Part shown: positions 1 through 64,000 of the stretch, piece after piece | Position numbering within the stretch: position 1 is the stretch's first letter | Layout: each line of letters opens with the position of its first letter | DNA from: Gemmatimonadaceae bacterium | Lineage (GTDB): Bacteria > Gemmatimonadota > Gemmatimonadetes > Gemmatimonadales > Gemmatimonadaceae | Length of the DNA stretch: 64,000 nucleotides | Direction of reading: 5' to 3' | NCBI GenBank assembly: GCA_022843265.1 | Contig: JALHNZ010000008.1 | Location: 38,095 to 102,094 of the forward strand | Notes under the pieces: model-generated | What the model saw: only the letters and a program-made list of their open reading frames with translations | Database searches by the model: none | Told to the model about the DNA's origin: nothing | Position numbers and translations under genes: made by a program

Positions 1-1
1 T

Positions 2-901
2 GCCACGAAGCAGAACATCTCTCTTCACCTGAAAAACATCTTTGAGGAGGAGGAACTGCACCCGTCGGCAACTGTCAAGGAATCCTTGACAATTCAAACC
101 GAAGGCAGCCGCGAGGTACAGCGCCCGGTCACGCTCTACAACCTCGACGCCATTCTCGCCGTGGGCTACCGCGTGCGCTCGCCGCGCGGGGTGCAGTTCC
201 GTCGCTGGGCCTCAGTCATCCTCAAGGAGTTCCTGACCAAAGGCTTCGTGATGGACGACGAACGCTTGAAGAATCCGGATGGCCGTCCGGATTTCTTCGA
301 CGAGATGCTGGAGCGCATCCGGGCTATACGCGCCTCGGAAAAGCGCTTCTATCAGAAAGTGCGCGATCTCTTCGCGCTGTCCAGCGACTACGACAAGACC
401 GATTCCGCCACACAGCAATTCTTCGCGACGGTGCAGAACCTGTTGATCTTCGCAGTGACGCGCAAAACGGCGGCTGAACTCATTACCGCTCGTGCTAATC
501 CCGACGATCCGCATTTCGGTCTGCTGGCGTGGAAAGGGGACAAGGTGCGCAACACCGATATCATCGTCGCGAAGAATTACCTGACCGAAGACGAGATCGA
601 TACCCTGAACCGGCTGGTGGTCATCTTTCTCGAAACCGCCGAGTTGCGCGCCAAGAGCAAACAGGAAACGCGCGTGGCGTTCTGGAAGCAGAACGTGGAT
701 CAGATCATCAGCTCGAACGGATTTCCGTTGCTGTCGAACGCGGACTCTGTGAGTCACGAACAAATGGAAGCGCGCACGGGCGAGTTATATCTCGCGTTTG
801 ATCAACAGCGCAAAACACTGGAGGCGCAGAGAGCAGACGAGCGAGACGCAGTGGACCTCGAAGCGCTCGAGTCCACCCTAAAGCGACGTACGAAGCAATG
901 A
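2..901 (+). CDS. RhuM family protein (5' truncated by window edge)
   Basis: Frame is open to the window start (ATKQNISLHLKNIFEEEELHPSATVKESLTIQTEG...VTLYNLDAILAVGYRVRSPRGVQFRRWA), a typical RhuM N-terminal region. Confidence 0.85.
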   Translation, partial: ATKQNISLHLKNIFEEEELHPSATVKESLTIQTEGSREVQRPVTLYNLDAILAVGYRVRSPRGVQFRRWASVILKEFLTKGFVMDDERLKNPDGRPDFFDEMLERIRAIRASEKRFYQKVRDLFALSSDYDKTDSATQQFFATVQNLLIFAVTRKTAAELITARANPDDPHFGLLAWKGDKVRNTDIIVAKNYLTEDEIDTLNRLVVIFLETAELRAKSKQETRVAFWKQNVDQIISSNGFPLLSNADSVSHEQMEARTGELYLAFDQQRKTLEAQRADERDAVDLEALESTLKRRTKQ

Positions 902-1263
902 CCGAGCCGTTCTTCGGCAGTTGGCGAATCGTGGAGCTGGAACTCTGGGGCGCTGAGTACCTCGATCTTGTGGTCCAGGCGCATATCACGTTTGAATCCG
1001 ATCGGCACGGATCTTTTCAGTTTGGTGCCGTGCGCGGATGGATCGACTATCGCACAACCGATGATGGCGACTCGCCGAGAGTAGATTTTTCGTGGGAGGG
1101 ATTCAACGACGCCGACCGGAGTTGTGGTAGAGGTTGGGCGGTCATCACAAACGCGCAGTTGATCGGACGTCTGTTTCTCCACAACAGTGATGATTCCGCA
1201 TTTGTCGCAGAGCGAACGTCTGACGCCGACCGTCGTCGGTCGCGGTCACGACGCAAGGCGTAA
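898..1263 (+). CDS. small conserved hypothetical protein (FFGSWRIVELELW... family)
   Basis: ORF overlaps the RhuM stop by 4 nt (ATGA); a related fragment lies at 10847-10960. Confidence 0.6.
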   Translation: MTEPFFGSWRIVELELWGAEYLDLVVQAHITFESDRHGSFQFGAVRGWIDYRTTDDGDSPRVDFSWEGFNDADRSCGRGWAVITNAQLIGRLFLHNSDDSAFVAERTSDADRRRSRSRRKA

Positions 1264-1344
1264 AGGCGAGTTCCTGACGCTATTCGAAGACGGCGATGCG
1301 TTCGACGTTGAGTTCTGCGATTATCACTAGTCGGAGTATCTCTC

Positions 1345-1659
1345 ATGAGCATTCCCAACACGCGACCGCTCGAGCGGCGCCCGATCCATCCCGGCGAGAT
1401 CCTGCGCGAGGAGTTCTTGCCGGACTATGGCCTGTCGGTCACGGCGCTGGCCGAGGCGGCGGGCGTCTCACGGCAGTCGATCAACGAATTGCTGCGGGAG
1501 CGGCGCGCCGTCAGCCCGGAGATGGCACTGCGGCTCGGCAAGTTGTTCAGCATGTCCCCCGAGTTCTGGCTCAACCTCCAGCGGAACGTGGATCTGTGGG
1601 ACGCGGCGAAGGGGCTGAAGCGGGAGATTGCCCACATTCATCCGCTGCAGGTCGCATAA
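1345..1659 (+). CDS. higA: HigA-family XRE antitoxin / addiction module HTH protein
   Basis: RRPIHPGEILREEFLPDYGLSVTALAEAAGVSRQSINELLRERRAVSPEMALRLGKLF is typical HigA. Confidence 0.9.
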   Translation: MSIPNTRPLERRPIHPGEILREEFLPDYGLSVTALAEAAGVSRQSINELLRERRAVSPEMALRLGKLFSMSPEFWLNLQRNVDLWDAAKGLKREIAHIHPLQVA

Positions 1660-1704
1660 CTGGGCAGAATCCCGCTAAGCGGTCGCAAACGTCCAGTACG
1701 GCCC

Positions 1705-2286
1705 TCAGCTCACCGCCACAAAGTCCGTCCCACAAAACCCTGCGGGAAACTCCTGCTGTTCGAGCTCCGCAAACCCGGTACCAATCGCCGCCGGGTTGAG
1801 CGCCAGCGCCGAGACCAGCGCCGCGTGCCGTTCGGTTTCGAACGTGTAGACGCCACCCTCACCCGCGTCGGCGCGCAAGATCGCCTCCAGCTTCATCGCG
1901 TCGGCCGGTTTGGTGAACGCGCGCGCAAGGGCCCGGGCATCGCCGCCCTGTTCCACCATGGCAGCGTCGTCCTCATCCAGATCGAAGTGCGTGGGATCGG
2001 AGATGTACTCGTCCACGAGCTCGCCGCTCTCGTAGAACGCATACATGAGCACGCTGTCATCGTGGTTGATCACGGCCAGCGCCTCACAGTCCATCGACCC
2101 GGAGTACAGCTCGGCCTGCGCGTGCACGAACTCGGGATCGTCGGACTCCTCACCGCCGTCGAACACGACGATCGAGCCGTTGCGAGCAGACGAGATCCGA
2201 GCGGTCCGGCCGGATGATTGCGCGATCTGCACGACCGAAGCCTGATCGGCGGTGCGCAGGGTGAGGTTGGCGTAGAAGCGGCCCAT
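1705..2286 (-). CDS. hypothetical protein
   Basis: ORF; likely start MGRFYANLTLRTADQ at 2286. Confidence 0.6.
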   Translation of the reverse strand: MGRFYANLTLRTADQASVVQIAQSSGRTARISSARNGSIVVFDGGEESDDPEFVHAQAELYSGSMDCEALAVINHDDSVLMYAFYESGELVDEYISDPTHFDLDEDDAAMVEQGGDARALARAFTKPADAMKLEAILRADAGEGGVYTFETERHAALVSALALNPAAIGTGFAELEQQEFPAGFCGTDFVAVS

Positions 2287-2407
2287 GGGTCGGCGTTGGG
2301 GTGTGTGATTGCCTCGTCCTGCTCTTCTTCCTATGCTGCAATCATACCACATTCCACCGCTCCCGCCGCAGCGCGTTCGCGACTCCCTCCCGAAGAGCCC
2401 CTCAATC

Positions 2408-4048
2408 ATGTCGACCCCACACGTGCCCATCCATCGCTCTGGACGCCTCCTGGCGCTCGCCAGCGCAGTCCTGCTGACCGCCTCGACAGTGGCATCGCCA
2501 GTCGCCGCACAGGAGCCGCAGACGCACGCCGAGCGCTCGGGCTTTACCGAGTACACGCCGTACGAGTCGATGATGAAGCACCTGCAGCAGCTACAGGGAA
2601 TGAGCCCTGAAGTGCGCATGGGGATCTACGGCAAGAGCTATCAGGGTCGGGAGCTCCCGTACATGGTGTTCTCGCGTCCGGCCGTGAGTGAGCCGTGGGA
2701 GGCCTGGTCGCTGGGACGCCCGGTGGTGGTGCTCAACGCCAACGTACACGGCGGTGAGCGCACGCTTCGCGAGTCGCTCCTGATTCTGATGCGGGAGATG
2801 GCCACGCCGGGCACGGAGGCCAGCGCCTATCTGGACAAGGTGGTCATTGTGGTGGCCCCGCAGATCAATCCCGACGGCTTTTCGGCGTCCCCGAACGGGA
2901 CGCGTGGCAATGCCTGGGGCATTGACATGAACCGGGACTGGGTCAAGCGCGAGCAGCCTTCGCTGGCAGCCTACGCCCAGAACGTGATCGGTCGTTGGAT
3001 GCCCCACATGTTTGTGGACGGGCACAACGGGGGCCAGTTTCCGTACCAGCTCACCTACCAGTGTCCGTCGCACGCGGAGCCCGACCAGCGCATCACGGAG
3101 CTGTGCGACAAGGAGATCTTTCCGGCCATTGACCGCCGCCTGGAGGCGGTGGGCATGGACACCTGGTACTACGCGAGCGGTACGCGCACGCGGTGGAACG
3201 GTGGTGGCTCCGACGCCCGTATTGGCCGCAACTTTGGCGGCTTCGCCAACATAGTGGGCATCCTTTTTGAGTCGCCCCCGGGTCAGCCCATGAATGAGGG
3301 CGTGAAGGCGGGCGTTTTGGGCTACAAGGCAGTGGTGGAGTACGCCCGTGACAACTCGGCCAAGCTCATGGACATTGTAAACCGGGCGCGGCGGGAGACG
3401 GTGGAGATGGGTCAGCGGGCGGAGGGCCAGGTGGTCGTGGAGATGGAGTATCAGCCGCAGCCCTACCCGGTAACGTACGAGATCGGCGTGCGGGAGGGCG
3501 GCGTGCTCAAGCGGGTGAAGGTCACCCACGATTCCATGATGACGCGCCCTGTGGCCACGAAGACCAGACCACGCCCCTACGCGTACATCCTTCCCCGCGA
3601 CGCGGTGAATGCGGTGGCCATGCTGCAACGCGCTGGTGTCACGGTGGAGCGTCTGCTGGAGCCGATGCAGACCGATGTGGAGGCGTACGTGATCGAGAGC
3701 GTGAGCTTTGAGCAGGCGTACAACCACGCTGCGGCCGTGCGGCTCAAGTTGGCCGATACGACGCTGAAGCGCACCGAGACCTTCCCGGCGGGGAGTTATG
3801 TGATCCGCACTGGACAGATGATGGGCCGGCTGGCCGCCCATATGCTGGAGCCGGAAACGAATGACAACGTGTTCTACTGGAACACGATGGACGCGTGGAT
3901 TCCGCTGTCGAGGCTGATGCCGTCGCGGCCGAGCCGGCCGGACCCGGAGGAGGGATTCCCGGGAGCTCAGGCGGCCAGGCCGCCCCTGGCGCCGGTCTAC
4001 AAGGTGATGCGCCCGCGCGCGATTCCGTCCCGGATTGTGGAGCCCTGA
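2408..4048 (+). CDS. secreted M14 family zinc carboxypeptidase
   Basis: Signal peptide MSTPHVPIHRSGRLLALASAVLLTASTVASPVAAQ; NANVHGGERTLRESLL, INPDGFSASPNGTRGNAWGIDMNRDWV motifs. Confidence 0.85.
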   Translation: MSTPHVPIHRSGRLLALASAVLLTASTVASPVAAQEPQTHAERSGFTEYTPYESMMKHLQQLQGMSPEVRMGIYGKSYQGRELPYMVFSRPAVSEPWEAWSLGRPVVVLNANVHGGERTLRESLLILMREMATPGTEASAYLDKVVIVVAPQINPDGFSASPNGTRGNAWGIDMNRDWVKREQPSLAAYAQNVIGRWMPHMFVDGHNGGQFPYQLTYQCPSHAEPDQRITELCDKEIFPAIDRRLEAVGMDTWYYASGTRTRWNGGGSDARIGRNFGGFANIVGILFESPPGQPMNEGVKAGVLGYKAVVEYARDNSAKLMDIVNRARRETVEMGQRAEGQVVVEMEYQPQPYPVTYEIGVREGGVLKRVKVTHDSMMTRPVATKTRPRPYAYILPRDAVNAVAMLQRAGVTVERLLEPMQTDVEAYVIESVSFEQAYNHAAAVRLKLADTTLKRTETFPAGSYVIRTGQMMGRLAAHMLEPETNDNVFYWNTMDAWIPLSRLMPSRPSRPDPEEGFPGAQAARPPLAPVYKVMRPRAIPSRIVEP

Positions 4049-4095
4049 GGTCGGCGCTGTGCAGCTTCCGAGGAATCCTCGGTAGGTAGCGTCGC

Positions 4096-4152
4096 AATAT
4101 GGAATCGATAACTCCATAATGCATGGTAATATGGAGTTAGCATCTCCATATT
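4096..4152. promoter_or_regulatory. tandem inverted repeats, candidate operator of the DUF4143 ATPase locus
   Basis: AATATGGAG-N7-CTCCATATT (4128-4136 / 4144-4152, perfect) preceded 32 bp upstream by AATATGGA...TCCATAAT (4096-4103 / 4113-4120). Confidence 0.6.
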
Positions 4153-4158
4153 GTCACA

Positions 4159-5306
4159 ATGAGCCACATCAGCCGATTCCTTCCGGTGCCAGCCGGCCAT
4201 TTCTTTTTGTTCGGCCCGCGTGGCACCGGAAAAACCACCTGGCTCAGGCATCGGCTGCCGGACGCTCTCGTGATTGACTTGCTGGACCCGCAGACCGTTC
4301 GCGGGCTGACCGCGCGACCGGAACGGCTGGGCGAACTTGTCCGTGGCAATCCCGATCGGGTGGACATTGTAGTTGATGAGGTGCAGCGCGTGCCTGAACT
4401 GCTGCATGTTGTGCACCGCTTGTTGAATCACCGCGGCCGATTCGTTTTGCGCTCACCGGCTCAAGCGCGCGCAGCTTGAGAAAAGCGGGCGTGAATTTGT
4501 TGGGCGGCCGAGCCGCCGTGCGAGAACTTCATCCGTTCATGGCCGCTGAACTTCAGGATTTCGATCTGGAGCGCAGCCTGAGCGTTGGCATGGTACCGCT
4601 CGTCGCCTCGTCACAGAACCCGCGCGATACGCTCGCCGCCTACGCGTCGCTCTACATCGAACAGGAGGTCAAGAGCGAAGGGCTGGTGCGTCAACTCGGC
4701 AGCTTTGCGCGCTTTCTTGAAGCGATCAGCTTTTCGCACGGCAGCGTGCTGACACTGACGAACGTGGCACGCGATGCGGCGGCAAACCGCAAGACAGTGG
4801 AGGGATTCGTTGAAGTGCTGGAAGACTTGCTGGTGTCTTTCAAAGTGCCGGTGTTTACAAAACGAGCGCGCCGAGTCACCACGTCACATCCCAAGTTCTA
4901 CTTCTTTGACGCCGGCGTCTTTCGCTCGCTGCGTCCACGCGGTCCACTCGATCAGCCGTCAGAGATTGACGGTGCCGCGTTGGAGGGCCTGGTCGCGCAG
5001 CATTTGCGCGCGTGGATTGCGTACGGCAATGAGGATCACCAGCTGTTCTACTGGCGAACGCGAACCGGTCTGGAAGTGGATTTTGTTGTGTACGGCGCCA
5101 CGCACTTTGCTGCGATTGAAGTGAAGAACAGCGACCAGGTGCGCCCGGCGGATCTGCGCGGACTTAAGGCATTTGCCGAGGAATACCCCGAGTGCACACC
5201 GTGGCTACTATATCGCGGCGCGCACCGTCTTGAGATTGATGGTGTGAGGTGTTGGCCGGTGGCACAGTTTCTGGCCGAGTTGGTCCCTGGCGGGTGGCCG
5301 GGCTAA
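4159..5306 (+). pseudogene. AAA ATPase with DUF4143 C-terminus, split by a frameshift
   Basis: N-part 4159-4479 has Walker A GPRGTGKTTW and VDIVVDEVQ; C-part continues in another frame from about 4449 (ALTGSSARSLRKAGVNLLGGRA...) through 5306. Confidence 0.75.
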
Positions 5307-6040
5307 TCAGAGGACTCGTGCGCACGAAGGTGATCTGACGGGTTTCCCATCTCCAGGCGCTCGAACAGTGCATGCTCGAAAATCGCGGCCTGAACGCTAT
5401 TCGTGTCACCCAGCGCGTCGCTGAGCCGTCCGGCAATGCGGGCGACGAGCTGATTCATGGTGTGCACCTCGGACACGAGTGTGGATACATCCCGCGATTC
5501 CCAGTAGTGCGTTTCGTCGCGCACTATTACGTCGACGCCGAGGGAGATGGCGTGGTCGAGCAAACGTACGAGTGCGGTGTGGCACGCAATGAGGTGCGCG
5601 TCGCTGACCGTGGAAGCGTACTGGGTTTTGCAGCTGCAGTGCCAGTACCAGTCCACCGGCGCTCCGCCCGCCGATCGACGGCGCAGTAAGCCAAACGTGG
5701 CCGTCTCACACCCTTTTCCAGGCTGCACGAGGAATCCCAGCGCTGAGGAGCAATCCCCGTCGAGTGGCGCATTGTCCGCATCGTCCGCATCGAACGGAGT
5801 GGCGACGATCTGAGCCCACTGGCGCAGCGCGGCGCGTAGCCCAGCGTGCTCACGTTCGCCGCCGCGATCGCCGTCGAGGTCAGTCAACATCGGTGAGACA
5901 TCAGCGAACGGCAGCGATCGCGCAAACGCTTGAAGCGCTGTGAGCGATGCGATCACCGACGCGCGTGTCGTTGACGCGGGGAGGCGAAGTTCGAAGTTGA
6001 GATGAAGTCCGATAAGTCCCACCTGTGAGTGATGTCTCAC
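5303..6040 (-). CDS. hypothetical protein
   Basis: Long ORF with GTG start; no family recognised. Confidence 0.55.
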   Translation of the reverse strand: MRHHSQVGLIGLHLNFELRLPASTTRASVIASLTALQAFARSLPFADVSPMLTDLDGDRGGEREHAGLRAALRQWAQIVATPFDADDADNAPLDGDCSSALGFLVQPGKGCETATFGLLRRRSAGGAPVDWYWHCSCKTQYASTVSDAHLIACHTALVRLLDHAISLGVDVIVRDETHYWESRDVSTLVSEVHTMNQLVARIAGRLSDALGDTNSVQAAIFEHALFERLEMGNPSDHLRAHESSD

Positions 6041-6091
6041 AGTATCCGGTCATGGCATAACGTGCGGTACCAAAACCTCGCCGAACGAATC

Positions 6092-7003
6092 TTACCGCTT
6101 CACCAGCGTTCCTCGATACGCATTGATCGCGTCCACTGTGAGCTTCGTACGCAGCTCCGCCACTTTGCGACCGATGTCCTGCAGCCACTCGAGCGACTCG
6201 AACTTCACACCGTTGATCTCCGCTTCGCCGGCCTTGACGCGTTGCGGATAGCGGAGCGACACAGGGTCCACGAGCGACATGGTCGCGTCGATCGCGAGTT
6301 CTTCATGCAGGCCACTGCTTCCGGTGCTTGCGCCAATGCGAATCTGTTCGGGGATCTTGAGTTCATTCTGAATGAACGGCTGCACGTGTGTGACGTGGTT
6401 GTAATACTCGGCAACGTGTTTGAACACGACGCCTGCGGTGTCGCCTGCGTACAGTGCGGTGAGCGAATCCGCAGCGAAGCGCATGCCGGCCGTGTTTCCG
6501 CCGCTGTCGCCGAGGTAGTAGATCTCCTTGAAGCCCATGCTGCGCAGGAAGTTGCCAATGTCGAAAAGCAGCGCGCGATACGTGGCCTGCGAAATCATGG
6601 GGCCCGCACGACCGGGCGTGATGTTGGAGCCCACGTTGCCAGGCTCGAGTGTCACGAGCGGCGCGACGAGTGTGTTGCCCAATCGACGCGCAATCATCTC
6701 GCCGTGCAGTCGGTTGTTGATGTTGTGCTTGTCGAGCACGAGGTTCGCGCTGTTGTCCTCCACGCCACCCGTGAGCACAAGCACCGTTGTGTAGCCGTCC
6801 CGGATCATGTCGCGCAGCTCGGGCTGCGTGAGCTGCTCAATCCACACGGTGTTGACGCCCTCAATGGTGCGCGGGGCATTCGCGGGGCGACGCGGTGGTT
6901 GCTGTGCGGCGGCGCCGGTTGGCGGCTGCTGCGCGGCGGCGCTTGCGGGAGCGGTGGCGAGTGCGGCGACGAGAGCCGTGAGCAGGTATTGAGTACGAAG
7001 CAT
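6092..7003 (-). CDS. secreted creatininase family protein
   Basis: Signal peptide; VWIEQLTQPELRDMIRDGYTTVLVLTGGVEDN and YYLGDSGGNTAGM are creatininase-like. Confidence 0.8.
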   Translation of the reverse strand: MLRTQYLLTALVAALATAPASAAAQQPPTGAAAQQPPRRPANAPRTIEGVNTVWIEQLTQPELRDMIRDGYTTVLVLTGGVEDNSANLVLDKHNINNRLHGEMIARRLGNTLVAPLVTLEPGNVGSNITPGRAGPMISQATYRALLFDIGNFLRSMGFKEIYYLGDSGGNTAGMRFAADSLTALYAGDTAGVVFKHVAEYYNHVTHVQPFIQNELKIPEQIRIGASTGSSGLHEELAIDATMSLVDPVSLRYPQRVKAGEAEINGVKFESLEWLQDIGRKVAELRTKLTVDAINAYRGTLVKR

Positions 7004-7312
7004 GGCTGAGTTCCCGTGGCGAGAGTGAAGTCGAATCTATCGAACTCGCGATTCAGCTGACGAGGCAACGCCAGTTGCTTGACCCGAGTCGCGGGCGGCT
7101 TCTCCGCTGAACAAGCGCTGGGAGTTCATGTGCGTCTCCACGCCGTGCAGCAAACCACTCAGCACCACTTTGGCGTGCGATTCGAGGCATCACGCCAACC
7201 ACCGGTCTGGCGCCTGTGCAGCCAGCCGGTTTGTGTTCAGAGACGCAACGCGCACCCTGTTGCCTTCAATCGAGCCGCAGTCCATCGACTACCCGCACGG
7301 CACCTTCAAACA

Positions 7313-7855
7313 ATGAGCATCGATCCCCGCTCGCTCTGGGACTACGTGGGTGACGAGCATCCGGCCTTCGCGCAGAAGGCCGGGCCCGGTCAGGAATCGG
7401 TGTGGGATTATCCTCGACCGCCGCGGCTCGAGCGCGACTCGCGCGAGATCGTGGTGAAGGTCGGTAACGTGGAGATCGTGCGCACCACGCGCGCCCTGCG
7501 CATGCTCGAAACCGCCAGTCCGCCCACCTTCTACCTTCCGTTTGCCGACGCGTTACCGGAGGTGCTCGTTCCGACGGCCGGCACCGGTCGCTCGCACTGC
7601 GAGTGGAAGGGCGCGGCCAAGTACTGGTCGCTGGTGGTGGGTGATACGCGCCTGGACGCCGTGGCCTGGTCGTACCCCGAGCCGAACGCGCCGTATGCGG
7701 CGTTGCGCGGTCATTTCTCGTTGTATCCGGGGCGCGTGGCCTGCTTCGTGGACGGGGAGCGCGTGCAGCCGCAGGAAGGTGGGTTCTACGGTGGCTGGGT
7801 GACGCGCGAGATCGTGGGGCCGTGGAAGGGCGGGCCGGGTACGGGCGGCTGGTAG
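7313..7855 (+). CDS. DUF427 domain protein
   Basis: SVWDYPRPPRLERDSREIVVKVGNVEIVRTTRALRMLETASPPTFYLP...TGRSHCEWKGAAKYWSL. Confidence 0.9.
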   Translation: MSIDPRSLWDYVGDEHPAFAQKAGPGQESVWDYPRPPRLERDSREIVVKVGNVEIVRTTRALRMLETASPPTFYLPFADALPEVLVPTAGTGRSHCEWKGAAKYWSLVVGDTRLDAVAWSYPEPNAPYAALRGHFSLYPGRVACFVDGERVQPQEGGFYGGWVTREIVGPWKGGPGTGGW

Positions 7856-7931
7856 GGCAATCCGCCCGTTTTCTTCCGTTTGCCAGCGTGGCAATCGAAG
7901 AGCAGACCAGCATTCAAAATGGAGGCGCTGC

Positions 7932-8327
7932 GTGAATCAAAACCAAATCAGACAGGGCTTCATCCTCGCCGCTCTCTCGAACATCTGCGGCGTGCTTCTC
8001 TTTTCGCGAGGATTCACCAACGCCGCGATCAACACGGCTGACCCGGTCGTGATGTCGAACTTTGGTCTGCTCATGATCACGGTGTGGGGACTGGCATACT
8101 GGGGCGCCGCGAAGATTGACGCGAACATCAAGTGGCTGGCCGCAGCGTTTGCACTCGAGAAGCTGGTCTACGTGGTCGTCTGGATCCGTTGGCTTTCGAA
8201 CAACAGTCTCGCGCAGCTGTACAGTGAGGACCTGTTTGCTGGCGTCTTTTACAGTGTTTATGGCGCAAACGATTTGATGTTTATGCTGTTCTTCGCATAC
8301 GTCGCCGTCCGGGCAGCTCCGCGGTAG
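7932..8327 (+). CDS. small membrane protein, unknown function
   Basis: Hydrophobic four-helix-like ORF. Confidence 0.6.
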   Translation: MNQNQIRQGFILAALSNICGVLLFSRGFTNAAINTADPVVMSNFGLLMITVWGLAYWGAAKIDANIKWLAAAFALEKLVYVVVWIRWLSNNSLAQLYSEDLFAGVFYSVYGANDLMFMLFFAYVAVRAAPR

Positions 8328-8488
8328 CGTGTTGCCCGCAATGAAGGACAGCAGCTCGCGCAAGCTTGACGTGGGAATAGGATGAGATCTGGTTGCCGGA
8401 GGTCGCGTGCAGCGCTGCCGAAACCTTCGGCCGAGAGGCGCGTAGGTGTGTGACGCGAACGCACTGCGCTCCACTTGCTCCGCTTCCG

Positions 8489-10816
8489 ATGAAGACTCCG
8501 CCGCACATGGTGCGTTGCTCGATTCTCCTCGCCCTGGTTGCGCTCACCGCCACGTCATCACGTGCGCAGCAGTTTCACTTTCCTGCGGCCGCAGTCAGTG
8601 ACTCTGTTGCCCTCGCTGCTGCCGTCCCGCAGCTCGCAGGCGCGTTACTTGCGACACGCACGAGCACTGATTCGTTGCGACACCTCAGCGATCGTGTGCG
8701 CCTTCTACTGGCGACCGGCGACGTGAATTCGGCCCTCGCAACCATCGCCGCCATTCGCCGCCGCGCCGACGCTTCTGCCATACAGCGCGACCCAGCGCTC
8801 ACTGCGCTTGAGATACACGCCCGCGCCCTTCGCACCGTCGCGGTATCTCGCCGACCATTCCGAGATGCATATGCCGAGTCTTTTCGCCTTGCGTTGAACG
8901 GACTCAGCGATCGCGTGGCCTTCGAGGTGAGTTGGTATCTCGACACGCCGCCATTCATTTTCGAGCGCAATCTGCGCAATGCGCTCGCTCGAGCGGCGTC
9001 TGGTGACTCGATCTCGCTCGCTGACGCGACAGCACTGGTTCGCAACTTTGTCATGCAGCGCGCAATGCACGGGGCGCACGAGTTCCTGCCGGCGCTGTTG
9101 GCTGCAGACGTGTCACGCAGATATGCGATCGATAGCAGCATCACGCTTCGTACGCGCGACGGAGCGACGCTCTCGGCGGTCGTCGTGCGTCCGCGCAATG
9201 CCACGGCGCCATTGCCCTCGGCGCTCAACTTCACCATTTACACAGATCTGCAGAATCACCTGCAAGTTGCGCGCACTGCGGCCTCGCACGGCTACGTCGG
9301 CATCGTGGCCGATGCGCGAGGCAAGCGCCTGAGCCGCGATTCAATCCGTCCGTACGAGACCGAAGCCAGTGACACGCACGCTGTACTCGACTGGATCACT
9401 GCACAAACGTGGAGCGACGGGCGCGTCGGAATGTTTGGCGGAAGCTACGAGGGTTTCGCTGCGTGGGCGGCCACCAAGCGAAAGCACCCAGCGCTGCGCA
9501 CCATCGCCACGTACGTAAGTGCGATACCCGGGCAAGGCCTGCCGATGGAGAACAACGTGTTTCTCAATGCCAACTACGCGTGGCCGTTTTACGTGTCAAG
9601 TTCGCGCACGCTTGATACGGACACCTACAACGACCGCGCCCGGTGGCAGGCGCTCCCTGAGCAATGGTTCAGCAGCGGACGTCCGCTCCGTGATATTGAC
9701 GCGATTGACGGCACGAAGAATCCGTGGCTGCAAAAGTGGCTTGATCACCCAACGTATGACGACTACTGGCAGCAGATGGTGCCGTACGACAAGGAGTTCG
9801 CGCACATCGACATTCCTGTGCTGTCTATCACCGGCTACTTTGACGACGGACAAATCTCGGCGATCCACTACGCTAAAGAGCATTTGCGTCACCGGCCTGA
9901 TGCGGAGCACTATTTCGTGATTGGTCCGTACGATCACTTTGGGGCAGCCGCTGCATTCAAGCCTGCCAATGTGCGTGGTTACACCATCGATCCTGTCGCA
10001 CAGTTTGACGGATCGGCGCTCACGTTTGAATGGTTTGACCACGTCTTTCATGGCGCTCCACGTCCTTCGCTGCTGCGAGACCGGGTGAACCATCAGGTGA
10101 TGGGCGCCAACGTGTGGCGACATGCGCCAAATTTTGAAGCGCTGAACGCGCAGCCGTTACAACTCTTCTTCACCGACAGGCATGTTGGTGCACATTTCGC
10201 GTTGCAACGGAACGTGCCTGCGCGGGTTGACGCCCAATCAGCGACCAATGTGCTCGAGCGTCGCGCAGACCTGGCGGATCGCACCACGCAACATGCGGGG
10301 TACTATCCGAGCACCATCGTGGGACGCGAGCTGGAGTTCGGCGGCGCGCTCACCTTCATCACAGAACCGTTCGACACACCGCACGAGCTGAGCGGAACGA
10401 TCTCCGGCGTATTGCGCGCGGCGATCAACAAGCGCGATTTCGATTTCAGTGTGGCGTTGTACGAGCTGATGCCTGATGGGCAACTCTTTCACCTTACATA
10501 CTTTCTCGGTCGGGCAAGTCATGCGAAGAGCATGAGTGCGCGACAGCTTCTGACGCCGAATGAAGTGACCGATATACCGTTCGAGCGATCACGAATGACA
10601 AGTCGGCGTGTGCAAGCCGGCAGTCGCTTGCTGGTGGTGGTCGACATCAACAAAGACGCCATGCATCAGGTGAACCACGGCACCGGCGGCGACGTAAGCC
10701 GTGAATCCGCTTTAGACGCGGGCGAGCCGTTAGTACTACGACTGGTTCCCGGAAGTGTGATCAACCTCCCGATTCGACCCGCAGGCACCGGGAATCCATC
10801 ATCCGCGATGCATTGA
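8489..10816 (+). CDS. CocE/NonD family hydrolase (S15 Xaa-Pro peptidase-like), secreted
   Basis: GRVGMFGGSYEGFAAWAATKRKHPALRTI nucleophile elbow; ITGYFDD; C-terminal jelly-roll region. Confidence 0.85.
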   Translation: MKTPPHMVRCSILLALVALTATSSRAQQFHFPAAAVSDSVALAAAVPQLAGALLATRTSTDSLRHLSDRVRLLLATGDVNSALATIAAIRRRADASAIQRDPALTALEIHARALRTVAVSRRPFRDAYAESFRLALNGLSDRVAFEVSWYLDTPPFIFERNLRNALARAASGDSISLADATALVRNFVMQRAMHGAHEFLPALLAADVSRRYAIDSSITLRTRDGATLSAVVVRPRNATAPLPSALNFTIYTDLQNHLQVARTAASHGYVGIVADARGKRLSRDSIRPYETEASDTHAVLDWITAQTWSDGRVGMFGGSYEGFAAWAATKRKHPALRTIATYVSAIPGQGLPMENNVFLNANYAWPFYVSSSRTLDTDTYNDRARWQALPEQWFSSGRPLRDIDAIDGTKNPWLQKWLDHPTYDDYWQQMVPYDKEFAHIDIPVLSITGYFDDGQISAIHYAKEHLRHRPDAEHYFVIGPYDHFGAAAAFKPANVRGYTIDPVAQFDGSALTFEWFDHVFHGAPRPSLLRDRVNHQVMGANVWRHAPNFEALNAQPLQLFFTDRHVGAHFALQRNVPARVDAQSATNVLERRADLADRTTQHAGYYPSTIVGRELEFGGALTFITEPFDTPHELSGTISGVLRAAINKRDFDFSVALYELMPDGQLFHLTYFLGRASHAKSMSARQLLTPNEVTDIPFERSRMTSRRVQAGSRLLVVVDINKDAMHQVNHGTGGDVSRESALDAGEPLVLRLVPGSVINLPIRPAGTGNPSSAMH

Positions 10817-10846
10817 TCACGTCGGGCTGTGAGCCGGCGTGCCTCG

Positions 10847-10960
10847 CCGTTCTTTGGCGACTGGCGAATCGTGCAGATGGAACTGTGCGGCGCTGACCAC
10901 CTCGATCTTGTGGTCCAAGCGAATATCACGTTTGACTCGGATCGGCTCGGATCGTTTCAG
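10847..10960 (+). pseudogene. truncated paralogous fragment of the 898-1263 gene
   Basis: Ungapped hand alignment of 907-1020 with 10847-10960 shows about 16 mismatches in 114 nt; homology then stops. Confidence 0.8.
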
Positions 10961-11003
10961 GCTGGGGCCCGCCCGGCAACCAGGGTCGAGTGCGCGGTGA
11001 TGC

Positions 11004-12557
11004 CTAACTGTCGTTGCTTTTCAGTCCATAGCCTGGCACCGCAGGAAGCCCAGCCACACTCTCTGCGTACCGCGCCTCTATTTCACTGATCTCCACATCG
11101 GTGAGACGCGAGAACTCGCTGGTGCGTGCACGATTCGAGAGTCGCCCGTTGTTCTGGTAAAGAGACCGATGCAACAGGCTTACTGTGCGTTCTGGCATCT
11201 CAATAATCTCTGAAAGTGCTGTGGCGAAGGCATCGTAGGCCTTGAGATACGCGACCTCGTACGGCAGATCTGATGCAATCGTTGTGCGTACACAATGGTA
11301 CAGGAACTCGGCGTGTGCCGTGGCGTCAAAGTAGCGATACCAATCGGCCGTGTCGTTGAGCACTTCCACGTTGCCGTGGGCGGTGGGTCGCCAATCGATG
11401 CACGGCAACAGCACACGCGAATAGCTCTCCAACACTTGCTTGTAAGACGAAATCTCCCGCAGCATGACGGCACTCACGGGAAACACCACGCCGTTTGGCG
11501 CGAAGCCGGATGCAGAAAGCACGTGATGTAACAACCAACGATGCAAGCGGCCGTTGCCGTCTTCAAATGGATGCACGTACACAAATCCGAATCCCATCGA
11601 CGCCGCCGCCACGATCGCGTCCATGGCACCATGCCCCGCGCGTTCGTCAAATCGGACGATTCCATTCATCAGTGAGCGTAGATCTTCCGGCCGAGCATCG
11701 ATGTGGTCGGGCAACGGCTCCTGTGTGAGACGATCGTGCGTCCCCACAAACCCACCTTGCGTGCGAAGCCCGAGCTGTACGAAGCGATCGTCGCCGATGA
11801 CCAGCCGCTGTAGCGCTTCAAAGGCTTCGATTGACAGCACGGTTATACCCGCCGCCGCGATGGACTGAGCCCAGCGAGACGCGCGGTCACGCGCAGGTTT
11901 TTCCCCTTCAATCTGAAACGACGCTCGACTGTCGCTCAATAACATGAACGCGGCGGCGCGCGCCATGACATCGGGGTGCACCGATCCGATCACGTCCTTG
12001 ACCTGCTCGCTCAACCCACTCGCGGCGAACGCATCGAGCGCCGGTGTACGTCGAACGAGTGGGCAGAACTCGCGCGTACCGGGGATGTTGTTGCGCACGC
12101 GATGGCGCGTTGACAGTGCACCGGTAGATAGCGCGAACTGCTGACGCGGGTCTACGACGTTCACCGCGGTGACCCTGCCGGCATCGGGCAGGTCAAGCGT
12201 ATGGCCGGTGAGCCATTCATACAGGAACCAGAGTCGCCGAGTTTGTGCGCCGACCGGAATGGCGCGGATTACGTGTGCGATCTCAGTCGCCGGCACAGCT
12301 CGAAACAGCCCGTTGAGCACGGCGAGGTTCACGCCCTCCCACTTGAGTGCGAAACTGACCTGATCTGCGAGGGTATTGTCTGGTCCGTAGCGCTCGGGCA
12401 TGATGGTCCAGCCATCCCGTTCACGCGGTCTGTGGTGTCCGGCGATGGCGGCGCGCGTGGGCGGGGCGGGCACGCGAAGGCCGTACGTGGCGATGAGCCA
12501 CGCGTAGCCGGCCGGCGTCGCGCCATCGGGCGCGTTGGATGCGCGAAAAGGGCTCAC
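11004..12557 (-). CDS. Fic family protein with N-terminal inhibitory motif
   Basis: Fic core HPFEDGNGRLHR (HPFx[D/E]GNGRxxR) and upstream SFQIEG matching the [S/T]xxxE[G/N] inhibitory helix. Confidence 0.93.
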   Translation of the reverse strand: MSPFRASNAPDGATPAGYAWLIATYGLRVPAPPTRAAIAGHHRPRERDGWTIMPERYGPDNTLADQVSFALKWEGVNLAVLNGLFRAVPATEIAHVIRAIPVGAQTRRLWFLYEWLTGHTLDLPDAGRVTAVNVVDPRQQFALSTGALSTRHRVRNNIPGTREFCPLVRRTPALDAFAASGLSEQVKDVIGSVHPDVMARAAAFMLLSDSRASFQIEGEKPARDRASRWAQSIAAAGITVLSIEAFEALQRLVIGDDRFVQLGLRTQGGFVGTHDRLTQEPLPDHIDARPEDLRSLMNGIVRFDERAGHGAMDAIVAAASMGFGFVYVHPFEDGNGRLHRWLLHHVLSASGFAPNGVVFPVSAVMLREISSYKQVLESYSRVLLPCIDWRPTAHGNVEVLNDTADWYRYFDATAHAEFLYHCVRTTIASDLPYEVAYLKAYDAFATALSEIIEMPERTVSLLHRSLYQNNGRLSNRARTSEFSRLTDVEISEIEARYAESVAGLPAVPGYGLKSNDS

Positions 12558-12694
12558 TGGGCGCGAAAAACGATCATAGTGTAATTGTAATCCGCGAAAT
12601 GCTCACTCAACAATACTTCTTGCTGAGAGCTGAAAAAAGTAAGATGACACGCGAAAAACGCTCACGCAGCTAGTGTTCCGCGAAAAGTGCATTC
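12542..12694. repeat. five-copy direct repeat CGCGAAAAnnGCTCAC upstream of and overlapping the fic start
   Basis: 12542 CGCGAAAAGGGCTCAC; 12562 CGCGAAAAACGATCAT; 12593 CGCGAAATGCTCAC; 12650 CGCGAAAAACGCTCAC; 12679 CGCGAAAAGTGCATTC. Confidence 0.8.
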
Positions 12695-12759
12695 AGATGG
12701 CTGGTTGTCAATGACAGCCGGACTGCCGGCAGCGGCCTTACTCATGTACTCCCGCAAAT

Positions 12760-12800
12760 GAAACGCCCGCCCCAACGAACGTCGTTGGAGCGGGCGTTTC
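12760..12800. terminator. hairpin terminator (end of M28 peptidase gene on minus strand)
   Basis: GAAACGCCCGCCCCAACGA-ACG-TCGTTGGAGCGGGCGTTTC inverted repeat. Confidence 0.7.
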
Positions 12801-12838
12801 ACATCACGCGTCTTCTCTCGCGTTACACGTTGTCCAAC

Positions 12839-14503
12839 TCAGCGCGACGACGCGGCCGCACTCTTCGTCGGCCCGGGACACGCCGGCCACCCACGCGGCG
12901 TACCATCCGGTGCATTGCCCTGCGACACCAGATCGCGCGGCAACTTCTGCGCATCTTCCGACGCCATGTACGCCAACATCGCGATGAACGTCGCGTTGTT
13001 GCGCAGGTCTTCGGGCACAATCTTGTCGTACGTATCGCGGTTGGTGTGCCACGTGGTGTTGCTGTAATCCCAGCCGAGCGCGCCGGTGCCAATGCCAGGC
13101 GCCTTGGCACACACGAACGACGTGTGATCGGTGCCACCGGGGCCGCCGAACGGTGAGTTGCCGCCCAGTCGCACCCACTGCGTAATCTCCGACGGCATTT
13201 CGCTCATGTAGCGCGACAGGAACGCGCCCGCATGTACGAACGGGCCAGGGCTGATCGACGAAATACGACCTGTACCGTTGTCCTGATTGAACAGCATCTG
13301 CATGCCGGCAATCACTTCCGGATGCATCTCGACGTACGCTTTTGATCCGTTGAGTCCCTGTTCTTCGGAGTTCCACAAACCGATTACGATCGTGCGCTTG
13401 GGATTCGGATACACCGTCTTCAGAATGCGCATGGCTTCGATCATGGTCAGCGAACCGGTGCCGTTGTCGGTCGCGCCCGAGCCACCGGTGAACGAATCAA
13501 AGTGTCCTGACAACACCACGTATTCGTTTGGCAGTGTGCTGCCTTTGATCTCGGCGATGACATTACCGACCGGGCGTTCCGCTCCCTTTTCGGCGGTCAC
13601 CATCAGGCGAATCTTCGGCGACTGATTGTTCGCGGCCAGGCGATACAACAGGCCCATGTCTTCGCAGCCGACGTCTACCGTCGGAATCTCCTGCGCCGCC
13701 GAACCGAACACTTTGTTGATGCCCGGATACGCCGAGAAGTTGGTGGTCAGTGCGCCGAGTGCACCGGCGGCTTTGAGTTTGGCTTGAATCGCACGCGGAC
13801 CACCGCCGGCGAGCACACGCTGGCTGTACGACGCGGTGAGCGCACTCTGCTCTTGCCGCAACCGATCGCGAGACTCCGTGGTGCCGAACTCCGCCCACTG
13901 TGCGGCCATACGACACGAGAGCTGCGGTGCGTTCAGCAACACGAACTTGCCGCGCGCCGAGGGGACCCACGCGGCGAAGAGTTCTGGCGTGACGACGTTG
14001 TCGGGAATCACCACCACATTGCCTTCCACCCACTGTCCGTTGGTGCCGGGCGTCCATCCCATTGCGGTGACTTCCAGCCCACGCACGCGCGGGAACAGCA
14101 ACTCGCCGAACGCGGCGCCGTTCTTCCAGCTGTTCCACGTGCCGTAGTTCTCAATGCGCGCGGGAATGCCCCACTTGGCGTACGTGGCGAGCATGTAGGC
14201 CTGCGCGCGGTCCGCGTCGGTGGATCCCGTCAAACGGGGGCCAACGGAATCGAGCAACACTTGCGCGAACTGCATGACCTGCGAGCGCTGCATGCCTTCC
14301 TCGAAGATCTTCTGGATCATCGGGTCGGTGGCCGGCGTCGAGCGCACATACGGTGCACTGGCGCGGTCTACCGGCAGTGCCTGCGGGTTGGTGGGCGGCG
14401 GGGTGGGGCCCGGTGGGCCACCTCGGCCGCCAGGCTGCGCGAGGGCGTTGGTGCTGGTGGCACTCACGGCGAGCACGCCAATGAGGAGAACTTTCTTAAG
14501 CAT
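12839..14503 (-). CDS. secreted M28 family peptidase
   Basis: Signal peptide; LSGHFDSFTGGSGATDNGTGSLTMIEAMRIL, GLWNSEEQGLNGSKAYVEMH, GGTDHTSF. Confidence 0.9.
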   Translation of the reverse strand: MLKKVLLIGVLAVSATSTNALAQPGGRGGPPGPTPPPTNPQALPVDRASAPYVRSTPATDPMIQKIFEEGMQRSQVMQFAQVLLDSVGPRLTGSTDADRAQAYMLATYAKWGIPARIENYGTWNSWKNGAAFGELLFPRVRGLEVTAMGWTPGTNGQWVEGNVVVIPDNVVTPELFAAWVPSARGKFVLLNAPQLSCRMAAQWAEFGTTESRDRLRQEQSALTASYSQRVLAGGGPRAIQAKLKAAGALGALTTNFSAYPGINKVFGSAAQEIPTVDVGCEDMGLLYRLAANNQSPKIRLMVTAEKGAERPVGNVIAEIKGSTLPNEYVVLSGHFDSFTGGSGATDNGTGSLTMIEAMRILKTVYPNPKRTIVIGLWNSEEQGLNGSKAYVEMHPEVIAGMQMLFNQDNGTGRISSISPGPFVHAGAFLSRYMSEMPSEITQWVRLGGNSPFGGPGGTDHTSFVCAKAPGIGTGALGWDYSNTTWHTNRDTYDKIVPEDLRNNATFIAMLAYMASEDAQKLPRDLVSQGNAPDGTPRGWPACPGPTKSAAASSR

Positions 14504-14628
14504 GTGCTGGGAATGTTGAGGGTCGGCGGCTTGGAAACTCGCGCGCGCCGGTCAGGGGAGGCGACTGTAAGAAATACGGCGTCGAGACGAGTTCCGCTGA
14601 GACCGACCGGCTTTCGCACGATACGAAG

Positions 14629-14649
14629 TGTAGTTACAATGTAATTACA
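14629..14649. promoter_or_regulatory. tandem 10-bp palindromes, candidate MazE operator
   Basis: TGTAGTTACA (14629-14638) and perfect palindrome TGTAATTACA (14640-14649), overlapping a TACAAT -10-like box; GGAGG at 14656. Confidence 0.7.
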
Positions 14650-14664
14650 TTTTCCGGAGGGCGT

Positions 14665-14904
14665 GTGAAGTCCCGTTTGATCCGTATTGGCAACTCTCGC
14701 GGCGTGCGCCTGGCGAAGCCCGTGCTCGAGCAGGCCGGTCTCGAGGACGAGGTCGAGATTCGCGTGGAAGCCGGCGCTGTCATCATCACCGCGGCGGCAT
14801 CGCCCCGCGCGGGCTGGGCCGAGGCCGCCGCCAGGTATGGACCAAGTCCACTGATTGACGCACCCGTCGCGACGAAGTTCGATGACGAGGAGTGGGCGTG
14901 GTAA
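14665..14904 (+). CDS. mazE: AbrB/MazE-type antitoxin
   Basis: MKSRLIRIGNSRGVRLAKPVLEQAGLEDEVEIRVEAGAVIITAA swapped-hairpin AbrB fold. Confidence 0.9.
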   Translation: MKSRLIRIGNSRGVRLAKPVLEQAGLEDEVEIRVEAGAVIITAAASPRAGWAEAAARYGPSPLIDAPVATKFDDEEWAW

Positions 14905-15230
14905 CATTGCCCGTGAGCCGTGGAGACGTGTGGCTTATCGAACTGAACCCTACGCGCGGCCGAGAAATTCAGAAGACGCGACCTTGCGTGGTGGTCTCGC
15001 CCGACGACCTCAACGCGCATATGAACACGTTCATCGTTGCGCCGCTCACAACAGGCAGTCATCCGTATCCCTTTCGCGTTCCGCTGCGCTTCGCTGCGAA
15101 GAACGGACATGTGGTGCTCGACCAGCTTCGCACGGTCGATCGTGAGCGCCTGGTCAAGCGACTCGGCGCGCTCACTGCACCAACGCTGAGCAAAGTGCTC
15201 GCGGTGCTCGGCGAGATGTTTCGCGCGTGA
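14892..15230 (+). CDS. mazF: MazF/PemK type II toxin endoribonuclease
   Basis: SRGDVWLIELNPTRGREIQKTRPCVVVSPDDLN...VLDQLRTVDRERLVKRLG; overlaps the antitoxin. Confidence 0.92.
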   Translation: MGVVTLPVSRGDVWLIELNPTRGREIQKTRPCVVVSPDDLNAHMNTFIVAPLTTGSHPYPFRVPLRFAAKNGHVVLDQLRTVDRERLVKRLGALTAPTLSKVLAVLGEMFRA

Positions 15231-15355
15231 TAGAGCGCATCACTGGAGATCGGGATCGCGCAATGTCGCAAGCGGCAACCGATTGCGCTCTAGCGTCCTG
15301 TCCATGATCTCTCGGCAAACGACAAAGTCTGATTGCCGCGGCGACCGCGTGCCAG

Positions 15356-15384
15356 TTGCCGGGGCGTATCACGCGTGATACAAT
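15356..15384 (+). promoter_or_regulatory. promoter with 16-bp perfect palindromic operator of the Phd/VapC locus
   Basis: TTGCCG-N17-TACAAT; GTATCACGCGTGATAC (15366-15381) lies in the spacer and overlaps -10; ATG at 15392. Confidence 0.7.
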
Positions 15385-15391
15385 ACACGAT

Positions 15392-15628
15392 ATGGATAAC
15401 GTTTCTGTACGCGAGCTTCGCAATCACGGCGGTCGCGTCCTCCAGCGCGTTGCTGGAGGCGAAACGCTCACCGTGACTATGGACGGCGAACCGATTGCCG
15501 AACTGCGTCCGATCGCCGGACGAGCGCTGCCGGCGGCCACGTTGCTCAAGCGGTGGTCCAGGTTGCCGCCGGTAGACGCCAAACAGTTTCGCGCCGATAT
15601 CGATCGGGTCATGGACGCCTCCCTGTGA
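15392..15628 (+). CDS. Phd/YefM family antitoxin
   Basis: MDNVSVRELRNHGGRVLQRVAGGETLTVTMDGEPIAELRPI. Confidence 0.9.
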   Translation: MDNVSVRELRNHGGRVLQRVAGGETLTVTMDGEPIAELRPIAGRALPAATLLKRWSRLPPVDAKQFRADIDRVMDASL

Positions 15629-16053
15629 TCGACCACGCTCGGCACGTCCGAGCAATCCTCGACACAAACACCGTCATTCTGCTCAGCCAGCTAGATGACC
15701 CGACCGTGCTGCCGGACGAACCGTTGATCACGGCGATCACGTTGGCGGAGCTGACGGTGGGCCCCTTGGTGGCGACATCAGATCAGGAGCGGGCCGCCCG
15801 ACAGGCGCATCTGCAGCAGGCCGAATCAGATTTCGATGCCTTGCCGTTCGACGCCGCCGCCGCGCGCAGTTTCGGGCGTGTTGCGGCATCGCTCAGGCAA
15901 TCGGGTCGCAAAACGGCAGCCCGATCCTATGATGCGATGATTGCCGCCACCGCGTTGGCGCACGCGTTGCCGGTGTACACGTGCAATCCCGACGACTTTA
16001 GCGGCATTGATGGGCTTGAGGTGATTCCGGTGCGGTTGCCGAGCAGAGAATGA
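15625..16053 (+). CDS. vapC: PIN domain VapC-type toxin
   Basis: ILDTNTVILLSQLDDP...ITAITLAELTVGPL...SYDAMIAATALAHALPVYTCNPDDF; 4-nt GTGA overlap with antitoxin. Confidence 0.9.
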   Translation: MIDHARHVRAILDTNTVILLSQLDDPTVLPDEPLITAITLAELTVGPLVATSDQERAARQAHLQQAESDFDALPFDAAAARSFGRVAASLRQSGRKTAARSYDAMIAATALAHALPVYTCNPDDFSGIDGLEVIPVRLPSRE

Positions 16054-16111
16054 CGCTCGTGACTGTCGTACACAGTGCTGGATGACGATTGCAGCGGGAT
16101 GTGTGGTGCAA

Positions 16112-16597
16112 CTATTCGAGCACGGCGTCGCCAATACGGCCCCATGTCTGAATGCGCTCGGCCGACACATTGATCAGCGACACGTCCGGATCCTCGGGAC
16201 CATTCTCGAACCACTGCTCGAGCGACTTCTGCCAGTACTTCTTCTTGAGGTCCACATCGTCCACGATCGTGCCGCTGCCCCACACGCAAATAAAGCTGGG
16301 CCCGCTGTGATCGGCGAAGGTGAGCTGCACCCGATCGTCGCGTAAGATTTCTGTGACCTTGGTGGAGCTGGTGCGCGCAAAGAACCAGTTGTCACCGTCG
16401 TACTGCACCTCTCCATTGTTCGACATCGGGCGCGTGTTCACGCCGTGCTCGCCGACTGTCTGCATCATGCAGAAATCGATTTGCGCCATAGCCTTGGCAA
16501 CGTCGCTGAACTCTTTGGTCTTTTTCACGGATGGGCTCGGTCGCGGTGGCTGTGCGTCTCGCCTGAAGCGTCTCGGGCGAGTTGGCAGAACGCTCAT
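16112..16597 (-). CDS. pyridoxamine 5'-phosphate oxidase-like / general stress family protein
   Basis: MAQIDFCMMQTVGEHGVNTRPMSNNGEVQYDGDNWFFARTSSTKVTEILRDDRVQLTFAD. Confidence 0.85.
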   Translation of the reverse strand: MSVLPTRPRRFRRDAQPPRPSPSVKKTKEFSDVAKAMAQIDFCMMQTVGEHGVNTRPMSNNGEVQYDGDNWFFARTSSTKVTEILRDDRVQLTFADHSGPSFICVWGSGTIVDDVDLKKKYWQKSLEQWFENGPEDPDVSLINVSAERIQTWGRIGDAVLE

Positions 16598-16841
16598 ACA
16601 CCGGTGGCGTCATCCCGAAACGAACTTTTCGATAATGGCTGCATTTACTACTTCAGGCGGGGCGATCGAAGGAAACACCGGGTGGTGAGCAGACAAACGA
16701 TGTTGCTTTCCCCACAACGAGCTGTTCGGTACGCTATTCCGAACGGCTGAGGAGCAGGTTGCTGCCTGAAAGACCGCGACGCATGCGGCCGTCGCCAAGC
16801 GGCTCCGATCACACTTGGCAAAATGAGGGTCGTTCCAATCC

Positions 16842-17447
16842 ATGCTTCCGTTAAATAACTACCATGTCCGCCGCTTCGAAGAGTCCGACGCCCCTTCGCT
16901 GTATGCAGCAGTCGAAGCGTCGCTTGAGGAGCTGGTAGACTGGATGCCGTGGTGTCGGCGAGACTACGCGCTTGCCGACGCACGCGCGTGGATTGATTTC
17001 ACGCAGAAGGCGTGGTCCGAGAAGACCGAGTTTCCGCTCGGCATCTTTGAGACGAGTACTGGCTCCGTCGTTGGTGGTACGGGCATCAATCAGATCAACA
17101 CCGCGTGCCGCAGTGGCAACATTGGATATTGGGTCAGCACGCCGCACACCGGCCGTGGCGTTGCCCGTTACGCCGCCCTGCAGGCTGCCCTTATCGGCTT
17201 CGGCGAGCTTGGTCTCACTCGGTTAGAGATCGTCACATTACCCCACAATGTGGCCAGTCAACGCGTTGCCGTTTCACTTGGCGCGACGCGCGAGTGTGAG
17301 GCGAGAAATCGTTTGTACTTTCATGGCACGCCGCACGATGCCGTGGTGTTCTCGCTGATTCCGGAAGACGTTGCTGCAGGAATCAAAACACCCGCGCTGC
17401 CAACAGCACCACCACCACCGGGATCAACGCCGCGAAGAACAAGTTGA
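16842..17447 (+). CDS. GNAT family N-acetyltransferase (RimJ/RimL-like)
   Basis: GNIGYWVSTPHTGRGVARYAALQAALIGFGELGLTRLEIVTLPHNVASQRVAVSLGA. Confidence 0.88.
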   Translation: MLPLNNYHVRRFEESDAPSLYAAVEASLEELVDWMPWCRRDYALADARAWIDFTQKAWSEKTEFPLGIFETSTGSVVGGTGINQINTACRSGNIGYWVSTPHTGRGVARYAALQAALIGFGELGLTRLEIVTLPHNVASQRVAVSLGATRECEARNRLYFHGTPHDAVVFSLIPEDVAAGIKTPALPTAPPPPGSTPRRTS

Positions 17448-18894
17448 GCCAGAGCCCCGCTGTTGCCATCTGCGGGATACTCAGTTTCCCCGTGCCATAC
17501 ACGATCGCATTCGGCGGTGTCGCAACCGGGAGCATGAATGCACAGCTGGCCGCGAGCGCCGTCGGTAGCGCAAGCAACAGCGGATCGGCGCCAATGCCGA
17601 TGGCCAGCGCCGCGACAACGGGCAGGAACGCTGCTGCACTCGCCGTGTTGCTCGTGAGCTCGGTGAGAAAAATCATCACCAGCGTGATGATGACGATGAC
17701 GGCGAAAGTCGGCCAACCCGACAATACGCCGAGCGCGAGTCCGATCCACTCAGCGAGCCCCGTGCGTTGAATCGCTGCTGCGAGTGAGAGTCCGCCACCA
17801 AAGAGGATTAACACGGACCACGGAAGTCGCTCTGCCTGTCGCCACGTGAGCGCTACGCTCAGCGGACGCCACCCGAGCGGCACGGCAAACATCAGCAACG
17901 CACCGGTAATCGCGATGCCCGCGTCTGAAATGGCCGGCACCCAGCGTTCGAGCAATGGCCGCACCACCCACGCGGTTGCCGTGAGTGCAGTGATCGTTCC
18001 CACCGTCCACTCGGCGCGCGAAATACGGCCGAGTTGCGCGGTCTCCGCGCGGATCATTGCGGCACCACCGGCGATGTGTTCGTTGCCCACTGGATGCAGC
18101 CATCGCGTGAGCACGAACCACGCGAACGGGAGTCCGATCACGACGATCGGAACGCCAACAAACATCCACTCAAGGAATCCGATTCGCACGTCGAAGGAAT
18201 CGGACATGAAGCCCGCGAGCAATGCATTGGGCGGAGAACCGATCAGCGTACCCATGCCGCCGATGTTGCCCGCGTACGCAATGCCGAGCAATAACGCGAC
18301 TTCGAATGCTGTTGCGGGTGTGCTTTCGTTAGCCGACGAACCTGCCGCAACGTTTGCGGCGCGCGCCAACGCGATTACAGACGTCGCCATAGGAAGCATC
18401 ATCACGACTGTCGCCGAGTTGCTGACCCACATGCTGATCGCGCCCGTCGCGAGCATGAATCCAAGGATCAAATTCGCCGGCCGCGTGCCTACCACCGCAA
18501 GGATTGCCAGCGCGAGGCGACGGTGCAGCCCGCAGGCCTCAAGCGCCATTGCAATCAGGAAGCCGCCCAGAAACAGATAGATCACCGGATTCGCGAAGGG
18601 CGTTGTTGTCTCGCTGATGGACGCGACATCGAGCAGCGGGAAAAGCACGATCGGTGCGAGCGCGGTGGCCGCGATCGGCAGCGCCTCGCTGATCCACCAC
18701 GTGGCCATCAGCGCAGCAACGGCGGCGGTGCGCCAGGCTTCGAGCGACATGCCCTCTGGTGGCGCGAGCAGCAGCATCGCGACAAAAACAATGGGACCGG
18801 CAATGAGTCCGACGCGCGCGCGGGTGTCCGAGGGGGATTGCTCGGCGGCGGGCGGCGCGGGGCTGGTGGCTGGGGGGAGATGCCGAGGTGCCAC
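17383..18894 (-). CDS. SLC13/DASS family permease
   Basis: ISMWVSNSATVVMMLPMATSVI and FLTELTSNTASAAAFLPVVAALA (SNT-type motifs), multiple TM segments. Confidence 0.9.
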   Translation of the reverse strand: MAPRHLPPATSPAPPAAEQSPSDTRARVGLIAGPIVFVAMLLLAPPEGMSLEAWRTAAVAALMATWWISEALPIAATALAPIVLFPLLDVASISETTTPFANPVIYLFLGGFLIAMALEACGLHRRLALAILAVVGTRPANLILGFMLATGAISMWVSNSATVVMMLPMATSVIALARAANVAAGSSANESTPATAFEVALLLGIAYAGNIGGMGTLIGSPPNALLAGFMSDSFDVRIGFLEWMFVGVPIVVIGLPFAWFVLTRWLHPVGNEHIAGGAAMIRAETAQLGRISRAEWTVGTITALTATAWVVRPLLERWVPAISDAGIAITGALLMFAVPLGWRPLSVALTWRQAERLPWSVLILFGGGLSLAAAIQRTGLAEWIGLALGVLSGWPTFAVIVIITLVMIFLTELTSNTASAAAFLPVVAALAIGIGADPLLLALPTALAASCAFMLPVATPPNAIVYGTGKLSIPQMATAGLWLNLFFAALIPVVVVLLAARVF

Positions 18895-19079
18895 GGCAAT
18901 TGCCTATTGTGAGTGGAGAGGATCGTCTCTCGCGAGGCGGGTCTGCGTTGAAGGTACTCATTCACTGACGCGATGCGGCTGTCTTTGTTCGGATAACCGC
19001 AGTGGAGCGCTTCGCCGTGGCACTTGCACGGCACTGCACACGGCTTCACCTTCGCCTGACTCCATCCGCCGAGGCCAGC

Positions 19080-20204
19080 ATGCACCGTGTTGTCCCCCTC
19101 TTCATGCTTACGCTCGCGCTCGCCGCCTGCAGCGACGACACCCCTGTCGTCGAACAAACACCGCAGTGGACGCTGCGCGAAACGCTGCGCATCGGCTCGG
19201 GCGATGAAGGACCCACGTCGTTCTCCTGGGTGAAAGGCATCGCCGAAGGCGCCGATGGACGGATCTACATTTACGAACACAGCACGCAGGACATTCGTGT
19301 GTTCAACGCCGACGGCAGCTTTGATCGTACCATCGGCCGCCGCGGCGCGGGGCCGGGCGAGCTGGCGAACGCGGAAGGCATTGTGTTTGCGAGCGACGGC
19401 ACGCTGTGGGTGAGCGATGCGTCGAACGGGCGCTTCTCGCGATTTGACGCGGATGGCAAATCGCTCGAGAGCTGGTCGATGACGTTCTGCTCATCGCAAG
19501 GCACATGGGCGCCGTTCGTGACGGCCAATGGCATTGTCGATGACGATTGCATACCGGGTGTGGACCCCTACAAAATCGTGCGCTACCGCATGGATCGCAG
19601 CGGCGTAGACTCACTTGGTATGATTGCCGAATGTGGCACGCAAGCGCTCAATGAAGCAGCCACGTGGATCACGAAGGTCGGGACCGCGACCAGCTACCGC
19701 CCAATCCCGTGGGCACCACGCCAAGCGAGCGCGTACGACGCGACGGGTGCCACGTGGTGTGCACCGTCCACGGGGCGATACGAACTGCTGCGCATTGCAC
19801 TCGGCGGTGCCGATACCGTGCGTGTAACGCGCGACATTGCCGCGCTGCCTGTGAACGCCGCCGAACGCGATTCGGCAATCGCACTGATTGAATCACGCGG
19901 GCCCACAGGGCTCGATTTTTCGCGCATTCCGTCTGTCAAACCGTCGATTCATCGACTGACCATCGATGATCAGAATCGCCTTTGGGTGCGGCGCGATCGC
20001 GCCGAGGGCGGAGTAGTGTTTGACATCATTGCGCTCGATGGGACGCTTGTGGCTTCGGCTGCGCTGAACGGCGTGCGCACACCCATATGGTCGCCGTTTG
20101 TTGTGCGTGGTGATGTGGTGCTGCTCGTGATCACGGATGACGATGATGTGCCGCAGGTGGGGCGGTTTGTGATTGAGCGGGATGTGAGCGCGTCCACTAA
20201 ATGA
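19080..20204 (+). CDS. 6-bladed beta-propeller lipoprotein (NHL-like)
   Basis: Lipobox LALAAC; IYIYEHSTQDIRVFNADGSFDRTIGRRGAGPGELANAEGI. Confidence 0.8.
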   Translation: MHRVVPLFMLTLALAACSDDTPVVEQTPQWTLRETLRIGSGDEGPTSFSWVKGIAEGADGRIYIYEHSTQDIRVFNADGSFDRTIGRRGAGPGELANAEGIVFASDGTLWVSDASNGRFSRFDADGKSLESWSMTFCSSQGTWAPFVTANGIVDDDCIPGVDPYKIVRYRMDRSGVDSLGMIAECGTQALNEAATWITKVGTATSYRPIPWAPRQASAYDATGATWCAPSTGRYELLRIALGGADTVRVTRDIAALPVNAAERDSAIALIESRGPTGLDFSRIPSVKPSIHRLTIDDQNRLWVRRDRAEGGVVFDIIALDGTLVASAALNGVRTPIWSPFVVRGDVVLLVITDDDDVPQVGRFVIERDVSASTK

Positions 20205-21012
20205 TGAGGTCGCCTCTCGCCGTCTGCATTGATGGCACGGCGCCCGGTGCGCGTATGCGAGTGATGACCGGCAACAGTGTGAGCGGTAGCAGCGCGTGCG
20301 GCAGGCGCACCACAACTTCACCCAACGCGCCCGGTCCGTAGGCGATCACGCGCAGCAGTGCGGTAAAGAGTCCCCAGAACGCCATCCAGAAGACAACAGC
20401 CCGTGAGCGCGTGAACAGCAGCGCGATCGCCGCGGCGATATCAACCGCTCCAACAATCGTGAGCAGGCGCTCAACGGTGGCTTGCGTCCAGCGGATATCA
20501 AGCAGTTCACGCGCCGAGGTGATGGTGAGATCGACAAACCACGGGTGGGCACGAATCGCTTCGGTACCGTGCACCACAAACACGATTGCCGTGGCGAGGC
20601 GAACAATCCACCAGGCATTGGCTTCGCGCGCCCGCGTGCTGTCTGAGTCACGCGATCCGAAACTGACGAGTAATAGCGAGAGCGGCGCGGCAATGCGCAT
20701 GGCGTGCGCTGGCATGGCCCACGCGCTGAACGGATACCCGCCCTGGTCCTGCGACGCCCACGCCAACACGCCAACAGGCACGAGAATCAATGCGGCGGCC
20801 ACAACGCGCGCGCGCGCAAACCACAATGCTGGAACGCTCGCCACCAGCAGCCACGCGAGTGTCAGCTCGACAGATCGCGATTGTGCGTGCGCGAGTTCCT
20901 CGTTCATGAACAAGCGCGAACCAATGGCCGTACCGGAGCGCAGCAGCATGGCTGAACCGAGCGCCACACAGGATGTGGCAGCCAGGAGCAATCGCTGCTG
21001 CGTGTGGGTCAC
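20197..21012 (-). CDS. multi-TM membrane protein, unknown function
   Basis: Hydrophobic ORF; 4-nt overlap with upstream phosphoesterase. Confidence 0.65.
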   Translation of the reverse strand: MTHTQQRLLLAATSCVALGSAMLLRSGTAIGSRLFMNEELAHAQSRSVELTLAWLLVASVPALWFARARVVAAALILVPVGVLAWASQDQGGYPFSAWAMPAHAMRIAAPLSLLLVSFGSRDSDSTRAREANAWWIVRLATAIVFVVHGTEAIRAHPWFVDLTITSARELLDIRWTQATVERLLTIVGAVDIAAAIALLFTRSRAVVFWMAFWGLFTALLRVIAYGPGALGEVVVRLPHALLPLTLLPVITRIRAPGAVPSMQTARGDLII

Positions 21013-22328
21013 AGACGCGGCGCTCGCGAGTAGTCGTCGAGTACGACCCCATCAATGCCGATGGCACGCGCGCGCAACTGCGCGGAGTCCACAGATACAA
21101 TCCAGACGTGATGGGCGCTGGCCGTCATCCCGGGTGATTTGAGAAACCAGCGCGCTGAATCGGGAACGCGCTGCGGCACGCCCAGTCCGCCCTCACCAAT
21201 GTAGACCACGCCGTCTTTGGCCGGCTTGAAATTGCGAATGGGAACCGTACGCTTGAGCGCGTGTCCGTCTGATTCCAGTGCGAGATCGAGCCCGTACTTG
21301 TCAAACAGGGGCGACCACGTTTCGCGAACGCGCGCGAACTCGAGTGCCGTGAACTCCTTCACGGCCGGATACGCCGGGCGATGATATTGCGCCATGATCC
21401 AGCGCTTCGCGGGCCGCAGTTCCTGCAACTGCTCTTCAAGCCACTCACTCTGATCACCGGCCACACTGATTTCCGTGTTGAGCGTGATCAATGACAGTTG
21501 CGACCCAAGATTCGTGGTGAAGTAGTAGCCGTAGCTCAACTCATCAGTGATATCACCGAGCCAGAAGTGTTCGTTGAAGCCAACGCCTTCGTCGTGATTA
21601 CCGCGGGCGACGATGAACGGTAAAATGCGTCCATCTTCCGTACGCAGCAGCTCGTTGTCCTCAAACCACCAGAACAAGTGGCGCCAGTCGGCCGTGGTCC
21701 CCCAATCAGCACCATGCGCGAGCGCGATGATGTCTGGGTTCTCAGCCAGCAGCTGCGCCATGCGCTTGTTCATGTTCTGCCGATCCACGTGCGGTGTGCG
21801 CCCCGCGTATCGCGGTTGCGGACCACCCATGCGTGAGTCACCGCCGGAGAGCAGCGTGATGGGGCGATCGTCATTCGGCGCGGTGATAAACCAGCGCTCG
21901 TCAGTCAGTTCGCCGTCGCTCTCCACGGCCACGTACACCTTGGTAGCCGGCCGCAGCCCGGTGATTTCCGCGTGATGATACCAACCGGCTGGCACGCCTT
22001 CCTTTAGGTCTTCGGCGCGCAGCGTGGCCGTGCCGTTGCGCACGGCTGGCGCGGACATGGCGTACGCCCTCTGGCCGTCGCCACGGCTCACCGTGTCGTA
22101 GCGAACAATATTCTGGCGCGTTTCCGCCATCGTGGTCCAGGAAATGATCGCATGCGCTGACGGGTCTTCCGTCCAGATCACGCGCACATGGCGCGGTGAG
22201 GGGCTAGCCGATGTGCCCTGGGGCTGCGCGGACTTGGGCGGCGCAGACTCAGTTCGGCACGATGTGAGTACGAACAGTGCGGCCGCGAGATACAGGGAAC
22301 GCATAGTGGTGACGTTGAGGTGGAACAT
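21009..22328 (-). CDS. metallophosphoesterase (purple acid phosphatase-like) lipoprotein
   Basis: Lipobox VLTSC; SGGDSRMGG, GADWG, RGNHDEG, ESDGHALKRT. Confidence 0.85.
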   Translation of the reverse strand: MFHLNVTTMRSLYLAAALFVLTSCRTESAPPKSAQPQGTSASPSPRHVRVIWTEDPSAHAIISWTTMAETRQNIVRYDTVSRGDGQRAYAMSAPAVRNGTATLRAEDLKEGVPAGWYHHAEITGLRPATKVYVAVESDGELTDERWFITAPNDDRPITLLSGGDSRMGGPQPRYAGRTPHVDRQNMNKRMAQLLAENPDIIALAHGADWGTTADWRHLFWWFEDNELLRTEDGRILPFIVARGNHDEGVGFNEHFWLGDITDELSYGYYFTTNLGSQLSLITLNTEISVAGDQSEWLEEQLQELRPAKRWIMAQYHRPAYPAVKEFTALEFARVRETWSPLFDKYGLDLALESDGHALKRTVPIRNFKPAKDGVVYIGEGGLGVPQRVPDSARWFLKSPGMTASAHHVWIVSVDSAQLRARAIGIDGVVLDDYSRAPRL

Positions 22329-22511
22329 GACAGAACATTAGCGCGCGCCGCGCGAAGGTCTATCGGATTGTTACAGGAGCGGTGGCCAGCTGCCAGCTCT
22401 CTCTTGCGAAGGTCAGCGCAGAGCGGTTTGATCACAAGGGTGCGCATCGCGATTGGTTTCTGAGCGGGGCGCAGCGAGCTGTAACGTCCCCCTCCCCCCA
22501 CCTGTATCGCC

Positions 22512-23687
22512 ATGCAACGACGCGACGCTCTCCGTGCTCTCGCCACCACCGTGCTCGGCGTTGTGGCGGCGCCGGCCGTTCTCCGCGGACGTTATCAACT
22601 CTTTGCGCACAGTAGCGCGCAGTACTCCGCGCGTACGATCACACTCATGCGCGAGAGCACGGTCATTGACATGCTCTGTCAGTTTGCGTTTGACGATTTT
22701 CGAAACACGAACGCACCGCTTGCGCAGCGCTGGAAACGCGATCCGTCGTCATTTACCGCAGAACACTTTGCCACGTTTCGCGATTCAGGCGTGAATATTC
22801 TGGCACTCGGCAGCGGCGCCGGTACGTACGAAGGCATGCTGCGACATCTCGCCGAGTGGAATGGATTTGTCGCGTCGCACAGCGACTGGTTTACGCGCAT
22901 CGATGAAGCGCGCGACATTGCGCGCATTCGTGAGTCGGGCAAGATCGGCATTCTCATGTCCACGCAAACGTCGGATCACTTTCGTACTGCGTTAGACGTG
23001 GACAGCTTCTACGCACTTGGCCAGCGTGTGTCGCAGCTGACATACAACATGCAGAGTCGCACGGGTGCGGGGTTTCTTGAGAATCGTGACAGCGGACTGA
23101 CAGCATTTGGCGCCGAGATCATCACACGCATGGAGCAGGTGGGTATGGTGGTCGATCTCTCGCACTGCGGCGATCAGACCACGCTTGATGCCCTGGAGGC
23201 CGCGAAAAAGCCGCCGATCTTCACGCATGCCTCGGCCCGTGCGCTGCTCGACAACTGCGCGCGCTGCAAGACCGACGACATGCTACGCAAGCTGGCCGCG
23301 AAAGGCGGTGTGGTGGGTGTGCCCATGATTCGCTTCATGATTCGCAGCGCGCCTCCGGTGACGGTGGAACACGTGGCAGATCATGTGGAGCATCTGATCA
23401 AGCTGATGGGCGCCGAACACGTTGGTGTGGGCAGCGATCTTGATATGGCTGGTTTGGCCAACCCCATGCGCAACGATGGCGACGGCGTGCCGAGCAATCA
23501 GCCGAATTTTTCGCGCTACAACGCGTACTTCGCCGAGAATGGTGGTGCGCATGTGGATGGTCTGGATCATCCCAAGCGTTTGTTTGATCTGACAGAAGCG
23601 CTGGTGCGCCGACGTCATTCGGATGAGACGATCCGGTTGGTGCTGGGCGGAAGTTTTGCGCGCGTGCTTTCGGCGGCGTGGACGTGA
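22512..23687 (+). CDS. membrane dipeptidase (M19 family)
   Basis: GMVVDLSHCGDQTTLDALEAAKKPPIFTHASARAL, HVGVGSDLDMAG. Confidence 0.9.
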   Translation: MQRRDALRALATTVLGVVAAPAVLRGRYQLFAHSSAQYSARTITLMRESTVIDMLCQFAFDDFRNTNAPLAQRWKRDPSSFTAEHFATFRDSGVNILALGSGAGTYEGMLRHLAEWNGFVASHSDWFTRIDEARDIARIRESGKIGILMSTQTSDHFRTALDVDSFYALGQRVSQLTYNMQSRTGAGFLENRDSGLTAFGAEIITRMEQVGMVVDLSHCGDQTTLDALEAAKKPPIFTHASARALLDNCARCKTDDMLRKLAAKGGVVGVPMIRFMIRSAPPVTVEHVADHVEHLIKLMGAEHVGVGSDLDMAGLANPMRNDGDGVPSNQPNFSRYNAYFAENGGAHVDGLDHPKRLFDLTEALVRRRHSDETIRLVLGGSFARVLSAAWT

Positions 23688-25012
23688 GCGCGTACGCCGC
23701 TGCGCGGTGTGCGGTGTTTCGAGCAGCCTGTGGCGCAGTGCCTGGTGCCGCGTTGGTCGTCGCGTCTTTCATCGCGATTGGGACTGCCGCGCACGCGCAG
23801 CGCGCAACAGCGCATGATGCTTCATCTCGTGTGCTGGTGATTGATTCGGTGCGGGTGGTAGATGTTGCGGCCGCGCGTACGGGCGCCCTTCAGCGCATCG
23901 TGATTCGTGGTGATATGATTGCCGCTGTCACCAACCTCGATGCACCGCTGCCCGCAACGGTGGATGTCTTGCTGAACGCGCGCGGTGCGTACGCGATTCC
24001 CGGCTTGGTGGATCATCACGTGCATCTCGTGCCTCGACAAGCGTCCGCGCTTGAGCGCGCAGCGCGCGGTGGTGTGACGCTGGTGAACAGCATGGCGGGT
24101 GACGCACGCGTGGCGGGTGAGTACGCGCGGCAGGTCATCACGAAGGAGTTGGCCGCCCCTGAGATTGTGTACGCGAGTGTGCTGGCCGGACCGGGATTTT
24201 TTATCGACCCACGTTTTCGCGGCGCTGGCGTTGGCTTTGCGCCAGGCACCGCGCCATGGGCGCAGGCAATGACCGACACCACGGATCTGGTGCGCGCCGT
24301 AGCGAGAGCGCGCGGATCAGGTGCGGAGGTGCTCAAACTTTACGCGATGTTGGATAGCACACTGGCCGCGCGCATTACGAACGAGGCACACGTGCAGGGC
24401 ATGCGCGTGGTCGCGCATGGTACGGTGTTTCCCGCGCGGCCACTGCAGTTGGTGCAATCGGGTGTGGATGTGCTCACACACGTGCCGTATCTGTCATGGC
24501 AGGGCGCGCCGAGTGTGCAGGCCGATGATGCGTTCAAGCGCGCAGAAGGCCCGTACGCATCGGTCGCCGTGGACGGTGCGCAGATAACGACGCTCGTTGA
24601 CGCGATGGTGAAAGCGGGCACGGCGCTCGAGCCTACGCTGTATGTGTTTCTGGCGCGCGAATCGCCGGCGGTGATGCGTGCGTGGTCACTCGCCCTTACA
24701 CGGCGCGCGCACGAGCGTGGTGTGCCGATTGTTTCGGGCACAGACAATCTGATTGGCTCCGACACCGCTGCACTGCCGAACATTCACGCCGAGCTGGCGT
24801 ATCTCGTGGAGGCCGGCTTGTCACCGGCGGCAGCGTTGGCAACGGCCACAACAGTGCCAGCGCGCGTGATGGGTCGTTCCACTACACACGGTGCAGTTGC
24901 CACGGGCTTTGTCGCGGACCTGTTGCTGCTCGACGCGAATCCGCTGGAAGACATTGGCGCGACGCGCAAAATTCGTAATGTTGTGCTGCGCGGGCGGGTG
25001 CTTGGGCGGTAA
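23678..25012 (+). CDS. secreted amidohydrolase family protein
   Basis: IPGLVDHHVHLVP; MRVVAHGT; VSGTDNLIGSD; GFVADLLLLDANPLEDI. Confidence 0.88.
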   Translation: MDVSAYAAARCAVFRAACGAVPGAALVVASFIAIGTAAHAQRATAHDASSRVLVIDSVRVVDVAAARTGALQRIVIRGDMIAAVTNLDAPLPATVDVLLNARGAYAIPGLVDHHVHLVPRQASALERAARGGVTLVNSMAGDARVAGEYARQVITKELAAPEIVYASVLAGPGFFIDPRFRGAGVGFAPGTAPWAQAMTDTTDLVRAVARARGSGAEVLKLYAMLDSTLAARITNEAHVQGMRVVAHGTVFPARPLQLVQSGVDVLTHVPYLSWQGAPSVQADDAFKRAEGPYASVAVDGAQITTLVDAMVKAGTALEPTLYVFLARESPAVMRAWSLALTRRAHERGVPIVSGTDNLIGSDTAALPNIHAELAYLVEAGLSPAAALATATTVPARVMGRSTTHGAVATGFVADLLLLDANPLEDIGATRKIRNVVLRGRVLGR

Positions 25013-25071
25013 GCGCTGGTCGCGATTTCACGGTTGACACTCACTTGGCGAACATCGCGCCTCTGACACGC

Positions 25072-25437
25072 ATGTCGAACTCCCCACTCGATCGGCTACG
25101 CGAAGTCTGCCTCGCACTGCCCCACACGCACGAAGTCGAAGCGTGGGGCGAGCCAACGTTTCGCGTGAAGAACAAACTCTTTGCGATGTACGCGGCGCCA
25201 ACCAATCATCATGGCGCGGGCCGACATGGCGTGTGGCTCAACTGCGCCGCAGAAAATCAGCGGCAACTCGTGGCAAGTGACCCCACCCGCTATTTCGTGC
25301 CACCGTACGTAGGCAAAAGCGGGTGGGTCGGTGTGTGGATTGATAAACGACCGCGCTGGCGCGAGGTGGAGGAACTCGTGCGTGATGCGTATCGTCGTAC
25401 GGCGCCGAAGCGCGTATTGGCGGAGCTCGACGGTTAA
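25072..25437 (+). CDS. MmcQ/YjbR family protein
   Basis: CLALPHTHEVEAWGEPTFRVKNKLFAMYA...VGVWIDKRPRWREVEELVRDAYRRTAPKR. Confidence 0.88.
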   Translation: MSNSPLDRLREVCLALPHTHEVEAWGEPTFRVKNKLFAMYAAPTNHHGAGRHGVWLNCAAENQRQLVASDPTRYFVPPYVGKSGWVGVWIDKRPRWREVEELVRDAYRRTAPKRVLAELDG

Positions 25438-25820
25438 GTCGCGCGACGCGCCAGCAACTCGATCTCCACTCGCGCACCGAGCGGCAAGCCGGCCACGGCG
25501 ACCGTCGTGCGCGCCGGGTATGGTGCAGTAAAACGTGATGCGTACGCACCATTCATGGCCGCGAAGTCGGCCATGTCGATCAAATACACGTTGCACTTCA
25601 CGACATCGTCGAGTGACAAACCGTTGTCCTCGAGCACCGCTTGCAGGTTGTCGAACACACGGTGTGTTTGTGCGGCTACGTCACCGGTGATGAGCGCGCC
25701 CGTTGCGGGATCGATGGGCGTTTGACCTGAGCAGAACAGTTCGGAACCACTCCAGACAGCGTGGGAGTAGGGACCAATCGCGGCGGGTCCGCGCGCGCTC
25801 GTGGCGGCGTTGCGTGGCAT
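25434..25820 (-). CDS. RidA family protein (enamine/imine deaminase)
   Basis: AIGPYSHAVWSGSELFCSGQTPIDPATG...VVKCNVYLIDMADFAAMN...PARTTVAVAGLPLGARVEIE. Confidence 0.93.
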   Translation of the reverse strand: MPRNAATSARGPAAIGPYSHAVWSGSELFCSGQTPIDPATGALITGDVAAQTHRVFDNLQAVLEDNGLSLDDVVKCNVYLIDMADFAAMNGAYASRFTAPYPARTTVAVAGLPLGARVEIELLARRAT

Positions 25821-26000
25821 GATGTCAGGTGTGAAGTGGTGAAGGGAAGACGTTCGCCTAGTGTACGCGATTGCGGCGTGATGTGCGAGGCGGGGGAACT
25901 CATTATCGAACGGCGGACTAGTCGGGGCAGTCCACCGCGTGCGTCCGGCCACGCGTTCTCGGCGCAACTACTCCCTTCGCGAACTGCAGGAGTTCAGAAT

Positions 26001-26558
26001 ATGCTCAGCTCATCACGCACCGCATTCTCCACGCCAACGCTACGCGCGCGCACACTGTTTGTCGTCTCGGTGTCGCTCACGGCCGCGTTGTGGCTCATGC
26101 CGCGATCCGCCAGCGCCCAGATGGAGCCCAAGCGTACGGCCACGCCCGCGGTCACGATGTCGCAGGTGCTGCCCATGAATGTGAACGCAGACGGCGTGGC
26201 CATTCACGGCTATGATCCCGTGGCGTATTTCACCGCGGGCGCACCGACGAAAGGCACCACCGCGTTCACCGCCACGTGGCAAGGCGCCACGTTCCGGTTT
26301 GCGTCTGCGGCAAATCGTGATGTGTTCATCGCGAAGCCCGACGCGTACGCACCACAGTACGGTGGGTACTGCGCCATGGGCATGGTAGGTGGCGCCAAAT
26401 TCGACGTCGACCCTTCGGCCTGGCGCGTGGAAAACGGTCGACTGTACCTGAACAAGGACCCGCGCACGCAGAAGTCGTGGTTGCGCGACGTACCGGGGCA
26501 CATTGTGAAGGCCGATGCGAAGTGGCCGACCGTCGTGGCGAAAGAAAAGAAGCAGTAA
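26001..26558 (+). CDS. secreted YHS domain protein
   Basis: Signal peptide; VAIHGYDPVAYFTAGAPTKGTTAFTATWQGATFRFASAANRDVFIAKPDAYAPQYGGYCA. Confidence 0.92.
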   Translation: MLSSSRTAFSTPTLRARTLFVVSVSLTAALWLMPRSASAQMEPKRTATPAVTMSQVLPMNVNADGVAIHGYDPVAYFTAGAPTKGTTAFTATWQGATFRFASAANRDVFIAKPDAYAPQYGGYCAMGMVGGAKFDVDPSAWRVENGRLYLNKDPRTQKSWLRDVPGHIVKADAKWPTVVAKEKKQ

Positions 26559-26620
26559 CGCCGAGGAAGCGTATCGAACGCTCGCTTGACAAATGCGCAG
26601 GCCCCCGTCAGGATTGACGC

Positions 26621-26701
26621 ATGCGCCACAACGCCAGCTTTTATGCCTATTGGTTTACGCCGACCCCCACGGGCCACGGCGTCGGGCACTGCTGCGCGTA
26701 A
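26621..26701 (+). CDS. 26-aa leader peptide MRHNASFYAYWFTPTPTGHGVGHCCA
   Basis: AGGA 7 nt upstream of ATG; codons 7-12 are Phe-Tyr-Ala-Tyr-Trp-Phe; stops before an intrinsic terminator upstream of aroF-type gene. Confidence 0.8.
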   Translation: MRHNASFYAYWFTPTPTGHGVGHCCA

Positions 26702-26724
26702 CGCGCTCCACCTGACGATCTGCG

Positions 26725-26754
26725 AGGCCCGTGCTCAATGCGCGGGCCTTTTTT
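26725..26754 (+). terminator. intrinsic terminator of the leader
   Basis: AGGCCCGTGC-TCAAT-GCGCGGGCCT followed by a T-run (hairpin with one G-U pair). Confidence 0.85.
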
Positions 26755-26818
26755 ATTGGCCATCGCAGCGAGACGGTCGCCGAGTGGATCCCCACACTTT
26801 TTCTGGACTGGGACCCGC

Positions 26819-27859
26819 ATGATTATCGTGACCGCCGTAGGAACACCTGCCGATGACGTTGAAAACATTGTGGCACATGTGGAACGCGCCGGGCTGCGCG
26901 CGCACATCAGTCGTGGCGAGGAGCGCACCATTATTGGGTGCATCGGGGATCATGACAAACTGATCGCTGCCAACCTTACGCGACTGCCGGGCGTAGAGCA
27001 GGTGCTCAAGATCGGCAAGCCGTACAAGATTGCATCGCGTGCGTTTGCCGGGTCCGATACGATCGTTTCGCTGGGTGATGCGGCCGGTACGCGCGTTGGT
27101 GGGTCGGAGTTGGTGGTGATTGCCGGCCCATGCTCCGTCGAGGGTCGCGACATGCTGTTTCAGACGGCGCATGCCGTGCAGGCCTCAGGCGCACGCGCGC
27201 TGCGTGGTGGTGCATTCAAACCGCGTTCATCGCCGTACGCATTTCAGGGTATGGGGCGCGAGGCCCTCGAGCTGCTCGCCGAGGTGCGCGCGGAAACCGG
27301 ATTGCCGGTGGTGACGGAAGTGCTTGATCCACGGCAGGTGGAGCTGGTGTCGGAGTTTGCGGATGTGCTGCAAGTTGGCGCGCGCAACATGCAGAACTTC
27401 GCGTTGCTCACCGAAATCGGAAAATCGCATCGACCGGTGTTGCTCAAGCGCGGTTTATCAGCCACGATCACGGAACTGCTGATGGCCGCCGAGTATGTGC
27501 TGGCGCAGGGCAATACGCAGGTGATGTTGTGCGAGCGCGGTATTCGCACGTACGAAACGTCCACGCGCAATACGCTCGACATTGCCGCGATCCCGGTGCT
27601 CAAGCGCGAAACACATTTGCCGGTGCTCGTGGACCCGAGTCACGCCGCGGGTCAGGCCGCACTGGTGGCGCCGCTCGCGATGGCAGCGATTGCTGCGGGT
27701 GCAGACGGGCTGCTTGTGGAAGTGCATCCGGACCCCACGTGCGCGCAGTCCGACGGTGAACAGTCACTCACGTTTGCGGCGTTCGACAGTATGATGCGTC
27801 AGGCGCGTGTGGTGGCGCAGGCCATGGGACGCGAGTTGACGGTGCCGTTACTGGTCTAG
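26819..27859 (+). CDS. aroF: 3-deoxy-7-phosphoheptulonate (DAHP) synthase with N-terminal ferredoxin-like/ACT-type domain
   Basis: [86 protein letters not shown]. Confidence 0.95.
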
Positions 27860-28444
27860 TGTCACCCGATCGGCGGCGCGTGCGAGCACAACAAATCGTG
27901 TCCAGTTATGCGGTACGTCTTGCACTCCACGCGCCAGGACTTCGAGTCCGTATTGCTGCGCGGCACGTTCACTGGCAATCGCCGCCACCATGCGATCACC
28001 GCGTTCGCCCACTTCACGTGCGGCGCCCGCGGTGTCTGCGTGTGATTTGACTTCCAGCCACGGGTGCCGCGCGGCGAAGATCCGGCACTGCGCCAATGCC
28101 ACGGGGTGACTCCACACTTGCTGCACGGTCGCGAGCATCGCGCCTGGCACGCCGAGCACACACAGCTCGATGTTCAGCCGGTGTTCGTCGATTTGCACCA
28201 ACGCATCACCGGCGTTGTGCATGGCATCCAGCGCAATGTGCACTTTCCCGGCAATCGCATTCTCCACGGGAATCATGGCGCGATCGCAGTCGCCGTTCAC
28301 CACGGCGTGCAGCGCGTCGGGAAACGATGCATGCGGCACGCCGACCGCGCCGGCACCAAAGTGCTGATGCACGGCGGCGTCGGAGTACGCGCCCGGTTCT
28401 CCCTGATACGCGATGCGCTTGGTCACAGGTGCTCGGCCGTCCAC
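27848..28444 (-). CDS. pheA: prephenate dehydratase, ACT-less
   Basis: IAYQGEPGAYSDAAVHQHFG, DRAMIPVENAIAGKVH, NWTRFVVL motif near the C-terminus; ends immediately afterwards. Confidence 0.88.
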   Translation of the reverse strand: MDGRAPVTKRIAYQGEPGAYSDAAVHQHFGAGAVGVPHASFPDALHAVVNGDCDRAMIPVENAIAGKVHIALDAMHNAGDALVQIDEHRLNIELCVLGVPGAMLATVQQVWSHPVALAQCRIFAARHPWLEVKSHADTAGAAREVGERGDRMVAAIASERAAQQYGLEVLARGVQDVPHNWTRFVVLARAADRVTLDQ

Positions 28445-28471
28445 TGTGCGATGCGAGTGTTCATGAATGCA

Positions 28472-28919
28472 TCAATCCTGAATGACTGGTAAAGTACGCG
28501 GTACTACGGCGCGTCCGAGTTGACCGAGATCACCGCCGTACCGGATGCTGCGCGTTTTCGGATCATACACCATGTGTCGCACGCCCGTCTCCACCACTCC
28601 ATAGACGATTTTGCTCGTCGACGGTCAACGCGTACGACAACGACGCCGCTGTACCGGGCAGCACGTATTCGCTCACGTCGTTGGCGTGGCGATCAACCGG
28701 CCACATCGTTGCCGGTCGGGCCCGCTAACCAGATGTGGTCGCCGGCTGGCGCGACGCACGGATCGCGCGGGCGACCCTGCCAGGGCACATCCCAGGCGCT
28801 GTGTTACACAGAATCCGGAGCCGCCGCGCGCGCTTGTGCGTGCGCGTGTGAGCCAGGTGTAAGCGACACTGAAAAAAGCGACAGCGACGCGACAGTAAGG
28901 CGGAGTGATCGAGTAGGCA
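28472..28919 (-). pseudogene. decayed Vgb (virginiamycin B lyase)-like secreted beta-propeller gene
   Basis: Signal peptide MPTRSLRLTVASLSLFSVSLTPGSHAHAQA then stop; downstream frames read WDVPWQGRPRDPCVAPAGDHIWLAGPTGNDVAG and HMVYDPKTRSIRYGGDLGQLGRAVVPRTLPVIQD. Confidence 0.75.
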
Positions 28920-29290
28920 TGTGCTCTCCAGCTGTCCGGATTTGTGAAAAGTACAGACGAGGGGTGACACATAACGTGCATTCGACAGTACAAAGACACC
29001 AGATGCGACATCGATTTGATTGATGCAATCAAGTGCCGCATCAATGATTCTATACTGTAGAGACGCACTCGCGCCTGCTGAATGATACGAGTGGCGACGA
29101 CTGGATGCTGAGTCGCACACGACTGCTGCAAGGCAATTGCAGACGCGCGACTTCCGCTCTAGTTTGCCCGTTCATCAACTGTCACGATGCCGTTCAGCGA
29201 ACGATGCACGGTCATCGTACACAAGCATCGTGACAGCTGATCCCACCTGCGGCTGTCGACCGTGCTGTTCTGATTCCCCGACCGCGTGCT

Positions 29291-29749
29291 GTGTTGAGTA
29301 CCGCCGCTGTCGCAACCCGACCTACCGTGCGTCCTCTGCTTACCGCCGATTTCTCGGACATTCACAACGCGCTCGGTCCCGACGAGCGGTTGCTCGCGGT
29401 GCTGCATGGCAGTGATGAACGTGGCGCTGCAAACTGGGTGATTACATCGCGCCGATTGTTGATTCTCGCGCAGACACATCCAGAGACGAATGTCGCGCAT
29501 GTGATGCACGCTGCGATCACGTGCGTCGAAATGCGCGCAGATCCGCTTGGTACGTCACTGCGTGTGCGTGCGACCGGACGACAGTTGCATTTGCAAACGA
29601 TCGACGCCGCACAGGCCACACAGTTCTGTTCGCTGTTGCGCGAGCGTGCGGGGTTGGGCACGCCGGCGTATGGGACACCGGCGATTGCGCCAGTGCAGAC
29701 GCGTCGTTCAACAGATCGGCTGCCGGCGGTACGGCTGGCGGCGCGCTAG
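29291..29749 (+). CDS. hypothetical protein, possible PH-like domain
   Basis: LGPDERLLAVLHGSDERGAANWVITSRRLLILAQ...THVMHAAITCVEMR pattern. Confidence 0.55.
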   Translation: MLSTAAVATRPTVRPLLTADFSDIHNALGPDERLLAVLHGSDERGAANWVITSRRLLILAQTHPETNVAHVMHAAITCVEMRADPLGTSLRVRATGRQLHLQTIDAAQATQFCSLLRERAGLGTPAYGTPAIAPVQTRRSTDRLPAVRLAAR

Positions 29750-29803
29750 GGATTCGATCGCGACTCGGAGCCCGCAGTGCTCCGGCGGCAGAAGCGGGTG
29801 TGC

Positions 29804-31030
29804 TCAGTCGCCGGGGTAGACGGCCCAGAGCTCAGGGCGTCCGATGTTGCAATGGACGACGCGACCGAGCAGGCCGAACGCGGTGAGGGATGTGAAGAGC
29901 GTGAGGCGAGTCTGCTGATGTGCGCCGCCAAACGTTTTGCGATGGACACGAGCGAGAGCCCGTTCACGATTGGCGCGCGACGGCACGGGGTGGAAGATGA
30001 ACTCCACGCCGGGTGAACGTTCGGGCTCGTCGTCCTGCCATGTATCGAGCTGGCGGATTGCGTTCACAACTTTCGACGTACCGACGCGCTGCGCCGCAGC
30101 GGCATCCGCGTTGTACACGATCGGACGCGAGAGCGATGGCAACAGCAATACGGCAACAAACGTCCACAGCGTGCTGAGCGCCGGGAGCGCGAGCCAGAAC
30201 GCGGCGTCCGTTGCCGACCACGGGAGTATCGGTGCGAAGAGCGCGACGCCGGCAACTGGCCAGAGCACGGCGCGCAACAGACCACGACGTCGTGCACCCG
30301 TGGTGAACTGCGTGTGACGGCGTGCAAACTGCACGGCGAGCAGATCACGGTGTTCCGGCGCCGTCCAGCGGGCGGGAATCCAGAGCGTTGGCGCCCGGAC
30401 ACCGATCCATCCACCAACGAAGGCTTCGTCGGTGGCGTGCACCACACGCACGGCGGTATCACGCACGCCGTGCTCAAGGGCGAGCGCACCGACTGATTCG
30501 TCTGCGGGTTCTGTGCGCAGCGACGCCACGAGCTTCGCAATGAATCCCTGTGCAACAATCAGTGCGATTGACGCACCGAAGATCACACCGAGTACTCCGA
30601 CCAATCCGAGTTGCGAGGCGGCGAGTGCGGCACCGAATGTGACGCCCGCAAGTATTGCGCCTTGCACAAACACGCCACGAAGCCAGGCAGTGAACCATTT
30701 AAAAAACGAGGGCCGTTCGCGCACGGCGATTGCACCACCAATGAACTCTACGATTGCGAGCAACACGGTGTGGCCGGCAAACACCATCAGAACGAGCAGG
30801 GGCGCATTGACTGCTGCAGCGAGCGGTACGCCTGCGATGGGCCAGTCGCTCGGCACGCGCACAATACCGGTGAGCAACGCCGCAAGCCATATCACAGAAA
30901 GCAAGACAGAACCGCCGACACCCGTGATGCCGAGCAGCAGTCGTCGCCGCGCAAACGACAGCGTTCTGCGTTCGGCGTCCTGTACGACGTCTGCTAAATC
31001 TGCGTTGTGCGGAGCAATTGGAAGCGACAT
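29804..31030 (-). CDS. multi-TM protein resembling M48-type peptidases but lacking HEXXH
   Basis: VGVRAPTLWIPARWTAPEHRDLLAVQFARRHTQFTTGARRRG; several TM segments. Confidence 0.5.
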   Translation of the reverse strand: MSLPIAPHNADLADVVQDAERRTLSFARRRLLLGITGVGGSVLLSVIWLAALLTGIVRVPSDWPIAGVPLAAAVNAPLLVLMVFAGHTVLLAIVEFIGGAIAVRERPSFFKWFTAWLRGVFVQGAILAGVTFGAALAASQLGLVGVLGVIFGASIALIVAQGFIAKLVASLRTEPADESVGALALEHGVRDTAVRVVHATDEAFVGGWIGVRAPTLWIPARWTAPEHRDLLAVQFARRHTQFTTGARRRGLLRAVLWPVAGVALFAPILPWSATDAAFWLALPALSTLWTFVAVLLLPSLSRPIVYNADAAAAQRVGTSKVVNAIRQLDTWQDDEPERSPGVEFIFHPVPSRANRERALARVHRKTFGGAHQQTRLTLFTSLTAFGLLGRVVHCNIGRPELWAVYPGD

Positions 31031-31156
31031 AACCTGACTCAAGCGAAGCATGGGCAAGGCAAAGGTGCCTTCGCGGATCCGCTTGTTCAGTGTGCGACGC
31101 GCGCGTTTCGTTCCCGGTGTGGGAGTGCTACCGTACAGTTAGCAGACAGTGACTGA

Positions 31157-32281
31157 TCACGGCGCGACGGTGGGTTGTGACGTGCGCAGCAGCTCGTCAG
31201 GACGACGGCGAAACCAGCTCGCCACCAGGTAGAACTCGTCGAGATCGTGCATCGGGACATCGCCACCGCGTGGGTCGGCCTCGTGAAAGATTCGCTGCGA
31301 CATGGCCTGTAGCGCCGTCTCCTGCTCTGCCGTGCTCGGCAGCGGAAGTTCAGCGCGTACGGTGCCGCGCCGAATGATGTAGGCACGACCATTTTCAGAC
31401 GAATCGCCCGTCCGGTAGACAAAAGAGAGCCGGTCCATGCTGGCGTGAAAGCGTGTCACTCGCAGCCATAACCACTCCAGTAGCTCAGCGCGGTCACGCC
31501 ATACGGCGGCGCGTTCAAACTCAAGCGCTTCTGATGCAATGCGCATGCGTTCGCGTGCTCGCAGCAGTGGTTCGTTGGTGCGCGCATTCAGAAAATCACG
31601 CACGAGCTTGACGCTGTGCGTGTACTGCGCTGCGTTGCCGGTGCCGATGCACGGACCCGGGCAGCTGCCTATCTCTGCGCGCAGGCAACCGGGTGTACGC
31701 AGTCGGCGTGGCCCACGCGGTGGCGCGGCGTCTGCAAACCAGAGCGGACGCGCGGCGTTCGCGCCGTTGGATTCTTCAAGCGTGCAATCGCGCACCGCTG
31801 CAATTTCTGCCAGCGCATGCACGGCATCGGACAAATGCGACACTCGGCGGAACGGGCCCCACAAGTCTGATGCGCGCGCATCGTCTGTTCGGCGCACCAC
31901 ACGTAATCCAGGCACGCTCCCGGCAGTCAGTGCAACGTACGCACGCGGCCATTCATCGGAGACCATGGCGGAGTTGAAGTGCGGACGATGCTGCTTGATG
32001 AGCCGAAGTTCATCGAGCAGCGCGCCGAACTCATTGGGTGCGTACTGCCACTCGATGGTAAACGTATGCCGCAGAATTTTTGCTGACTTGTTGCGTCTTC
32101 CCTTGGCGCGAAAGTAGGAGAGCAACCGGGTGCGCAGCGCGCGCGATTTGCCCACGTACAGCACCCGGCCCGCCTCAGCGAGCATGCGATACGTTCCCGG
32201 TCTGTTTTCGCAGCTGCCGCGCACGAGTTCGAGCAGCGCGCGGCGCTGCGGTAGCGTATGGCGACCTACGCGTGAGGCCAT
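31157..32281 (-). CDS. GIY-YIG nuclease, UvrC N-terminal/Cho-like
   Basis: GTYRMLAEAGRVLYVGKSRALRTRLLSYF...LLDELRLIKQHRPHFN; C(8-aa)-C region CLRAEIGSCPGPC; UVR-like segment. Confidence 0.85.
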   Translation of the reverse strand: MASRVGRHTLPQRRALLELVRGSCENRPGTYRMLAEAGRVLYVGKSRALRTRLLSYFRAKGRRNKSAKILRHTFTIEWQYAPNEFGALLDELRLIKQHRPHFNSAMVSDEWPRAYVALTAGSVPGLRVVRRTDDARASDLWGPFRRVSHLSDAVHALAEIAAVRDCTLEESNGANAARPLWFADAAPPRGPRRLRTPGCLRAEIGSCPGPCIGTGNAAQYTHSVKLVRDFLNARTNEPLLRARERMRIASEALEFERAAVWRDRAELLEWLWLRVTRFHASMDRLSFVYRTGDSSENGRAYIIRRGTVRAELPLPSTAEQETALQAMSQRIFHEADPRGGDVPMHDLDEFYLVASWFRRRPDELLRTSQPTVAP

Positions 32282-32351
32282 CTGGTCCGCGAGAAGTGTC
32301 GCGCGAGCAACAATAGTTCCTTGAGCCGAGAGGGTGCGTACAGTATGGCCG

Positions 32352-32666
32352 TCAGAGCGCCGTGAACGCAATCTTCACGCTCACCGTGTCACCATCTCCT
32401 TTCTGGCCGCGAATTGTTTTAGGCACCGCGAGCAGCGTACGGCCATCTTTTCCGCGCCATACGCTGGTCTGCCACGTCTGATCATCAACCGTGGCGACGA
32501 CCGGTGTGCGTCCCCATCCGTGCGTGACGGGCGGCGCGAACTCTTCAGGAACCGGAGCGAAGAACCATCCGCCCGGTCCATCATAGCGAAAGAGCGTCGC
32601 TGTAAACGCGCCGCCAAAGCGCGCCGTGTTATCGCTCGGGGTCGAAGACTGTCGCGTCGAGGCCAT
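32352..32666 (-). CDS. DUF1905 domain protein
   Basis: GGWFFAPVPEEFAPPVTHGWGRTPVVATVDDQTWQTSVWRGKDGRTLLAVPKTIRGQKGDGDTVSV. Confidence 0.85.
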   Translation of the reverse strand: MASTRQSSTPSDNTARFGGAFTATLFRYDGPGGWFFAPVPEEFAPPVTHGWGRTPVVATVDDQTWQTSVWRGKDGRTLLAVPKTIRGQKGDGDTVSVKIAFTAL

Positions 32667-32935
32667 AGCGAGATTTCATGGTGTCAAAGAATGCCTGCAA
32701 CGTCCGGTCGACCTGGAGCGGATAACGCGCTGCCGTAGGCGCAAGCGCCGCGACTCGATCCAAACGAAAGGAACGGAAATCGGCGCGTAGCTCGCACCAC
32801 GTCCATCAAGTCGGCGATGTCACGGTAAATCGTACGCACCGAAACATCGAGTCGACTGGCGAGCCAGCGCGCCGTGGTGAGGCGGCGTCCACGCAGATAG
32901 TCTGTGATGCGATACAGTCGATCCGCGCGACGCAT
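32629..32935 (-). pseudogene. YafY/WYL-type transcriptional regulator with large internal deletion
   Basis: N-terminus MRRADRLYRITDYLRGRRLTTARWLASRLDVSVRTIYRDIADLM joined out of frame to WCELRADFRSFRLDRVAALAPTAARYPLQVDRTLQAFFDTMKSRYGLDATVFDPER-stop. Confidence 0.8.
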
Positions 32936-32955
32936 TCGTGGCTTACAAACTCCGG

Positions 32956-33996
32956 TTAGTGCGCGCCGACGGCCCCTTTCGGGTTACCAACCTTCAGTAC
33001 GCCAACGGCGCCCTTGGTTGCGTCGGCAAACGCGTGGCTGACAAAGGGATAAATGCCTTCTTCCATGGCGCGGCCTTCAAAGATGACGCCGCCGCCAACG
33101 GGTACGTTAAATGTCTGCACGCCTTCGAGTGGAGCGCCGAATCCGCCGACACGAACGCGATCAAAGATGGCACCAACAACGTGAAACGCCGATACCCGAT
33201 TCGGGCCGGCATTCACAACGTAGAAACGGATAAGCTCACCAGGGTCGGCAGGGACAGGATTTGCCGCGTACTGTCCCGCCACTCCGTTAAACACCACGTG
33301 ATCAGGGGAGAGGTCAAGTAACTGCGACCAATCCAGTCCGCGTAACGAGTCGGCGCCACTTGGCGGACCCAGATAAAACTCGCTCTGGACCAGCACCAGC
33401 TCTCGCGCCGGGGGCAAGGGCGTGACCGGATCCACGACGATTGCGCCGTACATGCCGTTGGCAATGTGCGCGGCAACGGGCGCCGTGCCGCAATGGTACA
33501 TGAACGCCCCCGGAACGCGCGCCACAAACTGGAACGAGAGCGAATCGCCGGGATTCACATTCACGTACGCACGGCTCGGCGCGATCTCCGCGGCGTGAAA
33601 ATCCATGGAGTGTGGAATCGGTGACACGTTCACAATCGTAAAGTTCACCGTGTCACCGACCGTCACACGAACAACCGGTCCGGGAATGACGGAGTCAAAC
33701 GCCCATCCATCGTAGACCACGCCGGGTGCAACGATGTGACGAACGTGCGCCGTGGTCATGCGCACGTTGTGTCGACGCTGCGTGCTGCGCGGCGGGGCCA
33801 TGGCACTGCGCTGCAGCGGAACGGCAGGATCGCCGATCTTCGCTTCGCCGTGCGACATTGCGGCCGGCGAAGGTCCGTCTGGCGCGTCCGTTTCCGCAGC
33901 ATCTGACGTTGCAGGTGTCGAATCGGAGTCTGGTGTGGCCGAACCGCAGGCCCACGAAAAGAGCACGAGCGAGAGCAGAGCAATCTGACGGGCCAC
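32956..33996 (-). CDS. NirK-like two-domain copper oxidase lipoprotein (putative copper nitrite reductase)
   Basis: Lipobox LFSWAC; HSMDFHA (H-x-x-D-x-H), FMYHCGTAPVAAHIANGMYG, SAFHVVG, YPFVSHAF. Confidence 0.75.
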   Translation of the reverse strand: MARQIALLSLVLFSWACGSATPDSDSTPATSDAAETDAPDGPSPAAMSHGEAKIGDPAVPLQRSAMAPPRSTQRRHNVRMTTAHVRHIVAPGVVYDGWAFDSVIPGPVVRVTVGDTVNFTIVNVSPIPHSMDFHAAEIAPSRAYVNVNPGDSLSFQFVARVPGAFMYHCGTAPVAAHIANGMYGAIVVDPVTPLPPARELVLVQSEFYLGPPSGADSLRGLDWSQLLDLSPDHVVFNGVAGQYAANPVPADPGELIRFYVVNAGPNRVSAFHVVGAIFDRVRVGGFGAPLEGVQTFNVPVGGGVIFEGRAMEEGIYPFVSHAFADATKGAVGVLKVGNPKGAVGAH

Positions 33997-34069
33997 GATG
34001 GACTCCTTGAAGAGAGATCCGAAAGTTACCCGCCAATGCTCCCCCTCCGAGCGGCGTTCGTGCGATGTA

Positions 34070-34411
34070 TCACGTTGTCGACAACAGGCCGAATGACCGG
34101 ATCGCGCGAAACACCTGCACGCCGTGCGCTGGATCCGACGTGTCAGCGCCGTTCATGCATGAAAAATATGCCGCGCACGCATCGTTCTGTGAAATCAGCG
34201 GCAGGATGGCCATCGCGTGCTCTTCAGACCGCCACAGCACAATATCGGCCCAGCGACCGTTTGAGAGCCGTGAGGTTGCGCGGCCGAGATAGCCGCTTTG
34301 ATACTGCAGGAACTCTCGTTCCAGGCGTTCCGATGCACTGAGGAGTTGCTCCTCGGTGACGTCGGGGTTGAGTGCAAACGGTGCAAATTCGATGGCAAGC
34401 GACTGCGGCAT
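34070..34411 (-). CDS. hypothetical protein (possible dimeric alpha-beta barrel)
   Basis: ORF; FLQYQSGYLGRATSRLSNGRWADIVLWRSEEHAMAI. Confidence 0.6.
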   Translation of the reverse strand: MPQSLAIEFAPFALNPDVTEEQLLSASERLEREFLQYQSGYLGRATSRLSNGRWADIVLWRSEEHAMAILPLISQNDACAAYFSCMNGADTSDPAHGVQVFRAIRSFGLLSTT

Positions 34412-34510
34412 GGTAGGTGTTCCGGCAAGAGTGCGAAAAGAAAAACCGAGTTCGCACAACCTGCACCGACCCTGCTGACAGCCTGGTGTCAGCATCGTTC
34501 CGAAATGCGC

Positions 34511-36076
34511 CTAACCGTGCTCGCGGAGCGCCGATGCGCGAAAGTCGGCGGCCTGCCGGCGTATCTGCACAAGCTCCGCTTCAGGAATGCGATCCAGATT
34601 ACGAACCATCATGGCCATGCGCGGATGGTTCACAAAACGCTCTCGGTGTTTCGCGAGAAAGTCCCAGTACATCAAGGTGTAGGGACACGCGGTATCGCCC
34701 ACCCGCTGCTTGGGGTCATAGCGACAGCTTGCACAGACATTGCCCATGCGCTGGATGTACGCGCCCGTACTCACATACGGCTTGGAGGCAATCGCGCCGC
34801 CATCACCCCACGTGGCCATGCCGGCCACGTTCGGCAACTCTACCCACTCATACGCATCGGTAAACGCGGCCCAGAACCAACGCGATAGCGCGGCGGGTTC
34901 CACACCAAAGAGTGTGGCGAAGTTGCCCTGCACCATCAGCCGATTGATGTGGTGCGTGCGCCCGTGGTCACGCACCTGACAGATTGAATCGTGCAGACAC
35001 CGCATGTCGCACTTTGTGCCAACGGTATCGTCCCACTGCTCACCATCGGGCGCCCAGAACCACCGGGGCAGCGGATGGGGCGCCTCGAGCGCGTTCGCGG
35101 TGCGCAACCCGGGCATGAGTTGCCAGTACATACCGCGCATGAACTCGCGCCAGCCGAGAATCTGTCGAATGAATCCTTCGGCACTGGCAATGGGCACGAC
35201 GCCTTCGCGATACGCACGTTCCGCGCGCTGCACGACTTCGAGCGGATGCAGGAGCCCAACGTTGATCATGGACGACAACGAGGAGTGCAGCAGTTCATGC
35301 TCACCGCCCACGATCGCGTCTTCAAACGGCCCAAACTCGCCCAACCGTTCGGTGACAAAACGCTCAAGCCAGGCTTTGGCATCGCGTCGTGTTACCGGTA
35401 ATCCGAATGAGTCCGCGGAGCCCCAGCGCGCCGCCCATCCTGACACGCGCTCCATTTGCGCGCGCGTGATCTCATCGGGCTCGACGTGATATGGCGCTGG
35501 CACCGCGCGCCCTTTGGGCCACGGCTTTCGATTCTCGGCGTCGTAGTTCCACTCACCGCCTTCGGGTTTGCCGTTGGCGTCCATGAGCACGTTGTACTTG
35601 CGGCGCATGTCGCGGTAAAACCACTCCATGCGGTACTCCTTGCGTCCGTTCGCCCACGTGGTGAACTCTTCGCGCGTCGCGAGGAAGCCACGATCTGGTC
35701 GACGCACCATTGGCACACCGCTGCTCTGCAACAGCGCCTCGGCACGCTCCAGCTCCTCCTGCATATCCCACTCACGCGGTTCCGTGACCACCACGCGCCC
35801 GGCGCCCGTTTCGCGCGCAATCTGGGCGATCCCTTCCGCGTAGCTATTCGCGCGTTCGTACCGCACCTGATAACCGGCGCGTGTGAGCGCGTCGGCAAAA
35901 TGCCGCATGGCCGACAAAACCAGCACCAGCTTCTGCCGGTGCCAGGGTAACGAGGCGCCTTTGGCCACCGATTCGAGCAACACCACGATCACATCATCGC
36001 GCGGCGACGCCGGAATGTTGGCGATCGCCCGAGAGCATTCCCACGGCGCGACAAAGGCAAGGGTTGGTCGGGTCAT
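34511..36076 (-). CDS. FeS-BCP/PhrB-type cryptochrome/photolyase-related protein
   Basis: SSMINVGLLHPLEVVQRAE, GFIRQILGWREFMRGMYW, RTHHINRLMVQGNFATLFG; cluster cysteines KCDMRC, CASCRYDP...TACPYT. Confidence 0.93.
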   Translation of the reverse strand: MTRPTLAFVAPWECSRAIANIPASPRDDVIVVLLESVAKGASLPWHRQKLVLVLSAMRHFADALTRAGYQVRYERANSYAEGIAQIARETGAGRVVVTEPREWDMQEELERAEALLQSSGVPMVRRPDRGFLATREEFTTWANGRKEYRMEWFYRDMRRKYNVLMDANGKPEGGEWNYDAENRKPWPKGRAVPAPYHVEPDEITRAQMERVSGWAARWGSADSFGLPVTRRDAKAWLERFVTERLGEFGPFEDAIVGGEHELLHSSLSSMINVGLLHPLEVVQRAERAYREGVVPIASAEGFIRQILGWREFMRGMYWQLMPGLRTANALEAPHPLPRWFWAPDGEQWDDTVGTKCDMRCLHDSICQVRDHGRTHHINRLMVQGNFATLFGVEPAALSRWFWAAFTDAYEWVELPNVAGMATWGDGGAIASKPYVSTGAYIQRMGNVCASCRYDPKQRVGDTACPYTLMYWDFLAKHRERFVNHPRMAMMVRNLDRIPEAELVQIRRQAADFRASALREHG

Positions 36077-36237
36077 GGAGGGAAATGACAAAAGGCTCGA
36101 CGCGCGTTCCCGTCCCGTCCCCTCGCTCTTGCCGAGGAGGCGACCGGACGGCAGTGTGAAGGAGCAACGAGCGCCTGCCGCGTACCAGTGGAGCGCTCCC
36201 GTTCAGGCGCTTTACACGGCGATTCGCCGGAGCATGC

Positions 36238-37419
36238 ATGAAGTACACGTGGCTCGGATCCGCTGGTGTGGTCATGCTGCTGGCGGGTCCAATGCGCCCG
36301 ATTGGCCCGCAGAGTGCGCCGCCGGTTCAGGAACGTGTGAGCATTCCGCGCATCGCGGAGCGCGTACCGAGTCAGCTGGCGGACACCACGTTCTGGCGCC
36401 TGGTAAACGAGCTTTCGGAACCTGCCGGCTGGTTTCGCAGCGAAAATTTTGTGTCGAACGAAACGGCATGGCAGCATGTGATCGCACCGCTTCGCAGCGT
36501 GGTGCCACGCGGCCACGCGTACCTGGGAGTAGGACCAGAACAGAACTTCACGTACATCGCGGCGCTTGAACCGTCGATTGCCTTCATTGTCGATATTCGC
36601 CGGCAGAATCTGGCGCTGCACCTGTTGTACAAATCGTACTTTGAACTGGCCGAAACGCGCGCGGATTTTCTCAGCCTGCTCTTCGCACGCCCACGACCCA
36701 AAGGGCTGGACACCTTGAGCTCGGCGGCGGCGCTGCTGGACGCATATCACGCGGTCGCCATGGACTCGGCGTTGTTGCACACCACATGGCAACGCGTGCA
36801 GACGCATTTGTCAAAAACTCACGGCTTCGCGATTCGTGATGACGATTGGGCATTAATGCGACGCGTAGACAGTTCCTTCGCGATCGCGGGGCCCGACATC
36901 AACTATTCGTTTGTGCTTGAGTACGGCTACGCCATGATGACATCGCGTGGCATGCCCTCTTTCTCTTTGCTCATGCGGCAGGACAACGGCGCGGGCACAA
37001 ATCTCAGTTTTCTGGGGAGCGAAACGGTGTACCGCACGATTCGCGGACTGCAGCAACGCAATCTGGTGGTACCGGTGACCGGAGACTTTGCGGGCCCACG
37101 TGCGCTGCAGTCGGTGGGCAACTGGTTGCGACAGCACAATACGCGCGTGGGCACGTTCTATTTGTCAAACGTGGAGCAGTATCTCTTTCAGGACTACGAC
37201 ACGTGGCCCCGTTTCTACAACAACGTGGCCACGCTTCCAATGGATAGCACCAGCACCTTCATTCGCTCCGTCACCAATCGTTGGAGTCGCGGCAGCAGCG
37301 GAGCGATGGGGCCATTGATGTCGCAACTCATCGGCCCCATGCAGACCACGATTGATGCGTTTCGCACGGGCCGGCTGCAGCAGTACGGTGATGTGCTGGC
37401 GATTGTGCGGCCGTACTAA
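36238..37419 (+). CDS. secreted hypothetical protein
   Basis: Signal-like N-terminus; TFWRLVNELSEPAGWFRSENFVSNETAWQHVIAPL. Confidence 0.65.
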   Translation: MKYTWLGSAGVVMLLAGPMRPIGPQSAPPVQERVSIPRIAERVPSQLADTTFWRLVNELSEPAGWFRSENFVSNETAWQHVIAPLRSVVPRGHAYLGVGPEQNFTYIAALEPSIAFIVDIRRQNLALHLLYKSYFELAETRADFLSLLFARPRPKGLDTLSSAAALLDAYHAVAMDSALLHTTWQRVQTHLSKTHGFAIRDDDWALMRRVDSSFAIAGPDINYSFVLEYGYAMMTSRGMPSFSLLMRQDNGAGTNLSFLGSETVYRTIRGLQQRNLVVPVTGDFAGPRALQSVGNWLRQHNTRVGTFYLSNVEQYLFQDYDTWPRFYNNVATLPMDSTSTFIRSVTNRWSRGSSGAMGPLMSQLIGPMQTTIDAFRTGRLQQYGDVLAIVRPY

Positions 37420-37424
37420 CACAC

Positions 37425-37456
37425 AACGTGCGCCGCGAGCCGTCGCGGCGCACGTT
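37425..37456. terminator. bidirectional hairpin between convergent genes
   Basis: AACGTGCGCCGCGA-GCCG-TCGCGGCGCACGTT, perfect 14-bp stem. Confidence 0.8.
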
Positions 37457-37475
37457 CAATAGCAAACGGTTCGGT

Positions 37476-37916
37476 TCAGACGCGAAAGGTGTCCGCGCGC
37501 CAGTTCTTGATGCGCTGCTTGATCTGCTTGGGCTCCGTCAGCGTTCCCGCCAACACGTCGCGCACCAACTCCACCACTTCAGCATCGCTGGCAAAGCGCA
37601 GCGCAATAAGCTGGCGCGGCTTGAGCTCATGCACGCGTGACGCAAGATCTGCCGGAAGGATACGCGAGAATCGCAACTGTTCTTCAAGGCGAATCAGCCG
37701 ATCCTGTGCCTTGAGCGGGAACAGGCGCGCGAAAGCTACCGCACCGAACAGTGCTGCTGCGCCTAACAGGTCGAAGTGACTTTCTGCGTCGCGCAGTGTG
37801 AACGCTCGGTAGATGCTCCAGAGCAAGTAGGCAAACGCGAGTGGAGACGTGACGTAGTGATAGCCCGCGACCATCTTGGTGTGGTTCGCGTAGTTCTGCG
37901 GCGCTGAGTCAGACAT
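37476..37916 (-). CDS. DUF6526 family membrane protein
   Basis: QNYANHTKMVAGYHYVTSPLA...FPLKAQDRLIRLEEQLRFSRILP. Confidence 0.8.
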   Translation of the reverse strand: MSDSAPQNYANHTKMVAGYHYVTSPLAFAYLLWSIYRAFTLRDAESHFDLLGAAALFGAVAFARLFPLKAQDRLIRLEEQLRFSRILPADLASRVHELKPRQLIALRFASDAEVVELVRDVLAGTLTEPKQIKQRIKNWRADTFRV

Positions 37917-37961
37917 AGGTGTGGTTGTGTACGGCGAAGGAGACTTCGGATTCAGGCCGGC

Positions 37962-38273
37962 TTAACGGGGGAGCTGCGCACGCATGCGTTCAACAAGTTC
38001 TTTCGACTCGCGCAGCCCCAGCCCGGTACGATCGCGCACAAGCTTGATGGCGTCGATCATTCGATTGTTCTGAATGAACGCGCGCACGTCAGGATCGACC
38101 TCGATTGAACCGGTGTCATCGCGGTTTCGTGCCAGTGTTCGCGGCTGTTCCGTCCACAATACGGTGCGATTGGTGCGGCGACGACCCCACGCCGCGCCGA
38201 CCGCCAGCAGCAGCAGAGCCACCACGCCAACGATAAGGAGCAGGTTGGATGACAGCGTGATGGTCTCTGGCAT
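37962..38273 (-). CDS. membrane-anchored protein with bL12 C-terminal-like domain
   Basis: N-terminal TM; MIDAIKLVRDRTGLGLRESKELVERM resembles L7/L12 CTD. Confidence 0.75.
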   Translation of the reverse strand: MPETITLSSNLLLIVGVVALLLLAVGAAWGRRRTNRTVLWTEQPRTLARNRDDTGSIEVDPDVRAFIQNNRMIDAIKLVRDRTGLGLRESKELVERMRAQLPR

Positions 38274-38315
38274 GTCTTTCCCCGCGAGGCGTGAGGGCGT
38301 TGGTACGCGTGCGTG

Positions 38316-40331
38316 CTAGATCAGCGTGCGGGCAGCTTCGGCGACATGCTCGGCCGTAATGCCATAGTGCTTGTAGAGCACGGGGGCCGGTGCGCTCGCG
38401 CCGAAATCGTCAATGCTGATAATGGCACCGTTATCGCCCACCCAGCGATGCCATGACATCGAATGTGCGGCTTCCACCGCCACGCGTGGCACGCCAGCTG
38501 GCAGCACGCGCGTGCGATACGCGTTGTCCTGCGCGGCAAACAGTTCGAGGCTTGGTGCACTCACCACACGCACACGAACGCCCTGTGATTCGAGCATCGC
38601 GGCGGCGTTGAGCGCCACGCCCACTTCACTGCCGGTGGACATCAAGACGATCTGCGGCTCGCCACCATCAGTTTGCTGCAGCACGTACGCGCCGTGCGAC
38701 ACACCAGCGCGGGCGCGCTCCACGATGTTCAGCCAGGCCAGTTTCTGTCGCGACAAGACGATCGCAACCGGTCCACCGCGATGCGCGAGCGCAATTTTCC
38801 ACGATTCCACTACTTCGGCGGCATCGGCCGGACGCAGCACCGTGAGTCCGGGAATGCAGCGCAAGCTGGTGAGATGCTCAACCGGCTGGTGCGTAGGGCC
38901 GTCTTCACCAAGACCGATGGAGTCGTGCGTGAACACATAAATCACGCGCTGCTTCATGAGCGCCGCGAGGCGAATCGCGGGACGCATGTAATCCGCGAAC
39001 ACCAGGAAGGTACCGCCGAACGGAATGTTGCCGCCGTGCAGCGCCACGCCATTCATGATCGCGCCCATCGCGTGTTCACGAATGCCGTAGTGTATGTAGC
39101 GACCACTGGGATCCGCGGCGGTGAAGATGGATTCACCCTTGAGCTGCGTGAGGTTTGACCCCGTGAGATCGGCGGAACCGCCGAGCAGTTCCGGAAGGGC
39201 AGGAGCGAGTGCGGCGAGTACCGCGCCGCTCGCGGCACGACTGGCTACGGCGCCACTGGCCGCGTCAAACAACGGCAGCGCTTCTTCCCATCCCGACGGC
39301 AGGTCACCGCGCTGGCGACGTTCGAGATCGTTGGCGAGCTGCGTATGCTGCGACTGATACGCGGCCCAGCGCTGCAGCCACTGTACGCGCGTTTCGGCGC
39401 GCTGCGCCACGGCTTCGCGCCAGTGTGCCGCGGCTTCGGCCGGCACATGGAACGGTTCGTGGCTTGGCCACGCGTACACGTCTTTCGTAAGCTCGATTTC
39501 TTTCGCGCCGAGCGGTTCGCCGTGCGCTTTGGCTGTATCGGCGCGATTGGGCGAACCGAAACCGATAATGGTGCGCGTCACCACCAGCGTTGGACGTGTG
39601 GTGTCGGCCTTGGCGGCGGCGATCACGCGATCAATCGCCTCCTGGTCGTTGACGTCGGCAAGGTGCAGCACCTGCCAACCGTACGAAGCAAAGCGACCTT
39701 CCACGTCGTCACTGCAGGTGAGGTCAACGCGCCCATCAATCGTGATACGGTTGTCGTCAAAAAATCCGATCAGCTTGCCCAACCCGAAATGCCCGGCAAA
39801 CGACGCCGCTTCGTGCGAGATGCCTTCCATGAGGCAGCCGTCGCCTGCAATGAAGTACGTGTAGTGATCAACAACGCGGTGTCCCTCGCGATTGAAGCGT
39901 GCCGCGAGGTGACGTTCGGCGAGTGCGAAGCCCACGGCGTTGGCGACACCCTGGCCGAGCGGGCCGGTGGTGGTTTCTACGCCGGCGGTGTGGCCGTATT
40001 CCGGGTGGCCGGGCGTACGTGACCCCCACTGCCGGAACGCCTTGATGTCATCAAGTGTGAGATCGTAGCCGGCGAGATGCAACGAGCCGTACAGCAGCAT
40101 GGATGCGTGACCGGCCGACAGTACCAGGCGATCGCGATCGGCCCAGTCCGGATGGGCGGGATCATGGCGCAGGTGGCGCGTGTAGAGCGCGTACGCCAGC
40201 GGCGCGAGCGCCATGGGCGTGCCGGGGTGACCCGACTCCGCCTGCTGGACCGCGTCCATGGCCAGGGTGCGCACGGTATCGATGGCGAGGCGCATCGACG
40301 CGGAAGACACAGCAGTAGCAGCAACGGACAC
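38316..40331 (-). CDS. tkt: transketolase
   Basis: [67 protein letters not shown]. Confidence 0.97.
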
Positions 40332-40411
40332 GGATCACTCCGAAAAGGCAAAAACGGCGACGGAATCAGGAGATGCGCGCCCGGAGAGCCGGTCGCGCCC
40401 AAACCTGAAAG

Positions 40412-40951
40412 TTAGCCGAGATAGCGATCTCGTGTGAGCACAAAGTGATGCGCGGCGTGACCCGCGATCAGCCAGGCGAGGGCGCGAGCCGACACCTCGT
40501 GCCCGCTGGCCACGGTGCGCCGGGCGAGGGCGTTCTCGTCGAGCGGCTCGAGCAGCGCGAGCGTTGCGGCGCGGACCGCACCGAACTCCGTGATGACCGA
40601 AGCGAGCGACCGCTGGTTGGCACCAGACAGCGGCACCCAGTCATCCTGCTCGTATCCGGGCAGCGGTGTGCGATCGCCGCGAGCAGCCCGGAGCAGGCGA
40701 TAGCTGAACACGCGCTCCGTGTCGATGGTGTGCAGGAGCGACTCGAGCAGCGACCACTTGCCCGGTGCGTAGCCCTGCCTCGCGGCTTCGTCGGTCACGC
40801 CGCGCAGCAGCGTGGCCAGCTCGCCGGGCTGTTTGGCGAGCAGGGATTTGATATCGCTCAGGCCGTGCTGCGTGAGCGCGGCCTGCGCGTCGTCGATGTA
40901 CGTGTGCGCCCAGGGGGCGTGTTCGTCGGAAGCAGGGCGAGAGATGGTCAT
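40412..40951 (-). CDS. DinB family protein
   Basis: GYAPGKWSLLESLLHTIDTERVFSYRLLRAARGDRTPLPGYEQDDWV...WLIAGHAAHHF. Confidence 0.88.
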   Translation of the reverse strand: MTISRPASDEHAPWAHTYIDDAQAALTQHGLSDIKSLLAKQPGELATLLRGVTDEAARQGYAPGKWSLLESLLHTIDTERVFSYRLLRAARGDRTPLPGYEQDDWVPLSGANQRSLASVITEFGAVRAATLALLEPLDENALARRTVASGHEVSARALAWLIAGHAAHHFVLTRDRYLG

Positions 40952-40973
40952 GTCCCGGAATCTAGCGCGCGAT

Positions 40974-41705
40974 TCAGTGGTCGAGACTGTCCATGTCGGC
41001 GACGAGCGGTTCCGCGACCAGAATCGCGATGGCCGCGCGGGTGAGCGCCGCCCGTGTTGCCTCCGGCAGGTCCGGGCGCAGCCACACGCGTCGCCGATCG
41101 CGCACGAACACCTCCGCATCGACCTGTCCGTCTCCGTTGCGCAGCACAAAGCTGTTCGGATGCGACCAGAGATACGGGAGCAGGCGACGCGCGCCTTTGG
41201 CCACAATCGTCCACGACTCGTCGGCGCTGGTGAGCGATCCGATCGGGAAACCAAAGTCTGCCGCGTCCGCCGTGGTCGCACTGGCCGCCGGAAGCGCCGC
41301 ATCCGCCGACAGGAACCACGACTCGTTGCCAACAAGCGTGCACGACATGGCGAACATGCGCGTGTCTTCAATGCGCAGCTTCACGTTCTTGGCGGGAGTA
41401 AGCAGGCGATCCAGTTCGCAGAGGCTGCGTCCTGGTGCCGCGCTCAGCCCGTCGTCAATGTCGAACTGCACCTGCCAGCGCTCGCGCACTTCGCCGGTGA
41501 GGAAGTTTCCGTTGCGCCACTCTTTGCGGCCGCTCTCACGGATGCGGGTGGACTTGTAGGGTCCGACGCGCAGGCTGCTGCCGCGCCAGCCACCCTGATC
41601 GACCACCAGGTAGCCACTGTCAGGTTCAAACGGCGAGAGCGACGCGCCCGAGGTGGAGAGCGGTGACGTGAGTGTGATCACTGCGAAAGCGATGGAGCTG
41701 AGCAT
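40974..41705 (-). CDS. secreted hypothetical protein
   Basis: ORF with signal-like N-terminus. Confidence 0.55.
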   Translation of the reverse strand: MLSSIAFAVITLTSPLSTSGASLSPFEPDSGYLVVDQGGWRGSSLRVGPYKSTRIRESGRKEWRNGNFLTGEVRERWQVQFDIDDGLSAAPGRSLCELDRLLTPAKNVKLRIEDTRMFAMSCTLVGNESWFLSADAALPAASATTADAADFGFPIGSLTSADESWTIVAKGARRLLPYLWSHPNSFVLRNGDGQVDAEVFVRDRRRVWLRPDLPEATRAALTRAAIAILVAEPLVADMDSLDH

Positions 41706-41797
41706 CTGGGGATCCGTCCGTGAGCCGAGGTATGCCCAGTATGACGGATCCTACCGCGGCCCAGCTTCAGGTCAGATGACCTATCTCTCGGTTTTCG

Positions 41798-42982
41798 CTA
41801 CTGACGCGCGATGACTTCGAGGGCCTGCGCACAGGCTCGCGCGGCGTCTGCGGACGGCGCGCTGCCTTGCGCGACGCGAGGTGTGCCGCCGCCACGGCCA
41901 CCGACCTGCTGCAACGCCTCCCGCAGCAGCCGGCCCGCGTCGAGCGCGCTGTCTTCACTCGCGGCCAGCAACACCGCCGCCGGCGCGGCGCTGCTGGCGA
42001 TGAACACGGCCTGCTGTCCCAGAATGAATTGCTGGGCCATGGTTTGCTGCGAGGCCACGGGCGTGTCTGTCAGATGCACCACATGCACGCGACGACCATT
42101 GGCCGCTGGCGCTGTGGTGTCGTAGAGCGCACGGGCTTCAAAGGCGGCGAGCTGCTCAAGCAGACGTGCACGCTCCTTGCTCGCTGCGCGGAGCTCAGAC
42201 TGCAGCGACGTGACGAGCGACGGCGTTTCTTCCGCCGCCGCTGACAGCGCGATCGCGATCTGCTGCGTGATATCACAATCGGCTCGAGCCCGCGCGACCG
42301 CACGCGCACCGCAGCGAAACTCAACGCGTGTTGCGCCCCGAACGCGCTCGGACTTGCGAAGGAGTATCGGACCGATGGCGCCGGTACGGTTCACGTGCGT
42401 GCCACCGCACGCGTTCTTGTCGAGTCCATCGATCGACACAATGCGCAGAAGGCCGCCACGTTCACTCGGCTTGCGCAGCCCCGTTGCGGTATCCGCGCTC
42501 TCGAATGCGACCGAGATCTCACGATTCTCTGTCACGTGCACATTGGCCATGCGTTCGGCTTCTCGCAGTGCGCCCGCATCAATTGTCTCAGACGCCAGAT
42601 CGAGTGTCGCACTCTCTGCACCGAAGTGCACGCTCACCGTGGGCCAGCCAAAGTGATCTTCAAAGAGCGCCGACAGCAGGTGCTGACCGCTGTGTTGCTG
42701 CATCAGATCATACCGACGCGACCAGTCAATCACACCGGTGACCTGAGTGACGCCAGCGGGCAAGGGTGACTCCAGCACGTGAATCACCTCGTCGTGTTCT
42801 TCGAGGACGTCGATCACCGGAATGCCGGCCAGCAGCCCCGTGTCATGCGGTTGGCCGCCGCTGGTGGGGTAAAATGCCGACCGGTCCAATACCATCCGGC
42901 AGCGCGTGGCATCGTGTTCGCGGACGGTAGCGGTGAACTCCACGAGCGTGGCATCGGTGTAATACAGGCGTTCCGTGATCAT
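41798..42982 (-). CDS. alanyl-tRNA editing protein (AlaX-like with DHHA1 domain)
   Basis: HSGQHLLSALFE, NACGGTHVNRTGAIGPI, C-terminal GGGGxP-like RGGGTPRVAQGS. Confidence 0.92.
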   Translation of the reverse strand: MITERLYYTDATLVEFTATVREHDATRCRMVLDRSAFYPTSGGQPHDTGLLAGIPVIDVLEEHDEVIHVLESPLPAGVTQVTGVIDWSRRYDLMQQHSGQHLLSALFEDHFGWPTVSVHFGAESATLDLASETIDAGALREAERMANVHVTENREISVAFESADTATGLRKPSERGGLLRIVSIDGLDKNACGGTHVNRTGAIGPILLRKSERVRGATRVEFRCGARAVARARADCDITQQIAIALSAAAEETPSLVTSLQSELRAASKERARLLEQLAAFEARALYDTTAPAANGRRVHVVHLTDTPVASQQTMAQQFILGQQAVFIASSAAPAAVLLAASEDSALDAGRLLREALQQVGGRGGGTPRVAQGSAPSADAARACAQALEVIARQ

Positions 42983-43043
42983 GAGGCTGAAGACAAGGGG
43001 TGTGGTCGCTTGACGCCAATGCAACAGTCAGGGAGGTTGCACC

Positions 43044-45317
43044 ATGCGCGCGCCAAGGCAACATCTCTTGCAACGTGTCCAGCAATATGCAATGCAACAA
43101 CTGAAACCACGGCTGACACATGCTCGCGGCGTGTCAGGGCTCCTGCCCATGGCACGCGTTGGTGCAATGCTACTCTGCGCGGTCAGTGTGGGGTGCGTAC
43201 CAACGACCGGCAAGGTACCCGCACCCGCGGAGCCTGTCGCCGCCGTTGTGCCCGTGCGTGCCCCGTGGATTGCGTCCACGCCCGCCGCCGCGGCGCGCAG
43301 TGAAGGTGAGGCGCTCTCTCGTTTGCAGCAACTGGCTGACGTGTGGCACGCGGCGCGCTGGTTTCATCCGGACCTGATCGATCGGGCCGCTGCGTGGGAC
43401 ACGGCGTATTTGCGACATGTTGATGCGATACGTGCGACGACGGATGAAGCAAATTTTGCGGAAGCCATGTCGGCGCTGCTACGCGAGATCGGCGACGCGG
43501 AAACACGCGTGGTGCGTGATACCGTGATGAGCGAGCGCATGGCACCACCCGCACCGTCATCGTTCGCGGGTGCGTTGGTAACGCCGGTACGCCGGAGCCT
43601 TCGGCGTGGTATAGGCGAAGGCATGCGCGCGTTGGATGGGCTCACTGGTGCGCCCGCCGATACGGGTGCGCAGCCCGGCTGCTGTGCCACGTGGACACTG
43701 CACAGTGGTCCCGTGATTCGCGGCACCGGCCATCGCGACTCCGTTGCGGTGCAATCCATTCGGATAGGCGATCAATCGGTGATTCCAGCCGCGATGTTCG
43801 CGCTGCATCAAGCGGGCGCTGTTCGCTTCGTTTCGGCCGAGACCGGTGTGTTGCATTCCGATGCTGCAGCCGTACACATCAAACTGGGCGACAACGCGTA
43901 CGCACGTATTCGTATTGAAGAGCTGTTGCTCGCAGATGGCCGCTCGATTGCGACGCGGGCGGACTCCGTGGCTGGCACCGCGAGCACGGTGGCCACGGCG
44001 CCGCCGCGTGGCACTGCGTCACGACTCGGCGTCTCGCAGGGCGAAAGCCACGGACACACATCGGCCGAGCCATATCCGTCGCTGGCCGAACGGTTGCTCG
44101 CCGTGACCAAGCTGTGGGGCACCGTGCGCGCGTTGAATCCGTACCTGCCCATGGCGGATGAGTCATGGGATGACATGTTCGCACGCGCGATTGGCGAAGT
44201 GGAAGAAGCGTCGTCGGCGCGCGCATATTCGGTGGCGATGGCGCGCTTTGTGGCGTCGCTCGATGCGTCGCAGGCGAGCATTGTGGTTCCTGACCATCCT
44301 GAGTTTGGAGCGCGCGAAGGTCGCGTGCCGTTTCAGATTCGGCTGGTCGATCGACGCGCGATTGTATCCGAGATCAGCGAAGCGACGGCGGCACAACTCA
44401 GCGTATTTCGCGGTGACGAGATCGTGGCGATTGGTGGTGAGCCGATCGACAAACGATTGGATCGACTGCGTGAGTATGTATCGGCGTCGAACGCCTGGTC
44501 GCGCGAGCAGCTGTTGGAACAGTGGTTGCTCTCTGGCCCGGCGGGCGCGGTCTCTACGTTTCGTGTGCAGCCCGCCAGTGGTGGGGCGTCGAACATCGAG
44601 CTGCGGTACGAGCCGCGTGAAGTTGCTGAAGCGCCTCGTGTGTTGCGCGAGGTGCAAACGTTGGCGAATGGCGTAGTTCGTGTGCGGCTTGGTGCAATGG
44701 CGCAAAATGAAGACGCGGCACTGCCTGGCGCGGTGGCGACGGCATCGGCGGTGATTGTGGACGCGCGCGGCGTGCACAGTGCGGAGTCATTACGCTGGCT
44801 CGCGGGCTCACTGCTCGATGCGGATAGTCGTGCGTACGCCCGCGATGATGTCAGCGAGATAGTTGCGCCACCTCGCGGGGCGTTGCGCAGCCCGGAGCTG
44901 GACCCTGCACGGCAGTTTACACGAACGGAACGGCGCACCGGCGCGGTGCGCGGCGAGTTGTTCAGCGGACCCATGGCAATTCTTGTGGATGCGTCCACGC
45001 GCGGTGACGGCGAGCTTCTGGTTTTGCGTTTGGCTGCGGGAGCGGGTCGTCGCGTCGTGGTTGGATCAACCACAGCGGGAGCCGTTGGTCAGACCGCAAC
45101 GCTGTCGCTGCCGGGCGGCGTGCAGGCCACGTATCCGGTGAGCGATGTGCGATATCCCGATGGTCGGTTCGTTCAACGACTCGGCGTTGCTCCCGGCATT
45201 CTTGTGGAGCCGACGGTGGCCGGTGTGCGCAGCGGCCGGGATGAAGTGCTGGAAGCGGCACAGCGCTGGATCACGCAGCAACTCGCCCCATCGGCGCCGA
45301 TTCGTCGCCGCGAGTGA
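43044..45317 (+). CDS. S41 peptidase-like lipoprotein, probable degenerate active site
   Basis: Lipobox-like CAVSVGC; PDZ-like DEIVAIGGEPIDKRL; SGPMAILVDASTRGDGELLVLRL...GSTTAGAVG. Confidence 0.7.
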   Translation: MRAPRQHLLQRVQQYAMQQLKPRLTHARGVSGLLPMARVGAMLLCAVSVGCVPTTGKVPAPAEPVAAVVPVRAPWIASTPAAAARSEGEALSRLQQLADVWHAARWFHPDLIDRAAAWDTAYLRHVDAIRATTDEANFAEAMSALLREIGDAETRVVRDTVMSERMAPPAPSSFAGALVTPVRRSLRRGIGEGMRALDGLTGAPADTGAQPGCCATWTLHSGPVIRGTGHRDSVAVQSIRIGDQSVIPAAMFALHQAGAVRFVSAETGVLHSDAAAVHIKLGDNAYARIRIEELLLADGRSIATRADSVAGTASTVATAPPRGTASRLGVSQGESHGHTSAEPYPSLAERLLAVTKLWGTVRALNPYLPMADESWDDMFARAIGEVEEASSARAYSVAMARFVASLDASQASIVVPDHPEFGAREGRVPFQIRLVDRRAIVSEISEATAAQLSVFRGDEIVAIGGEPIDKRLDRLREYVSASNAWSREQLLEQWLLSGPAGAVSTFRVQPASGGASNIELRYEPREVAEAPRVLREVQTLANGVVRVRLGAMAQNEDAALPGAVATASAVIVDARGVHSAESLRWLAGSLLDADSRAYARDDVSEIVAPPRGALRSPELDPARQFTRTERRTGAVRGELFSGPMAILVDASTRGDGELLVLRLAAGAGRRVVVGSTTAGAVGQTATLSLPGGVQATYPVSDVRYPDGRFVQRLGVAPGILVEPTVAGVRSGRDEVLEAAQRWITQQLAPSAPIRRRE

Positions 45318-47848
45318 GCACCCTTCCGATTCATGATGTCTTGCCGGCACTGCTGGCGGCACTTGGTGATCGATCGCTCGCAGTGCTTGAAGCGCCACCG
45401 GGTGCGGGCAAAACAACGGTGGTGCCACTCGCACTTTTGGACCAGCCGTGGTTGTCGGGGCAGCGTGTGCTCATGCTTGAGCCGCGCCGACTGGCCGCGC
45501 GCGCAGCGGCCTCGTATATGTCGCGCACGCTCAGAGAGCCGGTGGGGCAGACCGTTGGCTATCGTGTGCGCGGTGAGTCGCGTGTGAGTGCTCGCACACG
45601 GGTAGAGATTGTGACCGAGGGTGTGCTCACGCGCATGCTGGCCACCGATCCGCTGCTCGAAGGCGTGGGTGCCGTGTTGTTCGACGAGTTTCACGAACGT
45701 TCGCTGAACGCCGACCTCGGACTCGCACTCACCCTGCAAACGCAGTCGTTGTTGCGACCGGAACTGCGTGTGCTTGTCATGTCGGCGACGCTCGACGGAA
45801 ACGCCGTGGCGCGATTGATTGCCGACGAGCGCGGCGACGCACCGGTTCTTCGCAGCAGCGGCCGCATGTTCCCCGTGGCCACCGAGTACCGTGCGCCACG
45901 AGATCGCGAACGCATGGAATCACACGTGGTGCGCGTGTTGCGCGAAGTCCTGCAGCAGCACGAGGGCGACGTACTCGTATTCCTGCCGGGCGCGCGCGAG
46001 ATCCGACGTTCGGCCGATCTGCTCGCCGATGTCGTAGCAATGCACAACGCGTCACGGGTCTCTGTGCATCAGCTTTTTGGCATGATGCCGCTGGCAGCGC
46101 AGGACGCAGCCATTGCGCCCGCACCGGCCGGCGAACGGAAGATTGTACTGGCCACCTCGATTGCACAAACAAGCCTGACCATCGAAGGCGTGCGTGTGGT
46201 GGTCGATGCGGGGCGCGAACGACTGCCGCGCTTCGACCCGCGTGTTGGATTGTCGCGTCTTGAAACGGTGCGCGAAAGTCATGCGGCAGCGGAGCAGCGT
46301 CGTGGTCGAGCGGGTCGCGTAGCACCAGGGGTGTGTTATCGCTTGTGGGACGAGCATGAGCAGGCCATGTTGCCGCCGCGCACGCGACCGGAGATTCTTG
46401 ACGCAGATTTAGCGCCGCTTGCGCTCGATCTGGCGGATGCGGGCGTGACGGACGCCGCGTCGTTGCGTTGGCTTGATGTACCTTCGCCAGCGGCGCTCGC
46501 ACAAAGCCGCAGTGTTCTGCGCATGTTAGGGGCACTCGACGACAACGACCGGATCTCGGCACACGGTCGCGCCATGAGTGCGCTGCCTGTGCATCCGCGA
46601 CTTGCTCATTTGTTGCTGCAGGCCAGGGTGCGGGGCGAGGGCGTGCTCGGCGCTATCGTGGCGGCGTGTGTGGAAGAACGCGACTTCCTGCGTGGCGCTG
46701 GACGCAGCGCGCCGTCTGACCTGCGGCTGCGCGTTGAGCTTGTGCAAGGTGGTTCCGCTTCCGCAATGACGCATGATCTGCACGGTGCGACCGTGGACCG
46801 CGATGCGGTGCGGCGTGTGCGCGAGACGGCGCGTGATCTCGCGCAGCGCGCCGATGTCCCGTGGCGGGAACAGCGTGAGAACACAGATGCCTGCGGGACG
46901 CTGCTCGCGTTGGCATTTCCCGATCGGGTGGCGCAACAGCGATCAGGACAGCGCGGTCGGTACATTTTGCGCAACGGAACCGGCGCCTCGCTGCCACCAG
47001 GCGATGCGCTTGATGGCACACCGTTTCTGTCAATTGCAGAACTTGATGGTGCGCCGCCGGAGTATCGCATTGTTCGCGCAACGGCTCTAACGGAAGATGA
47101 AGTGCGCGACGCTTTTGCTGACGACCTGAAACAGACCGATCTGATCGACTGGGACGACAGCGCTGACCGAATACGTGCGCGTCGACAAACGCAGCTCGGT
47201 GCCCTGGTGCTCCACGATGCACCGCTACGTGAGGTGTCGCCCGATGTGGTGCACCGGGTGTTGCTCGACATGATCACGCGTCGCGGCATTGCGGCACTCC
47301 CGTGGTCTCGCAATGCGGCACGCTTGCGAGAGCGGCTCGCCTTTGTGCACGCGCATGATGCGTTGTGGCCCGATGTCGCTGATGACGCACTGCAACATGA
47401 CATCAACGAGTGGCTCGGCCCGTCGCTGCATGGCGTCACGCGCTTGAGCGACATTCATGACAACCTGTTGCACGAGGCGCTACTGTCGTTGCTCGATTGG
47501 TCGCGCCGAGCGGCGCTGGACCGGTTGGCGCCTACACACATTGCGGTGCCGAGTGGTTCACAGATTGCGGTGGACTACAGCGATCCGGCGGCGCCAGTGC
47601 TCGCCGTGAAGCTGCAAGAGGTCTTTGGCTGGTCCAACACGCCAACCATCTGTGACGGTCGTGTTCCGCTCACTTTGCACCTGCTCTCACCGGCGCAGCG
47701 ACCGGTGCAAGTCACGCGTGATCTCGCGGGCTTCTGGCGCGACGGATACTTCGAGGTACGCAAGGAGTTGCGCGGTCGATATCCCCGGCATCCGTGGCCT
47801 GATGATCCGTTGTCTGCCGAGGCGACACGTCGCGCGAAGCCGCGCTAA
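45314..47848 (+). CDS. hrpB: ATP-dependent helicase HrpB
   Basis: LEAPPGAGKTTVVPLALL, FDEFHERSLNADLGLAL, ATSIAQTSLTIEGVRVVVDAG, QRRGRAGRVAPGVCYRLW. Confidence 0.97.
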   Translation: MSTLPIHDVLPALLAALGDRSLAVLEAPPGAGKTTVVPLALLDQPWLSGQRVLMLEPRRLAARAAASYMSRTLREPVGQTVGYRVRGESRVSARTRVEIVTEGVLTRMLATDPLLEGVGAVLFDEFHERSLNADLGLALTLQTQSLLRPELRVLVMSATLDGNAVARLIADERGDAPVLRSSGRMFPVATEYRAPRDRERMESHVVRVLREVLQQHEGDVLVFLPGAREIRRSADLLADVVAMHNASRVSVHQLFGMMPLAAQDAAIAPAPAGERKIVLATSIAQTSLTIEGVRVVVDAGRERLPRFDPRVGLSRLETVRESHAAAEQRRGRAGRVAPGVCYRLWDEHEQAMLPPRTRPEILDADLAPLALDLADAGVTDAASLRWLDVPSPAALAQSRSVLRMLGALDDNDRISAHGRAMSALPVHPRLAHLLLQARVRGEGVLGAIVAACVEERDFLRGAGRSAPSDLRLRVELVQGGSASAMTHDLHGATVDRDAVRRVRETARDLAQRADVPWREQRENTDACGTLLALAFPDRVAQQRSGQRGRYILRNGTGASLPPGDALDGTPFLSIAELDGAPPEYRIVRATALTEDEVRDAFADDLKQTDLIDWDDSADRIRARRQTQLGALVLHDAPLREVSPDVVHRVLLDMITRRGIAALPWSRNAARLRERLAFVHAHDALWPDVADDALQHDINEWLGPSLHGVTRLSDIHDNLLHEALLSLLDWSRRAALDRLAPTHIAVPSGSQIAVDYSDPAAPVLAVKLQEVFGWSNTPTICDGRVPLTLHLLSPAQRPVQVTRDLAGFWRDGYFEVRKELRGRYPRHPWPDDPLSAEATRRAKPR

Positions 47849-47884
47849 AACAACGCGCGCGTGGGCGATGTGCAGGGGTCAGTG

Positions 47885-48292
47885 TTAACGCAGCATCCAG
47901 TCGCCGGATTCAACGCGCCTGCTCGAGGCGGGCGGTTGATTGTATCGATACATCCATGCTTCCTGTTCACTGCCGTCTTCAAAACGCACCGGGACTCGCA
48001 CGCGCAGGAAGAGCGAACCGAAACGCGCGTCGGGTGCAAAGCCTTCGTATTGGTCGAGCATCGCGAGTGTTTGTTCGGCCACTTCCGCACGGAGCGCCCA
48101 TACCTCGCCGTACACTCGTTCCGATTCATGCTCAGCGGCAACGCATGCAGGGAATGGGCCCGTGTCGTACAGCACGCCCGATACACTGGCGTCACCAACG
48201 TAGGTAGCGGAGCTGGCGAGGCGTTCACCCATGAGTGTTCCCGCGCCGCGCCGAAGTGTACCGTATGTGAAGAGCAATGCCTGTGCACTCAT
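47885..48292 (-). CDS. gamma-glutamylcyclotransferase-like protein
   Basis: LLFTYGTLRRG...VSGVLYDTGPFPACV...VYGEVWAL...LDQYEGF. Confidence 0.9.
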   Translation of the reverse strand: MSAQALLFTYGTLRRGAGTLMGERLASSATYVGDASVSGVLYDTGPFPACVAAEHESERVYGEVWALRAEVAEQTLAMLDQYEGFAPDARFGSLFLRVRVPVRFEDGSEQEAWMYRYNQPPASSRRVESGDWMLR

Positions 48293-49473
48293 GCGCGCAG
48301 CGCGTCGGGGAGGACACGAACCAGCGCGTGCATTTCCTCTGGTGTGCCAATGCTGATACGCACCCAGTCGAGATACGGCGGAAAGGCGCGTCCAACCGTA
48401 AAGTTTTTCGCCGCGAGCGCTGCTTGCACAGTTGCAGTCGGGATTCCAGCGTGCACAAAAATGAAGTTCGCGTGCGACACCGATTGTTTCCTGCCCATTG
48501 TTTGCACAGCCGCGCGGAGGATTTCGCGACCCTCGGCGTTTTTTGTGCGGCAGAACTCCTGCCATTCCGTATCGGCCACGGCCGCGATTGCCGCGCGTGC
48601 AGCCAGTGCGTTTGGTACGCCGGTGGTGAATCCTTGCATGCGTGCGATAATATCGGGCCGCGCGATGGCAAATCCGATGCGACACCCCGCCAGTCCGTGG
48701 ATCTTGGACGCGGTACGCAGCACAATCACGTTCTCTCCTTTGACAACCAGATCGGTCATGCTGCGGTAGGACGGATCCGTGACGTAATCGTGATAGGCTT
48801 CATCGACGAGCACAGGCGTGCGTTTTGCGGTGCTCACCACGTAGTCGCGCAGTGTGGCGTCAGGCACCAGCGTGCCGGTGGGATTGTTCGGATTACACAC
48901 AAACACCAGGCCCACGCTCGAAACGAGCCGCTGATCCATGGCGTTCAGGTCGTGCACATGATCTTCCGTCAGCGGCACGCGATGTACGGTGAGTCCCATG
49001 TGTTCCGCGTACTGCGGCAATGCTTCGAAGGTGGGGTCGGCCGTGAGGATATCCGCACCTCGCATGCCGAAGGTGAGCGCGGCAATGCACAGCACTTCCC
49101 GCGAGCCCTGCGTGACCATGACACACTCGGCTGGCACGCCGGCGTACTTGGCGTAGGCGTCACGGAGGACGCGAATTGATGGGGTGCCATATTTGTTGTG
49201 CTCATCCCAGGCGTCGGTCATGGCCTGCCGAGCTCGGGGCGACATCCCGTACGGATTCTCGTTGGACTGCAGTCGCGCCGGACCCGCCACGTGTCGCTGT
49301 CGCTGTACTGCGCGTGCGTAGTCCTCAATGTCTCCCGGATCAGACCACGACACGGGCGCCGGCGCGGCGGGAAGCGCTCCCGGCAGGAGCAGCCCTGCGC
49401 CAACACCGAGCGAAGTGGTGCGCAACCAGGCACGACGGGAGAGCGGAGACGTCATTGTGGCGACCTCAGCCAT
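48289..49473 (-). CDS. class I/II PLP aminotransferase (HisC-like) with Tat signal
   Basis: SRRAWLRTTSLGVGAGLLLPGALPAAP; LQSNENPYGMSPRARQAM, CNPNNPTGT, RTASKIHGLAGCRIGFA. Confidence 0.88.
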   Translation of the reverse strand: MAEVATMTSPLSRRAWLRTTSLGVGAGLLLPGALPAAPAPVSWSDPGDIEDYARAVQRQRHVAGPARLQSNENPYGMSPRARQAMTDAWDEHNKYGTPSIRVLRDAYAKYAGVPAECVMVTQGSREVLCIAALTFGMRGADILTADPTFEALPQYAEHMGLTVHRVPLTEDHVHDLNAMDQRLVSSVGLVFVCNPNNPTGTLVPDATLRDYVVSTAKRTPVLVDEAYHDYVTDPSYRSMTDLVVKGENVIVLRTASKIHGLAGCRIGFAIARPDIIARMQGFTTGVPNALAARAAIAAVADTEWQEFCRTKNAEGREILRAAVQTMGRKQSVSHANFIFVHAGIPTATVQAALAAKNFTVGRAFPPYLDWVRISIGTPEEMHALVRVLPDALRA

Positions 49474-49671
49474 ACGGAGGGGGGATTTGCGGGCAAAGTG
49501 TGATCTACCGTGCCTGACTGCAATGTGCGACCTACTACCTTTCCCTCGCTAGCGTAGGATCAACTTTACGTCGAATTCTGTGATACCGGTCTCGTACAAT
49601 GCCTTGGCGTTGCGGCGATGATCGTGTGATGGCGATTCCGCAATCACAGTGCTTTCTACTTTCAGGCTCGC

Positions 49672-50091
49672 ATGTTCCGACCGTTTTCCATTGAGTGGGC
49701 AGACGCCTTTCGTGATGCCATCAACGCGGACGCCCAGTACGCGGCAGTCGCGAAGAGTTGGACGTGGCCAGTGGCGCTTGTGCTGGACGCCACGCCGTCG
49801 TACGGATATCCCCAGCCCGTTGCCGTGCAGTTCACGCTGGATCGTGGACACTGTTCCGCAGCCGTGATCATGCCGCCACACACCGTGAGCGCCACGTTTG
49901 TCTTGCGTGCTGATTATGAGACGTGGAAGGAAGTGGCGCGTGACGGTCTCGATCCCATCGTCGCCGTGACGCAGGGTCGAGTGAAGTTCACCGGCCCGCT
50001 CGGCACGTTGCTGATGCATGCCAAGGCCGCCTCGGCGTTGGTCGGTGCGGCGCGCGTTGTTCCTACCGCCTTCCCCGACGACCCAGAGTGA
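49672..50091 (+). CDS. SCP2 sterol-binding domain-like protein
   Basis: TFVLRADYETWKEVARDGLDPIVAVTQGRVKFTGPLGTLLMHAKAASALVG. Confidence 0.75.
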   Translation: MFRPFSIEWADAFRDAINADAQYAAVAKSWTWPVALVLDATPSYGYPQPVAVQFTLDRGHCSAAVIMPPHTVSATFVLRADYETWKEVARDGLDPIVAVTQGRVKFTGPLGTLLMHAKAASALVGAARVVPTAFPDDPE

Positions 50092-51020
50092 CACCGACTG
50101 CCGGAGCGGAGAGTACGAAGCCACCGCAGTGGCAGCTCGTGCTTGCGTTCCTTTGCATTTATGTCGTGTGGGGCAGCACCTATCTCGCGATGAAGTTCGC
50201 GGTGGATACGATTCCACCGTTCCTGATGGGTGCGACGCGGTTTTTGATTGCGGGCGGCCTGCTGGTCGCCTGGAGCGTGTGGCGCGGCCGCGCGCAGGTG
50301 AGCCGAGCCGCGTTGCAAAGCGCGGCCATTGTGGGCGGACTGTTGCTGTTCTGGGGCAATGGATCGGTTGCCTGGTCAGCGCAGCGTGTCCCGTCCGGCA
50401 TGATGTCGCTGCTCGTGGCGACGGTACCGCTCTACATGGTGCTGATCGAAGGGGCGCGCGGGCGAAAACCAACGTTCGCGCAGCTGGTGGGCGTGGCGAT
50501 CGGTCTTGTTGGCGTGAGTCTGCTGGTGTTGCCAGCCGACGGTTCGTGGCGAAATGCGCCGGTTGATCCAGTTGGTGCGGCGGTGTTGGCGCTGGGTTCG
50601 TTCGCGTGGACGGCGGGTTCGCTGTACTCGCGCACCGCAACACAAGCGCCGTATGCACCAATGGCAAGTGGTTTGCAAATGCTGTGCGGCGGAGCCATGC
50701 TGCTGGTGCTCGGCATTGCATCGGGTGAGACGGCGCGTCTTTCGCTCGACCTGATGTCGCCGCGCTCCATGTGGGCGGTTGCGTATCTCATTGTGTTCGG
50801 CTCGCTGGTCGGCTTCAGCACGTACATGTGGTTATTGCAGAAGGCCAGTCCAAGCGCGGTGGGTACGTACGCGTATGTGAACCCGGCGGTTGCTGTGTTG
50901 CTTGGCGTTGTGCTGGCCGGAGAAAAAGTGCCGGCACGTGGCGTGCTCGCCATGTCGGTGATTGTGGGCGGCGTGGCGCTGGTATCACTGGCGCCGAAAC
51001 GTGGAGCTCGGCGCACGTAA
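50088..51020 (+). CDS. EamA/DMT family transporter
   Basis: VVWGSTYLAMKFAVDTIPPFLMGATRFLIAGG; 10-TM pattern; ASPSAVGTYAYVNPAVAVLLG. Confidence 0.93.
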   Translation: MTPTAGAESTKPPQWQLVLAFLCIYVVWGSTYLAMKFAVDTIPPFLMGATRFLIAGGLLVAWSVWRGRAQVSRAALQSAAIVGGLLLFWGNGSVAWSAQRVPSGMMSLLVATVPLYMVLIEGARGRKPTFAQLVGVAIGLVGVSLLVLPADGSWRNAPVDPVGAAVLALGSFAWTAGSLYSRTATQAPYAPMASGLQMLCGGAMLLVLGIASGETARLSLDLMSPRSMWAVAYLIVFGSLVGFSTYMWLLQKASPSAVGTYAYVNPAVAVLLGVVLAGEKVPARGVLAMSVIVGGVALVSLAPKRGARRT

Positions 51021-51024
51021 CGCG

Positions 51025-51741
51025 TTAGCTGGTTTGCAACGCTTTCGTGAACGCACGAATGCGCGCGGCGTTCGTTCCAACATCGCTGCGACCAACGCGT
51101 GACATGGAACGCACATCAATGCGCGATCCGGTTTGATCTGCGCGAATGCGCACGATCACATCGTCTTTGAAGCCGAACCATGTGGTGGTGGCAGTTGCTT
51201 CGATGCGGCCGCCGGCCGAGTCCGCGTCAACGACTTCCCACCCCATTGCTGTGGCGGCGGACAGCGCGTTGCGAAACGCCTCCGGTGGTGCGTCGCGGAC
51301 GATAATCGGCCGGACGTCGGGGTATGCGGCTGCCTGCAGCGCGGCAATACTGTCACCGGCGTACCGGGAGCCGTTGGGGGCGCTGTCTCGCGCCGGCAAG
51401 AGCGCCATAAATAGCGGTGGATCCGCGCTGTCGGTGGTGATGTCGTGAATTGGCGGAACGGATCGCGCGGTGCGCGAGAAGCTCCATGGTACGAAAAACG
51501 TGACGGCGCCAAGTACAAGCGCGAGCAGCGGGCCCGCGAGCTTCGTACCGCGCGGCCTGGTGAGCAGCATCGCGAGCACCGCCACGATGCTGGCAGCGAT
51601 ACCCACGTAGGCGGAGTATCGAAGCATCAGGAGACCGGTCCGGAAATCCCACAGGCCGAGTCGGGTTCCGGTGCCAGAGGCGAGCAACATGCCAACGCCG
51701 ATCGCGGCTGTACTGAGCGCCACTGTGCGCAGCCAATTCAT
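51025..51741 (-). CDS. DUF1499 domain membrane protein
   Basis: TTWFGFKDDVIVRIRADQTGSRIDVRSMSRVGRSDVGTNAARIRAF. Confidence 0.9.
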   Translation of the reverse strand: MNWLRTVALSTAAIGVGMLLASGTGTRLGLWDFRTGLLMLRYSAYVGIAASIVAVLAMLLTRPRGTKLAGPLLALVLGAVTFFVPWSFSRTARSVPPIHDITTDSADPPLFMALLPARDSAPNGSRYAGDSIAALQAAAYPDVRPIIVRDAPPEAFRNALSAATAMGWEVVDADSAGGRIEATATTTWFGFKDDVIVRIRADQTGSRIDVRSMSRVGRSDVGTNAARIRAFTKALQTS

Positions 51742-51857
51742 GAGAGTACTCCTGACATGACGTAAGTGAGACGCGCGCAGGTCGAAACCGCGGCGCCGGC
51801 CATTCCGTAGATTATGCTGCAGGTCTTTACACCACTGCCCTTCACAATGGGACGGCG

Positions 51858-52217
51858 ATGCAGAACCACATCAGAATTGTAGCGCTTGGCAACATGGCGC
51901 TCGGCGCTCTCGGAATCGTTGGCGCGATTCTTTTCATGCTCGGATTCAGCGTGGCCGGCCTGGCCAGCGGTGAGCTTGCAGGCGGAATTGTGCTCGGCTC
52001 AATCGGTGTGATTGGCGGCGCGTTCATCGCCGTGTACTCCCTGCCGCAGTTTATTGGCGGCCTTGGACTATTGGCGCGCAAGAACTGGGCGCGTTACGTG
52101 CTCATGGTAACGTCAGCGCTGTCGCTGTTCGGATTTCCGATCGGCACGATCCTTGGCGGTTACTCGCTCTGGGTGCTCACGAACAACGACACCAAGATGC
52201 TCACGTCTGGCTCGTAA
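51858..52217 (+). CDS. small membrane protein
   Basis: Hydrophobic ORF, LLARKNWARYVLMVTSALSLFGFPIGTILGGYSLWVL. Confidence 0.7.
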   Translation: MQNHIRIVALGNMALGALGIVGAILFMLGFSVAGLASGELAGGIVLGSIGVIGGAFIAVYSLPQFIGGLGLLARKNWARYVLMVTSALSLFGFPIGTILGGYSLWVLTNNDTKMLTSGS

Positions 52218-52256
52218 AGTGTTTTGAGCGTTTTGTGTGAAGCGGCGCCCGTTGCC

Positions 52257-53654
52257 TTAGCGACGGGCGCCGTTTGCAAAATATTCGGTGGCCAACTGCT
52301 CGATCGCAGCCGCCATGCGATCAAGCGGATGCGTTCCGTTGCTGCACCACGGCAGGCCCATGCTGCTGCGCACGGCGCCATCTACGGAGAACTCCACGCG
52401 CAGTGATTCGCGCAGATTCCCAACCGATGTGCACAGACTCCCTTGCAAGCGCACCATCGCCGGGAGCGATGCGAGGTCAAGCGAGACGATAAGCTGTTGT
52501 ATACGCGTCACGTGCGCGGCGGAAACGTGCGCCGTATCGTTGGGCGTGCTCCCACTCGTGGCCTGCAGCCACCGGCGAAGTCGACCATCGGTCGCGAGCT
52601 CAATGCGCGTTTGCTGACACGTAGGCAAGCAGCGCACCCGCTGCACCGCCACCACAAGATCCGTCGTCGCGATATCGCTGTTTACCACGGTGGCGTATGC
52701 GTCGCGCGCCTCGGCCTCACTCGTGATTGACGCAGGCGTCGCCGCACTCGCCGCCGCCGTCGCCGCTGTACTCGCCGCTGTACCGGCCGCTGTACCGGCC
52801 ACCGCCGGTGCGCTGCCTGCAAACCGACGCTGCGACACGGGCGCGGCGGGTACAACCGGCAGTGCCAGAATGGATGGACGCTGCGCCGGATCCGCCGCCA
52901 CGCGACCGCCGGTGCGCTCCAGCGGGGAGGCCATTGATTCCGGTGGTGGTATGAGTGCACGCGCGCGACTCTGAAGCGCCGCGTCTGACTCAGACGCCTT
53001 GGCGGCACTTCGATTTGCCGTCACGGCGAGCTCTGCCGATGTGTTCGCCACGTTGCCTGGCACGGGCGCACGTTGCGGCGCCACCGCTGGCATATCACGA
53101 CTCGCCTCAGCTCGCGCGACGTCGGGTGTTTGGGGAGCGGCAAGACTCCGCGACGCTGAATCGGGCGCCGCAGCATCGGGCGCCGCAGCATCAGACAGAA
53201 CGGTCGCGGGCGCACTGGCATCGGGACGGCGGATTTCCGGCGCCGCGATTTCGCGCACCGACACCGGCTCGCGGTTCGCAACGAACACGCCGGTCACGCC
53301 GATCATGAGCAGGGCGGCAATGCTGCCCCACCGTGTCCACGCCATCGGCTTGCGTTGCCGTGCCGTGACGGTGGATGCGGAGCGCTCGTTCGCGTGATTG
53401 GCAGGCACGGACGCGGCCACGGGCAACACATCCGCGGGCACGCTATCGAGCGCGCCCAGAATGCGCGACGACGCCGCGATCAACCCTCGCGCTTCAGCAA
53501 CGCGCGCCGCGAACTCCCGATTAGAGAGCACCAGCGCGTCATACTGCGCGCTTGTGGTGGCGTCGAGCTGCCCATCAAGCCACTCGTGGATCATGCCTTC
53601 GTCTGGCAGCAGGCCGTCATCGAGCGTGCTGCGTGTGAGATCATCCTGCGACAT
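52257..53654 (-). CDS. putative membrane-spanning anti-sigma factor
   Basis: Start overlaps the sigma-factor stop; EWLDGQLDATTSAQYDALVLSNREFAARVAEARG; single TM; Ala-rich linker; Cys-containing C-terminal domain. Confidence 0.75.
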   Translation of the reverse strand: MSQDDLTRSTLDDGLLPDEGMIHEWLDGQLDATTSAQYDALVLSNREFAARVAEARGLIAASSRILGALDSVPADVLPVAASVPANHANERSASTVTARQRKPMAWTRWGSIAALLMIGVTGVFVANREPVSVREIAAPEIRRPDASAPATVLSDAAAPDAAAPDSASRSLAAPQTPDVARAEASRDMPAVAPQRAPVPGNVANTSAELAVTANRSAAKASESDAALQSRARALIPPPESMASPLERTGGRVAADPAQRPSILALPVVPAAPVSQRRFAGSAPAVAGTAAGTAASTAATAAASAATPASITSEAEARDAYATVVNSDIATTDLVVAVQRVRCLPTCQQTRIELATDGRLRRWLQATSGSTPNDTAHVSAAHVTRIQQLIVSLDLASLPAMVRLQGSLCTSVGNLRESLRVEFSVDGAVRSSMGLPWCSNGTHPLDRMAAAIEQLATEYFANGARR

Positions 53655-54156
53655 GGTCCCGCCCCTCCGCGCTCTGTTGCAGCGCTTCATAGTGCTCAGC
53701 GAGACGCCGGCGCGCTCGCGATAGTGTGGTGCCGACCGAACTGCGTGTGATGTCGAGCGCCGAAGCAATTTCGTCGTAGTCGAGTCCTTCTTCGCGCATC
53801 AACAACGCCAGCCGGTCCCGTTCGACGAGTGCGTCAATCGCTTTGCGTGCAAACGCGCGTGACTCATCGCGCTCCATTGACGTGACTTCCGGTTCAACGA
53901 CGCGATCCCGTTCTTCGTTGGCGAGCAGTTCGAGACGCGCGCGCTGCCGTGACGCCTTGCGCGCATCATCACGCACCAGATTTGTGGCAACCGCAAACAA
54001 CCAGGAGCGCTCGCTGGTCAGTGACTCCTGGCGAAGCGCGCGCAGGAACGTTTCCTGCGCGATCTCCTCCGCCCAATCACGATCGCCCAATCGTCGCGTG
54101 AGATACCGCACGAGCGGTTGGTGATACAGTCGGAACAGTCGGTCGACGTCTTCCAT
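53641..54156 (-). CDS. ECF-type RNA polymerase sigma factor
   Basis: LFRLYHQPLVRYLTRRLGDRDWAEEIAQETFLRAL and LDYDEIASALDITRSSVGTTLSRARRRL. Confidence 0.93.
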   Translation of the reverse strand: MEDVDRLFRLYHQPLVRYLTRRLGDRDWAEEIAQETFLRALRQESLTSERSWLFAVATNLVRDDARKASRQRARLELLANEERDRVVEPEVTSMERDESRAFARKAIDALVERDRLALLMREEGLDYDEIASALDITRSSVGTTLSRARRRLAEHYEALQQSAEGRDHVAG

Positions 54157-54199
54157 GACTGCTGCTACCCGCGTTGGGTGAACGTGATGCACACAGGAA

Positions 54200-56464
54200 C
54201 TACCATCGCTCCACCAGCTGCCGAATCGCAGCAGCATCCAGCTGCTCTACGCCGTCGGGTGTGACTTCCACCAACGCGCGGTTTCCTCGCACTCTGACAC
54301 GATCGCCGAGTGCCATGGCTTCGCGAAGACCCGGCACCGCGTTCGCAAGCGCCATCCAGGCCGCGCTGAACGGCTTCACGCGAATCGTGTGTTCAGGTTT
54401 CCATGACCGATCACCAATCAGCCGACGATCCGTCCACACCGAATCAACCAGATCAAACAAGCGGCCATCAACCACTCGTGCACGGCCGGCATCGGCGTCA
54501 CGCTCGCCCAGCATTTGATCTGCCGCAGACATGGTGACTACGGCGCGCTGTTCGGAAGCGCGACGCGCCGATTCAAAGGCGACGGCCGGTGCGGCCGCGT
54601 TGCCCGCCTTGGCGCTCATGTCCGATGACGACGGCGCACTCATCAGTCGACCCCCCGCGGCGCCGGTACCGCGCGTGCGCTGCGCCACCACCGCGTTCGG
54701 TTCGAGCACCAGATACGATGTGAGCGGCGTCGGTATGCCAAAGCGCTCGCCCAACAGTCGCAGCTCATTGTCAATCTCGGCGTTCGGGCCGCTGCGTCGC
54801 CGTTCCGTGTCGAGCGCCGCCACACGCTGCACGGCCCACAACCGCGGTACAAAAGCGTTCGTGCTATCGCGCGCACCAAACTGATAGTCGGATTGTATGA
54901 CGCGTGTCTCGCCGCCACTGGTGCCGGAGATACGCACGCGCCCCGTAGATGATCCATTGTAGCGCGCCAGAAACACCAGTTCCTGACCGGCCATGAGATC
55001 CATGCCGTACGGCGCGTACAGCTGACGCAGTTGTCCGCCATCCAGGTGCACACGCACGTTGGAGAGAAGCGGCGCGGCCAGTCGCTGCGCAACCAGCGCC
55101 ACCGCGCGTTCAACCGATTCATCAGGCCGTACGAAGTGCGCCGCACCGCGCGCGCCGAGTGCGATCTGTTCGACCAATGACGCATCAACGTCTTCGCCCA
55201 CACCAAACGTGAACACGCGGGCGTCTCCGCGCCACACGCTGGTGCTATCAAGAATGGCAACGGAACGCAATCCATTGGTGGGTTGCCCGTCCGTGATGAG
55301 CAGAACGAGCGGCAATCGCGCATCGTCACGAGCCCGCTCGGATTTTGCTGTGAGCGCTTCACGCATCGCATCGCCGATATTCGTTCCACCACGCGCCTCC
55401 AGTGCATCAAGCCAGTTGCGCGCGCGGCGCACATTGGCGGGTGTCGCGTCAATGAGGGCGGGGGATTGCGCGGTAATCTCATCCGAGAAAGCAATCAGTC
55501 GAAAGCGATCATTCGGCTGCAGCGATGACAGCAACGCGTTGCCGGCCGCGATGGCCTGCGTCAGTTTTGTGCCCTGCATGCTGCCAGACACATCAAGCAC
55601 GAGCGAGATGTCGCGCGGCATGGGCCGCGGCGTTTCGCGTGGCGGCGATACAATGACGAGCGCATGACGCTCACCACGTGCGCTGTGCGTGAGCACCGTG
55701 ACACCAGCCGCACGACCAGCGCCGCGAACCGGCAGGTACGCCACCACGTCGCCCGCACGACCGGTCAGCGCGACATCCCGCACGCTGCGATCGCCGGTGT
55801 TGGAACGGGTCTTCACGCTATGCGTAGGCGACCACGGCGTTCCGAGACTGTCGTTGCTCCACCGAATGCGAAACGTGCCGGTCGCGCGTTCGTCGCGCGG
55901 ATCATCGACTCCAACCAACGTTCCGCGCACACGCAGTGCATCACCCTCGCGTGGCAAAACATGCCGATGTTTCACCACGACTGTGCGTCGTTCTCCCGCG
56001 CGAAACGGGAAGATGCGAGTGCGGACCATGCCAAGTCCGGCCCACTCCACCAGTGCGGGATCGCGCAGTTCCCGCACAATGCGCTCGTACGTGGCTTTGG
56101 CGCGCGCCGCGTCGAGCACTTCGCCGGCCACCAGCTCGCCGTCAATCTCCAGTCGCAATTCTTCGAACGCCGCGCCGTGCGGAAGTGGGAACAGAAAATC
56201 CGCTTCGCCAACGGTTGCGCCGCGGTTCTCAAAGGTTTCGGTCACGGTGGTCTGCGCGATTCGACCGCTGATATCGATGACCGTGCTCGTCGCAACGCGG
56301 GCAACACTTGGTGTGCATTGCCGCGAAGGGCGCTCCATGGGCTGCGGCTGCGGTCGTGGCACACTGCACGAGGCGACCACGCGCCCCTGTGCCACAACTT
56401 TTGCGGTTGGTATCAGGGGCAACGCAGCGGCAGCGAGCAGAGCGAAAATCAGAGGGCGAGTCAT
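54200..56464 (-). CDS. VIT and VWA domain secreted protein
   Basis: VIT: TTVTETFENRGATVGEADFLFPLPHGAAFEELRLEIDGELV; VWA MIDAS DVSGSMQGTKL. Confidence 0.93.
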   Translation of the reverse strand: MTRPLIFALLAAAALPLIPTAKVVAQGRVVASCSVPRPQPQPMERPSRQCTPSVARVATSTVIDISGRIAQTTVTETFENRGATVGEADFLFPLPHGAAFEELRLEIDGELVAGEVLDAARAKATYERIVRELRDPALVEWAGLGMVRTRIFPFRAGERRTVVVKHRHVLPREGDALRVRGTLVGVDDPRDERATGTFRIRWSNDSLGTPWSPTHSVKTRSNTGDRSVRDVALTGRAGDVVAYLPVRGAGRAAGVTVLTHSARGERHALVIVSPPRETPRPMPRDISLVLDVSGSMQGTKLTQAIAAGNALLSSLQPNDRFRLIAFSDEITAQSPALIDATPANVRRARNWLDALEARGGTNIGDAMREALTAKSERARDDARLPLVLLITDGQPTNGLRSVAILDSTSVWRGDARVFTFGVGEDVDASLVEQIALGARGAAHFVRPDESVERAVALVAQRLAAPLLSNVRVHLDGGQLRQLYAPYGMDLMAGQELVFLARYNGSSTGRVRISGTSGGETRVIQSDYQFGARDSTNAFVPRLWAVQRVAALDTERRRSGPNAEIDNELRLLGERFGIPTPLTSYLVLEPNAVVAQRTRGTGAAGGRLMSAPSSSDMSAKAGNAAAPAVAFESARRASEQRAVVTMSAADQMLGERDADAGRARVVDGRLFDLVDSVWTDRRLIGDRSWKPEHTIRVKPFSAAWMALANAVPGLREAMALGDRVRVRGNRALVEVTPDGVEQLDAAAIRQLVERW

Positions 56465-56579
56465 GGCGTTCTCCGGTTGTGGACAACCAAGCAGGGTTAT
56501 CCGGGAGACGCCATGAGCGCCGACGCTTGCACATCACATCTCCGCTCGGCCGCCGGGGGCCGATTCACGACGCGCTGAT

Positions 56580-57458
56580 TTATCGCTGACGCGCGGGCTC
56601 GAAGCTGCGTTCGACCACGTGAACCGGAACAGCGCTCTCCACGGCGGTCGTCACCGTCTGCTGCACCGTGCCATTGTCGCGACGGGCGGCCCAGCCGAGG
56701 CGAAATGGCGAGGGCGCACTGCGCAGCGCCGCCAGCTGCAGTCTGCGTGCTACGATTTCTGCGGCACGGTCGTCGGCGTCGGGGAGTACCACCACGAGCA
56801 GGTCCGGGGCGGCGCGCACGATGACTTCCGATGAGCGAATGTGCCGAAGCAGAAAACGTGCCATACGTTCGAGGCGTGTGTTGAGCAGCGCGCGCTGTTC
56901 GACCGTCTCAGAAAAATCATCCTGCGGCATGTGCACCACGCACACGCCGACGCGCGAGTCCGCGCGCTGCTGCAACTCACCAGTCAGCAGATCGAGGTAG
57001 TCGGCGGTGTACGCGCCCGTCGCGGCATCGCGCGTGTGAGAATCGCTGCGATCGTTCAGTTCGCGCGCCGGTGTGACGCTGACGTCAATCACAACGCCAT
57101 GATACGTGATGACGCCGTCGTCAGTGCGCGCGTAGCAGGTGTCAAGCAGCGTTCGCACGGTCCCGTCGCCGCGCTCGACCTCGCGGGTGAACTCTCGGAC
57201 CACGCCGTCACGCGCCAGCGCCTGCATTTCGGCCTGCCACTGGTCGACAGACCGCAGGCGATCACGAACAGGTTGCCGAGCGGCACCGGCGATGTCTGCC
57301 ACACCCAACAGATCCAGAGCCACGGGATTGGCGTCGATGACGACGCCTGACTCGTCCATGATGTACACGCCTTCGCGCAGGTAGCGGACGAGCTCGGAGA
57401 GCGACACACCGTCACTGAAGCGGCGGGCCGAAGTATTGCTGGAGTCACGACGTGCCAT
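56580..57458 (-). CDS. PAS domain protein with degenerate GGDEF-like C-terminus
   Basis: PAS: LREGVYIMDESGVVIDANPVALDLLGVADI; C-terminus DAATGAYTADYLDLL...VIVRAAPDLLVVVLPDADDRAAEIVARRL. Confidence 0.75.
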   Translation of the reverse strand: MARRDSSNTSARRFSDGVSLSELVRYLREGVYIMDESGVVIDANPVALDLLGVADIAGAARQPVRDRLRSVDQWQAEMQALARDGVVREFTREVERGDGTVRTLLDTCYARTDDGVITYHGVVIDVSVTPARELNDRSDSHTRDAATGAYTADYLDLLTGELQQRADSRVGVCVVHMPQDDFSETVEQRALLNTRLERMARFLLRHIRSSEVIVRAAPDLLVVVLPDADDRAAEIVARRLQLAALRSAPSPFRLGWAARRDNGTVQQTVTTAVESAVPVHVVERSFEPARQR

Positions 57459-57620
57459 CGAGAGAGCCCCTGCCGGTTGGAGACGTTGGCGAATGTGGCA
57501 CCTTCAGCGGTTTGGCGCGAGGGGATTTTTGCATTCCACGCCCTGCTGTACACCGACCGAATCCGTTTCGTTACGAACGACTCTCTGGCGGTCGGCGTCG
57601 ATGCGCGGTAGGCTGCATTC

Positions 57621-59747
57621 ATGCCGTTGTCTGGAACCAACCATGTTGCGGTCGACTGGACGGCTTCGCGGCACCGCGTGCTCGAAGCCATTGTCGCGCG
57701 GGTCCTTGACGGCGCGCCTGGGGCCGCCAGCGCCCTCCACGGCGTCGTGGCGGAGGTCCAGCGTCGCGTGGCCAGCCTCAGCGCGCGCAAACAGCGTGAT
57801 CTGATGCGCGCGCTCGACCTGCTTGACAGCCGAGTTGCCGGACTGGCCACGATTGGTCGTCCGGTCGGATTTGCGCAGGCGAGTGCGGTTCAGCAAGCGA
57901 ACTGGCTCTGGTCGTGGGCGGAATCGCGCGTCCCACCGCTTCGCACGGCCTATCAGGCGTTCCGGCGATTGGCCTTGGGTGCACACTACAGCACGCCCTC
58001 GGTGAGCGCCGCGATTGGATATCGGGGTCCGCTCCACACCCGTGATATCGCGGTTGCATGGGAAGGTTCGCTACCGAACGAGGGGCGTGCGGACGGCGTG
58101 GATAATCTGCTGCGTCCAGTGGCGCGTGGTCGGGTTGACCATCGGCGCGAGCGGCCGGCCTCGCCGCCGCCGGCCGGCGTGGTCACGGGGGCGATGATAG
58201 ATGGCGACACGCACCGTTCGGCCGATGTGGTGGTCATCGGAACGGGTGCGGGTGGTGCGGTGGCGGCGGCCCGACTGGCTGAGGCCGGGCTTGAGGTCGT
58301 GGTCCTCGAAGAGGGTGGATACTTCAGCGCGGCTGATTTTTCGGAGCAGGAAGCGCCACTGGCCGAACAGCTGTACGCCGACGGCGCGCTTCGCGCGACG
58401 GACGATCTGGCGGTGCAACTGCTGCAGGGCCGTGCGGTTGGTGGATCAACGACCATCAACTGGATGATCATGTTGCGCACGCCAGACTTTGTGCTCGACG
58501 AATGGCAGCGGCGCTTTGGTCTGCACGACTACACATCCGCGGCGATGGCTTCCGCGTTCGAGCGCGTTGAGCGCGAAGTGAATGCGCAGCCGGTACCGGA
58601 GGACGCGCACTCGCCGAACAATCGGGTCATTCTGGATGGCGCAAAACAGCTCGGCTGGCGTGCGACTACGGCGACCATCAATGCCAAGGGATGCGTGCGG
58701 AGCGGGTTCTGCGGCATCGGTTGCCGATACGACGCGAAGCAGGGCACACTGCTCACCTACATTCCGCGCGCGCTGGGGTTCGGCGCAACGCTGTACAGCG
58801 ATGCCCGTGTAGAACGTATTGAGATACGCGAACGCGACAGCGGTACCGGAACGGCTCCGCGCAAGCGCGTGCACGCCGCGGTGCGCAGGGGATCCACATC
58901 ACATCAGCTCACCATCGATGCGCCCCTGGTGGTGGTTGCCGGCGGTGCCGTGGGCACGCCGGTGTTGTTGCAACGCTCCGGACTTGGTGGTGGTGGCGTG
59001 GGCCGTTTCCTGCGGCTGCATCCAACCACGGCAACCGTTGGTGTGTTTGATCGCGAGATTGTCGGCAGCTCCGGCATTCCGCTCTCCACCATGTGCGATG
59101 AGCATTTGCAGTGGCAGCAGTCTGACTACGGATTCTGGCTTGAATGTCCCCCATTTCTTCCCGGACTCGGCGCGGTGGCCGTCTCGGGCTTTGGTCCGTC
59201 ACACGCGAGTCTGATGCAACAGTTCACGCGTCTGAGCAGCGTGATCGCACTCACGCGTGATGGCGCAGAGGTGGAGCATTCCAGTGGCGGCGTGCAGCTC
59301 CAGCACAACGGCGACGTTTCTATTCGGTACGAGTTGGCGGCTGCTGACGCGGTGCGCGTGCAAGCGTCGATCGAAGCGGCGGCGCGGCTGCAGCTGGCGG
59401 CTGGGGCACGCGAAGTGCACACGCTGCATGCCAGGCCCATGATTGTGCGAAATGACGCTGATCTGTTGCACGTGCGACGAGCGCCAGTGAGCGCCAACCG
59501 ACTGACGCTCTTCAGCGCGCACGTGAACGGGACCTGTCGCATGGGCACGAACGCAAGTATTGCCGGCTGTACTCCCGACGGTGAGCGTTTTGGCGCGCGC
59601 GGTGTGTACGTTGCCGATGGCTCCCTGTTGCCTACGGCACTCGGCGTAAATCCACAATCCACTATCATGGCGCTGGCGACTATTGTGTCGGAGCGCATCG
59701 CGGCCCGCTACGGGTCCGCACACCATCCACAGCGAGAGTACGCATGA
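57621..59747 (+). CDS. GMC family oxidoreductase
   Basis: VVVIGTGAGGAVAAARLAEAGLEVVVLEEGGYF; GRAVGGSTTINWMI; C-terminal NGTCRMG...YVADGSLLPTALGVNPQSTIMALA. Confidence 0.95.
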   Translation: MPLSGTNHVAVDWTASRHRVLEAIVARVLDGAPGAASALHGVVAEVQRRVASLSARKQRDLMRALDLLDSRVAGLATIGRPVGFAQASAVQQANWLWSWAESRVPPLRTAYQAFRRLALGAHYSTPSVSAAIGYRGPLHTRDIAVAWEGSLPNEGRADGVDNLLRPVARGRVDHRRERPASPPPAGVVTGAMIDGDTHRSADVVVIGTGAGGAVAAARLAEAGLEVVVLEEGGYFSAADFSEQEAPLAEQLYADGALRATDDLAVQLLQGRAVGGSTTINWMIMLRTPDFVLDEWQRRFGLHDYTSAAMASAFERVEREVNAQPVPEDAHSPNNRVILDGAKQLGWRATTATINAKGCVRSGFCGIGCRYDAKQGTLLTYIPRALGFGATLYSDARVERIEIRERDSGTGTAPRKRVHAAVRRGSTSHQLTIDAPLVVVAGGAVGTPVLLQRSGLGGGGVGRFLRLHPTTATVGVFDREIVGSSGIPLSTMCDEHLQWQQSDYGFWLECPPFLPGLGAVAVSGFGPSHASLMQQFTRLSSVIALTRDGAEVEHSSGGVQLQHNGDVSIRYELAAADAVRVQASIEAAARLQLAAGAREVHTLHARPMIVRNDADLLHVRRAPVSANRLTLFSAHVNGTCRMGTNASIAGCTPDGERFGARGVYVADGSLLPTALGVNPQSTIMALATIVSERIAARYGSAHHPQREYA

Positions 59748-60367
59748 CCCGAAAGAGCGAGAGCCCCAAGCAGAAAGAAAAGCTTGAGCGGAAACGACGT
59801 CGGTCGGTCGATGCTTACACCCGGTTGCAGCGAGCTGCCGCGCTGACATCTGCAGCGGCTGACGCTGCACTCGCGCCCTTTGGTCTGTCTGCGAGTCAAC
59901 TCGGCGTGCTCGAAACATTGCAGTCGCGCGGTCCGCTCCATCAACAGGAGCTGGCGCGCACGCTGGGTCGCAGCAAAGCGCAAATGACGGCGATTATTGA
60001 TGCGCTCGAAAAACGCGGCGCCGCAACGCGTGAGCGCCACGCGACCGACCGTCGCTTTACGACCGTGCATCTGACTGAGGTGGGGGTGGCGTTGCTGGCG
60101 GAGGCCGTGCCAGTCCGCGTGGATGCAGTCACCGCGATCATGGCCACGCTTTCGGGCGAACAGCGCACGCGTCTGGCCCGGCTCTGTCGACGTCTCGTCA
60201 AGGCGCTTGCACCTGAGGAAGACGAGCGCGAATCCGAAGAGGAGCACGCCGATGTTGACGCGGAGGGCGACGATGAGGCGGACGCGTCCGGTGATGACGG
60301 TGAAGGTGAGGACGAGGCGCCAATGAGTTCACCTGAAGACAACGCGGACGGCACGATCACGCGCTAG
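59744..60367 (+). CDS. MarR-type regulator with long acidic C-terminal tail
   Basis: LGVLETLQSRGPLHQQELARTLGRSKAQMTAIIDALEKRGAATRERHATDRRFTTVHLTEVG; tail EEDERESEEEHADVDAEGDDEADASGDDGEGEDEA. Confidence 0.92.
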   Translation: MTRKSESPKQKEKLERKRRRSVDAYTRLQRAAALTSAAADAALAPFGLSASQLGVLETLQSRGPLHQQELARTLGRSKAQMTAIIDALEKRGAATRERHATDRRFTTVHLTEVGVALLAEAVPVRVDAVTAIMATLSGEQRTRLARLCRRLVKALAPEEDERESEEEHADVDAEGDDEADASGDDGEGEDEAPMSSPEDNADGTITR

Positions 60368-60377
60368 TTTTGATGGC

Positions 60378-61559
60378 ATGACTGGACGCCATCATCTCTA
60401 TATCCCGGGGCCCACGAACGTCCCCGATCGGCTTTTGCGCGCAATGCATCGCGCGCAGGAAGATCATCGATCGGCTTCGTTCCCGACGCTCACGCGCAGC
60501 ATTCTCAGCCGCCTGCCCGCCGTGGTTGGCAGCACCACGGCCACGCCGTTTGTTTTTCCTGCATCGGGTAGCGCGATGTGGGAGGCGGCGTTGGTCAACA
60601 GTGTGAATCCCGGAGCGCGCCTTCTGGCTGTACGCTTTGGTCAATTCTCCCACCTGTTCATTCAAACGGCGCGCAGCCTCGGCTACACGGTGGATGTGAT
60701 TGAAGTGCCGTGGGGTGAAGGTGCGCATCCGGAGTTGATCGAAGCCGCGCTGCGTGCGGATACGTCGCACGAGATTCAGGGCGTGCTGCTGGTGCACAAC
60801 GAAACGGCCACCGGTGTTACGAGCGATGTGGGGGCCGTTCGTACTGCCATGGATCGTGCGCAGCATCCCGCGCTGCTCTTTGTGGACGGCGTGAGCTCGA
60901 TTGCGAGTCTCGATTTTCAAATGGACGCGTGGCGTGTGGACTGCGCGATTACCGGATCGCAGAAAGGGTTCATGTTGCCGGCCGGACTTGGCATTCTGTA
61001 CTGCAGTGATCGTGTGGTAAACTCGCTCGAAAGCATTACAACGCCGCGTGCATACTTCGACTTGCGTCCGATGTTGGCGAATAATCGGCAGGGCTATTTT
61101 CCGAGCACGCCGGCGCTCACACTGTTGTGGGGCCTCGACGAAGCGCTCACCATGTTGCTCGACGAGGGCATGAGCAATGTGGTCGCGCGACATGCGCGTC
61201 TGGCTGAGGGCGTACGCCAGGCAGTACATGCGTGGGGACTGTCGCTCTGTGCGACAGAGCCGCGTTGGTACAGTAATACGGTGAGTGCACTCGTGGTGCC
61301 GGACGGCGCCGATGCACGGCGGGTGATTGAGCTCGCCGCCGCGCGATGGAACCTTGCCCTCGGCTCGGGGCTCACACAGTTGGCGGGCAGAGTGTTCCGC
61401 ATTGGGCACATGGGTGATGTGAATGAGTTGATGTTGGCGGGTGCGCTTGCCGGAACGGAAATGGCCTTGCTTGATGCGGGAATCGCGGTAACGCCAGGAA
61501 GTGGCGTCGCAGCAGCTGCGACGTCGTGGCGTGCCACGATGCCTGCGTCGGCCGTGTGA
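60378..61559 (+). CDS. class V aminotransferase (serine/alanine-glyoxylate aminotransferase-like)
   Basis: IPGPTNVPDRLLRAMHR, VHNETATGV, VDGVSSIASLDFQMDAWRVDCAITGSQKGFMLPAGL. Confidence 0.95.
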   Translation: MTGRHHLYIPGPTNVPDRLLRAMHRAQEDHRSASFPTLTRSILSRLPAVVGSTTATPFVFPASGSAMWEAALVNSVNPGARLLAVRFGQFSHLFIQTARSLGYTVDVIEVPWGEGAHPELIEAALRADTSHEIQGVLLVHNETATGVTSDVGAVRTAMDRAQHPALLFVDGVSSIASLDFQMDAWRVDCAITGSQKGFMLPAGLGILYCSDRVVNSLESITTPRAYFDLRPMLANNRQGYFPSTPALTLLWGLDEALTMLLDEGMSNVVARHARLAEGVRQAVHAWGLSLCATEPRWYSNTVSALVVPDGADARRVIELAAARWNLALGSGLTQLAGRVFRIGHMGDVNELMLAGALAGTEMALLDAGIAVTPGSGVAAAATSWRATMPASAV

Positions 61560-61561
61560 CG

Positions 61562-62542
61562 ATGTCGCGCCCTGTCGTAGTCGTCACACGCAAGTTGCCG
61601 TCGGAAATCGAAGCACAAATCACCGAGCGGTACGACGCCCATCTCAATCGCAACGACACGCCGTTGTCGGCTGTGGCGATGGCGGATGCCATGAAGCTCG
61701 CCGACGGCATATTGTGCACCGTGACTGACAAGATCACGGCGGCGCATTTTACGGTGCCGTCCAGAAGAACGCGCGTAGTGGCGAATTTTGGAGTGGGCGT
61801 CAACCACATTGATCTGGACGCCGCGCGCACTGCGGGTGTGATCGTGACCAACACACCGGATGTACTTACCGACGACACCGCCGATCTGGCGTTGGCACTC
61901 ATTCTCATGACCTCGCGCCGTCTTGGTGAGGGTGAGCGCCATGTTCGCAGCGGTGCGTGGAGTGGTTGGCGTCCTACGCACATGCTCGGGCGATCATTGC
62001 GCGGCAAGGTGCTTGGCATTGTGGGGTATGGTCGCATTGGCCGAGCTGTGGCGCGGCGTGCGGTCAGTGCGCTGGGCATGCGCGTGCAGTGGTGGGCGCC
62101 TCGGGATCCGGTAGTTGACGATGCGATGTCCGCAGGGCCGGAGCACGCCACGCGCGCCCAGACACTCGAGGCATTGCTGGCCACGTCGGATGTGGTGTCG
62201 CTGCATTGTCCGGCAACGCCGGAGACGCGTCACCTGATGAATGCCGAGCGCATGTCGCAGATGCCGCCGCACGGGATCCTGATCAATACCGCGCGGGGCA
62301 ACGTGATTGATGAACACGCGCTGGTTCACGCGCTGCGGGAGCAGGTGATCGCCGCTGCGGGTCTCGATGTGTACGAGTTTGAGCCCACGGTGTTGCCCGA
62401 TCTGCGCGACTTCGAGAACGTGGTGCTGCTGCCCCATCTTGGCAGTGCAACGGTGGAGACGCGTCGCGCGATGGGTGAACGCGCGCTGGAGAATCTGGCT
62501 GCCGCGCTCAACGGCGATGCGCCGCGCGATCGGGTGGTGTAA
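61562..62542 (+). CDS. D-2-hydroxyacid dehydrogenase (glycerate dehydrogenase/hydroxypyruvate reductase-like)
   Basis: NFGVGVNHIDLDAARTAGVIVTNTPDVLTDDTADLALALIL; LGIVGYGRIGRAVARRA; INTARGNVIDEHALVHALRE. Confidence 0.94.
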   Translation: MSRPVVVVTRKLPSEIEAQITERYDAHLNRNDTPLSAVAMADAMKLADGILCTVTDKITAAHFTVPSRRTRVVANFGVGVNHIDLDAARTAGVIVTNTPDVLTDDTADLALALILMTSRRLGEGERHVRSGAWSGWRPTHMLGRSLRGKVLGIVGYGRIGRAVARRAVSALGMRVQWWAPRDPVVDDAMSAGPEHATRAQTLEALLATSDVVSLHCPATPETRHLMNAERMSQMPPHGILINTARGNVIDEHALVHALREQVIAAAGLDVYEFEPTVLPDLRDFENVVLLPHLGSATVETRRAMGERALENLAAALNGDAPRDRVV

Positions 62543-62554
62543 GCAGAACGCGCT

Positions 62555-63409
62555 ATGGAACACACATCAGATGCTTCAGGAAAGTCGGGCACGTCGGGCG
62601 TGCACGCCGGATTGGTGCATGATCTTGAGACGGCGATTGCGATTGGCGGACTGGCACACTATCCCGGTGTGACCTCGCGTTTTGTACCGCACCAGCACGA
62701 TGTGCTGGTGTGCGTACCGCCTGGTTACGAGCGCGACACCACGCGAGAGTATGCGGTGGTGTATTTGCACGACGGACAGAACGTGTTCGACGAATATCCC
62801 ATGGCGCCGTTTGGTGTGCAGTGGGGTGTGGATACTACGGCGCGAGCATTGATGCACGCGGGCGCGATTGAACCGCTCATTCTGGTGGCGATCGGCAATG
62901 CGGGGCGTGACCGCATTGATGAGTACACGCCAACGCGTGATGCGGGACACGATGCCGGTGGGTTGGCGGATCGTTACGGCCAGATGCTGGCATACGAGAT
63001 CAAGCCATTTATTGATCGTCACTACCGAACCAAACGCGACGCGGCGAACACAGGGCTGATCGGGAGTTCGCTCGGCGGATTGCTCACGCTGCACCTCGGT
63101 CTCACGCATCCGGCCATCTTTGGAAAACTCGGGCTGATGTCGCCGTCTGTCTGGTGGGATGATCGATGGATAGTGCGACAGTTGGTCTCCTCAGCGGGTG
63201 GCCGCCCGGATCTGATGATCTGGCTGGACGTTGGTATGCTGGAGAAACGCATGCTGCGCGGCGCCCGTTTGTTATGTCGCACGTTGCAACGACGTGGGTG
63301 GCGGTTGGGCGAAGACCTCGAGTATGTCGAAGTGGACGGCGCGCTGCACGACGAGCGGTCCTGGGGGCAGCGCATTGGGCGCGTGCTCAGTTTTCTGTTT
63401 CCGGCGTAG
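62555..63409 (+). CDS. esterase (alpha/beta hydrolase, esterase D-like)
   Basis: YLHDGQNVFDEYP, GNAGRDRIDEYTPTRD, TGLIGSSLGGLLTLH. Confidence 0.92.
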   Translation: MEHTSDASGKSGTSGVHAGLVHDLETAIAIGGLAHYPGVTSRFVPHQHDVLVCVPPGYERDTTREYAVVYLHDGQNVFDEYPMAPFGVQWGVDTTARALMHAGAIEPLILVAIGNAGRDRIDEYTPTRDAGHDAGGLADRYGQMLAYEIKPFIDRHYRTKRDAANTGLIGSSLGGLLTLHLGLTHPAIFGKLGLMSPSVWWDDRWIVRQLVSSAGGRPDLMIWLDVGMLEKRMLRGARLLCRTLQRRGWRLGEDLEYVEVDGALHDERSWGQRIGRVLSFLFPA

Positions 63410-63426
63410 TTACAAAAGGACATCGT

Positions 63427-64000
63427 ATGCTTGCGCGGTTTGAAGGATTCTCACCAGCGGCGCTCACCTTCTTGCGCGGACTGTCCCGAAACAATCGCAA
63501 GGAATGGTTCGAGGCCAACCGTGAGCGGTATGAAGACGAGATCAAGCGTCCGCTGCTGGCGCTTATTGAAGACGTCGACATTCGGCTGGCAGAGTTCGCC
63601 CCGGAAATCATTGGTAGCAAAAAATCGCTGTTTCGTATTCATCGCGATGTTCGGTTCAGCATAGACAAGCGTCCGTACAAAACGCACGCCGCGTGCTGGT
63701 TCTATCATCGCGACGCAGGGCGCGCCGTTGGGGAGAATGCCGCGCATGGTGGCGCCGGCTTTTATTTTCACTTTGCGCCGGGCGAAGTATTCACCGGCGG
63801 TGGCGTGTGGATGCCACCGCGTCCGGTCTTGCTGCGCATTCGCGAGGCGATTGCCGAGTCCCCGGAAAACTTCACTGCCATTGTCAAGGCACCAACGTTC
63901 AAGCGTCGATTCGGTGCGCTTGAGACCGAGCATATGTTGCAGCGCATGCCGCGCGGGTTTGCGGCCGACCATCCAGCCGGTGATTGGCTACGCTATCAAT
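63427..64000 (+). CDS. DUF2461 (TIGR02453) family protein, 3' truncated by window edge
   Basis: MLARFEGFSPAALTFLRGLSRNNRKEWFEANRERYEDEIKRPL...RIHRDVRFSIDKRPYKTHAA. Confidence 0.93.
   Translation, partial: MLARFEGFSPAALTFLRGLSRNNRKEWFEANRERYEDEIKRPLLALIEDVDIRLAEFAPEIIGSKKSLFRIHRDVRFSIDKRPYKTHAACWFYHRDAGRAVGENAAHGGAGFYFHFAPGEVFTGGGVWMPPRPVLLRIREAIAESPENFTAIVKAPTFKRRFGALETEHMLQRMPRGFAADHPAGDWLRYQ

Follow-up and report, generated by a model that had tools for sequence, protein, structure and literature searches.

A conserved array of sites with fixed 29/30 + 20 bp geometry at PDC-S24 fic genes: a candidate autoregulatory operator

Results

The fic gene and its product

In the 64,000-nucleotide stretch of Gemmatimonadaceae DNA that was analyzed (the window), a fic gene at 11004-12557 on the minus strand encodes a protein of 517 amino acids from a GTG start codon, an identification based on Pfam (PF02661), PADLOC (PDC-S24), the sequence itself and AlphaFold2. 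PF02661 (Fic, E=4e-10) was the sole Pfam family matched by the protein. The catalytic motif, HPFEDGNGR, conformed to the consensus HPFx[D/E]GN[G/K]R, and its residues H329, P330, N335, G336, and R337 were invariant across 78 aligned sequences. An N-terminal inhibitory-helix motif, SFQIEG (residues 213-218), conformed to (S/T)xxxE(G/N), with S213 and E217 invariant. The protein is predicted to be a solitary class II Fic AMPylator.

The best profile match was PDC-S24 of PADLOC (E=1e-187), which covered the protein over its full length (residues 13-501). This profile, which in PADLOC denotes a phage-defense candidate family only, was also matched by all 78 aligned relatives and, over the full length, by eight distant relatives (E 1e-122 to 1e-183), the eight that were scanned out of nine plasmid relatives. 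No paper bearing the label PDC-S24 was found in the literature searched. The full-length AlphaFold2 model (pLDDT 93) had CbFic2 (8cil) as its top fold match, with a TM score of 0.61 by target length, and SoFic structures were also similar. Membership of the SoFic family was not indicated by NCBIfam NF046030 (16 bits vs a cut-off of 550), and the PADLOC SoFic cross-match was weak. One fic copy per genome was present in the 29 genomes examined.

The neighborhood of fic

The upstream neighbor of fic, an M28 peptidase gene (12839-14503), lies on the same minus strand. Between this gene and the fic control region, a strong 20-bp inverted repeat (12759-12801) probably acts as a terminator or insulator; it was not called by a terminator scan. 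As noted in a preliminary description of this DNA, no antitoxin gene is adjacent to fic. Across the related loci, neither a conserved neighbor nor a small ORF (like AS1 of Sofic) was found near fic. The clusters that did appear reflected synteny within single Gemmatimonadota groups and, in Rhizobium, a reading frame antisense to the array of sites described below. Relatives of the window fic were found in 280 plasmid records from many genera, including Pseudomonas, Rhizobium, Pantoea, and others, and none were found in phage records.

About 2 kb from fic, the window also contains a stretch rich in toxin-antitoxin genes (14892-16053), with a PemK/MazF-like toxin (14892-15230), a Phd/YefM-like antitoxin that scored below the Pfam cut-off (15356-15628), and a PIN-domain toxin (15553-16053).

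Repeats upstream of fic in the window

The preliminary description reported five direct-repeat copies over the start and upstream region of fic, and all five were recovered in place, in the same-strand register on the fic (minus) strand. The sequence GTGAGCNNTTTTCGCG occurred exactly at 12542-12557 and 12650-12665 and, in the pattern search used for genome-wide scans, nowhere else in the 4.6-Mb genome. The other three copies were degenerate: the copy at 12562-12577 (ATGATCGTTTTTCGCG) had two mismatches, the copy at 12679-12694 (GAATGCACTTTTCGCG) had three and was good in its right half only, and the copy at 12593 was, as described, shorter by 2 nt, which are missing from its middle. The copy nearest to fic does include the GTG start at 12557.

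A loose version of the pattern, with three mismatches allowed, was found 11 times in the window against 12.5 expected from shuffles; with no such enrichment, the pattern alone proves little. A leave-out motif, learned from other genera with the window and its 79% relative excluded, ranked copies at 12649, 12561, and 12541 as second, third, and fourth of approximately 128,000 positions. The best four-site cluster in the window scored 51.7 bits, as compared to at most 28.7 bits in twenty simulated 64-kb sequences.

Array plan in related loci

The sample consisted of 96 orthologous loci, made non-redundant, at 46-79% identity except for one at 38%; they came from Gemmatimonadota, Alphaproteobacteria, Acidobacteriota, Myxococcota, and other groups. 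Their upstream DNA was searched for motifs by expectation maximization with a fixed number of sites per locus; searches without a per-locus limit collapsed into A/T tracts. Arrays with spacings of 20 and 29/30 bp were found in most of the 96 loci. In the clade above 45% identity, a typical array had about six sites, arranged as two triplets, each with the structure A-(29/30 bp)-B-(20 bp)-C. In several Gemmatimonadota loci, the common motif picked out few sites or none.

Three main motif types were distinguished. C1, the type of the window, reads GTGA-N7-TCRC, and each C1 site was an imperfect palindrome when both strands were modeled; typical C1 triplets lie near -132/-103/-83 and -51/-22/-2 relative to the window GTG. 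C2 reads AtCGtTTTTCA[TC]G, and in C2 loci spacings of 20 and 29/30 alternate. C66 reads TtcGTGAAggTTTTC. A fourth motif, TTTTCGAC, was found in a 46% relative (L114), whose array upstream of fic has its own letters and a geometry of 30-20, 27, 30-20. Outside the GTGA clade, sites of several clades were non-palindromic. The GTGA..TCAC form of C1 sites suggested a CRP/FNR-type site, which was rejected on site form: the halves of CRP/FNR-type sites are separated by N6, those of C1 by N7. The direct repeats of the preliminary description were real, but it had missed that the sites are palindromic and that their triplets keep a fixed 29/30 + 20 geometry; this geometry is a more striking feature than the repeats as first noted.

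Start-to-start distances between the five copies in the window (29, 59, 29, and 20) fit, by eye, the family plan of 29-20, a gap and 29-20, with one site degenerate near 12630-12644. In the upstream triplet, all on the minus strand, site A (12680-12694, GAATGCACTTTTCGC), with its conserved right half, lies 29 bp from site B, in agreement with the spacing in relatives. Site B (12651-12665, GTGAGCGTTTTTCGC) is an exact match (16.6 bits), and the putative third site is, on weak evidence, a T-tract (12630-12644, TTTTTTCAG) about 21 bp from B, of which the right half only is recognizable and which was assigned by eye from the family geometry. The downstream triplet, on the same strand, starts with site D (12594-12606, GTGAGCATTTCGC; 4.7-6.7 bits), which carries the 2-nt internal deletion and whose left half lies 29 bp from site E (12563-12577, ATGATCGTTTTTCGC). 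Site E is located 20 bp upstream of site F (12543-12557, GTGAGCCCTTTTCGC), an exact match that contains the GTG start and codons 1-5; with the leave-out motif, these sites scored 15.6 and 12.8 bits, respectively.

Motif-free scan of the spacing

The geometry was also scored independently of any motif, by the likeness of three 15-bp stretches for each pair of distances (15-45, 15-45) in 225 nt around the start codon. The combination (29 or 30, 20) ranked first of 961 in each of seven groups; in L114, a single locus, it came second. Six of the seven groups were C1 loci of Alphaproteobacteria, other C1 loci, C2, and C66, as well as alphaproteobacterial plasmid relatives at 44-48% identity and Gemmatimonadota paralogues at 38-40%. 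The seventh group comprised relatives at about 30% identity, mostly from gammaproteobacterial plasmids. Its z score was 3.68, as compared to less than 0.8 in controls. When distant relatives were taken singly, 15 of 20 were at or above the 99th percentile for this spacing and five were below. Neither Markov shuffles nor segments taken from these loci at random or for low GC showed the geometry, and none of 23 SoFic-type genes from the same phylum reached the 99th percentile. Motif letters differ across clades, and the spacing is kept from about 80% down to about 30% protein identity.

Conservation and specificity for fic

The preliminary description had tied the repeats to fic, and they do belong to it: they were enriched upstream of orthologues and not elsewhere. 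In 13 well-preserved C1 loci, pairwise identity was 72-78% within sites vs 35-49% in the surrounding sequence. A motif trained on Alphaproteobacteria only found 44 same-strand sites in 19 Gemmatimonadota loci, where 0.7 were expected; the opposite strand of these loci gave eight and control coding DNA none. In other groups, this motif found 28 sites in nine loci (0.36 expected). As the loci are related, these counts are not independent.

Codon usage was affected where sites extend into the gene. Phe codons that overlap C1 sites were TTT in 39 of 48 cases, vs 315 of 1090 elsewhere in C1 genes (P=3e-13), and corresponding numbers for C2 were 76 of 81 vs 365 of 1107 (P=9e-29). Ser codons that overlap C2 sites were TCA in 38 of 71 cases vs 88 of 744. 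Choice of the first codons under the sites thus bends to the DNA motif.

Genomes were searched with a strict two-site pattern with 20-bp spacing, and with the reversed pattern as control. In 18 alphaproteobacterial genomes, all 13 matches were at fic by coordinates, and in 300 Gemmatimonadota genomes three matches were found, one of them at fic; the control gave none in either set. The two non-fic matches (L120 and L121, near position 1500) occurred in two Gemmatimonadota genomes of one genus, between a yyaL-like thioredoxin gene and a membrane-protein gene. Sister genomes hold fic at that place. Because both neighbor genes flank fic in the sister genomes, these site pairs are probably relics after loss of fic.

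Candidate binding protein

The preliminary description suggested Fic itself as a possible regulator, and Fic is indeed the best candidate: no conserved partner was found, each genome examined has one fic, and motif type tracks the Fic clade. On the Fic tree, motif type changed three times and host class 21 times. The protein leader, from which the clade labels on this tree were taken, overlaps the array, and its columns were excluded from the tree; as an independent check, motif type from non-coding DNA alone matched the Fic clade in 85 of 89 loci. Both main motif types occur within Alphaproteobacteria. By this mapping, motif letters follow the Fic clade and not the host.

A DNA-binding domain was not established in the Fic protein, for which Pfam returned Fic only. 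Its C-terminal segment (residues 456-501) is predicted to form three helices, which matched no HTH or other known family. The N-terminal domain belongs to no Pfam family and yielded no significant match in sequence and fold searches; its best fold matches, Rv2827c and Streptococcus agalactiae AbiEi antitoxins, were below significance (E 0.096-1.5). In our own comparison of secondary structure with AbiEi as described (PMC7319586), the likeness apparently concerns the C-terminal part of AbiEi and not its winged helix. Clade-specific residues, considered as a locator of the DNA-reading domain, were spread over the whole protein and not decisive, and no clear DNA-reading helix emerged when the predicted domains were compared in consensus and charge from clade to clade.

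Both the lack of an established DNA-binding domain in Fic and the relic site pairs without an adjacent fic in two genomes would be consistent with a distinct regulator that acts in trans as repressor or activator, has its gene elsewhere in the genome, and is dedicated to fic or to a few defense genes. Such a regulator is nevertheless unlikely, as no other paired sites occurred in the genomes searched and no neighbor gene is conserved. In addition, it sits poorly with a motif type that tracks the Fic clade and with the presence of both main types within Alphaproteobacteria, and the plasmid-borne relatives, spread over many genera, would need the same regulator in each host.

Promoter elements and action at the RNA level

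By eye, two promoter-like elements could be recognized in well-preserved relatives: a -35-like TTCACA within site A, in its right half, and a -10-like element within site B, in its left half. The A-B spacing of 29/30 bp is approximately that of a promoter. No sigma-70 promoter was called by a scan of the window itself. The downstream triplet covers the 5' UTR, the start codon, and the first codons.

This downstream triplet would be transcribed, and a short GUGA/UCRC hairpin could form at each site of the GTGA clade. Control at the RNA level, which the preliminary description had offered as an option, might then work through hairpins in the leader, through mRNA sites that bind a protein, or through an RNA antitoxin as in type III systems. 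However, the leader folded no better than shuffles (z -1.18), Rfam gave no match, the upstream triplet lies over the by-eye promoter of the well-preserved relatives, and sites of several clades are non-palindromic. With sites of about 15 bp rather than long tandem units, the locus does not have the make-up of a type III (RNA) toxin-antitoxin system either. Action at the RNA level is therefore very unlikely.

Discussion

The array is probably a dedicated operator for negative autoregulation of fic, bound most likely by Fic itself. In the proposed mechanism, a dimeric or oligomeric DNA-binding factor, for which Fic is the likeliest candidate, would read sites of about 15 bp that, at distances of 29/30 and 20 bp, would be separated by near-whole helical turns. 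The promoter would hold one triplet, and members of the window's clade would have another that spans the 5' UTR, the start codon, and the first codons. Such a layout would suit a repressor that might act as a roadblock or by looping. As sites A and B of the well-preserved relatives overlap the -35-like and -10-like elements, respectively, their occupancy would block RNA polymerase, and a potentially toxic AMPylator could be held at a low level without a separate antitoxin gene.

One of the closest known parallels is CccR of Yersinia pseudotuberculosis, a Fic toxin of class II for which autorepression near -35/-10 has been demonstrated (PMC9755527). CccR has a C-terminal HTH, and its operator is one inverted-repeat pair, AGATAATCAT-N26-ATGATAATCT (PMC9755527). 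The window Fic resembles CccR in being a single-polypeptide class II Fic with an operator, in this case putative, at the promoter. In contrast to CccR, the window family has three to six sites in the same orientation, in 29/30+20 triplets that extend into the coding sequence, instead of one inverted-repeat pair with an N26 gap. Protein architecture also differs: the window Fic has 517 amino acids and an N-terminal domain. We infer that the array is bound by Fic, that its binding causes repression, and that the gene has a toxic or defensive role; if this holds, the present case would work like CccR, operator and protein architecture aside.

Several repeats over a promoter are also known from AbiEi and Rv2827c, type IV antitoxins of phage-abortive systems that repress their own promoters via two to four repeats; AbiEi contains a winged helix (PMC7319586). 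The window Fic shares with them the multiple repeats and, as its best, weak N-terminal fold match, a likeness in structure. AbiEi, however, is encoded by a separate antitoxin gene, whereas in the window protein the similar portion forms one polypeptide with the Fic enzyme, and a winged helix was not recognized. The window locus thus differs from the type IV AbiEi arrangement, in which a winged helix plus antitoxin domain is encoded by a separate gene next to AbiEii. SoFic/Sofic are Fic toxins with reported anti-phage activity, and Sofic of Escherichia coli has a small antitoxin gene downstream (PMC12249575), which was not found at loci of the window family.

CbFic2 of Coxiella burnetii, also a class II Fic and the top fold match of the window model, changes its activity upon DNA binding (PMC10628234). 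Since the window Fic is of the same class and has an inhibitory helix, DNA of the array might mainly control the enzyme, either its monomer/dimer state or the balance of AMPylation and deAMPylation. This role as the main function is highly improbable: an array over promoter and start codon is placed as a transcriptional operator would be, and the CbFic2 work used random DNA (PMC10628234). CbFic2 moreover has a DUF4172 domain and a C-terminal DeoR-type HTH, and no operator array has been reported for it. Enzyme control and a transcriptional operator are mutually compatible. The lack of enrichment of the loose pattern in the window would favor chance or composition, in the form of helical A-tract periodicity in the A/T-rich upstream DNA of related sequences, but this reading is refuted to the point of being negligible by the absence of the geometry from random and low-GC segments, Markov shuffles, and SoFic-type upstream regions, by the transfer of the motif across groups, and by the codon bias.

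The putative operator architecture of PDC-S24 fic genes is conserved and, in the literature searched, which included few subscription journals, undescribed. As a speculative extension of autoregulation by Fic, it is conceivable, though doubtful, that PDC-S24 Fic proteins are one-gene toxin-antitoxin modules. A fused AbiEi-like domain would then assemble the protein on a triplet operator of fixed geometry and drifting letters, and release, for example by phage DNA or infection, would both derepress the gene and activate the enzyme. How solitary Fic toxins and defense candidates are kept silent without an antitoxin gene is a question that the conserved operator makes testable. A constant geometry, with letters that change along with the protein, offers a natural experiment in the co-evolution of protein and operator. 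The array is also a signature that does not depend on annotation and might reveal PDC-S24 loci, including relics after gene loss.

A minor feature of the fic leader is a seven-codon frame (ATG ATC GTT TTT CGC GCC CAG TGA, 12554-12577), which was not seen in the 79% relative (L009). It starts in site E and its stop codon overlaps the fic GTG start (GTGA), an overlap with which translational coupling to fic would be possible.
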